Assembly (NCBI RefSeq): GCF_030282845.1
Contig: NZ_JASTWE010000030.1
Location: 1 to 48,823 of the forward strand
From: Pseudodesulfovibrio pelocollis
GTDB lineage: Bacteria > Desulfobacterota > Desulfovibrionia > Desulfovibrionales > Desulfovibrionaceae
Reading direction: 5' to 3'
DNA length: 48,823 nucleotides
Shown here: positions 1-48,823 of the stretch, piece after piece
Layout of the letters: each line of letters opens with the position of its first letter
Numbering within the stretch: position 1 is the stretch's first letter
Notes under the pieces: generated by a model
The model's input: the letters and a program-made list of their open reading frames with translations, nothing else
Database searches by the model: none
What the model was told of the DNA's origin: nothing
Position numbers and translations under genes: made by a program

Positions 1-4
1 AGAA

Positions 5-232
5 ATGAACATGAGCAACATAGTCGACGCACGCGGGCTGTCATGCCCCCAGCCGGTTCTGGAGACCCTCAATGCCATCGCAGCCATGAGCGGGGGCAGC
101 CTCGAAATCCTGGTGGACACCGAGGCGTCCAAGGAAAACGTCTGCCGCGCGGTCCAGGCCAAGGGGTGGAGCCTTGACAGCGTGACCGAAGACGGGGGAG
201 AATACAGGATACGCATCAGCAAGGGATCATAG
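5..232 (+). CDS. TusA/SirA-like sulfur carrier protein (YedF N-domain type)
   Basis: A 75-residue protein with the single-domain TusA/SirA fold signature: an early GLSCPQPV stretch with the persulfide-carrying Cys14 in a CPxP motif, then an alternating strand/helix pattern of normal family length (about 75-80). TusA-family proteins pass sulfur as a protein persulfide; the YedF subgroup is associated with selenium metabolism. Two in-frame ATGs lie at 5 and 11; the window edge hides any upstream ribosome site, so the start is unsettled. The stop codon shares one base with the next gene's GTG, so the two are translationally coupled. It heads a four-gene run with a DUF3343 protein, a kinase-fold protein and a small CxxC protein, which suggests sulfur or selenium transfer; the exact acceptor is unknown. 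Confidence 0.85.
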   Translation: MNMSNIVDARGLSCPQPVLETLNAIAAMSGGSLEILVDTEASKENVCRAVQAKGWSLDSVTEDGGEYRIRISKGS

Positions 233-783
233 TGGGTTTTCTCGACTTTCTGCGCAACAAGACCTCCGGTCCGACCCCGTCCAGGGCGGACCGGGGGCTT
301 TTGCTCTTCGAGAACACCAGCGAGGTCATCCGGGCCGAGAAGGTCTTGCGCGCCGCAGGCTTCGAGGTGGCGGTCAAGGGGCCGCCGCCCGAGGTGCGCA
401 CCGGCTGCGACCTGGCCGTGGAATACCCCCTCATCGAGGGGCTGAACATCCTGCGGCACCTCGACGAGGCCAGGGTGCCGCCGCTGGACGCCATCCCGGT
501 GACCGGGCCGCTGCTGACCCCGGTGGACCTCTACCACGTCAAGGACTTCGGCGACCATCTCATGGTCCGGGCCGCCAACATGAAAGTCACCGTGGACAAG
601 CGCACCGGCGTCATCGTCAATGTCTCGGGCGGCGGCTGCCCGGACGTGCCCTGGCTGGCCGCCCGGCTCATCGGGCAGCGGCTGGACGAGGCCCCCTCCC
701 CGCGCGACACGGGCCACACCCTGTGCGGCTACGCCCTGGGGTTGGCCTTCGAGGAGATGAAGCGGCTATGCTCGCCATCGTAG
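232..783 (+). CDS. DUF3343 protein, putative Se/S carrier-like
   Basis: A 183-residue soluble protein. Residues 20-80 (RGLLLFENTSEVIRAEKVLR, then a CDLAVEY stretch) match the DUF3343 pattern, a small domain annotated as putative Se/S carrier and often found next to TusA/YedF proteins. The C-terminal half adds a GGGCPDVP motif (cysteine near residue 128) and a terminal GYALGLAFEEM helix, so this is longer than the usual 70-90 residue stand-alone DUF3343. The GTG start overlaps the TusA stop by one base. The gene overlaps the start of the downstream kinase-like gene by 16 bases, indicating one operon. Function in Se or S delivery is inferred from family association and neighbours. Confidence 0.75.
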   Translation: MGFLDFLRNKTSGPTPSRADRGLLLFENTSEVIRAEKVLRAAGFEVAVKGPPPEVRTGCDLAVEYPLIEGLNILRHLDEARVPPLDAIPVTGPLLTPVDLYHVKDFGDHLMVRAANMKVTVDKRTGVIVNVSGGGCPDVPWLAARLIGQRLDEAPSPRDTGHTLCGYALGLAFEEMKRLCSPS

Positions 784-1634
784 GCACGGTGCCGGACCCG
801 GACCTGCCCATCGTCGAGGGCGAGGCGCTCCTTGAGGGCGCTGCCCTGATGGTGGCCGGCCGACGCATCCCCACGGACCGGGGCACCCCGGCCCTGCTGG
901 CAGCGGCCTGCGCGGCCAGCGCCACCCTGGGCCTGCCCGCACCCCACGCCTTTCTGGTGGGCGACCAGGGGCTGGGCCACGGCAGCCGAGCCCTGTACGC
1001 CCACCTGACCGACACCCTGCCCGGCCGCGACATCGCCACCCTGGTCTTCCACTACCTGATGCCCGACGTCATGTGGCACGACAAGGTCCTCTTCGCCGTG
1101 GAGACCATGGCCGCCCGGCCCCGGCTCATCGCGGACGCGGGCTTCATGTACGCGGCCAAGATGAGCGGGCAGGCCTCGGCCTACGACCTGTTCACCCCGG
1201 ACGCCGGGGAGCTGGCCTTCCTGGCCGACGAGACCGCGCCGCATCCCTTCTACACCCGGGGCTTCATCCTGCACGATGACAACAACGTGCCCGACCTCAT
1301 CCGGCGCGCCTACGGCGGGGGCAACGCGGCCCGCTGCCTGCTGGTCAAGGGAAGCGTCGATCACGTGGCCGACGCGGGCGGCGTGCTGCACACCGTGGAC
1401 AGCCCGTGCGAGGAGGCCCTGGAGGCCATGGGCGGCACCGGCGACACCGTGGCCGGGATCGCCGCCGCCCTGGTTGAAGGCGGCTTGTCCGTGGCCAAGG
1501 CCGCGCATCTGGCGGCCAGGGCCAACCGGCTGGCCGGGCAGTTGGCCTGCCCCAACCCGGGCTCGCGCATCGCCGAAATCGTCGTCCACATCCCCCAGGC
1601 CCTGAAACAGGCCATGAACGGGACCGGCCAATGA
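768..1634 (+). CDS. YjeF C-terminal/carbohydrate-kinase-fold protein (NAD(P)HX dehydratase-like)
   Basis: A 288-residue ribokinase-fold protein resembling the ADP-dependent NAD(P)H-hydrate dehydratase domain. It has a GMG-like MGGTGDTVAG motif near residue 225, corresponding to the GTGD anion-hole and catalytic-aspartate motif, and LLVKGSVDHV before it. It lacks the N-terminal epimerase domain of full-length Nnr. I place the start at ATG 768 inside the end of the DUF3343 gene, with GAGGAG upstream; the open frame extends further 5' without initiation support. Its location between a Se/S-carrier-like gene and a CxxC mini-protein suggests a specialised role instead of, or as well as, general NAD(P)HX repair. 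Substrate unknown. Confidence 0.7.
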   Translation: MLAIVGTVPDPDLPIVEGEALLEGAALMVAGRRIPTDRGTPALLAAACAASATLGLPAPHAFLVGDQGLGHGSRALYAHLTDTLPGRDIATLVFHYLMPDVMWHDKVLFAVETMAARPRLIADAGFMYAAKMSGQASAYDLFTPDAGELAFLADETAPHPFYTRGFILHDDNNVPDLIRRAYGGGNAARCLLVKGSVDHVADAGGVLHTVDSPCEEALEAMGGTGDTVAGIAAALVEGGLSVAKAAHLAARANRLAGQLACPNPGSRIAEIVVHIPQALKQAMNGTGQ

Positions 1635-1864
1635 CCGCGACCCGGCCCGCGATCACTGCGTCCATGACCCTGCTGGACACGGTCCACGCCCACCCGGCCA
1701 CCGAGGCCGTGTTCCGCTCCCGCGACGAGCAGGCCGGGGTCTGCCTGCTCTGCTCCGCCCTCTTCGAGACCATCGGGGCCGTGGCCGTGGCCCACGGCCT
1801 GGACCTCGACGCCCTGCTGGACGACCTGAACCGGGCCATCGCCCTTCCCCGCGCCAGAGACTGA
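1631..1864 (+). CDS. DUF1858-like CxxC mini-protein (hybrid-cluster-associated type)
   Basis: A 77-residue protein starting at an ATG that overlaps the previous stop (ATGA arrangement). The order is a short N-terminal tail, SMTLLDTVHAHPATEAVFRS, a GVCLLCSALFETI segment with a CxxC pair, then AHGLDLDALLDDLNRAI. This order matches the DUF1858 or hybrid-cluster-associated redox disulfide domain, normally 65-80 residues. The family is thought to act in thiol/disulfide or metal-sulfur chemistry but has no settled reaction. It closes the four-gene operon and is followed by a strong bidirectional hairpin. Confidence 0.7.
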   Translation: MTATRPAITASMTLLDTVHAHPATEAVFRSRDEQAGVCLLCSALFETIGAVAVAHGLDLDALLDDLNRAIALPRARD

Positions 1865-1893
1865 CACCGCCCGCCTACAGCTCGCAAAAGAAA

Positions 1894-1926
1894 ATCGGGA
1901 CTCCAGCATGATGCCGGAATCCCGAT
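1894..1926. terminator. Bidirectional rho-independent terminator
   Basis: A 14-bp stem with two mismatches and an ATGAT loop begins ATCGGGA and ends TCCCGAT. It is flanked by an A-rich run on the left and a short T-rich run on the right. It lies between the convergent sulfur-carrier operon and nrfA and can serve both strands. Confidence 0.8.
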
Positions 1927-1951
1927 CCTTTCAATCAACGGTCAGTTGCCG

Positions 1952-3514
1952 TCAGCTTCCCGATGGAGGCGGAATGAGCCGCTTGTTCTCATCCCACATC
2001 AGCTCCTTCTCGGGCAGCAGCGGGAGGTACTTGAACCAGGCGTGGCTGTCCATGTGTTCCTGGCTCTGCTGCAGCTTGCGGGTGTGCTCCAGGATGGGCG
2101 GCACCAACTCCTTGATATCGCCGGACAGGGCCTCGGCCGTGGTGAAGGACGCGGCCTTGATGGCGGTGTCCACGGCCTTCTGGCTGTACTGCTGCGACCG
2201 GGCCAGGGTGTCGAGGGCCTTGGCCGGGTTGTGGAAGCCCACGCTGTTCTCGGCCGAGACCATGTCCCAGAAGAACTGGCCCTTGCGGCACATCTCGCGG
2301 GCGTCGATCATCAGCTGGTCGTAATCGGCGGGCTTGTCGCCCTCGAACTCGGCGGCCATGCGGATGGCCTCGTGCGCCTTGACCGAGACATCCTGGGCGA
2401 TGAGCAGCTGGTCCCATACCTTGTGCTGGGTGTAGAGCACCCGTTCGCGCAGGTATTCCGGGGTCTTGTCGGTGTGGCACTGGCGGCAGGCCTTCATGTC
2501 CGGGTCCTTCAGCGGCGAGTTCCAGTGGTGGTTGGAGATCTTCTTCTTGCCGTCCAGGCGGGTGTAGCTCATGTGGCAGTCGGAGCAGCTCACCCCGGCC
2601 GCGCCATGCACGCCGTTGAACCAGAACTCGTACTCGGGATGCTGGGCCTTGAGCATGGGTGTCTTGGAAACGGGATGGACCCAGTCCACGAAATGCCCCT
2701 CAAAGCCGGGCGTGGTGGTGATGCCGTGGGACTTGTAGTAGGTGTATATCTCCTCGGGGTCCAACCCTTCGGTCCAGGGGAACACGGGCTTCTTGGCCGC
2801 GCCCATGCCCACATCGGTGAAGTAGTATTCCACATGGCACTGGCCGCAGACCAGGGCGCGCTGGTCGTTGCGCGGCAGATCCTTGAACTCCTTGCCTTGG
2901 CCCGCCAGATAGACCTTGAGGGGCTCGGAGTAGAGGCGCAGCTCCATGTTGGTCGGGTTGTGGCAGTTGGCGCAGCCGATGGTGTCGTCGTCCAGGTCCA
3001 CCTGCTCGCGGAATTCGTTGAAATCCTTGGCCCAGAAGTCGTCGCCGTACTCGGCGACCCACTCGTTCATCTTGGGCGTCTTGCAGTTCCAGCAGGTGGC
3101 GGGCAGCCCGGCCTTCTCATTGTAGCGGTCGAGCCGGTCGATGTGCAGGATGTCCTTCATGGCGTAGGTGTGGCCCCGCGCCGCGCGGTATTCGTAGCTG
3201 AAGGGATAGCCCAGCCAGAGGTTCTTCAGGTACGGCTGGGCGTACTTGTAGCCCTCGGGCAGCGGGTTGACGCCGTCGTTCTTGTTGTAGGCCACGGACC
3301 CGCCGTACTCGGTCATGATCTCGGTCTCGTTGTTGCGCAGGTAGGTCTCGTAGTGCAGCGGAAAGTCCGGCTTGAACTTGGAGTTCTTGATTTCGGTTTC
3401 GGGCAGGTCGGTCTTGAAGACCGGGGTCTGCGGTTCGGACACCTCCGAACACGCGATCAGTGCCAGCGCGCACAGGGCGGCCAGCAGGGCGAAAACGGGT
3501 ATGGTTCTACGCAT
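1952..3514 (-). CDS. nrfA: Cytochrome c nitrite reductase, catalytic pentahaem subunit NrfA
   Basis: NrfA reduces nitrite to ammonium with six electrons in the periplasm. The 520-residue protein has a lipobox-like signal (LIAC, Cys22). The diagnostic CWNCK motif (C141/C144/K145) gives the lysine-ligated active-site haem. Four conventional motifs follow: CANCH, CGQCH, CSDCH and CRQCH. Length and motif order fit the family. The start overlaps the end of nrfH by 8 bases, giving the usual NrfH-NrfA pair that forms the membrane-anchored quinol:nitrite reductase of Desulfovibrio and epsilonproteobacteria. The predicted lipid anchor agrees with membrane-bound NrfHA complexes. Identification is firm; detoxification versus respiration cannot be told from sequence. 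Confidence 0.97.
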   Translation of the reverse strand: MRRTIPVFALLAALCALALIACSEVSEPQTPVFKTDLPETEIKNSKFKPDFPLHYETYLRNNETEIMTEYGGSVAYNKNDGVNPLPEGYKYAQPYLKNLWLGYPFSYEYRAARGHTYAMKDILHIDRLDRYNEKAGLPATCWNCKTPKMNEWVAEYGDDFWAKDFNEFREQVDLDDDTIGCANCHNPTNMELRLYSEPLKVYLAGQGKEFKDLPRNDQRALVCGQCHVEYYFTDVGMGAAKKPVFPWTEGLDPEEIYTYYKSHGITTTPGFEGHFVDWVHPVSKTPMLKAQHPEYEFWFNGVHGAAGVSCSDCHMSYTRLDGKKKISNHHWNSPLKDPDMKACRQCHTDKTPEYLRERVLYTQHKVWDQLLIAQDVSVKAHEAIRMAAEFEGDKPADYDQLMIDAREMCRKGQFFWDMVSAENSVGFHNPAKALDTLARSQQYSQKAVDTAIKAASFTTAEALSGDIKELVPPILEHTRKLQQSQEHMDSHAWFKYLPLLPEKELMWDENKRLIPPPSGS

Positions 3515-3983
3515 CGGCGGCGCTCCTTTTGGCTACGGGGATTTTCGGCATGTGGGGCACGCTGCGGTGGCAGTCGGTGCAGTACTGCTTGCTCTGCATG
3601 ACCACCGTGGAGGTGGTCTCCGAGTGGCAGCGCAGGCAGTTGGCCTGGGTCACGTCCTTGGTCTCGCCACCGGGGTGGATGAGATCGGGGATCGTGCTCG
3701 TGGCCGTCACATACATGTCCCGCATCCCTTCCTTGGTCTTGAACGGTATCTTGGCCACCAGATTGTACGGGGCGTGACACTCGTTGCAGGCCAGCTTGGC
3801 GTGAACCGACTGCTGGTGCGTCAGGGCCGCCTCTGACATGGAATGGCAACTGCCGCAAAACGAGGCCTGATCCGTGGTGTGCATGGCCAGGGCCACCCCC
3901 ACGGTCAGAACCACGCCGCCCAGAGCGGGCAGCAGCGCGTAGAGCCATCCCGGGCCGCCGGGGTCGCCTTTCTTGAACAACAT
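3507..3983 (-). CDS. nrfH: Membrane-anchored tetrahaem quinol dehydrogenase NrfH
   Basis: A 158-residue NapC/NirT-family protein that takes electrons from menaquinol and passes them to NrfA. One N-terminal membrane helix (about residues 13-35) is followed by four haem motifs: CGSCH, CNECH, CLRCH and CTDCH. The CGSCHSM start of the haem region is typical of NrfH, where a methionine close to haem 1 serves as ligand. ATG 3983 is preceded by a good AAGGAGG site. It is the first gene of the nrfHA transcription unit; its 5' leader contains a 17-bp palindrome (4008-4024). Confidence 0.96.
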   Translation of the reverse strand: MLFKKGDPGGPGWLYALLPALGGVVLTVGVALAMHTTDQASFCGSCHSMSEAALTHQQSVHAKLACNECHAPYNLVAKIPFKTKEGMRDMYVTATSTIPDLIHPGGETKDVTQANCLRCHSETTSTVVMQSKQYCTDCHRSVPHMPKIPVAKRSAADA

Positions 3984-4007
3984 TCCTTCCCTCCTTTTCC
4001 TTCATGG

Positions 4008-4024
4008 GACAATGCGCTATTGTC
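4008..4024. promoter_or_regulatory. Perfect inverted repeat in the nrfH leader
   Basis: GACAAT-gcgct-ATTGTC, two perfect 6-bp arms around 5 bases, sits 25 bases upstream of the nrfH start. Its position downstream of a TATAAT-like box would suit a repressor operator or an mRNA leader hairpin. The binding protein is unknown; it does not match the TTGAC-N4-GTCAA HcpR pattern seen upstream of hcp. Confidence 0.4.
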
Positions 4025-4145
4025 GCCCATCGTCCGAAGAGAGCCTCCACCATGGGTACGCTCCGGGGCCACCCCCCGCCGCCGGAGCATACAAATTTGT
4101 GGCAACGATACCACCAAACCGGGGCAATGGAAACACTCTCGCGAA

Positions 4146-4151
4146 ATTATA
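4146..4151 (-). promoter_or_regulatory. Candidate -10 box for nrfHA
   Basis: A perfect TATAAT on the minus strand, about 160 bases upstream of nrfH, in an AT-rich patch of an otherwise GC-rich gap (3984-4290). No good -35 lies 17 bases further upstream, which would fit an activator-dependent promoter. The rest of this 307-base gap holds no open frame I can support. Confidence 0.3.
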
Positions 4152-4220
4152 ACAACCGATTCCGGCACCCCTGGTCCGGCTGCCGTCAAAACGGCCAACT
4201 GGCCATGGAGATCGAAGCCA

Positions 4221-4257
4221 TGCCAATTCTGTATGACAAAAGCAATGTGAGTTGGCA
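4221..4257. promoter_or_regulatory. Spaced inverted repeat upstream of the TetR gene
   Basis: TGCCAA at 4221-4226 and TTGGCA at 4252-4257 form a spaced inverted repeat about 35-70 bases before the TetR start. A shorter CTTTG-tgag-CAAAG palindrome follows at 4262-4275. TetR proteins commonly bind such symmetric sites next to their own gene, so this is a candidate autoregulatory region; it is weak evidence alone. Confidence 0.3.
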
Positions 4258-4290
4258 ATCACTTTGTGAGCAAAGCCGGGACAAACAGCC

Positions 4291-4923
4291 GTGAGCACGC
4301 CGCGATACCTGAGTGCCGACGAGCGCCGGGCCATGACCGTACGCACCGTACTGGAGCTGGCCGCCATCATGGACCCGGCATCCATCAGCACGGCCATCAT
4401 CGCCGAGCGCATGGGCCTGAGCCAGAGCGCGGTGTTTCGCCACTTTCCCACCAAGGAGGCCATCTGGCTGGCCACGGTTGACTGGGTGGCGGCCCATCTG
4501 ATGGAGCGGGTGGACCGCGCCGCTGCGGCCGCGACCGGCCCCCTGGCCGCCCTTGAATCCGTGTTCCTGACCCATGCGGCCTTTGCCATGGAGAATCCGG
4601 GCGTGCCCCGGCTGGTCTTCAGCGAGATGCAGCGGGCCGGGCATTCCCCGGTGGTGGAGGTGGTGCAGGCCATGCTCGATGGCTACCGGCAGCGGCTTGA
4701 GGCCCTCATCGAGCAGGGACTTGCCTTGGGCGAAGTGTCGGCCGAGGTATCGCCGCCCTCTGCCGCGTCCCTGTTCATCGGCTCCATCCAGGGCTTGGTC
4801 ATGCAGGCCATGCTGGCGAACGACATGACCCGCCTGGGCCAGGCCGCGCTTGAAGCCTTTGCCCTGTTCCGCCGCGCCATCGTCAACCCGCAGCCGCTTG
4901 CCGCCAAAAGCTCCGGGGGCTAG
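4291..4923 (+). CDS. TetR/AcrR-family transcriptional regulator
   Basis: A 210-residue protein with an N-terminal TetR helix-turn-helix (about residues 10-60: STAIIAERMGLSQSAVFRHFPTKE is split across the classic recognition helix, ending in HFPTKEAIW). A helical ligand/dimerisation domain follows. GTG 4291 is the only start that keeps the whole DNA-binding domain; the ribosome site is weak. It is divergent from nrfHA across a 307-base gap and convergent with the large membrane-protein gene. Ligand and targets cannot be predicted; nrfHA or the gene itself are positional candidates. Confidence 0.85.
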   Translation: MSTPRYLSADERRAMTVRTVLELAAIMDPASISTAIIAERMGLSQSAVFRHFPTKEAIWLATVDWVAAHLMERVDRAAAAATGPLAALESVFLTHAAFAMENPGVPRLVFSEMQRAGHSPVVEVVQAMLDGYRQRLEALIEQGLALGEVSAEVSPPSAASLFIGSIQGLVMQAMLANDMTRLGQAALEAFALFRRAIVNPQPLAAKSSGG

Positions 4924-5061
4924 CGACGCTCCCTGCACCAATCAGCAACGAAACAGATAACCATTGAATTTATTGGCACTCTTGAAAGACGATGGGCTAT
5001 CGATTGTCCCTCAGGAAACGACATGGCCCAGGCGTGCCCAGGTGTCCGGGCGGGTCCAGGG

Positions 5062-8000
5062 TCAGCCCAGGTCCTCTGCCGCCCGGCCCGCGCCGCCGTG
5101 GCTGTTGTGGCCCGGGGTGCCAAGGCGCAGGAGCATGCGGTCGAGCGCCCGGAGGTAGCCGGGGTAGCGCACGAGGTAGAAGGACAGGGCGCGCGAGAAG
5201 TTCCGGCCCACCACGCCGTCCACGAAGAGCTGGGACACGTCGCGCTCGCGCATGAGCACCAGCTGGGACATGAAGAAGATGCGCCGCTCCTCGGGCTTCA
5301 TCTCGCGCAGCAGGGCGGCCAGGGCCGTGGCCGCGCGCGGCTGGTACATCCAGAAGGTGAGCAGGTCCAGGGCGTTGAGCATCACCGCCTTGTCCAGTTC
5401 GTCCACGATCACGCCCCGCTCCTTCAACTGGCGCACCTCGCGGACCATGGTATCGGGGTCGGCCATCATGCGCAGGGTGTCGCGCTCCGGGAAGAGGCAG
5501 TCGAGCCGGGCGTACACGGACAAAACCTGGGCGATCTTGCCCCGGTAGTCCCACAGCCGCAGGCGCACGTTGGCCCCCCGGTCGGCCAGCCCCTCGATGC
5601 CGCCTGCCACGCAGTCCGAGGCGAGCTTGGAGATGACGGCCGCCCACTGCTGGAGCACCGGATCGACCGCAGCCACGCCCCCGGCCGCCAGGGCCAGCCC
5701 GGCCACCCAGTTGAAGGCCACGGCCAGGGGGATGGACAGCGCGCTGCGGAAGAGATTCCAGAAGGCCGCCTCACGGGGCAACCCCCGGAACATGTTGTGG
5801 CTGAAGATGTACAGGCCGTTGGTCAGACCCATGACCGCGTAGAGCAGCACCGGGTTGGTGGCGGTGGTGATGCCCAGGCCCGCGTCGAGGAGCACGCCCT
5901 TGCACAGCCAGTCGAGCAGGGGCACGGAAAAACCGGTGAACATGAGGGAGTCGGCGATGCGGCTCCAGTTGACGTACTGGTGCCAGCGCAGGAGCGACAG
6001 GCTGCCCACCCCGCCGCCGCCCAGCACGGACTGGACCACGTTGCGCCCGGCCGTGATGCCCAGCCAGATGAAGGCCCCGAAGTAGGCGAGCAGCCACCAG
6101 TCCTTGCTCAGGGAAAATGTCAGGAAGGCCGGAACGAACCCGATGAACACCTTGAGCCAGTTGCGCAGGGTGGTGTTCAGGTAGAAGGGCGTGAGCCGTT
6201 CCGCCCGGTCCCGGGCATCGGGTTCGGCTAGGGACAGGCCGTTGCTGGTCTCGGTCAGCCCGCCGAGCATGGCGATGTTGCCGCAGCGGCCCGGGGTGAT
6301 GCGCGTGCGCTCCGAGATATAGTCCACCTCGCGGGCGCGGCCCAGGCGGCGCAGCACGGGCACGCGGTCCAGCACCGCCCGGACCCTGCGACCAAGGGGC
6401 GTCACAGCCTCCACCGGCGAATAGGTGTGGCGCTCGCGCACCGTGGTGGCGATGGGCAGACACACGCCCCGGCCCTGGCCCCACCCTCGACGCGATCCCC
6501 CGCGGGCCATGTGCGCGGCGCGCGGCGGCAGGGTTTCGAGTACGGCAAAGCCCATGCCGAAGCTGCGCGAGCTGTGGCCGGTGGAGCCGCTGCCGATGCA
6601 TGTGTGCAGCGGATTGTGGCGATACAGTCCGGCCAGGGTGTTGATGTCCGCCAGTATCTCGCGCAGCTTGACCGCCTCGTCGCTCTCGGCGCAGTCCATG
6701 TCGCCCAGGCAGAGCTGGTCGATGTTGTCCAGGAGTATGTGCTTGAGGGCCACCACGTCGCCCCGATTGAGGGCCTCGCGCAGCTCGCCCAGGTCCTCGC
6801 CGTCGCGGAAGCGGTTGTCGGCCACGTCGCGCAGGCTGAAGAGCTCGAGGTGGTTGATCAGGCCTTTGGCGTCGTAGAGCAGTTCGATGACATCGGCCTG
6901 GGTCAGGTCCACGGTGTTGAGTATGAACCGGTTGACCGAGTGCAGACCGCGAAGCCGGTGCATCAACTCCAGCGGGGAGAGGGTCAGCAATTCGGGATCA
7001 TCGGCCGAGGGGGCCGTGGGGTTGGGCAGCCCGGGATTGTCGCCGGGCAGCAGGTAGCGCTGCACAAAGGTGTCGGCGTCCAGGGCGTCCAGGGTGTCCA
7101 CCTGCATCTCGATGTCGCGCCGGGCATCGAGGTCGTCTGTGGCGGCGTACTCGGCGCGCAGGGCCTCGGCCCGCTCGCGCATCAGGGGCAGTGCGGTCCT
7201 GTGGATGAAGCCGCCGAGGTGGAGCAGCGAGGGCTGGCCCGAGCCCACGAAGGACTCGAAATCCCCGCGCTCCAGCCGGGGCAGGTCCAGCCCGAATTCG
7301 CGCAGGATGGACGCGCGGTGCTGGTCGTTGAAGGCCTCAAGCACGGCATACACATACTTGCGCCTGAAGCGCGACGCCTCGCGACCCAGGGCCATGAAGT
7401 CGCGCACTGGCTCGGACTCCAGAAAACGCAGGTATTCGCCCTGCTCGGTAAACCCCTTGGGCTCCCAGATGACGTTCACGAACCGCTCGCGGTGCCGGGC
7501 GGCCATCTCCACGCCCACATGGACCTCCACGTCCATGATCCTCGCCGCCTCAAGCAGCTCCCGGGCCACATCGGGCCGCACGAAGTTGTAGTAGACCACG
7601 GTCAGCCGCCGGATGCCCTTGATCCAGGCGTCCATGATCAGGTGGGTGGGCGACTTGCGGCCCTTGGTGTTGGCGTCGTGGACCCGGTCGTCAAAGGTGA
7701 TCTGGTTCCACGCCTCTGGCATCTCCATCAGGTGGTACTTGGCCAGCTGCGCCCTGATCATGCGCGGCCTGCCCGTGGCCGCCACGCGGAATTCGTGCGC
7801 CAGCCTGAGCTGCTCCAGGCTGCCGCGCGGGGCGCGCACCAGCTCCTTCATGATCTGTAGGAGCACCCGGGCCGTGTTGCGCCGCATGAATCCGGTGGGC
7901 GCTGTCAGCACCTCGTCGCGCAGGGAGCGCAGGGCCTGGAGCCGCTCGCTGGCCAGACCGGTTTCCAGGGAGCCGAGCAGGCTGGCCACGGCGTAGGCGA

Positions 8001-8175
8001 TGCGCAGGTTGGCGGTGGAGGCCAGGGCCTTGATGCCGTTGGGATGCAGAAAGGGCTCGAGCAGCGTCTTGACGTCGCGGCCCTGCCGCCGGGCCGGATC
8101 GAGCACGTCGTTGACCACGGCCAACAGCCGGTGGTCCGAGGGGTCGAAGAAGATGCGGGGCACCCGAGGCAGCAT
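5062..8175 (-). CDS. Conserved-looking 1037-residue protein with membrane C-terminal region, function unknown
   Basis: A very long single gene. Residues 1-650 look soluble, with helical repeats and an alpha/beta-like stretch near 190-250 (LTVVYYNFVRPDVARELLE, then VEVHVGVEM). Residues about 670-850 contain several hydrophobic segments separated by conserved-looking motifs such as GITAGRNVVQSVLGGGG, SHNMFRGLP and TGFSVPLLDWL. The last 180 residues are soluble and helical. ATG 8175 has GGGAGAAGGG upstream. I do not recognise a named domain and assign no reaction. It is divergent from the octaheme cytochrome operon and convergent with the TetR gene, so it is probably a monocistronic unit. Confidence 0.8.
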   Translation of the reverse strand: MLPRVPRIFFDPSDHRLLAVVNDVLDPARRQGRDVKTLLEPFLHPNGIKALASTANLRIAYAVASLLGSLETGLASERLQALRSLRDEVLTAPTGFMRRNTARVLLQIMKELVRAPRGSLEQLRLAHEFRVAATGRPRMIRAQLAKYHLMEMPEAWNQITFDDRVHDANTKGRKSPTHLIMDAWIKGIRRLTVVYYNFVRPDVARELLEAARIMDVEVHVGVEMAARHRERFVNVIWEPKGFTEQGEYLRFLESEPVRDFMALGREASRFRRKYVYAVLEAFNDQHRASILREFGLDLPRLERGDFESFVGSGQPSLLHLGGFIHRTALPLMRERAEALRAEYAATDDLDARRDIEMQVDTLDALDADTFVQRYLLPGDNPGLPNPTAPSADDPELLTLSPLELMHRLRGLHSVNRFILNTVDLTQADVIELLYDAKGLINHLELFSLRDVADNRFRDGEDLGELREALNRGDVVALKHILLDNIDQLCLGDMDCAESDEAVKLREILADINTLAGLYRHNPLHTCIGSGSTGHSSRSFGMGFAVLETLPPRAAHMARGGSRRGWGQGRGVCLPIATTVRERHTYSPVEAVTPLGRRVRAVLDRVPVLRRLGRAREVDYISERTRITPGRCGNIAMLGGLTETSNGLSLAEPDARDRAERLTPFYLNTTLRNWLKVFIGFVPAFLTFSLSKDWWLLAYFGAFIWLGITAGRNVVQSVLGGGGVGSLSLLRWHQYVNWSRIADSLMFTGFSVPLLDWLCKGVLLDAGLGITTATNPVLLYAVMGLTNGLYIFSHNMFRGLPREAAFWNLFRSALSIPLAVAFNWVAGLALAAGGVAAVDPVLQQWAAVISKLASDCVAGGIEGLADRGANVRLRLWDYRGKIAQVLSVYARLDCLFPERDTLRMMADPDTMVREVRQLKERGVIVDELDKAVMLNALDLLTFWMYQPRAATALAALLREMKPEERRIFFMSQLVLMRERDVSQLFVDGVVGRNFSRALSFYLVRYPGYLRALDRMLLRLGTPGHNSHGGAGRAAEDLG

Positions 8176-8433
8176 GAAACACCCTTCTCCCGGCAGATCA
8201 GCCGGGCGTCACCTGATTGTCGAATTCGTGTTCTTCTTTTCACGATTCCAGCGATCTGACTGAAATGTCAAGGAGAAGTTCCAGAAACGCTGCGACCGCC
8301 GCCCGGTTCGGGCCGTGCCGTGCCGTGCCGGATGATTCTCTCTCCAGGAGCGTTGCTCTTTGTTGAATATATGAGTAACCATGGAACTGACTCAACCCCC
8401 CGCCCAGGCGGGGACAGCCAGCAAGGAGGACCC

Positions 8434-10185
8434 ATGCGCAACACTGTCTGGGGAGTGCTTCTCCTGACCCTTGCCTGGGCGCTGCCGTGCGCCCTGCCTG
8501 CCCCGGCTGACGCGGCCCCGGCCCCGGGCTTGACCCCGGGTTCGACCCCGGGTTCGACCGAGGACACGGCCCCGGGCCGTGCCCTGGCCATCCAGGCCAC
8601 CCGGGCCAAGCCCGAGGTGCGCAGCACCACCGCCGACCACGGCAGGTTCGAGGTGCTGCACTTCGACGCGGAAAAGCAGAAAACCATGCAACCCGAGGAA
8701 GTGACCCGGACCTGCCTTGGTTGCCACAATCTCGCGGCGCTCCAGTTTCACCAGTCCATCCACTGGACCTGGCGCGACACCGAGGGCCAGCCCGAGAATT
8801 TCGGCAAGGGGGCGCTCTCGGTCAACAACTTCTGAATCAACATCATCAGCAACGAGGCTCGTTGCACCTCATGTCACGCAGGATACGGATGGAAGGACGA
8901 CACCTTCGACTTCACGGCCCAGGACAAGGTGGACTGTCTGGTCTGCCACGAGCAGACAGGCACCTACCGCAAGTTTCCTTCCGGCGCGGGCTATCCCGCC
9001 CCCTATGTGGAGGACCCGGCCAATCCGGGCACCCAGAAGGGTGTTCCCTTTCCGGGCGAGAGCAAATCCTATTTCGCCCCTGACTGGTCCCGGGTGGCCC
9101 AGAGCGTGGCCCGCCCCTCGCGCATGAACTGCGGCACCTGCCACTTCTACGGCGGCGGCGGCGACGCGGTGAAGCACGGCGACCTGGACTCCACCATGGG
9201 CCGACCGCCCAAGACCCTGGACGTCCACATGGGCACGCGCGAATCCGGCGGCCAGGACTTCACCTGCGTGCGCTGCCACACCACGCACAGCCACCACATT
9301 GCCGGGCGCATCTACGAGACCCCGGCCGCGGCCGAGCGCAAGAGCCTGCTCCAGGACGACCTGGGCGACAAGATCCTGTGCGAGTCCTGCCACGGCACCG
9401 AGCCGCACCAGAGCGGCGGCATGTCCGACAAGATCAACGACCACACGGACACGGTCTCCTGCCAGGCCTGCCACATTCCCGAGTTCGCCCGCGCCCAGTC
9501 CACCAAGATGTGGTGGGACTGGTCCAAGGCCGGGCAACTCATGGACGGCAAGGAAGTGGTCATGGGCCCGGACGGCAAGTCCGTCTTCGACAGGAAGAAG
9601 GGCGAATTCCGCTGGGAGAAGAACGTGGTTCCGGAATACTACTGGTTCGACGGAACCCTGGACCACGTCACCGTGGCCGACCCCATCGACCCCACGGCCG
9701 AGGTCTGGCTGAACAGGCCCCAGGGCTCGGCCGACGACCCGAACTCGCGCATCATGCCCTTCAAGGTGCACCGGGCCATGGCCCCCTACGACAAGGTCAA
9801 CAAGGTCATGGTCATCCCGCACCTGTTCCCCTTCAACAAGGACGACGACACCGCCTACTGGAAGGGATACGACTGGAACCGGGCCATCGAGGTGGGCATG
9901 GAAAAGGCCGGGCAACCCTACAGTGGCGAGTACGGCTTTGTCGAGACCACCTACGTCTTCCCCACCACCCACATGGTGGCTCCCAAGAACGAGGCTCTGC
10001 CCTGCGAGGCGTGCCACTCGCGCCAGAGCCGGCTGGCCGGGATCACCGAGGTCTACATGCCCGGCCGCGACACCTTCGCCATGGTGGACGCGGCAGGCTG
10101 GGTCGGCGTGACCGGGGCCATGGTGGCCGTCATCATCCACGGCCTGATGCGCTTCGTCTCCGGCCTGAGAAGGAAGGAGGAATAG
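8434..10185 (+). CDS. Octaheme tetrathionate-reductase-like cytochrome c with in-frame TGA (probable selenocysteine)
   Basis: Read through the TGA at codon 134, this is a 583-residue exported cytochrome. It has a signal peptide (residues 1-27), one haem motif (CLGCH, 94-98) before the TGA, then CTSCH, CLVCH, CGTCH, CVRCH, CESCH, CQACH and CEACH, and finally a C-terminal membrane helix. CGTCH (233-237) is followed by GGGGDAVKHGD; D244 and K247 match the spacing of the active-site Asp150/Lys153 of Shewanella octaheme tetrathionate reductase. The TGA follows VNNF, where I recall homologues having the active-site cysteine (Cys64). Start ATG 8434 has AAGGAGGA upstream. Both halves are in one frame, and a SECIS-like hairpin follows the TGA. 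The alternative is a nonsense mutation or sequencing error. Cytochrome b follows after 2 bases. Natural substrate unknown. Confidence 0.85.
8833..8835 (+). other. In-frame TGA, probable selenocysteine codon 134
   Basis: The only stop codon in an otherwise continuous frame from 8434 to 10185. The flanking residues (VNNF before, INIISNEARC after) are well-formed parts of the octaheme cytochrome family, so the break lies in the middle of a conserved region. TGA differs from a cysteine codon (TGC/TGT) by one base, the usual Cys/Sec exchange. Confidence 0.75.
8849..8865 (+). promoter_or_regulatory. Bacterial SECIS-like hairpin
   Basis: GCAACGA-ggc-TCGTTGC, a perfect 7-bp stem, begins 13 bases after the TGA, with the first G of the loop about 20 bases from it. 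Known bacterial SECIS elements have a small stem-loop within the coding region, an apical loop roughly 16-37 bases after the UGA, and a G in the first loop positions. All three conditions are met. Confidence 0.7.
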
Positions 10186-10187
10186 CC

Positions 10188-10844
10188 ATGACACACCAGC
10201 CCCTGGTCAAGATATACCTGTATTCCAAGTTCGAGCGCTTCTGGCACTGGGTCCAGTCGGCGCTGATCATCCTGCTGCTGGTCACGGGGTTCGAGGTCCA
10301 CGGCAGCTTCGCCTGGCTCGGCTTCATGGCCGCGGTGGACCTGCACAACACCATCGGCCTGACCTGGCTGATCCTGTTCGTGTTCATCGTCTTCTGGCTC
10401 TTTGTCACCGGCGAATACAAGCAGTACATCCCCACCACCAGGAAACTCCTGGAGGTGGTCCGCTACTACGCCTCGGGCATCTTCCGGGGCGAGCCGCACC
10501 CGGTGCGCAAGAGCCGCGTGGCCAAGCACAATCCCATGCAGCGGCTGACCTACCTGGGCCTGACAGCCGTGCTTCTGCCGGTGCAGATGGCCACCGGGCT
10601 GCTCTACTGGAGCTACAACGACTGGCCCGCCTGGGGGCTGGACGGGTTCCTCAGCCTCAAGGTGCTGGCCCTGGTCCATCTCATCGGCGGGTTCGCCATC
10701 CTCATCTTCCTCATCGTCCACGTGTACATGACCACCACCGGACACACCGTGACCGCGCACATCGCGGCCATGTTCTCCGGCTGGGAGGAAGTGCCCGAGG
10801 GCGAGGAAGTGGAAGACTGGGAGCGCATGTCCGAGCGCCGCTGA
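10188..10844 (+). CDS. Cytochrome b561-type membrane subunit partnered with the octaheme cytochrome
   Basis: A 218-residue integral membrane protein with four to five helices and well-placed histidines (ERFWHWVQ near the N-terminus, VDLHNTIGL, LVHLIGGF and LIVHVYMTTTGH). This is the pattern of prokaryotic cytochrome b561/Ni-Fe hydrogenase-type b subunits that oxidise menaquinol. ATG 10188 is preceded by AAGGAGG and lies 2 bases after the cytochrome stop, so the two are co-translated. The likely role is to move electrons between the quinone pool and the periplasmic octaheme protein. A strong hairpin follows. Confidence 0.88.
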   Translation: MTHQPLVKIYLYSKFERFWHWVQSALIILLLVTGFEVHGSFAWLGFMAAVDLHNTIGLTWLILFVFIVFWLFVTGEYKQYIPTTRKLLEVVRYYASGIFRGEPHPVRKSRVAKHNPMQRLTYLGLTAVLLPVQMATGLLYWSYNDWPAWGLDGFLSLKVLALVHLIGGFAILIFLIVHVYMTTTGHTVTAHIAAMFSGWEEVPEGEEVEDWERMSERR

Positions 10845-10869
10845 CACCCTGGCCCGATACCAGCCAACA

Positions 10870-10904
10870 GGGGCCGGAACGCGATGTTCCGGCCCCATGT
10901 TTGC
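10870..10904 (+). terminator. Terminator after the octaheme cytochrome/cytochrome b operon
   Basis: A perfect 11-bp stem (GGGGCCGGAAC / GTTCCGGCCCC) with a GCGAT loop sits 25 bases after the cytochrome b stop. The following T run is short (ATGTTTGC), so termination may be partial. Confidence 0.7.
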
Positions 10905-11040
10905 TTCCGAGGGGCACTCCCGGCACCTTTGGTTCAGACGCCGAAACGCTCTCACCGCTGGCGCGGGCCATCCGGCTGTGGTACTTCGTGGAAACAGGGC
11001 GGGCCGCGCCCTGCCGCAACGCCGAGCCGGAGGGAGTCCC

Positions 11041-14000
11041 ATGAACGCCACCAAGCTGAAAACCCGCATCATCATCGTCCTCGCCCTGATCGTGGCTGTC
11101 CAGGCGGTCTGGATTGCCCGGTCCCCGTCCCTGCCCGACGACGGCATCACGGTCGGCGAGGTGCGCGTCAGCCCGGACCGAACCGCCATCGAGGTGGCCC
11201 TGACCGGCCCGGCCGACACCGCTTCCATCCCGGCCGACGAGGCGGCCACCATCCTCCCGGCCCTGGATGGCCGGTGGCGCTGGGCCAATCCCTACCTGCT
11301 CCGCTTCGAGACCCGCGCTCCCATGCCTGAGGAGGCGGAATACACCGTGGAGATGCGCCCGGCACTGAACCTGACTGGCGAGCACACCTTCATCGTGGGC
11401 ACCGGTTCCTTTGCCCTCTCGGCCATCTCCCTGTCCGAGCAGGCGGGCGACGCCCCGGCCAGCGCGGTGATCGCGGCCGTCCTCGAATTCACCGGGCCGG
11501 TTTCGCCCGAGAACATCCTGACCCATGCCCGGCTCGTCAACGAGGCGGACGGCAGCGAGGTCCCGCTTCGGGCCATGACCTCGTGGACCTCGCGCTACAT
11601 GGAGCTGCGCTCGGACCCGGTGATCAAGACCCCCGAGGGCAGCACCTATGTCCTGACCGTGTCGCGCGCCCTGAAAAAGGCGGGCTCGGCCCTGTCCCTA
11701 AGCCGCGACGCCACGGCCTCCATCCCGGTGCGTCTGGACCCGGTCCTGGCCTATCGCGGGGCCGACGCATGGTCCTCGGCCACTGGCTCGGGCATCCGGC
11801 TGACCTTTTCCACGCCCATGGACGCGCGCCGTGCCGCCCCCTTTGTCTCCATCCAGCCATCGGCGGACCACTCCCTGTCCGCCGACGGCGCGGCCCTGCT
11901 CCTCTCGGGCGGGCTCGCCCCCGGCACGCGCTACACCGTGACCCTGCGCCAGGGCCTGACCGCCGCCGACGGCGCGATCCTGAAGGCGGACGAAACCGCC
12001 TCCCTGACCGTGCCGGACGTGACTCCGTCGGTTGATTTCGTGGGCACCGGCCTGTTCCTGCCCCCGGGCCGCAAGGCCGGGCTTGCGCTGTCCGTGGTCA
12101 ATGCGGATCGGGTTGAACTGCGCGTGGACCGGGTCTACCCCAACAACCTCTTCTCCATGCTCGGCGACTACGGCAGCCGCCTCTTCGAGGACACCTGGGA
12201 CTATGGCGGGGTGCCCGACACCCTGGGCGGACGGATATTCGAGACCACCCTGGGCGTCGAGGGAGGGCGCAACGTCCTGGTGCGCCTGCCGGTGCGGCTC
12301 GACGCCATCCGCGCGGGCGAGCGCGGCCTGTTCCGGCTCAGCGCGTCCATCCCGGGCCAGTCCGGGGTCCAGCGCTGGCTCGCCCTGACCGACATCGGCC
12401 TGACCGCCAAGCGAGGGGCCGAGGGCTTCCTGGTCTGGGCGGTGTCAAACACCAGCCTGGCTCCCCTGCCCGGCACCCGACTGACCCTGATCAGCGACCG
12501 AAACCAGCGCCTCGGTTCGGCCGTGGCCGATGCCAGCGGCACGGCGCGGATCGCCCTGCCGCCAGCAGACCCGGGGAGGGCGGACCACGACGGAACAGCC
12601 GACCGGGGACCGGGCGCGCCCTTCATGCTCCTGGCCGAGCGCGACGACGACTTCGCCTTTCTCCTGCTCGCGCGCGCGGCCGTGGACACCACGGGCCTGG
12701 ACGTGGCCGGGGCACAGGCCACCTCCTCGGGTCTGCGCGCCTACCTCTACGGCGAGCGCGACCTGTACCGCCCGGGCGAGACCGCCCAGGGCGTGGCCGT
12801 CATTCGCAGGGACGACCTGACCATACCCGCCTCCATGCCCCTGTCCCTGGTCCAGCGCGACCCGCGCGGACGCGAGGTGCGCAAGCTGCGCCTGGACAGC
12901 GGCCCGGCCGGGGCCGTGCCCTTTGCCCTGGATTTGCCCGGCTACGCCCTGACCGGGACCCACGCCCTGGAGCTGCTGGCCGGTGACACCCTCATCGGCT
13001 CGACCCCCCTCAAGGTGGAGGAGTTCGTGCCGGACAGGATCAAGGTGGCGGTGACCACCCCGGCCGACGCCTTTGCCCCGGGCCAGGAAATCCGGGCCGG
13101 AGTGAGCGCCGAGTATCTCTTCGGCCCGCCCGCCTCGGCCCTGCCTGTCGCGCTGCGCGTTCAGCTGCGCCCGGCCCCGTTCACGGCCCGGGGATTTGAG
13201 GACTATCTCTTCGGCGACCCGGACGCTCCCTTTGCGCCCCAGGAGATATTCTCCGAAAACGCCGCCCTCGACGAGGCAGGCCGGGCCGATTTCGCCGTGG
13301 CCATCCCGTCCTCCCTCACCCCGCCGGCCGCCCTTGAGGCGATCATCCTCGCCCGGGTCAGCGAGGCGGGCGGGCGCGGGGTCACGGCCCGCAAGCGGGT
13401 GGTGGTCCACCCCCACCCCTATTACCTCGGCCTGCGCCAGATGGAGCGCAAGGGACTCGACCCGGGCAAGCCCGCCACCTTCGACTTCGTGGCCGTGGAC
13501 ACCGGCGGCGAGGCCACAGCCCACGGCCCCCTCTCGGCCCGGCTATATCGCGACCGCTGGCGCACGGCCGTGCGCCTGACCCCCTCGGGCAGCTACCGCT
13601 ACGAGTCGGTCAACGACCCCGAGCTGCTGGCCGAGCAGACCATCCCGGCCGGAACCGGCCCGGGCTCCGTGACCTTCACCCCGCCCGACCACGGCAGCTA
13701 CCGGGTGCGCGTGACCCCGGCCGACCCCGCCGCCTCGGGCGCATCGACCGTGGCCGCCTTCTTCTGCGGCGGCTGGGGCGACTCGCCCTGGGCGCTGGAA
13801 AATCCGGCCCGGGTGGAGCTGGTGGCGGACAAGGACCACTATCTGGCCGGGGAAAACGCCCTGATCCAGATTCGCGCCCCCTTCCCGGGTCGGCTGCTGG
13901 TGGCCGTGGAGGGCCGCTTTGTCAACGACGTGCGCGTGGTGGAGCTTGAGGGCAACACCGGCGAGGTCGTCATCCCGGTGCGCGAGACATACGGTCCCAA

Positions 14001-16458
14001 CGTCCATGTCACGGCCCTGCTGGTGCGCAAGGCGTCGGACGTGGCCGAGGGCTCGGTGGGCCGCGCCTTCGGGGCCATTCCCCTGCTGGTGGACACCGGA
14101 GCCAACCGGCTGGACGTGACCGTGGACGCCCCGGCCGAGGTTCGGCCCGAGGCCGAGCTTGAGCTGGCCGTGCGCCTTCGGGGCGATGTCCGGCCCGGCA
14201 CGCTGGTGACCATCGCGGCCGTGGACGAGGGCATCCTCCAGCTCTCTGGCGCGGGCGACCCGGACCCCTTCGGCTTCTTCCACGCCCGCCGCGCCCTGGG
14301 CGTGACCACCTACGACACCTTTGCCATGCTCTATCCCGATCTGGCCCGGGTTCTGGGCGCGGCCGCGGCAGGCGGCGGCATGGACCTCGCGGCCGAGAGC
14401 CAATTCATGCGCACCGAGTCCATCCGCCGGATCACGCCCGTGGCCTTCTGGTCCGGGCCTCTCCCCGTGGGCGAGGACAGCACCGTGCGCTGGCGCGTGA
14501 CCCTGCCCGACTTCCAGGGCGCGCTGCGCGTGGTGGCCGTGGGCCTCGACGGTAAGCGCTTCGGCACGGGCCGGGCCATGGTCCGTGTGCGCTCGCCCCT
14601 GGCCGTGACCCCAACCCTGCCGCGCTTCATGGCTCCGGACGACGAAATCGAAATGCCCGTGACCGTGCGCAACGATCTTGACGCGGACAGCGCCGCCATC
14701 ACCCTGACCGTCACGGCCTCGGGCGCGCTGACCACCACGGCCGAGCCGCTGACCCTTGACCTGAAGCACGGCGAGGAGCAGACCGTGTACGTGCCGGTCT
14801 CGGCCCTGCCCGGCCCGGGCGGCGACGGCACGGTCACGGTGACGGCCACTGGCACGGCATCAGCAACGGGCACGGCCTCGGGGCCGGGCACAATCGAAAC
14901 GCGCCGGGTGGTCACCCACCTGCCTGTGCGCCCGGCCGCGCCCATGCGCCGCGAGCTGGCCTTTGGCGCGCTGGACACGCCGTCGGGCGAGCTGGTCCCG
15001 GCCGCCCAAGGCTTTGTGCCCGGCACCGCGACCCGCTCGGTGACCCTGGGCGGGCTGCCCCTGGCCCGGTTCGCGGGCAGGCTCGATAACCTCCTGACCT
15101 ACCCCTACGGCTGCGCCGAGCAGGTGGCCTCCCAGGCCCTGCCCCTGATCCGATTCGGCCATCTGGCCCGCGAGTTCGCGCCCTCCCTGGCGGGCGAACG
15201 CGGCCCGGCCTTCATGGTCCAATCAGCCATCATGCGCCTGCAATCCCTGCAAACGGACAACGGCGGATTCGCCCTGTGGCCGGGCGGCAACGAGGATTCT
15301 GGCTGGGTGAGCGCGTACGTCACCCTGTTCCTGGTGGAGGCGGCCCGGGCGGGCTATGCATCGCCGGGCATGACCAGCCGAGCCCTGGAGCGCATGACCG
15401 GCCTGGCCGCCTCGCGCCCGGCCGACCCCGCGATGGCCGCCCTGGCCCTCTACAACCTCGCCCTGGCAGGCCGCCCGGACCGGGGGGCCATGGACGAACT
15501 GCGCGACAGGAAGCCCGGCCCCCTGCCCGATCTGGCGCGCACCCTGCTGGGCTCTGCCTATGCCCTGGCCGGTGACATGGACTCCTTCAACGGGCTGCTG
15601 GCGACCCGGCCCCGGGCGGGCGAGGGACGCCAGCCGGGCGGGGGCATGGGCTCGGGCCTGCGCGACGCGGCCCTGATGCTCCTGGCCCTGGCCGAGGCCG
15701 CGCCCAGCGACCCCCTGGTGCCGGAACTGGCCGCAGACGTGGCCCGGCGCATGACCGCCCCGGACTGGGGCACCACCCAGGAGAACGGCCTCGCCTTCGC
15801 CGCCCTGGGCAGAACCCTGGCCGGGATCGACCCCGCGCCCCTGACCGGCCGCCTCGACGCCGGGGACTGGACCGCGGACTTTGCCGATGCGGCCAGCGTG
15901 ACCCTGGACACGGACATGGCCGACGCCCCCCTGACAGTGGACCTCGGCGCGCACAACGCCACTGTCTACTGGTCCGTGGTCACCCGGGGCGTGCCCCTGC
16001 CCGAAAGCCTCGCGCCCGTCAGCCAAGGCCTGGAGATTCGGCGCACCTTCCTCGACAGGACAGGCGCGGCCGTGGACATGACCAGCCTGGCCCAGGGCGC
16101 GCTGGTGATCATGAAGACAGAGGTGCGCGCACCGCACGGCGGGGTGGAGAACGTGGCCATCCAGTGCCTGCTGCCGGCGGGCCTTGAGGTGGAGAACCCG
16201 CGCCTTGAGACCACCGAGACCGCACCCCTGGCCCGTGACGACGAGCTGCCCCTGTCCGGCCACCAGGACCTGCGCGACGACCGGGTGCTCTTCTTCACCG
16301 ACCTGCCCCGCCCGGGCTGGCATGCGGGCTACACCCAGCTGCGGGCCGTGACCCCGGGCAGTTTTGCCCTGCCCCCGGTCCAGGCAGAAGCCATGTACGA
16401 CCCGGACATCACGGCCTCGGACGGGCCAAGCCGCATGGCCGTGACCAGACAGCCCTAG
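11041..16458 (+). CDS. Bacterial alpha-2-macroglobulin (YfhM/MagD type)
   Basis: A 1805-residue periplasmic protease trap. An N-terminal hydrophobic helix (about 10-28) is a signal or membrane anchor with no clear lipobox. Successive macroglobulin-like beta domains and the central bait region follow (A2M-type MG7/MG10 motifs such as LYRPGET and FVPDRIKV, near 610 and 660). The thioester motif YGCAEQ, with C1358 and Q1361, then begins the alpha-helical thioester domain. Family members capture proteases by thioester bonding after bait cleavage, protecting the envelope. The intact CxEQ motif argues it is active. ATG 11041 has GGAGGGAG upstream; the frame is open further 5' but that part would overlap the preceding terminator. 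pbpC follows after 6 bases, as in Escherichia coli. Confidence 0.93.
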   Translation: MNATKLKTRIIIVLALIVAVQAVWIARSPSLPDDGITVGEVRVSPDRTAIEVALTGPADTASIPADEAATILPALDGRWRWANPYLLRFETRAPMPEEAEYTVEMRPALNLTGEHTFIVGTGSFALSAISLSEQAGDAPASAVIAAVLEFTGPVSPENILTHARLVNEADGSEVPLRAMTSWTSRYMELRSDPVIKTPEGSTYVLTVSRALKKAGSALSLSRDATASIPVRLDPVLAYRGADAWSSATGSGIRLTFSTPMDARRAAPFVSIQPSADHSLSADGAALLLSGGLAPGTRYTVTLRQGLTAADGAILKADETASLTVPDVTPSVDFVGTGLFLPPGRKAGLALSVVNADRVELRVDRVYPNNLFSMLGDYGSRLFEDTWDYGGVPDTLGGRIFETTLGVEGGRNVLVRLPVRLDAIRAGERGLFRLSASIPGQSGVQRWLALTDIGLTAKRGAEGFLVWAVSNTSLAPLPGTRLTLISDRNQRLGSAVADASGTARIALPPADPGRADHDGTADRGPGAPFMLLAERDDDFAFLLLARAAVDTTGLDVAGAQATSSGLRAYLYGERDLYRPGETAQGVAVIRRDDLTIPASMPLSLVQRDPRGREVRKLRLDSGPAGAVPFALDLPGYALTGTHALELLAGDTLIGSTPLKVEEFVPDRIKVAVTTPADAFAPGQEIRAGVSAEYLFGPPASALPVALRVQLRPAPFTARGFEDYLFGDPDAPFAPQEIFSENAALDEAGRADFAVAIPSSLTPPAALEAIILARVSEAGGRGVTARKRVVVHPHPYYLGLRQMERKGLDPGKPATFDFVAVDTGGEATAHGPLSARLYRDRWRTAVRLTPSGSYRYESVNDPELLAEQTIPAGTGPGSVTFTPPDHGSYRVRVTPADPAASGASTVAAFFCGGWGDSPWALENPARVELVADKDHYLAGENALIQIRAPFPGRLLVAVEGRFVNDVRVVELEGNTGEVVIPVRETYGPNVHVTALLVRKASDVAEGSVGRAFGAIPLLVDTGANRLDVTVDAPAEVRPEAELELAVRLRGDVRPGTLVTIAAVDEGILQLSGAGDPDPFGFFHARRALGVTTYDTFAMLYPDLARVLGAAAAGGGMDLAAESQFMRTESIRRITPVAFWSGPLPVGEDSTVRWRVTLPDFQGALRVVAVGLDGKRFGTGRAMVRVRSPLAVTPTLPRFMAPDDEIEMPVTVRNDLDADSAAITLTVTASGALTTTAEPLTLDLKHGEEQTVYVPVSALPGPGGDGTVTVTATGTASATGTASGPGTIETRRVVTHLPVRPAAPMRRELAFGALDTPSGELVPAAQGFVPGTATRSVTLGGLPLARFAGRLDNLLTYPYGCAEQVASQALPLIRFGHLAREFAPSLAGERGPAFMVQSAIMRLQSLQTDNGGFALWPGGNEDSGWVSAYVTLFLVEAARAGYASPGMTSRALERMTGLAASRPADPAMAALALYNLALAGRPDRGAMDELRDRKPGPLPDLARTLLGSAYALAGDMDSFNGLLATRPRAGEGRQPGGGMGSGLRDAALMLLALAEAAPSDPLVPELAADVARRMTAPDWGTTQENGLAFAALGRTLAGIDPAPLTGRLDAGDWTADFADAASVTLDTDMADAPLTVDLGAHNATVYWSVVTRGVPLPESLAPVSQGLEIRRTFLDRTGAAVDMTSLAQGALVIMKTEVRAPHGGVENVAIQCLLPAGLEVENPRLETTETAPLARDDELPLSGHQDLRDDRVLFFTDLPRPGWHAGYTQLRAVTPGSFALPPVQAEAMYDPDITASDGPSRMAVTRQP

Positions 16459-16464
16459 CCCGGC

Positions 16465-18978
16465 ATGATCGGACTGGCGCGACGGCTCGGGCAGGCGGCC
16501 CGCTCGGTGCGGCTGCCCTGGCCTCAACGGGCGTGGGCACGGCTGGCCCTGATATTGGCTGGCCTGATGCTGGTCGCGCCATTGGCCTTCCTGGTGCTGG
16601 ACGCGCTCTTTCCGCTCCCGGCCGGGTGGCTCGACGCGCCCTCGGGAACCCGGCTGCTGGACCGCTCCGGCACCGAGCTGCGCCGCTTTCCGGCCAGCGA
16701 CGGCCAGTGGCGGTTCCCGGTGACCCTGGAAGAGGTCTCGCCCGCCCTGGTCACGGCCCTGGTGGAGTCCGAGGACCGCTGGTTCTTCGTCCACCCCGGC
16801 GTCAACCCCCTGGCCGTGCTCCGCGCCGCCTGGACCAACGCGGCCTCGGGCCGGGTGGTGTCGGGCGCGTCCACCATCCCCATGCAGCTGGCACGCATGG
16901 CCGACCCCGGCCCGCGCACCCTGCGCCGAAAACTGATCGAATCCTTCCGCGCCCTGCAATTGGGCCTGACCCGCTCCAAGACACAGCTGCTCGAAGCGTA
17001 CCTCAACACCGCGCCCTTTGGCGGCAACATCGTGGGCGTGGGCGCGGCCGCGCGCATCTATTTCGGCAAGCCGCCGGACCGGCTCTCCCTGGGCGAATGC
17101 GCCCTCTTGGCCGTGCTGCCCCGTGCGCCCAACCGCTACGATCCCTCGCGCCACCCCGAAGCGGCCATGACTGTGCGCGACCAGGTGCTGACCCTGCTGG
17201 CCAAGCGCAAGGCCGTGGACGCGGACGAAGCAGCCCGGGCCATGCGCCAGCCCATGGTGGCCCAGCGCAGGCCATCGCCCATGCTCGCCCCGCATTTTTG
17301 CCTGCTGACCCGCGCCCGGCTCGGGGCCGAGCCGGTCATCGCCACCTCCCTGGACCTCGCCCGCCAGCGGACCGTGGAGCGGCTGCTGGCCCGCCATGTG
17401 GAGCGGCTGCGCGACCTTGGCATCGGCAACGGCGCGGTGGTGGTCCTGGACCGGACCAGTCGCGAGGTGCTGGCCCTGGCCGGGTCGGCGGACTTTGCCG
17501 ACGACCGCCGCCAGGGGCAGGTGAACAACGCGCTGGCCCCGCGCTCGCCCGGCTCCACCCTCAAGCCCCTGCTCTACGCCCTGGCCTTTGACCGGGGCCT
17601 GGCTGTGCCCGGCTCGCGGCTGCTGGATGTGCCCGTGGACTACGCCGGATACGCGCCCGAGAACTACACCGGAATCTTCTCGGGCCGGGTGACCACGGCC
17701 GAGGCCCTGACCCGATCCCTCAACGTCCCGGCCGTGCGCCTGCTGGCCAGCACCGGCCTGCGCGACTTCCACGCCCTGTTGCGCCAAGGGGGGCTTGAGA
17801 CCATCGACCGACCGGCGACAAGCTACGGCCTGCCCCTGGTCCTTGGCGCATGCGAGGTGCGGCTTGTGGACCTGACCAATGTCTACGCCACCCTGGCCCA
17901 GGGCGGGGAGCACCGCCCCTGGCGGGTCACGCCCCCGGCCATGCCCGAGGCCGGGTCAAGCGAATCGTCAGGCTCGGGAGCAGCGTCTGGGCCGAGCGCA
18001 CAGCTGTTCTCGCCCGAGGCGGCCCGGGTGATAGCGACCATGCTCACCGAGGTGACGCGGCCCGACATGCCCGACTCCTGGCGGCTGACCCGTGACCGGC
18101 CAGCCGCAGCCTGGAAGACCGGCACCTCCTTTGGCCACCGCGACGCCTGGGCCGTGGGCTTTGGCCCGACCCTGGCCGTGGGCGTCTGGGTGGGCAATCC
18201 GGACGGCACGCCGGTCAAGGGCATCTCGGGCGCGGTCCACGCCGGGCCGATCTTCTTCGACGTGCTGCGCGCCCTGGACCAACCGGGCCGCGATCTGCGG
18301 CTGCCCGAGGCCCCGGCTCTGCGCAGCGTGACCCTGTGCGCAGCCAGCGGCCTGCCCGCCGGGACGGATTGCCCGGCCACCGTCGAGAGTCCGGCCGGGC
18401 CGACCCTGGCCCTGCCCCGCTGCGCCGAGCACCGCCGGGTTCTGGTGGATTCGGCCACCGGCCTGCGCCTGGAAGGGAGCTGCCTGACCGCGCCCGTGCC
18501 CGGCGGCCGGGCCGTGGCCAGAGAGGTGCAGACCGTGCCGCCCGAGCTGGCCGCATGGCTGGCCGCCCAGGGCAAGCCCGTGCCCGGCCTGCCCGCCCTC
18601 TCGCCCCTGTGCCCGGACGTGCCCGAGGGCCTGGGGCCGGCCATCCTCTCGCCCTCGCCCGCCACCCCCTATATCCTGCGCCACGACGCCCCGGCCCACC
18701 ACCAGCAGGTGGCGCTACGGGCCGCGCCCGCCGACCCGGGCGACTCCCTGTGGTGGTATGTGGATGGCCGCTTCCTGGGCGTCGTGCACGGATCGTCATA
18801 CGAATACATTACCAAAAAAAACGACGAATCAGATGGTGGAAAGAATCTTTTTTCAGGCCACGAACCGGCCGTTCTCTTCTGGCCCATGGCCCCGGGTGAG
18901 CACCGCGCCTCGGTCACGGACAGCCAGGGGCGGACATCGTCCGTGACCTTCCGCGTTCTGGACCGCATGGCCCCCTGA
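16465..18978 (+). CDS. pbpC: Penicillin-binding protein 1C
   Basis: An 837-residue bifunctional peptidoglycan synthase-like protein. The order is a membrane anchor (about 25-50), a GT51 glycosyltransferase with ESEDRWFFVHPG (E103), a transpeptidase with Ser364 in STLK, S418-L-N420 and K551-TGTS, and a C-terminal BiPBP_C immunoglobulin-like domain. All catalytic motifs are present. PBP1C accompanies alpha-2-macroglobulin in many Gram-negatives, where the pair is proposed to repair and defend a damaged envelope. The start is 6 bases after the A2M stop. The 3' end contains an A-rich patch (about 18810-18850) but the frame remains open to the usual length. Confidence 0.95.
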   Translation: MIGLARRLGQAARSVRLPWPQRAWARLALILAGLMLVAPLAFLVLDALFPLPAGWLDAPSGTRLLDRSGTELRRFPASDGQWRFPVTLEEVSPALVTALVESEDRWFFVHPGVNPLAVLRAAWTNAASGRVVSGASTIPMQLARMADPGPRTLRRKLIESFRALQLGLTRSKTQLLEAYLNTAPFGGNIVGVGAAARIYFGKPPDRLSLGECALLAVLPRAPNRYDPSRHPEAAMTVRDQVLTLLAKRKAVDADEAARAMRQPMVAQRRPSPMLAPHFCLLTRARLGAEPVIATSLDLARQRTVERLLARHVERLRDLGIGNGAVVVLDRTSREVLALAGSADFADDRRQGQVNNALAPRSPGSTLKPLLYALAFDRGLAVPGSRLLDVPVDYAGYAPENYTGIFSGRVTTAEALTRSLNVPAVRLLASTGLRDFHALLRQGGLETIDRPATSYGLPLVLGACEVRLVDLTNVYATLAQGGEHRPWRVTPPAMPEAGSSESSGSGAASGPSAQLFSPEAARVIATMLTEVTRPDMPDSWRLTRDRPAAAWKTGTSFGHRDAWAVGFGPTLAVGVWVGNPDGTPVKGISGAVHAGPIFFDVLRALDQPGRDLRLPEAPALRSVTLCAASGLPAGTDCPATVESPAGPTLALPRCAEHRRVLVDSATGLRLEGSCLTAPVPGGRAVAREVQTVPPELAAWLAAQGKPVPGLPALSPLCPDVPEGLGPAILSPSPATPYILRHDAPAHHQQVALRAAPADPGDSLWWYVDGRFLGVVHGSSYEYITKKNDESDGGKNLFSGHEPAVLFWPMAPGEHRASVTDSQGRTSSVTFRVLDRMAP

Positions 18979-19006
18979 CCCCGATCACCGCAATCAGCGC
19001 GACCCG

Positions 19007-19043
19007 CACGACCATCGCGCAGCACGACCATCGCGCAGCACGA
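19007..19043. repeat. 2.3 copies of a 16-bp tandem repeat
   Basis: CACGACCATCGCGCAG occurs at 19007-19022 and 19023-19038 and is followed by CACGA. It lies between the pbpC stop and the shared terminator. It may be a simple duplication; no function is evident. Confidence 0.7.
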
Positions 19044-19075
19044 AAAGGAGCGCGACCATATGGCCGCGCTCCTTT
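19044..19075. terminator. Bidirectional terminator between pbpC and the diguanylate cyclase gene
   Basis: A perfect 11-bp stem (AAAGGAGCGCG / CGCGCTCCTTT) surrounds a loop that contains the palindrome CCATATGG. A-rich on one side and T-rich on the other, it suits both converging genes. Confidence 0.8.
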
Positions 19076-19099
19076 GGTTATATTATGGGAAAATATGGG

Positions 19100-20593
<1,494 letters not shown>

Positions 20594-20811
20594 GGCTCCA
20601 TCTCTCCTTGCAGTCAAAATACCGACGCATGACACGTCCGCACAGCAGGGGGAGCAAAAACGGGGCCAAAGGAGATTCGTCCGCTTCCGGCGTAGGCATC
20701 TCCTCCGATTTACGACGATTTTCAATCCAGCAACCTGCCGTGGCACCACGGGTCGGCAGAAAATGCCGAGGCGAAAGGAGCCCTACGGCCGTCAAAGCCA
20801 TTGACAAACCT

Positions 20812-20830
20812 GGTCAATACGGTTTTGACC
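20812..20830. promoter_or_regulatory. Inverted repeat just upstream of the glycosyltransferase gene
   Basis: GGTCAA-tacggtt-TTGACC ends 5 bases before the ATG at 20836, next to a TTGACA (20801-20806) that could be a -35 element. The arms overlap the usual ribosome-site position, so this could be an operator or a translation-blocking hairpin; neither is proven. Confidence 0.3.
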
Positions 20831-20835
20831 TACAT

Positions 20836-22479
20836 ATGTCCGAATCCAAGCGCATCTGGGCCACCCTGGACCCGTTCTTCGAGCCCGGGCCGGTGCTGGG
20901 CCGCAAGGTGGCCAACACCAAGTTCCTGCGCGCCCTGCTCACCGCCGACCCCTATGACGAATACCGCTTCTTCCTGGGCGACGCGGGCCAGACCAGAGGA
21001 CTGCGCGCCCACCTGGGCAAGATCGCGCCCGGCATGATCGAGGCGGGCCGCGCGCGCATTCTGGACCGGCGCGAGCTGCCGCGCCGTCTGGTCGCAGAGC
21101 CGGTCCACTGCATGCACCTGTCGGACTGCATCACCAGCCAGCCCCACGCGGCCGCCCTGCGCAACCGATACAGCCGCGACATCTTTCCCGTCACCGGAGC
21201 CATCCACTCCCTGAGCTACGCCACCTTTGGCGGCCAGTTCCTGCGCCACCTGTGGCCCGGCACCACCCGGCGCGACGCCATTGTCTGCACCTCGCGCCCC
21301 GGCCTGGAGGCCGTGGGCCGCTTCTTCCACTGGCTGCGCCAGGGCTACGGCTTGGACCCGGAGCGATTCCCCGAACCCGCCCTGGCTCACATCCCCCTGG
21401 CCGTGGACACGGACGAGCTGTGCCCCGCAGACCCGAGGGAAGGCGGGGCCAGTGGCCAGAAGAATGGCGGCCCGGTGCGCCTGCTCGTGTTTGGCCGCAT
21501 CTCTCACCATTCCAAGATGGATCTGCTGCCCCTGCTGCGCGCCCTGCACCGGCTGGTGCGCCAGGGCATGGACCCGGCCTCCGTGGCCCTGACCCTGGCC
21601 GGATGGGCGGACGACGGCGACGACTTCCTGCCCACACTCAAGGACCTGGCCGCCAACGCGGGCATCGACATGTCCGTGGTCCTCAGGCCGAGCGAGGCGG
21701 AGAAGACCGCCCTGTTCCGCGTCGCCGACATCTTCGTCTCCATCGCCGACAATCCGCAGGAGACCTTTGGCATCACCCTGGTCGAGGCCGGGGCCTTTGG
21801 CCTGCCCGTCATCGCCTCGGACTACGACGGCTACCGCGACATCGTGGTCCCGGGCAAAACCGGCCTGCTGGTGCCCACCATCGGCCCGGACCGCACCGAC
21901 GACATCGACCTGCTGGCCCCGCTCACCTATGACAACCAGTACCATCTGCTGCTGGCCCAGCGCACGGCCGTGGAGATTCCAGCCCTGGCCGAGGCGCTGA
22001 AGACCCTCGTCGACTCGCCCGACACGCGCCGGGCCATGGGCGCGGCCGCCAGACGCCGCGTTGAGGCCCACTACTCCTGGCCCGCGATCATCGCACGCCA
22101 TGTCCGGCTCTGGGACGATTTGTGGCGCGAGCCAGTGGACCCCGCCCCCCTGCGCGAGGCCCGCCACCCCCAGGCCATGCCTTACGCAGAGATCTTCGGC
22201 CATTATCCCTCCCGCACCCTGGACCCGTCCTTCATGGTCCGGCCCGGGGCCACGGGCGAGGCCTTCTATCGCGGCCGCGACTTCCCCCCCCTCTATTCCG
22301 GCCTGACCGGAACCATCGACCCGGACATCGCCCGCAAACTCGTGTTCCTCGCCCGTAAATCCATTGACACCGCCAGCCTGATACGCAACCTTGTGGACTC
22401 GGTTCCCGGCATGGACCATGCCTCGGCCGCCAGCCACGTGCTCTGGTCGCTCAAGCACGACATACTCGAAAGAATCTGA
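20836..22479 (+). CDS. Glycosyltransferase family 4-like protein
   Basis: A 547-residue protein with the GT-B layout. An N-terminal acceptor domain precedes a C-terminal donor-binding domain starting at about residue 210 (VRLLVFGRIS). ADIFVSIADNPQETFGITLVEAGAFG carries the E-x7-E type motif, split here across residues 300-325. It also has a roughly 80-residue C-terminal extension beyond the transferase fold (FMVRPGATG onward), whose role I do not recognise. ATG 20836 has no convincing ribosome site; a GAAAGGAG at about 20773 is too distant. Sugar and acceptor are unknown; no other polysaccharide genes are adjacent. Confidence 0.82.
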   Translation: MSESKRIWATLDPFFEPGPVLGRKVANTKFLRALLTADPYDEYRFFLGDAGQTRGLRAHLGKIAPGMIEAGRARILDRRELPRRLVAEPVHCMHLSDCITSQPHAAALRNRYSRDIFPVTGAIHSLSYATFGGQFLRHLWPGTTRRDAIVCTSRPGLEAVGRFFHWLRQGYGLDPERFPEPALAHIPLAVDTDELCPADPREGGASGQKNGGPVRLLVFGRISHHSKMDLLPLLRALHRLVRQGMDPASVALTLAGWADDGDDFLPTLKDLAANAGIDMSVVLRPSEAEKTALFRVADIFVSIADNPQETFGITLVEAGAFGLPVIASDYDGYRDIVVPGKTGLLVPTIGPDRTDDIDLLAPLTYDNQYHLLLAQRTAVEIPALAEALKTLVDSPDTRRAMGAAARRRVEAHYSWPAIIARHVRLWDDLWREPVDPAPLREARHPQAMPYAEIFGHYPSRTLDPSFMVRPGATGEAFYRGRDFPPLYSGLTGTIDPDIARKLVFLARKSIDTASLIRNLVDSVPGMDHASAASHVLWSLKHDILERI

Positions 22480-22531
22480 AGCGCCCCCGGCAGCGGAAAG
22501 CCCTGGCCCCGATGGCGGGAAAGGCGCACAC

Positions 22532-22550
22532 GAACCGGGCGAACCGGTTC
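22532..22550 (+). promoter_or_regulatory. Hairpin upstream of the ferredoxin/AOR operon
   Basis: GAACCGG-gcgaa-CCGGTTC, a 7-bp stem, sits between the glycosyltransferase stop and the ferredoxin ribosome site (GGAGG at 22561). There is no T run, so it may be a weak terminator for the upstream gene or a leader hairpin. Confidence 0.3.
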
Positions 22551-22573
22551 CCAACCAATTGGAGGCAGTAAGA

Positions 22574-23008
22574 ATGAAAGCATTAAGGGCTGCACGCATG
22601 GAGCGCTGCATCGGCTGCCATTCGTGTTCGCTGGCCTGCGCGCGGCAGGTCCACTCGTTCCTGTCGTGGAACAAGTCGGGCATCCGCATCGCCTCGTCGG
22701 GCGGGCTGTCCACGGGTTTCGAGGCCAAGCTGTGTCTGGCCTGCAAGCCCGCGCCCTGCGCCCAGGCCTGTCCCACCGGCTCCCTGGCCCAGCGGCGCGA
22801 TGGCGGGGTCATCCAGAAGAAAAACCTCTGCATCCGCTGCGGCGAGTGTGCCAAGGCCTGCCCGGTGGACGCCATCTTCCTCGACCACCAGGTCAACCCC
22901 TATGTCTGCATCCATTGCGGGCGCTGCGTTGAATTCTGTCCCCACGACTGCCTTGAGATGGAGGAGCTGCCAAAGACGCCCAAGGACAAGGGGGACTCTG
23001 ATGATTAG
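22574..23008 (+). CDS. Four-cluster [4Fe-4S] ferredoxin, AOR electron-transfer subunit
   Basis: A 144-residue polyferredoxin with four cysteine sets (CIGCHSCSLAC, CLACKPAPC followed by AC, CIRCGECAKAC, CIHCGRCVEFC), sufficient for four [4Fe-4S] clusters. This DMSO-reductase-type HycB/AorB arrangement commonly accompanies aldehyde:ferredoxin oxidoreductases. ATG 22574 has GGAGG at 22561-22565. Its stop overlaps the start of the oxidoreductase by 8 bases, so the two are probably made in fixed ratio. It would carry electrons from the tungsten enzyme; the onward acceptor is unknown. Confidence 0.9.
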   Translation: MKALRAARMERCIGCHSCSLACARQVHSFLSWNKSGIRIASSGGLSTGFEAKLCLACKPAPCAQACPTGSLAQRRDGGVIQKKNLCIRCGECAKACPVDAIFLDHQVNPYVCIHCGRCVEFCPHDCLEMEELPKTPKDKGDSDD

Positions 23009-24758
23009 AGACTACTTCCGCATCATGAAGGTAGACCTGACCACTGGCAAGGCCTCCCTGCTGGAGCGGCCCGGCCGCGACCAATACCTCGGCGGCACCG
23101 GCCTTGCCGCCATGCTTTTCGAGGAGTTCGGCCACATGGACAGGGACTGGGACGACCCCGAGCAGCCGCTGATCTTCACCATCGGCCCCCTGACCGGCTA
23201 CTACCCGCTCATGAGCAAGACCTGCTGCGCCTTCCGCTCGCCCTATCACAACCAGTACGCCGAGAGCTACGCAGGCGGCAAATCCGCCCTGTCGCTACGC
23301 TTTGCGGACCTCGACGCCCTGGTGGTGGTCGGCAAGGCCGCGCGCCTGTCCGCCCTGTGCGTGGGCTCGCGCCGGGTCGAGACCCGCGATGTGGACTACA
23401 TGCGCGGCTTCGACGCCCTGCGCACCGGCCGCATCGTACGCAAGCTCTTCCCGGGCTCGGGCCGCCGCTCCATCCTGCGCATCGGCCCGGCCGGAGAAAA
23501 CCTCTCGGCCTACGCCTGCATCAACGTGGACACCTACCGCCACTTCGGCCGCCTGGGCGGCGGCACGGTCATGGGTTCCAAGAACCTCAAGGCCATCTGC
23601 ATCCTGGGCGACCGGGGCTTTGACCTGCCCGAAGGCAAGGCTTATTCCGACCTGTACAAGGACATCTTCAAGCAGTTGACCACCACGGAGATGATGTCCA
23701 AATACCACGGCCTGGGCACGGCCGTGAACATCAACCCCCTCAACGAGCTGAAAAGCCTGCCCTGGAAGAACCTTCAGCAGACCAGCAGCCCGCTGGCGGA
23801 CAACATCTCGGGCGAGCGATTCGCCAAGGACACCCTGCTGCGCAGCGCGGCCTGCGCGGGCTGCCCCGTGGGCTGCATCCATGTGGGTTTCGTGCGCGAG
23901 CAATTCCAGGCCAACAACCAGTACCTCTACCGGCAGGTGAGCTACGACTACGAGCCCATCTTCGCCTGCGGCGGCATGCTGGAGATCACCGAAGCGCCCC
24001 AGGTGCTCCGCCTGCTCGACGTCATTGAGAAGGAGGGCCTGGATGTCATGTCCACGGGCGTGGCCCTGGCCTGGGCCACCGAGGCGCTGGAAGAGGGCGT
24101 CATCTCCCGCGACGAGACCATGGTGGACCTGACCTGGGGCAATGTCGATGCCTACATGCAGGGCAGCGAGCTGATCAGCCGCCCGCCCAACGAATTCTAC
24201 CGGCTGCTGGCCCAGGGCGCCATGAAGTGCGCCCAGAAATTCGGCGGCGCGGACTTCGCCTGCGTGCTCGGCCAGGAGATGGCGGGCTATGCCACGGGCG
24301 AGGTCTTCTTCGTGTCCGAGGCGCTGGGCTTCCGCCACTCGCATCTCGACTCGGGCGGCTACGCCTACGACCAGAAGTACGAGGACAAGAACGTGACCCG
24401 GGCGCTGGACTTCCTGGTCAACGACGGCCGCGAGCGCATCGTGCTCAACTGCATGGTGGCCTGCCTGTTCTCGCGCGGGGTGTACAAGGACGAGCTGATG
24501 GCCCAGGCCATGGAGGCCGTGGGCTACGGTGCCCTGAACGACTCGCTGTCCGCCATCGGCGACAGGGTGCAGCGGCTGCGCTGGCGGCTGCGCCTGGGCA
24601 TGGGCTACGACCCGGCCAAGGTGGTCATTCCCAAGCGCTACACCGAGGTGACCACCTGGAAAGGCCCCATCGACCCCGAGTACCTGGAGGCCCTGCGCAC
24701 CGGCTATGCGGCCCGGATCATGGAAATGGGCGCGCCGCTGCCCGAAACCGAGGAGTAA
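23001..24758 (+). CDS. Tungsten-containing aldehyde:ferredoxin oxidoreductase family protein
   Basis: A 585-residue protein of the AOR family, which oxidises aldehydes (or, in reverse, reduces acids) with a bis-tungstopterin and one [4Fe-4S] cluster. The N-terminal YLGGTGLAAMLFEEF and GGTVMGSKNLKAI stretches are family pterin-binding regions. Cluster ligands are C285, C288 and C292 in CAGCPVGC, plus C484 or C488 in NCMVAC, closely matching the Pyrococcus spacing. The length is typical (about 600). ATG 23001 has AAGGGGG upstream and overlaps the ferredoxin gene. The substrate cannot be assigned from sequence. It is followed by an inverted ACCCAAA/TTTGGGT repeat and tRNA-Phe. Confidence 0.93.
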   Translation: MIRDYFRIMKVDLTTGKASLLERPGRDQYLGGTGLAAMLFEEFGHMDRDWDDPEQPLIFTIGPLTGYYPLMSKTCCAFRSPYHNQYAESYAGGKSALSLRFADLDALVVVGKAARLSALCVGSRRVETRDVDYMRGFDALRTGRIVRKLFPGSGRRSILRIGPAGENLSAYACINVDTYRHFGRLGGGTVMGSKNLKAICILGDRGFDLPEGKAYSDLYKDIFKQLTTTEMMSKYHGLGTAVNINPLNELKSLPWKNLQQTSSPLADNISGERFAKDTLLRSAACAGCPVGCIHVGFVREQFQANNQYLYRQVSYDYEPIFACGGMLEITEAPQVLRLLDVIEKEGLDVMSTGVALAWATEALEEGVISRDETMVDLTWGNVDAYMQGSELISRPPNEFYRLLAQGAMKCAQKFGGADFACVLGQEMAGYATGEVFFVSEALGFRHSHLDSGGYAYDQKYEDKNVTRALDFLVNDGRERIVLNCMVACLFSRGVYKDELMAQAMEAVGYGALNDSLSAIGDRVQRLRWRLRLGMGYDPAKVVIPKRYTEVTTWKGPIDPEYLEALRTGYAARIMEMGAPLPETEE

Positions 24759-24838
24759 CGGCGCCAAAATTCACCCAAACGCCAAAAAGAGGTTGCCAAC
24801 CCCGGCCCATTTGGGTAAATCCCACTTCTCGACCGCGT

Positions 24839-24914
24839 GCTCGGGTAGCTCAGTCGGTAGAGCAGGGGACTGAAAATCCCCGTGTCGGCAGTTCAATTCT
24901 GTCCCCGAGCACCA
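24839..24914 (+). tRNA. tRNA-Phe (anticodon GAA)
   Basis: A complete 76-base cloverleaf. The acceptor stem is GCTCGGG/CCCGAGC, the D arm is GCTC...GAGC, the anticodon stem GGGGA/TCCCC holds the loop CTGAAAA, and the T arm is GGCAG/CTGTC around TTCAATT. CCA is encoded at 24912-24914. Confidence 0.97.
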
Positions 24915-24925
24915 TCGTGCGAATC

Positions 24926-24960
24926 AAGCCCCTGCAACCTCTTTGCAGGGGCTTTTCTTT
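24926..24960 (+). terminator. Terminator after tRNA-Phe
   Basis: A perfect 12-bp stem (AAGCCCCTGCAA / TTGCAGGGGCTT) with a CCTCT loop is followed by TTCTTT. It is a strong rho-independent terminator 11 bases past the tRNA. Confidence 0.93.
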
Positions 24961-25078
24961 GCCGCCTTATAAACTCCCCCCCCAACCTTGCCCTGGTCGC
25001 CCGATTCGGGCTATCGTCGAAGCGGGAGAGCAGAGGCCGGGCAGCCCGGGAACGGCTTTGCGACAAGGGGGGCACGAC

Positions 25079-25498
25079 ATGACCACGGATCAGATTCTCT
25101 GGAACGACGAGAACTCGGTGGGTGTTGCGTCCATCGACGAGCAGCACAAGCAGCTGGTGGCCATCACCAACAACCTGTTTCAGGCCATCGTCAGGGATGC
25201 GGGCGTTGAGGTCATCTTCGGGATACTCGACGAAATGGCCCGATACGCCGACCTTCACTTCGCCCACGAGGAAGCCCTGCTCACGGAGTACGGCTTCCCG
25301 ACGGACATGCTGGAGCGCCACATAGGCGAGCACAGGGATTTGACTGGCAAAGTACACGACTTCATCCGCAGAGCCCGCCAGAACAACGACCTCATCGACC
25401 TTGAGGTGTACGATTTTCTGCGCGACTGGATGACCGACCACCTCCAGCGCACCGACCGGACCTACGCCGATTTCCTCTGTGCGCGCGGCGCGCGGTGA
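25079..25498 (+). CDS. Bacteriohemerythrin
   Basis: A 139-residue four-helix oxygen-binding di-iron protein. The ligand pattern is complete: His in SIDEQHKQL, HFAHEEALL (HxxxE), HIGEHRDL (HxxxH) and MTDHLQRTD (HxxxxD). ATG 25079 has AAGGGGGG upstream. Stand-alone bacteriohemerythrins bind O2 or NO reversibly; in an anaerobe such as this, oxygen sensing, scavenging or delivery are the usual proposals. It is monocistronic between the tRNA terminator and a convergent glycosyltransferase gene. Confidence 0.94.
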   Translation: MTTDQILWNDENSVGVASIDEQHKQLVAITNNLFQAIVRDAGVEVIFGILDEMARYADLHFAHEEALLTEYGFPTDMLERHIGEHRDLTGKVHDFIRRARQNNDLIDLEVYDFLRDWMTDHLQRTDRTYADFLCARGAR

Positions 25499-25558
25499 GG
25501 CTGCGCCCAGTAACGCTGCGAAAGGGAGTGCGGCGCACGGTGACGCGGCGCGGCCGTG

Positions 25559-26644
25559 TCAGCGAATCAGCGGCGCGAGCTTCTCAAAGGCGACTTCGAG
25601 GGTGAACCCCTCGCGGATGTGCTGTTTGCCGCGCTCGCCCATGTCGCGGCGCAGGGCCGGGTCCACGATCATGGCTTCGAGCTTGTCAGCGAAGTCCGCC
25701 ACATCGCCGGGCCGGGCCAGAAGGCCGGTCTGCCCGTCGCGGATCAGCTCGGGATTGGAGCTGAGGTCAAAGGCCACCACGGGCTTGCCCCGGGCCATGG
25801 ACTCGGCGATGACATAGCCAAACCCCTCCCACAGGGCGGGATGCGCCAGGAAATCTATGGAGTTGTAGAAAGACTCCATGGACTCCACAAATCCGAGAAA
25901 GCGCACCCGCTCGCCCAGGCCCAGCTGATCGGCATGGGCCAGCAGCGAATCCATCAACTCGCCCTCGCCAGCCACCAGGAGCGTGACGTTGTGGCCGCGC
26001 TCCCCGAGCAGATGCACGGCCTCCAGCAGCAGGTGCTGCCCCTTCTGCTCGGTGAGCCGACCAGCGTGGCCGATAACCGCGTCCTCGCCGCGACCCGCAT
26101 ACAGGGGGGCTGCGTGGCGGTCGATCAGCTGCTCGCGGTCCAGTCCGTTGGGAATCACGGTGACGCGCTCCGGGGGAATCAGGTCCGGGTTGTCGCGCAG
26201 CGCCAGCCGCCGGGTCTCCTGCGAATTGCAGATGAAGTGCGTCAGCACCGAACGGAAAAGGAGCCGGTTGAGCCCCGTATCGTGAACCGGCAGGGCGATG
26301 CCGCGACGATAGATGATGGACTCGACGCCCGCCAGCCGCGCGGCAATGCCGCCGACCTTGGCATCGGTCGGCAGCGAGAGAATGACCGTGCTGATCCGGT
26401 TTTTCTTGAAATACCGAACAAACGACGCCAGGGTGAACGGGTTGAGAAAGCTCAGGTTCGCTATCGTGCAGCGGTGCGGGCGGATGGTGTCGTGCTTTTC
26501 CAGCCTGTCGGCCAGGGCGCTGTGGGTGTTGGTCACCACATGCACCTCGTACCCGGCCCGGCGCGCCATCAGGGCTGTATCGCGCACCCACCGCTCGCCG
26601 CCGCCCCATGACTGGCTCGTGTTGAAAAAGCACACTCTCTTCAT
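25559..26644 (-). CDS. Glycosyltransferase family 4 protein
   Basis: A 361-residue GT-B enzyme. The N-terminal domain starts KRVCFFNTSQSWGGGERWV, with a glycine-rich loop near residue 15. The donor domain has VIGHAGRLTEQKGQHLLLEA and HPALWEGFGYVIAESMARG, carrying the E-x7-E motif, then KPVVAFDLSSNPELI. This pattern is typical of lipopolysaccharide or surface-glycan GT4 enzymes. The frame is open 79 codons further upstream, but that part has an atypical composition and overlaps an inverted-repeat element, so ATG 26644 is preferred despite a weak AGGGA site. Substrate unknown. Confidence 0.88.
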   Translation of the reverse strand: MKRVCFFNTSQSWGGGERWVRDTALMARRAGYEVHVVTNTHSALADRLEKHDTIRPHRCTIANLSFLNPFTLASFVRYFKKNRISTVILSLPTDAKVGGIAARLAGVESIIYRRGIALPVHDTGLNRLLFRSVLTHFICNSQETRRLALRDNPDLIPPERVTVIPNGLDREQLIDRHAAPLYAGRGEDAVIGHAGRLTEQKGQHLLLEAVHLLGERGHNVTLLVAGEGELMDSLLAHADQLGLGERVRFLGFVESMESFYNSIDFLAHPALWEGFGYVIAESMARGKPVVAFDLSSNPELIRDGQTGLLARPGDVADFADKLEAMIVDPALRRDMGERGKQHIREGFTLEVAFEKLAPLIR

Positions 26645-26780
26645 CTGGTTCCCTGGTTGCGATTGCGGCAGCCCGGCCATCCTGCCGTGAGGCCGGGTGT
26701 AGCACAAGGGGAAACCCCGGGCAATTCCCCGCCGAACAGCCGCCTGCCCCGGCATCCCATCATTAAAAAAGTCAATACAA

Positions 26781-26889
26781 GCAGGCTGTTCTGCGGATTC
26801 GTGAACTTTTTGAATAAGCTTTCTGTGCGGCTCGAAGACTCGCCTATAGTCGCTTAACGTCCGCAGATCGCCGTTTTTCAACAGCCTGC
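26781..26889. repeat. 109-bp element with imperfect inverted ends (MITE or IS remnant-like)
   Basis: GCAGGCTGTTCTGCGGA at 26781-26797 reappears inverted on the right as TCCGCAGA (26860-26867) and AACAGCCTGC (26880-26889), separated by 12 inserted bases. The interior is AT-richer than its surroundings and has no open frame of its own. It sits exactly between the glycosyltransferase start and the photolyase stop. It could be a miniature element or an insertion-sequence end remnant. Confidence 0.5.
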
Positions 26890-26890
26890 C

Positions 26891-28228
26891 CTAGCCGCCC
26901 CAGCGCTCGATGTATTGGTCCACGGCGAACTTGCGGCGGCAACCGCGCTCGTTCATGTAGCGGATGGAGCCAAAGACCGGGCGGGTCTGCCAGGGGCGGT
27001 CGTGGAGCCCGGCCAGGGACCAGAGCACGCCCACATGGCCGTTGGGGTCGCGGCCGTCCAGCTGATGGCGGTCGTTCAGGGCCAGGGCCGTGGCGTGGGC
27101 CGCCTCTGGCGTGGGCGACCATTCGAGTATCTTCTTGGCCCAGTACATGCGCATGTACCCGTGCATGAACCCGGTGCGACGCATCTCGTTCTGGGCCGCA
27201 TTCCACAGCCGCGAGTGGGTCCGCGCCTGCTCGAACTCCTCCTGCGAATACACATATGGGCGCGGATCGGCCCGGTGCTCGTCCAGGGTCCTGAGCGCCC
27301 AGGCCGGTGCCCCGGCCAGGGTGTCGTGATGCGCGTTGTGCAGGCAGAAGTTGTCCGAAAGCTCGCGCCGCACCACCAGTTCCTCCAGAAACGCGGCTTG
27401 CCCCTCGCCCCTGCCCGAGGCCGCCGCAGCCAGGGCCGCCCGCTGGGGCGCAAGCTGGCCGAAATGAAAATAGGCCGAGAGCCAGGAGGTGGCCCCCGCG
27501 TTGGGGTCGTTGCGGCGCTCGGCATACACTTCCAGCCGGTCGCTCACGAAGCGGTCCAGCGCCTCGCGGGCTGCGTCCTCGCCCGGCGCGAGGGCCACCG
27601 GTCCCACGGCAGGGTCCACAGCCAGCCCGGCGCGAAGTGCATCCCAATCCGTGGGCGGCAGGCTTGGAACGGCCGCCGCCTGCGGCTCAATGGCTGGAAA
27701 CTCTTCCAGATATTCGCCAAAGAGGCGGTGGATTTTCGGCCTGATGGTCCGGGCCGCGTATTCCTGCTTTTGCGACACCTGCCGGGCCGGGACCACATTG
27801 TGTCCGTCCACCTCGATCAGGGCCACGGGCAACGCCTCGGCCACGGCCCGCTGCCAGCCCTGCTTGACGCGCATGGGGTCGAAGTCCGTGACCACGCAGC
27901 CAGCGCCAAGTTCATCGGCCAACCGGGGAATCTCGGCCGACGGGTCGCCCAGACGCAGGGCCAGGGGGATGCCAAGCGCGGCCAGATCGATCTCCACCCG
28001 GGCCAGGCCGGAGAGCATGAAGTCATAATGGCGCAGGGTCGCGCCCGGGTAGGCCGGGACCAGACAGAAGCAGACCACCAGGGGATGGGCGCGTCCGGCC
28101 AGTTCGCGGGCATGGAGCAGCCCCCAGTTGTCGCGCACGCGCTGCTCGCGGCTCATCCAGTAGAGGACAGGGCCGGGAGCCAGGGGTGCGGCGTTGAGCC
28201 GATGGGTGCGGGCGAGGTTGACCAGCAC
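26891..28228 (-). CDS. Class II CPD deoxyribodipyrimidine photolyase
   Basis: A 445-residue FAD enzyme that uses light to split cyclobutane pyrimidine dimers in DNA. Class II features are clear: VLYWMSREQRVRDNW near the N-terminus, an EELVVRRELSDNFC stretch, YMRMYWAKKILEW (the electron-transfer tryptophan region), and LNDRHQLDGRDPNGHVG. Length fits the class. I choose GTG 28228, which has AGGAGA 6 bases upstream, over an open 5' extension. It lies 40 bases after a DUF2784 gene on the same strand, probably one unit. A photolyase in a strict anaerobe suggests exposure to lit surface waters or inherited sporadic distribution. Confidence 0.93.
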   Translation of the reverse strand: MLVNLARTHRLNAAPLAPGPVLYWMSREQRVRDNWGLLHARELAGRAHPLVVCFCLVPAYPGATLRHYDFMLSGLARVEIDLAALGIPLALRLGDPSAEIPRLADELGAGCVVTDFDPMRVKQGWQRAVAEALPVALIEVDGHNVVPARQVSQKQEYAARTIRPKIHRLFGEYLEEFPAIEPQAAAVPSLPPTDWDALRAGLAVDPAVGPVALAPGEDAAREALDRFVSDRLEVYAERRNDPNAGATSWLSAYFHFGQLAPQRAALAAAASGRGEGQAAFLEELVVRRELSDNFCLHNAHHDTLAGAPAWALRTLDEHRADPRPYVYSQEEFEQARTHSRLWNAAQNEMRRTGFMHGYMRMYWAKKILEWSPTPEAAHATALALNDRHQLDGRDPNGHVGVLWSLAGLHDRPWQTRPVFGSIRYMNERGCRRKFAVDQYIERWGG

Positions 28229-28268
28229 GGCGTCTCCTGCGGGTTTTTCGGGTGATTCCGAGCCGGGG

Positions 28269-28658
28269 TCAGCCCTTGCGCCAGCGCACGGGCACCAGCC
28301 AGACCGAGAGAACCATGAGCCCGAAGAAAGCCGCATAGATGGCGGTGAAGACCTCGGGCGGGGCGTCGAAATAGAAGAAGCGGTCGGCCCAGTGGCTGAG
28401 GAAGGATTCGGCGTATTGCCCCTGCCCGGCCGCAGCCCGCAGCTGGTTTTCCCAGACTGTCAGCGGGCATGCCTGCCCCAGCAGGGCCTCGGCCACCACG
28501 ATGCCCATGGCCGCCAGATGCGAGCCCCGAAACCAGCGGTTGCCCACAAAGCGCCACCGGGCCAGGGCACCGACCCAGACCACGGCCAGCCCGAGCACGT
28601 TGTAAGCCGCAAAAAGCACATGCACGGCCAGGATCAGATCAGCCAGGAGCGGGGTCAT
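28269..28658 (-). CDS. DUF2784 membrane protein
   Basis: A 129-residue protein with four predicted membrane helices. MTPLLADLILAVHVLFAAYN, then RGSHLAAMGIVVAEALLGQACPLTVWE and a terminal FFGLMVLSVWL match the DUF2784 family, which is of this size and has no assigned role. A good AAGGAGG site precedes ATG 28658. It is upstream of the photolyase by 40 bases and probably co-transcribed. Confidence 0.85.
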   Translation of the reverse strand: MTPLLADLILAVHVLFAAYNVLGLAVVWVGALARWRFVGNRWFRGSHLAAMGIVVAEALLGQACPLTVWENQLRAAAGQGQYAESFLSHWADRFFYFDAPPEVFTAIYAAFFGLMVLSVWLVPVRWRKG

Positions 28659-28746
28659 GGCCCTGCCTCCTTGGCCCGATGGGTCCGGGCGCGGACAGGG
28701 TCGGCGTTGATCAGCATGGTTCTCACGGCGCTTTCTGCGAGGCTTG

Positions 28747-29235
28747 TCACGCCGTCTGGCAGGCGGTTTTCCCGATGCGCCAGATTTCGAGATTCATGCG
28801 CGCCAGCAGGCTCGCGGCCACGAGCATGAAGAGTCCGCCCACGCCAAAGAGCACGTGCTCGATGCCAAAGGTGTTGATGACCGTGTCCGGCACCTTGACC
28901 AGCTCCACGGTCACCTCCATGAACAGGCCGAGCAGCAGGGCGGCCATGCCGTAGATGTGGCATTCGCGGTCGATCATGGCCTCGGACTCCGGGCATCCCT
29001 CCTTGTACGCGCCAAAGGCGTTCATGAGGGTGGCGCGCTCCTCCAGGGCCACGCCCCAGGCCACGAGCACGATGCCCACCGCGTCAAGGATATCGCCGAT
29101 CTCGTCCGCGTTGTGGATGGTATCGCGCAGCAGCTCCCACGACTCCACGGCCACAATGGCGATGAAGGCCACGATGGCGAAATTGACCACCAGCAGCCCC
29201 CGACGGGAAATGATGTACCTGAGCAGGCGCTTCAT
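28747..29235 (-). CDS. Small membrane protein of unknown function
   Basis: A 162-residue protein with about four hydrophobic helices (residues 14-30, 45-62, 92-112 and 125-145), a short charged loop with a Cys pair (EGCPESEAMIDREC), and an RMNLEIWRIGK tail. I do not recognise a named family. ATG 29235 is preceded by AAGGGG. It lies 88 bases upstream of the DUF2784 gene on the same strand and may be part of the same unit. Confidence 0.7.
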   Translation of the reverse strand: MKRLLRYIISRRGLLVVNFAIVAFIAIVAVESWELLRDTIHNADEIGDILDAVGIVLVAWGVALEERATLMNAFGAYKEGCPESEAMIDRECHIYGMAALLLGLFMEVTVELVKVPDTVINTFGIEHVLFGVGGLFMLVAASLLARMNLEIWRIGKTACQTA

Positions 29236-29367
29236 GGCGCGTAACCCCTTGCGATGTTAACTGTGAATGATGCCGGTTGACGATCACGGGCCGGGCCTTT
29301 CCCGGACCGTCCGCTACCGATAGCCCCAACCGGGGGCCGGGACAACTGGAAATGCGGGGTTCTGCAG

Positions 29368-29637
29368 CTACTCTATTCCCGGCGTCGGAACAAGGGACTC
29401 AGACAGATTAAGGAATCTGACAACGTCATCGTGAAGGTAAGTCTTATTATTATTAGAGTAATGAATGGAAAACTCTTTGGCAGCGCTGTATTCCATTGAG
29501 GCCTTGGGCTCGTGCACTGTTATATCGCCTTTCAAGCCACGCCTTGCTTCAACATGTAGCCTGGCGCTAATGCATGCTATAATAAATTCAATATTAATAT
29601 TTTGTGCATAGTGATTATCATTAATGACGGAAATTGC
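29368..29637 (-). pseudogene. Frame-shifted 3' continuation of the KAP NTPase gene
   Basis: On the minus strand, after AAA AAG at about 29638-29643, the -1 frame (GCA ATT TCC ...) stays open for some 90 codons. It gives a plausible soluble sequence (VINDNHYAQN ... FIIACISARLHVEARRGLKG split here ... LNLSESLVPTPGIE) and ends at TAG 29368-29370. It fills most of what otherwise appears to be a gene-less gap (29236-29576). Restoring one base would make a KAP protein of about 470 residues. Confidence 0.6.
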
Positions 29638-30779
29638 TTTTTATCATCTCCTTTTGCAAGCGTATTGAACGCATCCTGGCTTATTTCGCAAAGGCATATA
29701 TAGTGAGCGAACACTTTTGCGCGAGTTGTACCGTGGTCTGCAAGCGATTTTATTCCTCGCAGCATTATAGATCCTCTCAGAAACGACTTTTCAATTGCTC
29801 GTAGAGTCCAATCTTTAGTGATCATGATAAATTCATTTTCAAACTCTACACAGGCGTCTAGGTCTCTTTTGTTCTTAAAAATTGGATATTCACTCACTCC
29901 GTAATATTCTGATAGTTGTCTGACAAACGCTTCGTTTGACGGCTTCGGAATCCTGTATTCCAGATCAATGAATCGGCGCAGATACCCGTCCGCGTCTATG
30001 CCGTCCCCGTATGCCGCCCTGACCGAGTGGCCGAGTTGTTCACGGTCCAGGGACAGAATGAATATGACGCCATCCACATCAAAGAGGTGTTTGACCGCTT
30101 CGAGCAGTTCCACAGCATAGGTCGGCTTGCACCGGTCCAGCTCATCCACAAAAAAGAACAGGGGCTTGTCGCCAAAGCTCTTCACAACCTTGGTCAGTTC
30201 AGCCTTGAATTTGTTGACCAACTCTTTGGTGGCGTCATGCTTTTCCATCACGTCCGAGGCATACGCCTCCAGAGAGCCGCTCAATGCTTCGCTCAAACCC
30301 TTGCCAAAATCTTCGCCCAGTAGCTTCTCGACATCCACCGAAACACCCAACAACCCCTTGGTGCCTAAAGAGATCAAACGCGGAAAAAGCTTTTTCCCCA
30401 CTTTCTTGAGTTCATTCAGGGCGACGGTACGCGTTTTCTTGCCTTTCCCCTGAACCATGCGTAGCTGGGAGTGCATCTCTGCTATGAACGTCAGAAAGGG
30501 GTTTTCGGCGAAATCGTGCTCCCAGGCATTGAACAACACGCATGGGCAGCCCTTGCTTTCCAAATAAGCCTTCCACATCCGCACAAAGGTCGTCTTGCCC
30601 GTTCCCCACGGGGAACTCACGGTCATGACGAAATTGCCCTGCGTGGTCAGCAGAAGGTCGGAAACAGCGCGAATGTGCGGCCCCCGGTCAAGAAGATCAT
30701 TCTCGAACCAGCCAGTCTTGTTGCCTTCATCAAGAAGTTCCTCTTTTGAGAATTGAAGCTCCCGATTGCGTCTGATCAT
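29577..30779 (-). CDS. KAP-family P-loop NTPase, 3' end frameshifted
   Basis: A 400-residue open frame. Walker A is SSPWGTGKT (55-63, K62) and Walker B is FFFVDELDRC (D212/E213), the LDRC form typical of KAP NTPases. These are often linked to membranes or to mobile and defence loci. GGGAGGG precedes ATG 30779. From residue about 380 the reading becomes unlike the family (FPSLMIITMHKI), whereas the -1-shifted frame continues coherently for about 90 codons to 29368. Base composition drops to AT-rich from about 29440 to 29900, unlike all neighbours. Together these indicate an acquired gene that is now probably frameshifted in an A5 run (29638-29642). Whether the truncated protein functions is unknown. 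Confidence 0.8.
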   Translation of the reverse strand: MIRRNRELQFSKEELLDEGNKTGWFENDLLDRGPHIRAVSDLLLTTQGNFVMTVSSPWGTGKTTFVRMWKAYLESKGCPCVLFNAWEHDFAENPFLTFIAEMHSQLRMVQGKGKKTRTVALNELKKVGKKLFPRLISLGTKGLLGVSVDVEKLLGEDFGKGLSEALSGSLEAYASDVMEKHDATKELVNKFKAELTKVVKSFGDKPLFFFVDELDRCKPTYAVELLEAVKHLFDVDGVIFILSLDREQLGHSVRAAYGDGIDADGYLRRFIDLEYRIPKPSNEAFVRQLSEYYGVSEYPIFKNKRDLDACVEFENEFIMITKDWTLRAIEKSFLRGSIMLRGIKSLADHGTTRAKVFAHYICLCEISQDAFNTLAKGDDKKQFPSLMIITMHKILILNLL

Positions 30780-30936
30780 CTATCCCTCCCGGTGGCGGCT
30801 CATTTCGTATATGCATATCGCGTCAACGCAGAAACGGCCAGCACAGTGTATTCAGCCCCAATGATTGACACCAGCCGCCCCATGACCCAGAAGGGAGCAT
30901 GGACCTTTTTCCGACCCGCAAGCCAGGGAGGCGGCC

Positions 30937-32334
<1,398 letters not shown>

Positions 32335-32434
32335 CCCCGCGTGATCGCAAAGCGCCACAAGGGGTGCCCGAACAGACTGATCGTAGGCTATATTTGTAGA
32401 CAACGCACTGCCACAATTCACTTTTCAAGACAAT

Positions 32435-32464
32435 GCGGGCCGTGATCACCTGGGCACGGCCCGC
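32435..32464. terminator. Hairpin between convergent fumC and argP
   Basis: A perfect 10-bp stem (GCGGGCCGTG / CACGGCCCGC) with a 10-base loop. A smaller TGGAA-tccg-TTCCA hairpin follows at 32465-32478. No long T run is present, but the position between converging genes suggests termination on both strands. Confidence 0.55.
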
Positions 32465-32499
32465 TGGAATCCGTTCCACGGATTTCTGCGCTCCCCGGC

Positions 32500-33390
32500 T
32501 CACTCGTCTTGAGCCAGCAACCGGCGCGCCCCGGCTGTCAGGGCCTTGGTGAAGCGGCCCAGGATGCCGGTGTCAAGATTCCAGCAGTGCCAGTGAAGAC
32601 GCACGGTGTGGACGTGGACGGGCAGCAGGTCCACCAGTTGGCCGTGAACTGCTGACTCACCCGCCTGCTCCTCCGGCAGCATGCCGCAGACCCGGCCCGA
32701 GGCGATGGCCGAGGCGAACCGCTCGGACGAGGGCAGATAAAATGGCGTGTAGCCGGACGGCTCGCTCCCCAGGGCCCGAGCCAGCAGGGTGGCGTGCATC
32801 ACGTCCGTGCGGTTGAAGATGAGCATTGGCGCGCGCTGCACGGCCTCAAGGGTCACGCCCGAGGGAAACCAGCGCGCACGATAGGCCGGGGTGGCGTAGA
32901 GCCGGTAGCGCATGACCCCCAGCGGGTGGACCGCGCACCCCTGCATGGGGGTCGCCCGGTCGCTGACACAGCCCGCCACCTCGCCGTCGCGCAGCAGGGC
33001 GTGGGTCCGGGCCTGATCATCCACCCTGATGTCCAGCAGCAGCGGCTCGCGGTCAAGGAACTCGTCCACGGCCGGAAAAAACCAGGTGGCCAGACTGTCC
33101 GCATTGATGCCCACGGCCAGGGTGGCCATGCCGCGCTCATGGCCCAGGCCGGCCCACAGGTCGTCCTCCAGATGGCGCACCCTCCGGTGCAGGGCCAGCA
33201 CCTCGCGCCCGGCCGCAGTGAACCTCGGCGGCGCAGAGCGCACCAGGAGCACCCGTCCGACCGCCTCCTCCAGCAGCTTCACGCGCTGGGACACGGCCGA
33301 CTGGGTCAACCCCAGGACCCGGCCCGCCCTCTCGAACCCGCCCTCGGCCACTACGGCGGTCAGGGCCTCCACCAACTTGTAGTCCAGCAT
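32500..33390 (-). CDS. argP: LysR-family regulator ArgP/LysG
   Basis: A 296-residue LysR-type regulator. The N-terminal winged helix-turn-helix is MLDYKLVEALTAVVAEGGFERAG, split here at residue 20, followed by LTQSAVSQRVKLLEE. An LTTR effector domain follows with the ArgP/LysG-type pattern (VGINADSLATWFFPAVDEF, IRVDDQARTHALLRDGEV). Members sense lysine, arginine or related amino acids and activate a divergent exporter, the arrangement seen here with a LysE/ArgO gene 96 bases away. This gene is therefore a confident ArgP-type call, although the exact ligand is not shown. Confidence 0.9.
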   Translation of the reverse strand: MLDYKLVEALTAVVAEGGFERAGRVLGLTQSAVSQRVKLLEEAVGRVLLVRSAPPRFTAAGREVLALHRRVRHLEDDLWAGLGHERGMATLAVGINADSLATWFFPAVDEFLDREPLLLDIRVDDQARTHALLRDGEVAGCVSDRATPMQGCAVHPLGVMRYRLYATPAYRARWFPSGVTLEAVQRAPMLIFNRTDVMHATLLARALGSEPSGYTPFYLPSSERFASAIASGRVCGMLPEEQAGESAVHGQLVDLLPVHVHTVRLHWHCWNLDTGILGRFTKALTAGARRLLAQDE

Positions 33391-33424
33391 GGGCTGCCAT
33401 TAACAAAAATCATGCATCATGAAA

Positions 33425-33442
33425 ACAATGAGTTTCCATTGT
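33425..33442. promoter_or_regulatory. Inverted repeat in the argP-argO divergent region
   Basis: ACAATG-agtttc-CATTGT, two perfect 6-bp arms around 6 bases, sits between the divergent LysR gene and the exporter gene. This is the expected location and general form of a LysR-type recognition site. Confidence 0.5.
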
Positions 33443-33486
33443 CGTCCACCCTCGCATACACCACCCGCCACGGAGGGCATGCAGGC

Positions 33487-34095
33487 ATGACACCATTCAT
33501 TCAGGGATTCGCCATGGGCGGCGGGCTGATAGTCGCCATCGGGGCACAGAACGCCTTTGTGCTCACCCAGGCGGTGCGGCGCAACCACATCCTGGCCGTG
33601 GTCCTGGTCTGCATTCTCTGCGACGGCCTGCTCATCGGGCTGGGCGTGTCGGGCTTCGGGGCCATGGTGGCGGCCAGCCCGGTGCTGGGCGCGGCAGCCA
33701 CCTGGGGCGGGGCCGCCTTTCTGGGGTGGTACGGCCTTGGCGCGCTGCGCTCGGCCATCCGGGGCGGCACGCTGGCCACGGACCAATGCGCGCCGCCGGA
33801 CCTGCGGCGCACCCTGCTCCTGACCCTGGCCGTGACCCTGCTCAACCCCCATGTCTATCTCGACACCGTGGTCCTCATGGGCTCCCTCTCGGGCCGCTTC
33901 GAGGGCACTGGCCGATATGCCTTCGGCTTGGGCGCGGTCACGGCCTCCACTGTCTGGTTCGCGCTCCTGGGCGCGGGCGGCCGGATGCTCGCCCCGCTCT
34001 TTCGCCGCCCGGCCACATGGCGCGTCCTCGACACCGTGGTCTGCCTGACCATGTGGACCATCGCCGCCGCCCTGGTCCGCTCGGCCCTGGCATGA
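33487..34095 (+). CDS. argO: LysE/ArgO-family amino-acid exporter
   Basis: A 202-residue inner-membrane protein with six helices and the LysE-superfamily signature IAIGAQNAFVLTQAV near the N-terminus (GAQNAFVL). It also has LLTLAVTLLNPHVYLDTVVL with the conserved NPHVYLDT. The family exports lysine, arginine or related toxic basic amino acids. ATG 33487 has GGAGGG 9 bases upstream; the frame extends far 5' but only as a shadow of the regulator. The divergent ArgP neighbour supports the exporter role. Confidence 0.93.
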   Translation: MTPFIQGFAMGGGLIVAIGAQNAFVLTQAVRRNHILAVVLVCILCDGLLIGLGVSGFGAMVAASPVLGAAATWGGAAFLGWYGLGALRSAIRGGTLATDQCAPPDLRRTLLLTLAVTLLNPHVYLDTVVLMGSLSGRFEGTGRYAFGLGAVTASTVWFALLGAGGRMLAPLFRRPATWRVLDTVVCLTMWTIAAALVRSALA

Positions 34096-34251
34096 ACAGT
34101 CGGCTATATGTCAAGAATCCTGCCTATGCATAGCTGGCTGTTTACCTAACAACATGCCGGATTCATTCGACTGATTCAAAGCCCGCCATGCTTCTTGCCC
34201 CTGCTGTGGCCGCCCCTTCATTTTCCCGCCCGGCTGGCGTATGTTCGCCAC

Positions 34252-34725
34252 ATGCAGACACCGGAACACCTGATCACCCCATGCCGCCACGGCCGGATAC
34301 CCTCGGTCCTGCTCAAGGACGCGCCAGGAGGCACGGATCAGGATGACGTTGCCCTGGCCGCGCCCGACAAGGGCCCGGATACCACGGCCCATTCGGACCC
34401 GGCCCGGCCCGTGCTGGTCTGCCGCGCCTGCCGCATCGTGATCACGGCCCGGGAGCTGGCAGTGGCCATGGGCGGCGCGCACCGCCATGTGTTCTTCAAC
34501 CCCCACGGCCATGTCTTCGAGGTGGGCTGCTTTGCCTCGGCCCGTAACATCCTGCCCACCGGCCCGCGCACGGCCGAGTTCTCCTGGTTTCCCGGATACG
34601 CGTGGCAGGCCGTGGCCTGCGCCGGATGCGCCGCCATGCTCGGCTGGCGCTTCACGGGCCATGGCCACGCCTTCTTCGGCCTGATCCTGCCCGCCCTGGT
34701 GGAAGCGGACGGGCCGCGACCCTGA
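34252..34725 (+). CDS. Bacterial CULT-domain (cereblon-like) protein
   Basis: A 157-residue protein whose residues 55-152 match the thalidomide-binding CULT domain. A zinc ribbon is formed by C57/C60 (CRAC) and C123/C126 (CAGC), and three tryptophans form the cage: W112 and W118 in SWFPGYAW, and W132 in LGWRF. The SWFPGYAW and GW(K/R)F motifs are the same as in human cereblon. Small stand-alone bacterial CULT proteins are known, for example in Magnetospirillum, but their natural ligand is unsettled. The N-terminal 50 residues look disordered. ATG 34252 lacks a clear ribosome site; an earlier TTG cannot be excluded. Confidence 0.85.
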   Translation: MQTPEHLITPCRHGRIPSVLLKDAPGGTDQDDVALAAPDKGPDTTAHSDPARPVLVCRACRIVITARELAVAMGGAHRHVFFNPHGHVFEVGCFASARNILPTGPRTAEFSWFPGYAWQAVACAGCAAMLGWRFTGHGHAFFGLILPALVEADGPRP

Positions 34726-34861
34726 TCCGAAAAAGTAATATCCTGCTCGGTCGGAAAGAGGATTTTCCCTGCCCGAACAGTTGCGCTGCCCCGCGAAAAT
34801 GGGCTAGCCTTGAGGACAACAGGCCAAGCAGACGACCAACCGCAACGTGAAAGCAGGTGAC

Positions 34862-35314
34862 ATGTCCACGCACAAACTCCGCGCCATATACAAACAACTT
34901 GCTGACAAAATTGACGACTCAAATGAAAAGGCCCTGTTCGAGATCAAGGAGCTGAAGGAAGACCTCAACGAACTGCAACGGCATCTCTCTGGCCGCAAGA
35001 AGACCACCGACGTCCAGCCGGACGATATCTTGCGCTCTGCCTACGAAATCTCGCAGCGCATGCGCGACATGCGCGAACGGCGCAGCATCCTGGCCGAAAT
35101 GGAGTGCGTGGCCGCCGAGACCGAGGCCCTGGAATATCTCGAATCCCGGGGGGCCAAGCTCTTGGCCCGGCCAGCGGGCTGGCACTTCCAGACCTCGGCC
35201 GAGCGGTTCCTGCTCCACGAGGCCGACCCGGTGGAGGCCGCCGCCGAGCTGCGCAAGCTCCTGGCCGCTGGCAAGCGCCTCAAGCGACCGGCCAAAAAGA
35301 AGAAAACCGCCTGA
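34862..35314 (+). CDS. Small coiled-coil protein with basic tail, function unknown
   Basis: A 150-residue protein, mainly helical. Residues 5-90 are rich in Lys, Glu and Leu heptads (coiled coil). A middle WHFQTSAERFLLHEADP segment precedes a very basic C-terminus (KRLKRPAKKKKT). I do not recognise a family. ATG 34862 or a GTG at 34847 are both possible starts, with weak ribosome sites. It stands alone between the CULT gene and the next small gene. Confidence 0.6.
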   Translation: MSTHKLRAIYKQLADKIDDSNEKALFEIKELKEDLNELQRHLSGRKKTTDVQPDDILRSAYEISQRMRDMRERRSILAEMECVAAETEALEYLESRGAKLLARPAGWHFQTSAERFLLHEADPVEAAAELRKLLAAGKRLKRPAKKKKTA

Positions 35315-35454
35315 CCCCCCTCGGCCCGCGCCTGGGGCATCCGCGCTGACCGGGCTGCCGTTGCCCGGCTCCCTGCCTTTTTCACCCAAGCGTCGTCCCG
35401 CCTTCGTCAAACCGTCACCCGCGGCTGGTCTCCTGAAACCAAAGGAGGCCCGTC

Positions 35455-35679
35455 ATGTGCAACGCCATCCCCCTGGCCGGGCTGCTCACGCTCCTGGCAG
35501 CCGGGCTGACCCTGCTGCGCCTTGCCCGGCCCGGTTCGCCCAATGCCGACCTGGTGACCGAGGCCCTGCTGACCCTTGAAGACGACCCAAGGCCGCACAA
35601 ATCCGCCGCCCACGGCCCGGCCGGACAGGAAGGTCGAAGGGCGATGCGCTCGACCACGCCCCACGCACTGGCCCCATAG
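35455..35679 (+). CDS. Short protein with one predicted membrane helix
   Basis: A 74-residue open frame. Its N-terminus (PLAGLLTLLAAGLTLL) is strongly hydrophobic, as a single membrane helix, and the remainder is proline- and charge-rich. The main support is a strong AAAGGAGG site at 35441-35448, six bases before the ATG. No family recognised. It could be co-transcribed with the transporter gene 69 bases downstream, but this is only positional. Confidence 0.45.
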   Translation: MCNAIPLAGLLTLLAAGLTLLRLARPGSPNADLVTEALLTLEDDPRPHKSAAHGPAGQEGRRAMRSTTPHALAP

Positions 35680-35748
35680 GGCAAAATGGTGTACTGATTC
35701 CCGGAGCGTCTCCGGCCCCCTGTCAGCCACCCTCTGCCCCAGGCCGCC

Positions 35749-36753
35749 ATGACTTACCGCATCCTTGCCGCCCTTGGGCATCTCGTGAGCAGGAACCTGC
35801 TGCTCGTCGGCATCCTCGGCGCCATATGGCTGAGCATGCACCATCCCGTGCCCGAGACGGTCCTGAGCCGCTTTGACGTCAATGCCCCGCTGGTGGCCCT
35901 GATCTTCATCATCCAGGGGCTGCACATGTCCTTTGAGGGGTGCGGCAGGCTGCGCGACTACGCCACCCTGATCGGGGCCGGGGCGGTGGTTTCGGTGGTC
36001 TGCTATCCGCTGCTGGCGGCCGGGCTGTCAGCCCTCTTTGACCTGGACACGGATTTCCACATCGGCTTCATCCTGCTGGCCAGCCTGCCCACCTCGCTGG
36101 AGGCGGCCATGGCCATGGCTGCCAGCGCCGGGGGCGACCCCCTCACGGCCGTGATCCTGCTGGTCAGCCTCAATCTGCTCGGGCTGGTGACCATCCCGGC
36201 CAACATCGCCCTGTGGGTGGGCGGCGAGGCCCAGGTGGGCGAAATGGCCGTGCTGGCCAACCTGCTCTTCTATCTCTTCATTCCGGCCGCCGTGGGCCAG
36301 GGGTTGCGCCGCGCCTTTCCCACCCTGCCGGAGCGCACGGCCGCCTTTGCCCATCGCGTGCCAATGGTCTGCATCATCATCCTGGTCTACACCTCCTGCT
36401 CCAGCGAATCCGCCCTGTTCCACTCCCTGCGTCTGGCCGATCTGGCGCACATCGCCCTGCCCTGCGTCCTGCTCCATGTGATCATGGTCGGCGCGGCCCA
36501 CCTCGTGGGCAGAAAGTGGCTGCGCCTTGAGCGCGCCCCGGCCCGTTCCTTCCTGTTCATCACCGCCGAGAAGCCCATGTCCCTGTCCGTGGCCCTGTGG
36601 AGCATGACCTACGCCGCCCACCATCCCCTGGCCATCTTCCCCATCCTGGTCTTCTACGTCTGCCAGGTGGTCTTTGACAGCGTCCTGGTCAGCGGCATGA
36701 TCCGCCGCGACCTGCGCGAGCAGGACGACACGGAAAGCGCGCGCGGGAGATGA
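35749..36753 (+). CDS. BASS-like (bile acid:sodium symporter superfamily) transporter
   Basis: A 334-residue integral membrane protein with about ten hydrophobic helices. The GLHMSFEGCGRLRDY segment, LLASLPTSLEAAMAMAASAGG with its small-residue core, and the final VFYVCQVVFDSVL helix resemble the SBF-like family of the BASS superfamily (sodium-coupled organic-anion uptake). Length fits. I cannot name the substrate. ATG 35749 has no strong ribosome site. Downstream lies a 9-bp triple repeat and the convergent HDOD gene. Confidence 0.75.
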   Translation: MTYRILAALGHLVSRNLLLVGILGAIWLSMHHPVPETVLSRFDVNAPLVALIFIIQGLHMSFEGCGRLRDYATLIGAGAVVSVVCYPLLAAGLSALFDLDTDFHIGFILLASLPTSLEAAMAMAASAGGDPLTAVILLVSLNLLGLVTIPANIALWVGGEAQVGEMAVLANLLFYLFIPAAVGQGLRRAFPTLPERTAAFAHRVPMVCIIILVYTSCSSESALFHSLRLADLAHIALPCVLLHVIMVGAAHLVGRKWLRLERAPARSFLFITAEKPMSLSVALWSMTYAAHHPLAIFPILVFYVCQVVFDSVLVSGMIRRDLREQDDTESARGR

Positions 36754-36761
36754 CCCGCTCC

Positions 36762-36788
36762 ATTGCGGATATTGCGGACATTGCGGGT
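36762..36788. repeat. Three tandem 9-bp repeats
   Basis: ATTGCGGAT, ATTGCGGAC and ATTGCGGGT follow each other between the transporter stop and the terminator of the convergent operon. Simple-sequence origin is likely. Confidence 0.6.
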
Positions 36789-36809
36789 GGTTGTGGTCCA
36801 CAAAGGAAA

Positions 36810-36835
36810 ACACCCGCCCAGGTCCGGGCGAGTGT
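36810..36835 (-). terminator. Terminator of the cheR-HDOD operon
   Basis: Two 10-base arms (ACACCCGCCC and GGGCGAGTGT) give a 9-bp stem with one mismatch. Read on the minus strand, the stem is followed by TTTTCCTTT, 36 bases past the HDOD stop. Confidence 0.7.
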
Positions 36836-36870
36836 GCAAAGAAACCATGGAATGACGGCTGGTTGTCGCC

Positions 36871-38091
36871 CTAAAAAAACGCTTCCATGATGGTGTCGAT
36901 CTGCTCGCAGTACTGGCCTGCGGCCGAGTTCAGCACGGCCTCGGCGTCGAGCCCGAGCAGCTCCCAGGCGCGTTCGTCAACGCCCGGCACCACATACATG
37001 CCGCCCCGGGCGATCTCCACCGCGTTGGTCAGGCAGTCGGCCACATGGATGACGGCCGACTCCTGGGGGTTGGGGTAGTCCATGGGGTCGTGGTGGTAAT
37101 TGATCATGGCCGAAAGCTCTTCCGGGAACTTCCAGGCCTCGAGCAGCGGGCGGCTGATGTCGGTGTGGGTGAAGTCCATGACCGCGCGCTCGGCCTCCAC
37201 CAGGGGGATGGAGTTCTCGCGGGCAAAAAGCATGGCCTCGGTGGAGGCGTAGGGCAGTTTCTTGAACATGATCAGCCGCCCCACGTCGTGGAGCAGCCCG
37301 GCGGTGAAACAGCGCTCGGGCGAAAGCCCGATCTGTGTTCCGGCCAGAATCTTGGCAAAGATGCCGCAGGTGATGGAGTGGCGCCAGAAGGTGCGCATGT
37401 CCACCAGTTCCGGCGGGATGTCCCTGAAATAATTGATGGCCGAGATGCCAAGGGCCAGGATGGAAAGCTCCTTGGCCCCCACCAGGGCCACGGCCCGGCT
37501 GATGGAATCCAGGGGCTGGGGCAGGCCGTAGAGGGGGCTGTTGACCAGCTTGATGAGCTTGGCCGACAGGCTCATGTCCGTGCCCACCACCTTGGCGATG
37601 CGCTCGGCCGAGGCGCTCTCGTCCTCCAGCACCTGCCTGATGCGGAAATAGATGTCCGGGAAGCTCGCCAGCTCGGTCTCGTGCTTGACGATGGTCTCGG
37701 GTGTGCCCAGCCCGCGCAGGAAGAGATCGTGCATGTGTTCCACGTTGGAGGCGCGGCGGGTGTTGGCGTCCGGGAGTTCCCATCCCCTGGACACGGCCTC
37801 GGCCGTCATCTCCAGCGCCATGCGGAACATGGCGATGATGGGCGGCGAATCGGGGTTGGCGTAGAGGAAGAAATCGCGGACATACTCCTCGATCTGGCGC
37901 AGCTTCTCCGGTCCCAGGGTCTGCGGCCCGGGCTCCACCTCGGCCCCGGTCACGCCCACGCGGCGCAGGAGCTCCACATGGCGCTCCTCCAGCTGGGTGC
38001 CGCCCCGAAAGAGCAGCCTGCCGTCTTCGGACTTCAGGTCGCAGGCCAGGACCATGCCTGCGGTCAGTTGGTCAAGGGGTGTGATAGCCAA
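36871..38091 (-). CDS. HDOD-domain signalling protein
   Basis: A 406-residue cytoplasmic protein. The N-terminal 60 residues resemble the small domain that precedes many HDOD proteins. An HDOD domain follows from about residue 160 to 370, with ETELASFPDIYFRIRQVL, AKLIKLVNSPLYGLPQ and AGLLHDVGRLIMF (HD-type HDVG). HDOD proteins are HD-GYP relatives used in motility, biofilm and stress signalling; enzymatic activity is usually absent. It is downstream of cheR by 28 bases on the same strand. A shared output, such as chemosensory control, is an inference. Confidence 0.88.
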   Translation of the reverse strand: MAITPLDQLTAGMVLACDLKSEDGRLLFRGGTQLEERHVELLRRVGVTGAEVEPGPQTLGPEKLRQIEEYVRDFFLYANPDSPPIIAMFRMALEMTAEAVSRGWELPDANTRRASNVEHMHDLFLRGLGTPETIVKHETELASFPDIYFRIRQVLEDESASAERIAKVVGTDMSLSAKLIKLVNSPLYGLPQPLDSISRAVALVGAKELSILALGISAINYFRDIPPELVDMRTFWRHSITCGIFAKILAGTQIGLSPERCFTAGLLHDVGRLIMFKKLPYASTEAMLFARENSIPLVEAERAVMDFTHTDISRPLLEAWKFPEELSAMINYHHDPMDYPNPQESAVIHVADCLTNAVEIARGGMYVVPGVDERAWELLGLDAEAVLNSAAGQYCEQIDTIMEAFF

Positions 38092-38119
38092 GTCTTCCTC
38101 CGATACGGGCAGGCCGGGC

Positions 38120-38998
38120 CTAGCCTTCCTTCAAGTACGCGATGGTTCCGGGGTGGTACACGGGCTTGAACGACGACGAGACCTTGTGCAGCGTCTCGGA
38201 GTGGCCAAGCATCAGATACCCGCCGGGCAGGAGGTTGTCATAGAACGCGCTGACCACCTTCCGCTTCATGGCGTCGTCAAAATAAATTACCACATTGCGG
38301 CAGAAAACGATATGCGAGCGCGGCACCCGCTTCAGGGCCAGGGGGTCGTTGAGATTCATTTCCTGAAAGGTGACGAACCGGGACACCTCGGGCTTGATCT
38401 TCCAGCCGCCGGGGTCCGGGGTGAAATAGCGCTGGCGGATATCGTCGGGCGTGGTCTTGAAGGCGTAGTCGCCGTACACGCCCTCTCTGGCCCGCTCGAT
38501 CATGGCCCGCGACAGGTCCACGGCGGTGATACCGATGCGCCAGCGTGGCAGTTCGGCGCGCAGTGTCTCGTGCAGGAGGATGGACAGGGTGTAGGGCTCC
38601 TCGCCCGACGAGCAGCCTGCGGACCAGATATTCAACTCCAGCCGCCCGGCCTTGCGCTGGCGGTCCAGGGTCTCCTTGAGCACCTTGTCCTGAAACGCCT
38701 CCAACTGCTTGCCGTCGCGGCAGAAGCTCGTCTCGTTGGTGGTCACCAGCTCGAAGAGCCTGGCCAGTTCCTCGCTCTTGTGGCTGTCGAACTTGAGATA
38801 CTTGATGTAGTCGGCAAATCCGGGCAGGCCCAGCTCGGACAACCGCTTGGAAAAGCGGCTCTCGAAAAGATACTTGCGCTTGATGTCCACATAGATGCCG
38901 CACTTCTCGTAGATGAAGTCGCGCAGCTGCACGAACTCGGCATCGGTGATGCCGACGCTCTTGCGCAGTGTTATGGCGTTGGAAAAAAGCGATCCCAT
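38120..38998 (-). CDS. CheR-type protein-glutamate methyltransferase
   Basis: A 292-residue SAM-dependent methyltransferase. The N-terminal CheR helical domain (ITDAEFVQLRDFIYEKCGI, then VTTNETSFCRD) precedes the catalytic domain, with IWSAGCSSGEEPYTLSILLHE as the SAM-binding motif and VFCRNVVIYFD later. CheR methylates receptor glutamates. I take ATG 38998 (MGSLFSNA), preceded by AAGGA; an ATG at 39046 would add 16 residues and cannot be excluded. It leads a two-gene operon with the HDOD protein; no receptor or CheB lies nearby. Confidence 0.92.
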   Translation of the reverse strand: MGSLFSNAITLRKSVGITDAEFVQLRDFIYEKCGIYVDIKRKYLFESRFSKRLSELGLPGFADYIKYLKFDSHKSEELARLFELVTTNETSFCRDGKQLEAFQDKVLKETLDRQRKAGRLELNIWSAGCSSGEEPYTLSILLHETLRAELPRWRIGITAVDLSRAMIERAREGVYGDYAFKTTPDDIRQRYFTPDPGGWKIKPEVSRFVTFQEMNLNDPLALKRVPRSHIVFCRNVVIYFDDAMKRKVVSAFYDNLLPGGYLMLGHSETLHKVSSSFKPVYHPGTIAYLKEG

Positions 38999-39205
38999 TC
39001 TCTCACTGTCCTTGCTGCCCAAAGTGGGGTCGTCCCATCCGGACAACCTTGGGGGAACCTAGGAAACACCACCGGGCGTGGCTATTATTTTCACGCGCCA
39101 ACGCCATGTGAACCACGAGGCGGGGATTGGGGGCAGTCATTTTCGGTAGCAGGCCACGCAGGCCCGGTCAACGGATAAAGTCAAAGGGTTTCCGGCCCAT
39201 GGCCG

Positions 39206-40297
39206 TCACCGCCGGGCCGGGGCATAGTGCTTGACCGGCTCCTCGCCGCGCAGCGCGCGGGTCACGCCCCGGGCCAGGGCCGCCATCTCCTCGTCGCCGA
39301 CCACCACTTCCACCGGCCCGAGATATCCCACCATCCGCCTTATTTCATTCACAAAAAGGTTGCTACGGGCCAGCCCGCCCGTGAGCACCACCGCGGCCAC
39401 GGCCACCCGCCCCTCCCCATCGGCCAGCACCGGGGCCAGGGAGCCGATGTGCCGCGCCACGCCATAGGCCAGGGCGTGGAACAGCCGGGCCGCCGCCTCG
39501 TCCCCCCGGGCCATGCGCCCGAGGACCTCGCGCAGATCATTGGTGCCCAGATGGGCGAAGAGTCCGCCCTCGCGCTGCACCATGCGCTTCATCTCCCCCG
39601 GGGTGCGCTCGCCGCCCTCGATCAGATCCAGCACCGGCACCAGGGGCAGCCCGCCCGTGCGCTCGGGCGAGAACGGCCCCTCGCCGTCCAGGGCGTTGAC
39701 CACCTCCACCACCCGGCCGCGCCGGTGCGCGCCGATGGAGATGCCCCCGCCCATGTGGCAGACGATGAAGTCCGCCTGCGCATAGTCCACCCCGCGCCGG
39801 GCCGCTGCCGTGCGGGCCACGCCGCGCTGGCTCAGGGCGTGGAACAGGCTGCGGCGGCGGATGCCGGGCAGGCCGGTGATCCGGGCCACGTCATCCAGCT
39901 CGTCCGTGACCACCGGGTCCACGATGTACGCGCCCACCCCGGCCCGGTCCGCCAGCTCCCGGGCCAGGGGCGCGCCCAGGTTGCAGGCATGCTCCCCGTG
40001 CGGGGCTGATTTCAATTCGTCCAGCATTTCCGCAGACACTTCGTAAACACCCCCCTCCATGGGGCGCAGCAGCCCGCCGCGCCCGGCCACGCCGTGGAGG
40101 CTGGCCGGGTCCAGGTTCCACTGCCCGAGCACACCGTCCATGGCAGCCAGCCGGTAGGCGAACTGGTCGGCGATGTGCGTGAACCGCGCGATCTCCCCCT
40201 TGGGGTGATGCAGTTCGCTGGTGAGCACGGCCCGGTCGTCCTCATACAGGGCAAGCCGGGTGGAGGTGGAGCCGGGATTGATGACGAACACGCGCAT
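39206..40297 (-). CDS. buk: Butyrate kinase
   Basis: A 363-residue acetokinase-family enzyme that makes ATP and the free acid from butyryl phosphate (or related branched acyl phosphates). The order is VFVINPGSTSTRLALYED at the N-terminus (phosphate-1 loop), SDFIVCHMGGGISIG-like residues (here DFIVCHMGGG) and a C-terminal VVLTGGLARSN. Length fits Buk (about 355-365) and excludes acetate kinase (about 400). ATG 40297 has CAGGAGA upstream. It lies 58 bases after ptb, so the pair can convert acyl-CoA to acid with ATP gain. Confidence 0.93.
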   Translation of the reverse strand: MRVFVINPGSTSTRLALYEDDRAVLTSELHHPKGEIARFTHIADQFAYRLAAMDGVLGQWNLDPASLHGVAGRGGLLRPMEGGVYEVSAEMLDELKSAPHGEHACNLGAPLARELADRAGVGAYIVDPVVTDELDDVARITGLPGIRRRSLFHALSQRGVARTAAARRGVDYAQADFIVCHMGGGISIGAHRRGRVVEVVNALDGEGPFSPERTGGLPLVPVLDLIEGGERTPGEMKRMVQREGGLFAHLGTNDLREVLGRMARGDEAAARLFHALAYGVARHIGSLAPVLADGEGRVAVAAVVLTGGLARSNLFVNEIRRMVGYLGPVEVVVGDEEMAALARGVTRALRGEEPVKHYAPARR

Positions 40298-40355
40298 GGC
40301 GTCTCCTGGCGGGCTGTCGGGCGGGGCTGACAGCCCGTTGTGATTGATGGGCCGC

Positions 40356-41315
40356 CTAGCCGCAGCCGCGCGTGGCCAGCAGGGCCGCCAGGGCGATGGA
40401 GTGGAACTTGCTCGCGTTGGAGTCGCCGCGGGAAGGGACCACCACCGGCACCCGGCTGCCCACCACCACCGCGGCCATGACCCGGCCGCTGAACACGGAC
40501 AAACACTTGTAGAGGATGTTGCCCGCCTCGATGTCGGGCGTGACCAGGATGTCCGCGCACCCGGCCACCGGGCTCTCAAAGCGCTTGCAGGCCGCGATCT
40601 CGCCGGACACGGCCAGGTCCAGGGACAGGGGCCCGGCCACCACCGCGTCGCCAAACTCGCCCCTGGCCGCCATCTTGGTCAGGATGTCGCCGTCCAGGGT
40701 GGAGGGCATGGCCGGGTAGTTGACCTTTTCGGTGGCCGCCAGGATGGCCGCGCGGGGTGCGGTCATGCCCAGGCAGCGGGCCACGTCCAAGGCGTTTCTC
40801 AGGATGTCCGCCTTGCGTTGCAGGGTGGGGCTGATGTTCACGCCCGGGTCGGTCATGAGCATGAGCCGCCCGTCAAGGGGCGACTCGAAGACCGCTACAT
40901 GGCTGATGATGCGCGAGGGGTGCGGCACGCCGGTCTGCTTGTCGAGCACTGCCTTGAGCAGGGTGGCTGTCGGCACCAGCCCCTTCATGATCAGCTGGGC
41001 CTCGCCGTCGCGGAAGAGGCGCACCGCCTCGGCCACGGCCCCCTGGTCGTCGGCCATCTCGATGGAGTGAAACCGGGAGATGTCCAGCCCACGCTCGTCG
41101 GCGATGCGCCGGGTGGCGTCCATGTCACCGATGAGGATGGGCTCGGCAATGCCGCGCTCAAAGGCCTCGATGCCCGCCCTGATCACGAACCCCTCGGCCG
41201 AGCGGGCGATGGCCACCTTGGGCATGGGGGTGCCCGGCTCACGGGCCAGGGCCGCGCGCACCAGCCCGTCGAGGCTGGTCACGGGTTCGTGGCGCGGGGT
41301 GGCGCAGGCGGCCAC
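40356..41315 (-). CDS. ptb: Phosphate butyryltransferase
   Basis: A 319-residue enzyme of the Pta/Ptb superfamily. PKVAIARSAEG near the N-terminus, LIMKGLVPTATLLKAVLDK and LMTDPGVNISPTLQRK are typical of Ptb (DPGVN), and GPLSLDLAVS follows. It converts butyryl-CoA and phosphate to butyryl phosphate, or acts on isobutyryl/isovaleryl-CoA. The GTG start at 41315 is 3 bases from the ilvN stop, indicating coupled translation. Together with buk it forms a substrate-level phosphorylation route. Confidence 0.92.
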   Translation of the reverse strand: MAACATPRHEPVTSLDGLVRAALAREPGTPMPKVAIARSAEGFVIRAGIEAFERGIAEPILIGDMDATRRIADERGLDISRFHSIEMADDQGAVAEAVRLFRDGEAQLIMKGLVPTATLLKAVLDKQTGVPHPSRIISHVAVFESPLDGRLMLMTDPGVNISPTLQRKADILRNALDVARCLGMTAPRAAILAATEKVNYPAMPSTLDGDILTKMAARGEFGDAVVAGPLSLDLAVSGEIAACKRFESPVAGCADILVTPDIEAGNILYKCLSVFSGRVMAAVVVGSRVPVVVPSRGDSNASKFHSIALAALLATRGCG

Positions 41316-41318
41316 GGG

Positions 41319-41798
41319 CTACTCGTCCCCGCGCTTGAGGGCGATCATGCCCGAGCGGCACATGGACTTGATGCCATACGGCTTGAGCATGTGGATGAGT
41401 CCCTCCACCCGCTCCTGGTCACCGGCCATCTCCACGGTGATGGTCTCCCGGCCCATGCCCACCACGCTGGCCCGGAAGACCTCGAAGACCTGCATCAGCT
41501 GGGCAGTGCGGGTCGGGTCCATGTCCACCTTGACCAGCACCAGCTCGCGGTCCACGAAATCCTTGCGAGAGAGGTCGTCCACCTGGATGATGGTGTCCAG
41601 GGCCTCCAGGTGGCGGGTGATGGCGTCGATGGCCTCGTCGTCCCCCTCGATGCAGGCCACGATGCGGGAGACCTCGGGATTTTCGGTTTCACCGGCGGCC
41701 AGGGAGAGGATGTTGGCCGCGTACCGGCCGAATTCGGCGGCCATCCTGGCCAGCACGCCGGGCTCGTTGCGGGCCAGGGCGGATATGGTGCGCTTCAC
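41319..41798 (-). CDS. ilvN: Acetolactate synthase small-subunit-like ACT protein
   Basis: A 159-residue regulatory protein. The N-terminal ACT domain (RTISALARNEPGVLARMAAEF) and a conserved second half (VELVLVKVDM-like ELVLVKVDMDP) match IlvN/IlvH, which feeds back valine inhibition onto acetolactate synthase. Length equals IlvH (about 160). GTG 41798 has AGGAGG 6 bases upstream. No large subunit (ilvB) lies beside it; instead ptb and buk follow. The partner enzyme must therefore be elsewhere, or the ACT protein has been recruited to this operon. Confidence 0.88.
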   Translation of the reverse strand: MKRTISALARNEPGVLARMAAEFGRYAANILSLAAGETENPEVSRIVACIEGDDEAIDAITRHLEALDTIIQVDDLSRKDFVDRELVLVKVDMDPTRTAQLMQVFEVFRASVVGMGRETITVEMAGDQERVEGLIHMLKPYGIKSMCRSGMIALKRGDE

Positions 41799-41950
41799 GG
41801 GCGCCTCCTCGACTTCGGGCTGAAGGTTGCGATCGGCGTGGGCACGCCGATCATCCAAAAATACCCCAACCGGGCAGAAATGAAAAGCCGTCCACCGGGA
41901 CAGACGGCCCCCAAAAATCACCGACAGGGCTGGCGACAGACCGGAAACTG

Positions 41951-43393
41951 GTGTATGCTTCCCCCATCGTGATACACTATCTACGCGAAAAACGGTGGTT
42001 TCTCATCACCCTGGTCATCCAGGCCGTCATGCTCATCGCCCCCGTGCCCGAGGGCATCTCCCCCGAAGGCTGGCGGGTGCTGATCATGACCGCCGGGGCC
42101 ACCATCCTTTTTGTCACCGAGCCCATCCCCCTGCCTGCCGTGGCCCTGCTCATCATCCTGGGCCAGGTCTTCCTGCTCGGGCTGGACTCGTCCCTGGTGG
42201 CCAGCTCGCTGATGAAGGACTCGGTCCTGTTCATCATGGGCTCGCTGATGCTGGCCGTGGCCCTGGTCAAGCAGAAGCTGGACAAGCGGCTGGCCCTGCT
42301 CATCGTCAGTATTACAGGATCGAACACATACAACATCGCGTTCGGTATTTCAGTCTTCTCGGGCCTGCTCGCCTCCTTCATCGGCGAGCACACGGTGGCG
42401 GCCATGATGCTGCCCGTGGCCCTGTCTCTGCTCCAACTGGCCACGGACGACGACAACAAGCGGCGCGCCCTGGCCGTGCTCCTGCTCTTCTCCATCTCCT
42501 ACGCCTGCGCCATGGCCGGCATCGGCACCCCCTCGGGCGGTGCGCGCAACGCCATCATGATCGACTACCTGCGCGACTTCTTCTACTCTGCCGACGACCC
42601 GGCCACCAGCCAGTTCCGGGTCAGCTATTTCAAGTGGATGGTCTACGCCTATCCGGTCTTCCTGATCCAGCTGCCCCTGATGCACCTGATCCTGCGCCGC
42701 ACCTTCAAAACCGAGATAACCGACCTCGGCCCGGCCGTGGAAAAGCTCAAGGCCCAGGTGGGCGGCGAGGGCGGCCTGACCGGCCAGCATTATCTGGCCA
42801 TTGCCCTGTTCGTGCTCACCCTGATCGGCTGGGTGGGGTTCTCGTCCAAGGTGGGCATGGGCACCATCGCCATCCTCGGGGCCACCCTCTTCCTGGTCAC
42901 CGGGCTGGTCCGCTGGCAGGACATCAATACCGGCGTGAACTGGGGCGTGGTCCTGCTCTATGCGGCGGCCATCTCCCTTGGCGTGCAGATGCGCGATACC
43001 GGGGCTGCGGCCTGGGTGGCCGGGCTGTTCATGGACGGGCTGGCTCCCCTGGGCATGGACCGGGGCATCGGGCTCCTGGCCGCCATCATGCTCCTGACCA
43101 CCCTGCTGACCAACACCATGAGCAACGGCGCGGCCGTGGCCGTGCTCGGCCCCATCGTCCTCTCCATCGCCATGGCCACGGGCAGCAACCCCCTGGCCGT
43201 GGGCATGATCACGGCCATGTCCAGCGCCTTTGCCTATTTCACGGTCATCGGCACCCCGGCCTCCACCATTGTCCATTCCTCGGGCTATCTGCGCCCGTCG
43301 GACTTCATGAAGGTGGGCTGGCGCATGGCCCTGATGTCCTTTGCGGTCATGCTGCTGGCGTCGAAACTGTACTGGCCCCTGGTCGGGCTGTAA
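41951..43393 (+). CDS. DASS/SLC13-type sodium:anion symporter
   Basis: A 480-residue membrane protein with about eleven helices. Two SNT-like substrate motifs of this family are visible: an early ITGSNTYNIAFGISVF region with a GIGTPSGGARN segment near 195, and LLTNTMSNGAAVAVLG plus VIGTPASTIVHSSGY in the second half. Members carry dicarboxylates or inorganic anions (sulfate, tungstate or molybdate in some groups). Substrate not determined. The start is GTG 41951; a GTG six codons later is possible and ribosome sites are weak. A Usp gene follows 9 bases downstream. Confidence 0.88.
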   Translation: MYASPIVIHYLREKRWFLITLVIQAVMLIAPVPEGISPEGWRVLIMTAGATILFVTEPIPLPAVALLIILGQVFLLGLDSSLVASSLMKDSVLFIMGSLMLAVALVKQKLDKRLALLIVSITGSNTYNIAFGISVFSGLLASFIGEHTVAAMMLPVALSLLQLATDDDNKRRALAVLLLFSISYACAMAGIGTPSGGARNAIMIDYLRDFFYSADDPATSQFRVSYFKWMVYAYPVFLIQLPLMHLILRRTFKTEITDLGPAVEKLKAQVGGEGGLTGQHYLAIALFVLTLIGWVGFSSKVGMGTIAILGATLFLVTGLVRWQDINTGVNWGVVLLYAAAISLGVQMRDTGAAAWVAGLFMDGLAPLGMDRGIGLLAAIMLLTTLLTNTMSNGAAVAVLGPIVLSIAMATGSNPLAVGMITAMSSAFAYFTVIGTPASTIVHSSGYLRPSDFMKVGWRMALMSFAVMLLASKLYWPLVGL

Positions 43394-43402
43394 GGAGATG
43401 AA

Positions 43403-44329
43403 ATGACCCACCAAGAGCCCATGAAGATACTCATCGGCATCGGCGGCGGGCCCGAGGCTTTTACCGGCCTGAAATTCGCGGCCCGCATGAGCGGCAAGGA
43501 CTGCGCCAGCATCGAGCTGCTCTATGTCCGCGCCCAGGACAGCGGCCTGACCTCGGGGGGCATGGAGGTGCGCGTGGCCCGCGAGAACATCCTTGAGTGG
43601 GGCCTTGAACTGCCGGGCATGACCGCCCTGCGCAAGGCCAGCGACATCCTGCGCGACCTGGGCGAGATCAAGGGCGAATCCGAATGGCGGCATGCGCAGA
43701 CCGGCGGCGACCCGGCGGGCGAGTATGTGCAGGAATACCGGGGCTCCTGCGGCGGCACGGTGACGCTGAAGCTGCGCACCAGCCCGGACGTGACCACGGC
43801 CGTGGTGGACGAGGCCGAGCGGTTCAATGCGGACCTGGTCATCGTGGGCGGCTCGCCGGAGCCGGTGGAAGGGCTGCGCCGCTATCTGACGCCCCGGTCC
43901 CTGGCCCTGACCGTGGCCGCCCACTGCAAGCGCTCGGTCATCGTGGCCCGCCACCTGGAGCCGGGCCACGGGCATCTGGTCTGCGTGCAGGAGACCGAGC
44001 GCTCGCGAGGCATGCTCGAGCGGGCGGTACGCTACGCCCAGGCGTGCGACTGCCCCACCACTTTGCTCTCGGTGGCCCCGGACACGGCCGGGCTCGAGAG
44101 CGCACGGCGGGCCGTGGACGAGGCGGACGCCTTTTTCCGAAATCACGGGGTCACGCCCCTTGAACTGCTGGTGGAGACGGGCGATCCGGCGGAGATCATC
44201 ACCGAGATCGGCTACGATTTTTCCCTGATCGTCATGGCCGAGTCGGCCAAGCCGTGGTTTGCCAAGACCTTCAGCGTGGCCCACGAGGTGGCCGCCCGGG
44301 CCAGGAATTCGGTGCTCATCGTCAAGTAG
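43403..44329 (+). CDS. Tandem universal stress (UspA-type) protein
   Basis: A 308-residue protein with two Usp folds: residues 1-175 (MKILIGIGGG, then VIVGGSPEPVEG) and 180-308 (ending LIVMAESAKPWFA and NSVLIVK). The second repeat is better preserved at the nucleotide-binding end. Such tandem Usps often accompany transporters and are thought to bind ATP and sense stress. ATG 43403 has AAGGAGATG upstream and follows the DASS gene by 9 bases, so the two are an operon, consistent with regulation of that transporter. Confidence 0.85.
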   Translation: MTHQEPMKILIGIGGGPEAFTGLKFAARMSGKDCASIELLYVRAQDSGLTSGGMEVRVARENILEWGLELPGMTALRKASDILRDLGEIKGESEWRHAQTGGDPAGEYVQEYRGSCGGTVTLKLRTSPDVTTAVVDEAERFNADLVIVGGSPEPVEGLRRYLTPRSLALTVAAHCKRSVIVARHLEPGHGHLVCVQETERSRGMLERAVRYAQACDCPTTLLSVAPDTAGLESARRAVDEADAFFRNHGVTPLELLVETGDPAEIITEIGYDFSLIVMAESAKPWFAKTFSVAHEVAARARNSVLIVK

Positions 44330-44353
44330 CCCCTGATGGGGCCATCCTGTCCG

Positions 44354-45193
44354 CTACAGATCCACCAGCTCCACCTGCCCCCCGGCGATGGGTGTGCCCA
44401 GGAAGCGCGTGCCAGTGCGCGCGAACCGGGCCGCGTCGTCCGTGGTCAGGTAGGCGGTGTCGCCGCAGCCGGTGCCGGGCCTGTTCAGATAGAGGCGGGC
44501 CAGCTCGGCGTACACGGTCTCGGCCGTGGTGGCAGCAGAATCCACGATGATTACGGACGGGTCCAGCACCGAGCGGATGGCCGGGGCCAGCAGGGGGAAG
44601 TGGGTACAGCCCAAAACAAGGGTATCGGGCACCACCGGGCTCTCGGTGCCCGAGGCGGGCCGGAAGAGCGGATGCAGGTATCTGGCGGCCACGCCCTCGG
44701 CCACCGGGCCTTCTGTCCATCCCTCCTCGGCCAGGGCCACGAAGAGCTGGCAGGGATGGCCCACGATGCGCGCCTCCGGGGCGATGGCGTGGATGGCACG
44801 CTGGTATGCCCCGCCCGCGATGGTGGACTCGGTGGCGATGACGCCGATGGTCTGGTTGCGGGTGGCCCGGCAGGCGGCCTGGGCCCCCGGCTCCACCACC
44901 CCGATGACCGGAATGCCCGGATACGCCTCCCGCAGGGGCCCGATGGCCACGGCCGAGACCGTGTTGCAGGCCACCACCAGCAGCTTGATTTCCCGTCGCA
45001 CCAGCTCGGCCGCGCACTGCACGGCGTAGCGGGTCACGGTCTGGGGCGACTTGGTGCCGTAGGGCAGCCGGGCGGTATCGCCCAGATAGACCACATCCTC
45101 GCAGGGCATGCGCTGGCGCAGGGCGCGCAGCACGGTCAGCCCACCCACCCCGGAATCAAACATGCCTATGGGCAGTCTTGCCGCATTGTCCAT
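44354..45193 (-). CDS. murI: Glutamate racemase
   Basis: A 279-residue cytoplasmic enzyme that makes D-glutamate for peptidoglycan. PIGMFDSGVGGLTVL gives the N-terminal Asp/Ser loop. The catalytic cysteines C76 (ACNT) and C196 (GCTH) lie in the two pseudo-symmetric halves. Length fits. ATG 45193 is used; a TTG one codon earlier is the alternative, both served by AAGGAG. It is convergent with the Usp gene; between them only a short GCCCC-TGAT-GGGGC hairpin lies at the stop. Confidence 0.95.
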   Translation of the reverse strand: MDNAARLPIGMFDSGVGGLTVLRALRQRMPCEDVVYLGDTARLPYGTKSPQTVTRYAVQCAAELVRREIKLLVVACNTVSAVAIGPLREAYPGIPVIGVVEPGAQAACRATRNQTIGVIATESTIAGGAYQRAIHAIAPEARIVGHPCQLFVALAEEGWTEGPVAEGVAARYLHPLFRPASGTESPVVPDTLVLGCTHFPLLAPAIRSVLDPSVIIVDSAATTAETVYAELARLYLNRPGTGCGDTAYLTTDDAARFARTGTRFLGTPIAGGQVELVDL

Positions 45194-45436
45194 CAATTCT
45201 GGCTCCTTGCCGGACCATCAGGTCGCGCGCCCGGCAAATCCAACACATTTTCCAGAAAAAGTCTAAAGAGATTTGCGGAAGTCTGGACAATCCCCTCGCC
45301 GCAGACCCGCCGCGCAAGCCAGGGCACGGGCAAACACATCGAGTTCCGGGCCGGTTTCTTGTGTGGGAAAGCGGTTGCCATACGAAACCCCGGGGGATCG
45401 GACTTTCTCGGGGAGGATGATATTTTTTCGCCGTTT

Positions 45437-45450
45437 TTGACTCAAGTCAT
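45437..45450 (+). promoter_or_regulatory. HcpR-like palindrome upstream of hcp
   Basis: TTGACtcaaGTCAT, an almost perfect palindrome of the TTGAC-N4-GTCAA form reported for the CRP/FNR-family regulator HcpR of Desulfovibrio. It is centred about 78 bases before the hcp ATG. HcpR controls hcp genes in response to nitrite or nitrosative stress. Known motif recalled from the family; no regulator gene is in the window. The rest of the 45194-45521 gap shows nothing else supportable. Confidence 0.6.
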
Positions 45451-45521
45451 ACTTTTGTGATCAGATTGCCGGTACTCCTCGACTCATCGTTTGAGACAAC
45501 CAGCAACCAAGGAGAGCAGAC

Positions 45522-47129
45522 ATGTTTTGTTACCAGTGCGAACAGACCGCCAAAGGCGGCTGCACCAAGGCCGGAGTCTGTGGCAAGACCGACAGCACCG
45601 CCACCCTGCAGGATCTCCTGCTGCACCTGACCAAGGGCCTTTCCCAGGTGGCCATCGCCGCCCGCAAGGCAGGCGTGACCGACCCCAAGGTCAACCGCTT
45701 TGTGGCCGAGGCGGTCTTCTCCACCCTGACCAACGTCAATTTCGACGACGATCGCTTTGTCAAACTCATCGAAAAATGCGTGGCCCTGCGCGAGGGTCTC
45801 AAGGCCCGAGTGCCCGGTGTGACCTTTGACGGTCCGGCCGCTATCCAGCCCGCCGCTGACCTGGACAGCCTCGTGGCCCAGGGCAAGCAGTACGGCGTCG
45901 AGAACGACCCGGAAACCAACGAGGACCTCAAGTCCCTCAAGCACACCCTGACCTACGGCCTCAAGGGCGTGGCCGCCTACGCCGACCACGCGGCCATTCT
46001 CGGCCATGAGGACGAGAAGCTCCACGCCTCCCTGCAAGAGCTGCTGGTGGCCACCCTGTCCACGGACCTGACCCTGGCCCAGTGCGTGGAGGCCGCCCTG
46101 GAATGCGGACGCATCAACATCCGCGCCATGGAGCTGCTCGACGCGGCCAACACCTCCACCTATGGCCACCCCGAGCCCACCGAGGTCAAGCTCGGTGCCA
46201 CCAAGGGCAAGGCCATCCTGGTTTCGGGCCATGATCTCAAGGATCTTGCCACCCTGCTCAGGCAGACCGAGGGCACGGGCATCAACGTCTACACCCACGG
46301 CGAGATGCTGCCCTGCACCGCCTACCCGGAACTGAAGAAGTACACGCACCTGGCCGGTCACTACGGCACCGCCTGGCAGAACCAGAAAAAGGAATTCGCC
46401 GAGTTCCCGGGCGCCATCCTGATGACCACCAACTGCATCCAGAAACCCATTACCTATCTGGATTCCATCTTCACCACCGGTCTGGTGGGCTGGCCCGGCG
46501 CGGTCCACGTGCCCAACGGCGACTTCACCCCGGTCATCGAGAAGGCCCTGTCCATGGAAGGGTTCCCGGCCGACACGGACAAGGGCACGGTGATGACCGG
46601 CTTTGCCCGCAACGCAGTCATGGCCGTGGCCGGTACGGTCATCGACGCGGTCAAGTCCGGCGACATCCGCCATTTCTTCCTGGTGGGCGGCTGCGACGGC
46701 GCCAAGCCCGGCCGCAACTACTACACCGAGTTCGTGGAAAAGGCCCCCAAGGACACCGTGATCCTGACCCTGGCCTGCGGCAAGTTCCGCTTCTTCGACA
46801 AGAAGCTGGGCGACATCGGCGGCATCCCGCGCCTGCTCGACGTGGGCCAATGCAACGACGCCTACTCCGCCGTGCAGATCGCCCTGGCCCTGGCCAAGGC
46901 CTTTGACTGCGGCGTCAACGACCTGCCCCTGTCCCTGGTCCTCTCCTGGTACGAGCAGAAGGCCGTGGCCATCCTCCTTTCGCTCCTGGCCCTGGGCATC
47001 AAGGACATCCGGCTCGGTCCCACCCTGCCCGCCTTCATCACCCCCAACGTGCTCAACTACCTGGTGGAGAACTACAACATCGCGCCCATCACCACGCCTG
47101 ACGAAGACCTCAAGGCCATCCTCGGCTAG
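45522..47129 (+). CDS. hcp: Hydroxylamine reductase / hybrid cluster protein, class I
   Basis: A 535-residue cytoplasmic protein with the class I N-terminal CYQC...C...C cluster motif (C3, C6, C14, C20), then the hybrid-cluster ligands in order: GHDLKDL His, HGEML Glu, TTNC Cys, VGGCDG Cys, LACGK Cys, GQCND Cys and the WYEQK Glu/Lys pair. All ligand types are present, so it should assemble the 4Fe-2S-2O cluster. It reduces hydroxylamine and, more likely in vivo, NO. Strong AAGGAGAG site and an HcpR-like palindrome upstream suggest nitrosative-stress control. Nearby NrfHA fits a wider nitrogen-oxide defence but is 41 kb away. Confidence 0.97.
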   Translation: MFCYQCEQTAKGGCTKAGVCGKTDSTATLQDLLLHLTKGLSQVAIAARKAGVTDPKVNRFVAEAVFSTLTNVNFDDDRFVKLIEKCVALREGLKARVPGVTFDGPAAIQPAADLDSLVAQGKQYGVENDPETNEDLKSLKHTLTYGLKGVAAYADHAAILGHEDEKLHASLQELLVATLSTDLTLAQCVEAALECGRINIRAMELLDAANTSTYGHPEPTEVKLGATKGKAILVSGHDLKDLATLLRQTEGTGINVYTHGEMLPCTAYPELKKYTHLAGHYGTAWQNQKKEFAEFPGAILMTTNCIQKPITYLDSIFTTGLVGWPGAVHVPNGDFTPVIEKALSMEGFPADTDKGTVMTGFARNAVMAVAGTVIDAVKSGDIRHFFLVGGCDGAKPGRNYYTEFVEKAPKDTVILTLACGKFRFFDKKLGDIGGIPRLLDVGQCNDAYSAVQIALALAKAFDCGVNDLPLSLVLSWYEQKAVAILLSLLALGIKDIRLGPTLPAFITPNVLNYLVENYNIAPITTPDEDLKAILG

Positions 47130-47159
47130 GCGCGCACCGGCTTCTTCCGGTCACACTCT

Positions 47160-47204
47160 GACCGCCCGGAACGGCTTCCCGCCTTTCGGGCGGTCTCATT
47201 TTTC
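47160..47204 (+). terminator. Terminator after hcp
   Basis: A perfect 9-bp stem (GACCGCCCG / CGGGCGGTC) with a long loop is followed by TCATTTTT. It is a good rho-independent terminator 30 bases past hcp. Confidence 0.88.
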
Positions 47205-47265
47205 GGCAACGATCAGCAGTGGCCAAAATTGACGGTGCCTTTTGGAATATCTGGTTTTTTGGCGT

Positions 47266-48705
47266 TCATGGATTGCGAACGCAACCGACCGCAACGAGAT
47301 AGAGCAGGGCATGCCCCTGAGGTAGGTCGAGCAGGGTGGCCGCCTCCTGGTCGAAGAAGGCGCCGATGCCGCACGCGCCCAGCCGCTTGGCCGTGGCCCC
47401 GAGGCAGGCCATCTGGCCCAGGCGGCCCGCATCGAGGTGGATATGGCGGTAGGCGCGCGGACCGCAGCGGGCCAGCAGCCCGTCCAGGTCGGCGGTGAAG
47501 GTCAGGTGCAGGGACGCGCTTTCGAGCCATCCCTGGTCGAGGCAGACGCGCGCGGCCCGAGCCAGGAACAGGCCGGGCGCGGTCAGGGACAGGGCCGGAG
47601 GCGTCTGGTGCAGATGGTGGCGGCCCGGGGTCAGGCCGCTGTCGGGTCCTGCCAGCAGGCGGGTGGTTGTCGCCCCGGAGCAATCCGGCCCCGGGCTGCG
47701 GCAGAGCAGGCCGAGGATGTCGGTCAGGTCGCGGGCGGGCACGGGCCTGGGCAAGAAGTCGCGCCTGGAGCGGCGGGCCATGATGGTGGTTGCGGCAGAG
47801 GCCGGGACCACCGGGGCAGGCAGGGGGGTGAACTCCCGGTCAGGCCCGGCAGCCATGGGCAGGGGGCAGCGGGCAAAGCTGGCCGTGGCCTGGTGGGCGT
47901 CGAGCAGCTCCGGCGGCGCGTCGGGCCGGGGCGCGCACCGGCTGAAGCCGGGCAGGCCGTCCAGGGTGGCCCGGGGCGGGGCGGCCCAGGTCGTGGCCCT
48001 GTCGCAGCCCAAGGCGTGGACCATGGCCAGGCATCCTTCCAGGTCCGGGTCCACCCCGAGCATGGCATTGGCCGCCGCGTCGTCAAAATCGTAGTCCAGG
48101 CGTCCGTCCAGCCCGTGCATGGCCGTGGCCAGCAGCAGGTTCTGGGCCATGTGCCCGGCGTCGAGGAGGCAATAGCGGTAGGCTCGCGGCCCGTACTTCC
48201 ACGCGCTACGGAAAAATATCGAGGTCAGGAGAAACCGGGCCATGGGTCCGCCCCCGCCCTCACCTCTTGGTCCGGCAAGGGCGGAACCGGCCCGCAACTG
48301 GCCCAGGCTGTGGGTCAGCGGGGAGTAGTGGTACACTCCGTCATCCAATCCGATGACATTTTGTACCACAAGATACAGCTCCGTGGGATAGAGCGCCCCG
48401 GCCGAGGGCACGGTGCGCAGGTGAAAGACCCGGCCGCTCGGCAGGGTGCGCGCCTGGCTGATGCCAGCGGCCAGCCCACAGCAGGCCAGAAGCAGGGCGG
48501 GCAGGTCCGCCTGCCCGGACCGGGGCGCGTTTTGCGCGGCGCGATCCAGGGGCACGTCCGGCGGCTCGGCCTCGACCACCCGGGCCACGGGCCCATCCGG
48601 ATAGCGCTTGAAGGGCGCGGGCCGGTTCTCCTGAAAGGGAACCCGCCCGGTGATGTGGCCGCGCCTGTGCGAGGTGAGCGCGTGATAGTCCGCTATGGAT
48701 GCCAT
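47266..48705 (-). CDS. Duplicated SagB-type nitroreductase-fold protein
   Basis: A 479-residue protein containing two SagB/nitroreductase domains. Half one (about 60-260) has PSAGALYPTELYLVV, YHYSPLTHSL and GPRAYRYCLLDAGHMAQN. Half two (about 290-479) repeats RRSRRDFLPRPVP, GPRAYRHIHLDAGRLGQM and GIGAFFDQEA. SagB-type FMN enzymes oxidise azolines in peptide natural products, or act as stand-alone reductases; no peptide-precursor or YcaO gene is nearby, so a biosynthetic role is unsupported. ATG 48705 is used; ribosome site weak. Two-domain forms exist in other anaerobes and their substrate is unknown. Confidence 0.8.
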   Translation of the reverse strand: MASIADYHALTSHRRGHITGRVPFQENRPAPFKRYPDGPVARVVEAEPPDVPLDRAAQNAPRSGQADLPALLLACCGLAAGISQARTLPSGRVFHLRTVPSAGALYPTELYLVVQNVIGLDDGVYHYSPLTHSLGQLRAGSALAGPRGEGGGGPMARFLLTSIFFRSAWKYGPRAYRYCLLDAGHMAQNLLLATAMHGLDGRLDYDFDDAAANAMLGVDPDLEGCLAMVHALGCDRATTWAAPPRATLDGLPGFSRCAPRPDAPPELLDAHQATASFARCPLPMAAGPDREFTPLPAPVVPASAATTIMARRSRRDFLPRPVPARDLTDILGLLCRSPGPDCSGATTTRLLAGPDSGLTPGRHHLHQTPPALSLTAPGLFLARAARVCLDQGWLESASLHLTFTADLDGLLARCGPRAYRHIHLDAGRLGQMACLGATAKRLGACGIGAFFDQEAATLLDLPQGHALLYLVAVGCVRNP

Positions 48706-48780
48706 GGTCGCCCTGCCGGTTGCGTGAGAGATGCCCCACCCTAGCACACCGGGCCGGGTTGGCAAGTGCCTGGTGGGGGG

Positions 48781-48823
48781 TGCCTCCGGCGGCCGGGGGA
48801 AGGGGAGGAAAAACCCTTTAAAA
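48781..48823. repeat. Start of a GC-rich Desulfovibrio-type repeat, cut by the window edge
   Basis: TGCCTCCGGCGGCCGGGGG, then AAGGGGAGGAAAAACCC and TTTAAAA at the edge. From memory, GCCTCCGGCGGCC begins a dispersed intergenic element common in Desulfovibrio genomes, in which the AAACCCTTTAAAA end would be the turn of a long terminator-like hairpin. The other half lies outside the window. Confidence 0.4.

Follow-up and report, generated by a model that had tools for sequence, protein, structure and literature searches.

The octaheme cytochrome gene and its neighbours

The window, by which we mean the whole stretch of 48,823 nucleotides from the sulfate-reducing bacterium Pseudodesulfovibrio pelocollis that was analysed, contains a multihaem, apparently respiratory cytochrome gene whose reading frame is open throughout from 8434 to 10185 except for a single TGA at codon 134 (8833-8835). 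In a profile search the protein read across this codon matches the family model TIGR04315 with 579.3 bits, against a curated cut-off of 375. Eight CxxCH haem motifs are present, one before the TGA (residue 94) and seven after it (residues 144, 168, 233, 278, 316, 343 and 524). The features of the locus are:

8434..10185, forward strand: octaheme c-type cytochrome (tetrathionate reductase family), 583 residues including the predicted Sec134
8434..8517, forward strand: likely signal peptide, residues 1 to about 28 (hydrophobic N-terminus MRNTVWGVLLLTLAWALPCALPAPADAA; modelled helix 2-15)
8713..8727, forward strand: haem motif 1, CLGCH, residue 94
8833..8835, forward strand: in-frame TGA, predicted to be read as selenocysteine 134, in the column of Cys64 of 1SP3 (Cys or TGA in 218/218 non-identical homologues having the column)
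8849..8865, forward strand: SECIS-type hairpin, arms 8849-8855 and 8859-8865, loop GGC 8856-8858 (loop 20 nt past the TGA)
8863..8877, forward strand: haem motif 2, CTSCH, residue 144 (H148 in 218/218 homologues)
8935..8949, forward strand: haem motif 3, CLVCH, residue 168
9130..9144, forward strand: haem motif 4, CGTCH, residue 233
9163..9174, forward strand: Asp244-Ala-Val-Lys247, aligned with Asp150 and Lys153 of 1SP3 (K in 218/218, D in 191/218)
9265..9279, forward strand: haem motif 5, CVRCH, residue 278
9379..9393, forward strand: haem motif 6, CESCH, residue 316
9460..9474, forward strand: haem motif 7, CQACH, residue 343
10003..10017, forward strand: haem motif 8, CEACH, residue 524
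10078..10179, forward strand: C-terminal hydrophobic helix, residues 549-582, likely membrane anchor (model and sequence)
10188..10844, forward strand: cytochrome b561-type membrane partner, 218 aa (PF01292, 96 bits; start 2 bases after the octaheme stop)

The AlphaFold model, computed with Cys substituted for Sec and with haems absent, has an N-terminal helix at residues 2-15 and a C-terminal helix at 549-582. By fold the window protein falls with 1SP3, the octaheme tetrathionate reductase of Shewanella oneidensis (TIGR04315) and the relative studied in most detail. The initial annotation had read from the letters a signal peptide, one haem motif before and seven after the TGA, an Asp-x-x-Lys block, a membrane helix and a cytochrome b partner, and this architecture is borne out by the frame, the motifs, the model and the PF01292 match. 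Its claim that the TGA interrupts one continuous cytochrome frame is confirmed by the aligned TGA of homologues and by the protein-level selection beyond the TGA described below.

In the alignment with 1SP3, residue 134 of the window protein falls on Cys64 and Lys247 on Lys153. We take residue 153, as counted on the alignment, to be the Lys ligand of 1SP3, and the Lys-ligated haem is presumably haem 2, with Cys64 in its pocket. By correspondence of haem number, haem motif 2 of the window protein would then be presumed to bind the Lys-ligated reactive haem, and Lys247 is expected to be the axial ligand of the active-site haem. A Lys ligand of the Shewanella active-site haem is described in the accessible text of PMC12285233. 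In the literature searched, which lay mostly outside subscription papers and was accessible in part, we found no description of the role of Cys64. The two proteins differ in that Shewanella has Cys64 where the window protein is predicted to have Sec, and in that the C-terminal membrane helix of the window protein lies beyond the stretch aligned with 1SP3. In the window, a cytochrome b gene adjoins the octaheme gene.

A cytochrome b relative follows the eight-haem gene in 24 of 24 type-1 Sec loci, 26 of 30 type-2 Sec loci, 0 of 2 far Sec loci and 116 of 130 Cys loci (types as defined below), counting loci with room for such a neighbour; nine further loci are without room. The other neighbours differ among the few loci inspected, and no hint of the substrate was obtained from the gene neighbourhood of these few. 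In the window itself, the divergent neighbour on the reverse strand (5062-8175) is a frame of 1037 residues with no Pfam match at E 0.001. On the forward strand (11041-18978), domain matches indicate genes for an alpha-2-macroglobulin-like protein and, behind it, a penicillin-binding protein 1C-like protein, a pair common in bacteria.

Codon 134 and the selenocysteine machinery

Homologues came from three sources: the order (348 genomes, 107 of them matching above the cut-off), the phylum (395 genomes drawn from it, 69 above the cut-off), and 80 named contigs out of 124 relatives found; a class-level search repeated the 348 order genomes. Every listed copy with one TGA from the order and phylum searches was retrieved, and the Cys copies were retrieved in part. 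Among the matches listed there are 64 such TGA copies (32 from the order and 33 from the phylum, the window copy being in both), and all of them have the TGA at the same aligned codon, the column placement of the two most divergent, L234 and L235, depending on the alignments. This agreement shows that the placement of the TGA is not due to chance. Among the 80 named contigs, TGA copies occur in L137, L142, L148, L151, L158, L190 and L199, which are titled as Desulfo- or Thermodesulfobacteria-type organisms or as 'Deltaproteobacteria'.

The column holds Cys in 152, TGA in 71 and a gap in one of the 224 rows extracted. Removal of the one row without the column and of five duplicates leaves 218 non-identical homologues, with Cys in 150, TGA in 68 and no other residue; because the Cys copies were retrieved in part, this ratio is not a natural frequency. 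Lys247 and His148 are conserved in all 218, and Asp244 in 191. The same two states fill the column in the alignment of far relatives, with Cys (26) or TGA (5) in 31 of 31 rows, some of which come from overlapping loci. The initial annotation had placed residue 134 in the active-site column, had proposed a search of related genomes for a TGA at the same codon and had named homologues lacking Cys there as evidence against its reading. The alignment with Cys64 supports the placement, the TGA recurs, and every one of the 150 rows without TGA has Cys.

The closest relative of the window gene, L062 from another genome of the same genus, also has the TGA. Beyond this codon, dN/dS between the two is 0.036/0.356 over 429 codons, and the low ratio indicates that this part of the gene is under selection as protein.

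The window genome encodes tRNA-Sec (selC, 82.3 bits), SelB (374 bits), SelA (613 bits) and SelD (323 bits), so that all four components whose presence the initial annotation had made a check of its reading were found. SelD itself (G000:C73:6726-7655, L238) is encoded with a TGA in frame close to the N-terminus, which makes it a likely instance of Sec use within this genome. A tRNA-Sec was detected in 56 of the 60 genomes having a TGA copy; under stricter filters (E 1e-10) it was not found in G058, G053, G456 and G510, whose completeness is 89%, 84%, 96% and 92%, respectively.

SECIS-type hairpins and repeated exchange

The hairpin that follows the TGA has a loop of 3 nt with G first, a stem of 7 bp, a spacing of 20 nt and a folding energy of -9.0 kcal/mol for nt 9-40. 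Checked by hand, it lies inside all of the limits stated for bacterial SECIS elements in the accessible text of PMC13188914: a loop of 3-9 nt, a stem of 4-16 bp, G in the first two loop positions, a spacing of 16-37 nt and at most -7.5 kcal/mol. The SECIS element anticipated by the initial annotation is thus present, as judged by this hand check in place of a bSECISearch run. The 53-nt fold alone is moderately stable (z -1.83; 10 of 200 shuffles equal). In the window genome the exact pattern of TGA, spacing and hairpin has a single match, the octaheme gene; allowing up to three mismatches adds one match, which is this hairpin read on the other strand. A backward control pattern also gives one.

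Hairpins were compared among the 196 rows (66 Sec and 130 Cys) in which the next CxxCH follows at the usual distance of 10 residues; 22 rows that lack this spacing (20 Cys and 2 Sec) were left out. The 66 Sec rows fall into two hairpin designs. Type 1, that of the window (36 rows), has the arms GCAACGA and TCGTTGC, and its loop, GGC (34) or GTC (2), begins at nt 21 counted from the TGA. Type 2 (30 rows) has the arms CTGGTGC and GCACCAG and the loop AGGT (27) or AGTT (3), starting at nt 25; this design is similar to the SECIS loop of E. coli formate dehydrogenase. All seven base pairs are complete in 36 of 36 type-1 and 30 of 30 type-2 rows, with a G-T pair in three of the type-2 rows and changes on both sides of the stem in L232. 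Full type-1 pairing occurs in one of the 130 Cys rows and full type-2 pairing in none. Both designs lie within the published bSECIS limits, and none of the 66 Sec rows folds less stably than -8.9 kcal/mol over nt 9-40 (p 5e-26 for the fold-energy comparison of rows, which ignores kinship).

The 17 bases of the type-1 hairpin are the same in all 36 copies except for one loop base. Codons +6 to +10 are invariant apart from Ser for Ala at +8 in two rows, codon +5 is AGC in 33 rows and a Gly codon in three, and codons +1 to +4 and +11 to +17 are freely variable. That the codons are frozen inside the hairpin while its flanks vary indicates selection on the RNA. The residue at +8 is Pro in 101 of the 130 Cys rows; in Sec rows it is Ala (34) or Ser (2) with type 1 and Cys with type 2 (30/30). 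The bases of loop and arm would force these residues on the protein. In independent pairs from all rows, Sec goes with a residue other than Pro at +8 (6.7 pairs for, 0 against, 3.3 ties, n = 10; p 0.016); in rows with Glu at +7 alone this link is not significant (4.7 for, 0 against, 3.3 ties, n = 8; p 0.0625). In the Glu rows Sec is linked with the Arg codon CGT (6.7 for, 0 against, 1.3 ties, n = 8; p 0.016). The frozen codons illustrate clearly how the demands of an RNA signal can set the protein sequence beside an active site.

The history of the column was read from a quick, unrooted tree of 169 rows, which was computed without the columns of the trait and from which low-scoring rows and near-copies more than 86% identical within a state had been removed. 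This tree implies at least 14 changes between Cys and Sec, ten of which are forced by well-supported (starred) branches, and it places the type-2 hairpin in two places. Because the tree has no root, gains cannot be separated from losses. On a 70-row subtree, the AU test rejects a single clade of the 20 eight-haem type-1 Sec rows (log-likelihood lower by 429, p 3e-78); the scatter of the type-1 rows on the 169-row tree had been seen before the test.

A gene of Desulfatitalea sp. (L140) combines the Cys codon TGT (4244-4246) with a complete type-1 hairpin, identical in all 17 bases (4260-4276). This one metagenome-assembled genome likely represents the clearest case of a recent change from Sec to Cys. 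Within the genus of the window, L063 has Cys at the column and Pro at +8. Such close Sec/Cys pairs inside one genus offer a natural test of what selenium does in a haem enzyme, and together with the Cys gene that carries a full hairpin they make the advantage of Sec directly measurable. Loss of the selenocysteine machinery as the usual cause of the Cys forms is rejected: tRNA-Sec is present in 77 of the 80 Cys-only genomes examined, out of 113 from the order and phylum searches.

Exchange is also seen among paralogues. A second form of the protein has 13 CxxCH motifs, eight of them in the family domain and five ahead of it (L064-L089, e.g., L068 and L073). It occurs with Sec in 12 and with Cys in 14 copies, and none of the 23 loci having room carries a cytochrome b gene behind it. 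In G295, G310 and G055 the 8-haem copy and the 13-haem copy alike have Sec; in G289 and G020 the 8-haem copy has Cys and the 13-haem copy Sec. A far subfamily consists of L242 (G606:C73:4387-5736) and L243 (G497:C98:15381-16700), which are 69% identical to each other, octaheme-like with seven CxxCH and an apparent CX4CH motif, and have TGA at the same aligned column. Of the other relatives found (33-43% identical), all carry Cys but L260 and L263, and these two belong to the main family as type-2 Sec members. Immediately upstream of L243, G497 also encodes a Cys paralogue. Neither hairpin type is present in L243 and L242 (the L234 and L235 of the column alignment, respectively), and no clean SECIS could be assigned in these two.

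Proposed function and alternative explanations

The explanation that we favor, with considerable confidence, is that the gene encodes a full-length periplasmic, membrane-anchored octaheme cytochrome that carries Sec134 in place of Cys64 and reduces an oxyanion with the selenolate taking part in catalysis. SelA, SelB, tRNA-Sec and SelD would insert Sec at codon 134, directed by the hairpin at 8849-8865. The selenocysteine would stand just ahead of haem motif 2, whose iron would have Lys247 as its axial ligand. Electrons taken from quinol by the cytochrome b would travel along the haem chain to this haem and reduce a small sulfur or nitrogen oxyanion there. Selenolates are more nucleophilic than thiolates, and the one at residue 134 could for example attack an S-S bond of tetrathionate. 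To our knowledge, natural selenoenzymes with selenium beside a catalytic haem have hardly been studied.

For the family as a whole, we think it likely that these proteins form a multihaem reductase superfamily with an exchangeable thiol or selenol beside a Lys-ligated haem. Sec would have entered the column at least twice independently, by way of two hairpins unrelated to each other (loop at nt 21 in one, at nt 25 in the other), and perhaps a third time in the far subfamily; Cys would often have replaced Sec with the machinery being kept. The hairpins would overwrite residues near the active site (Pro to Ala, Pro to Cys), an RNA signal that taxes the enzyme and that selenium must repay.

The initial annotation knew of no described selenocysteine member of this family, but one was already in print: a single table row of a 2026 review (PMC13188914) gives TIGR04315 among the selenoprotein families, with one accession, the remark 'GenBank annotated' and the Sec motif 'not available'. 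That entry and the window gene have the TIGR04315 model in common and one Sec each. The term-searched text of the review yielded nothing on position, hairpin, distribution or function for this family, and it is the one text naming the family as a selenoprotein in the literature searched, which was mostly outside subscription papers, was accessible in part and yielded no description of Sec at this site. What is added here is the catalytic column, the two hairpin designs, the repeated exchange, the protein changes linked to the hairpins and the 13-haem Sec paralogue. The ExtKL multihaem cytochrome of Geobacter was put forward as a candidate selenoprotein as early as 2007 (PMC1914089). According to the accessible parts of these papers, it resembles the window protein in being a multihaem c-type cytochrome with an in-frame TGA (PMC1914089, PMC5877670) but differs in having five N-terminal haem motifs and a C-terminal part without characterized relatives (PMC1914089). 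Its model, NF040886, is absent from the four NCBIfam matches of the window protein.

Chances are about even that the enzyme is not a tetrathionate reductase, its substrate in vivo being nitrite, hydroxylamine or another sulfur compound, or its direction oxidative. A title in the reference list of PMC8840924 credits the octaheme cytochrome of Shewanella with the ability to reduce nitrite and hydroxylamine. Two Cys-type loci hint at sulfur or nitrogen roles: in Desulfospira a triple rhodanese is a neighbour (L188:2826-3926), and in a Solemya symbiont the neighbours are an HAO-like multihaem cytochrome and a NapC-type protein (L155:6146-8285). Tetrathionate is favored by the family label and by the close match to 1SP3, neither of which settles the substrate.

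An alternative that we consider unlikely is that Sec is inserted but has no part in catalysis, serving as a haem ligand in one redox state, as a guard against irreversible oxidation or in folding. Cys and Sec are exchanged in genomes that mostly have the machinery, and the 77 of 80 Cys-only genomes with tRNA-Sec imply that Sec is not indispensable; furthermore, the 13-haem paralogue has Sec without a cytochrome b neighbour. However, in the rows examined the column is free of other residues, even in far relatives, as would be expected of a catalytic thiol.

The case for selenocysteine is drawn from sequence, and a near-cognate tRNA (Trp or Cys) might read through the TGA without any Sec; however, the complete machinery in the genome, a hairpin inside the bSECIS limits and an exchange with Cys, never Trp, throughout 218 rows make this so improbable that we reject it. 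Also rejected, as extremely unlikely, is a broken gene with an untranslated downstream part, in which the TGA would act as a genuine stop or stem from faulty sequencing, since the same codon is TGA in 68 and Cys in 150 non-identical homologues, selection as protein continues beyond it and codons are frozen within the hairpin only, even if the hairpin energy alone is unremarkable and a mechanical ORF call splits the octaheme gene in two. For annotation, this means that plain ORF calling turns such selenoprotein genes into two separate frames.
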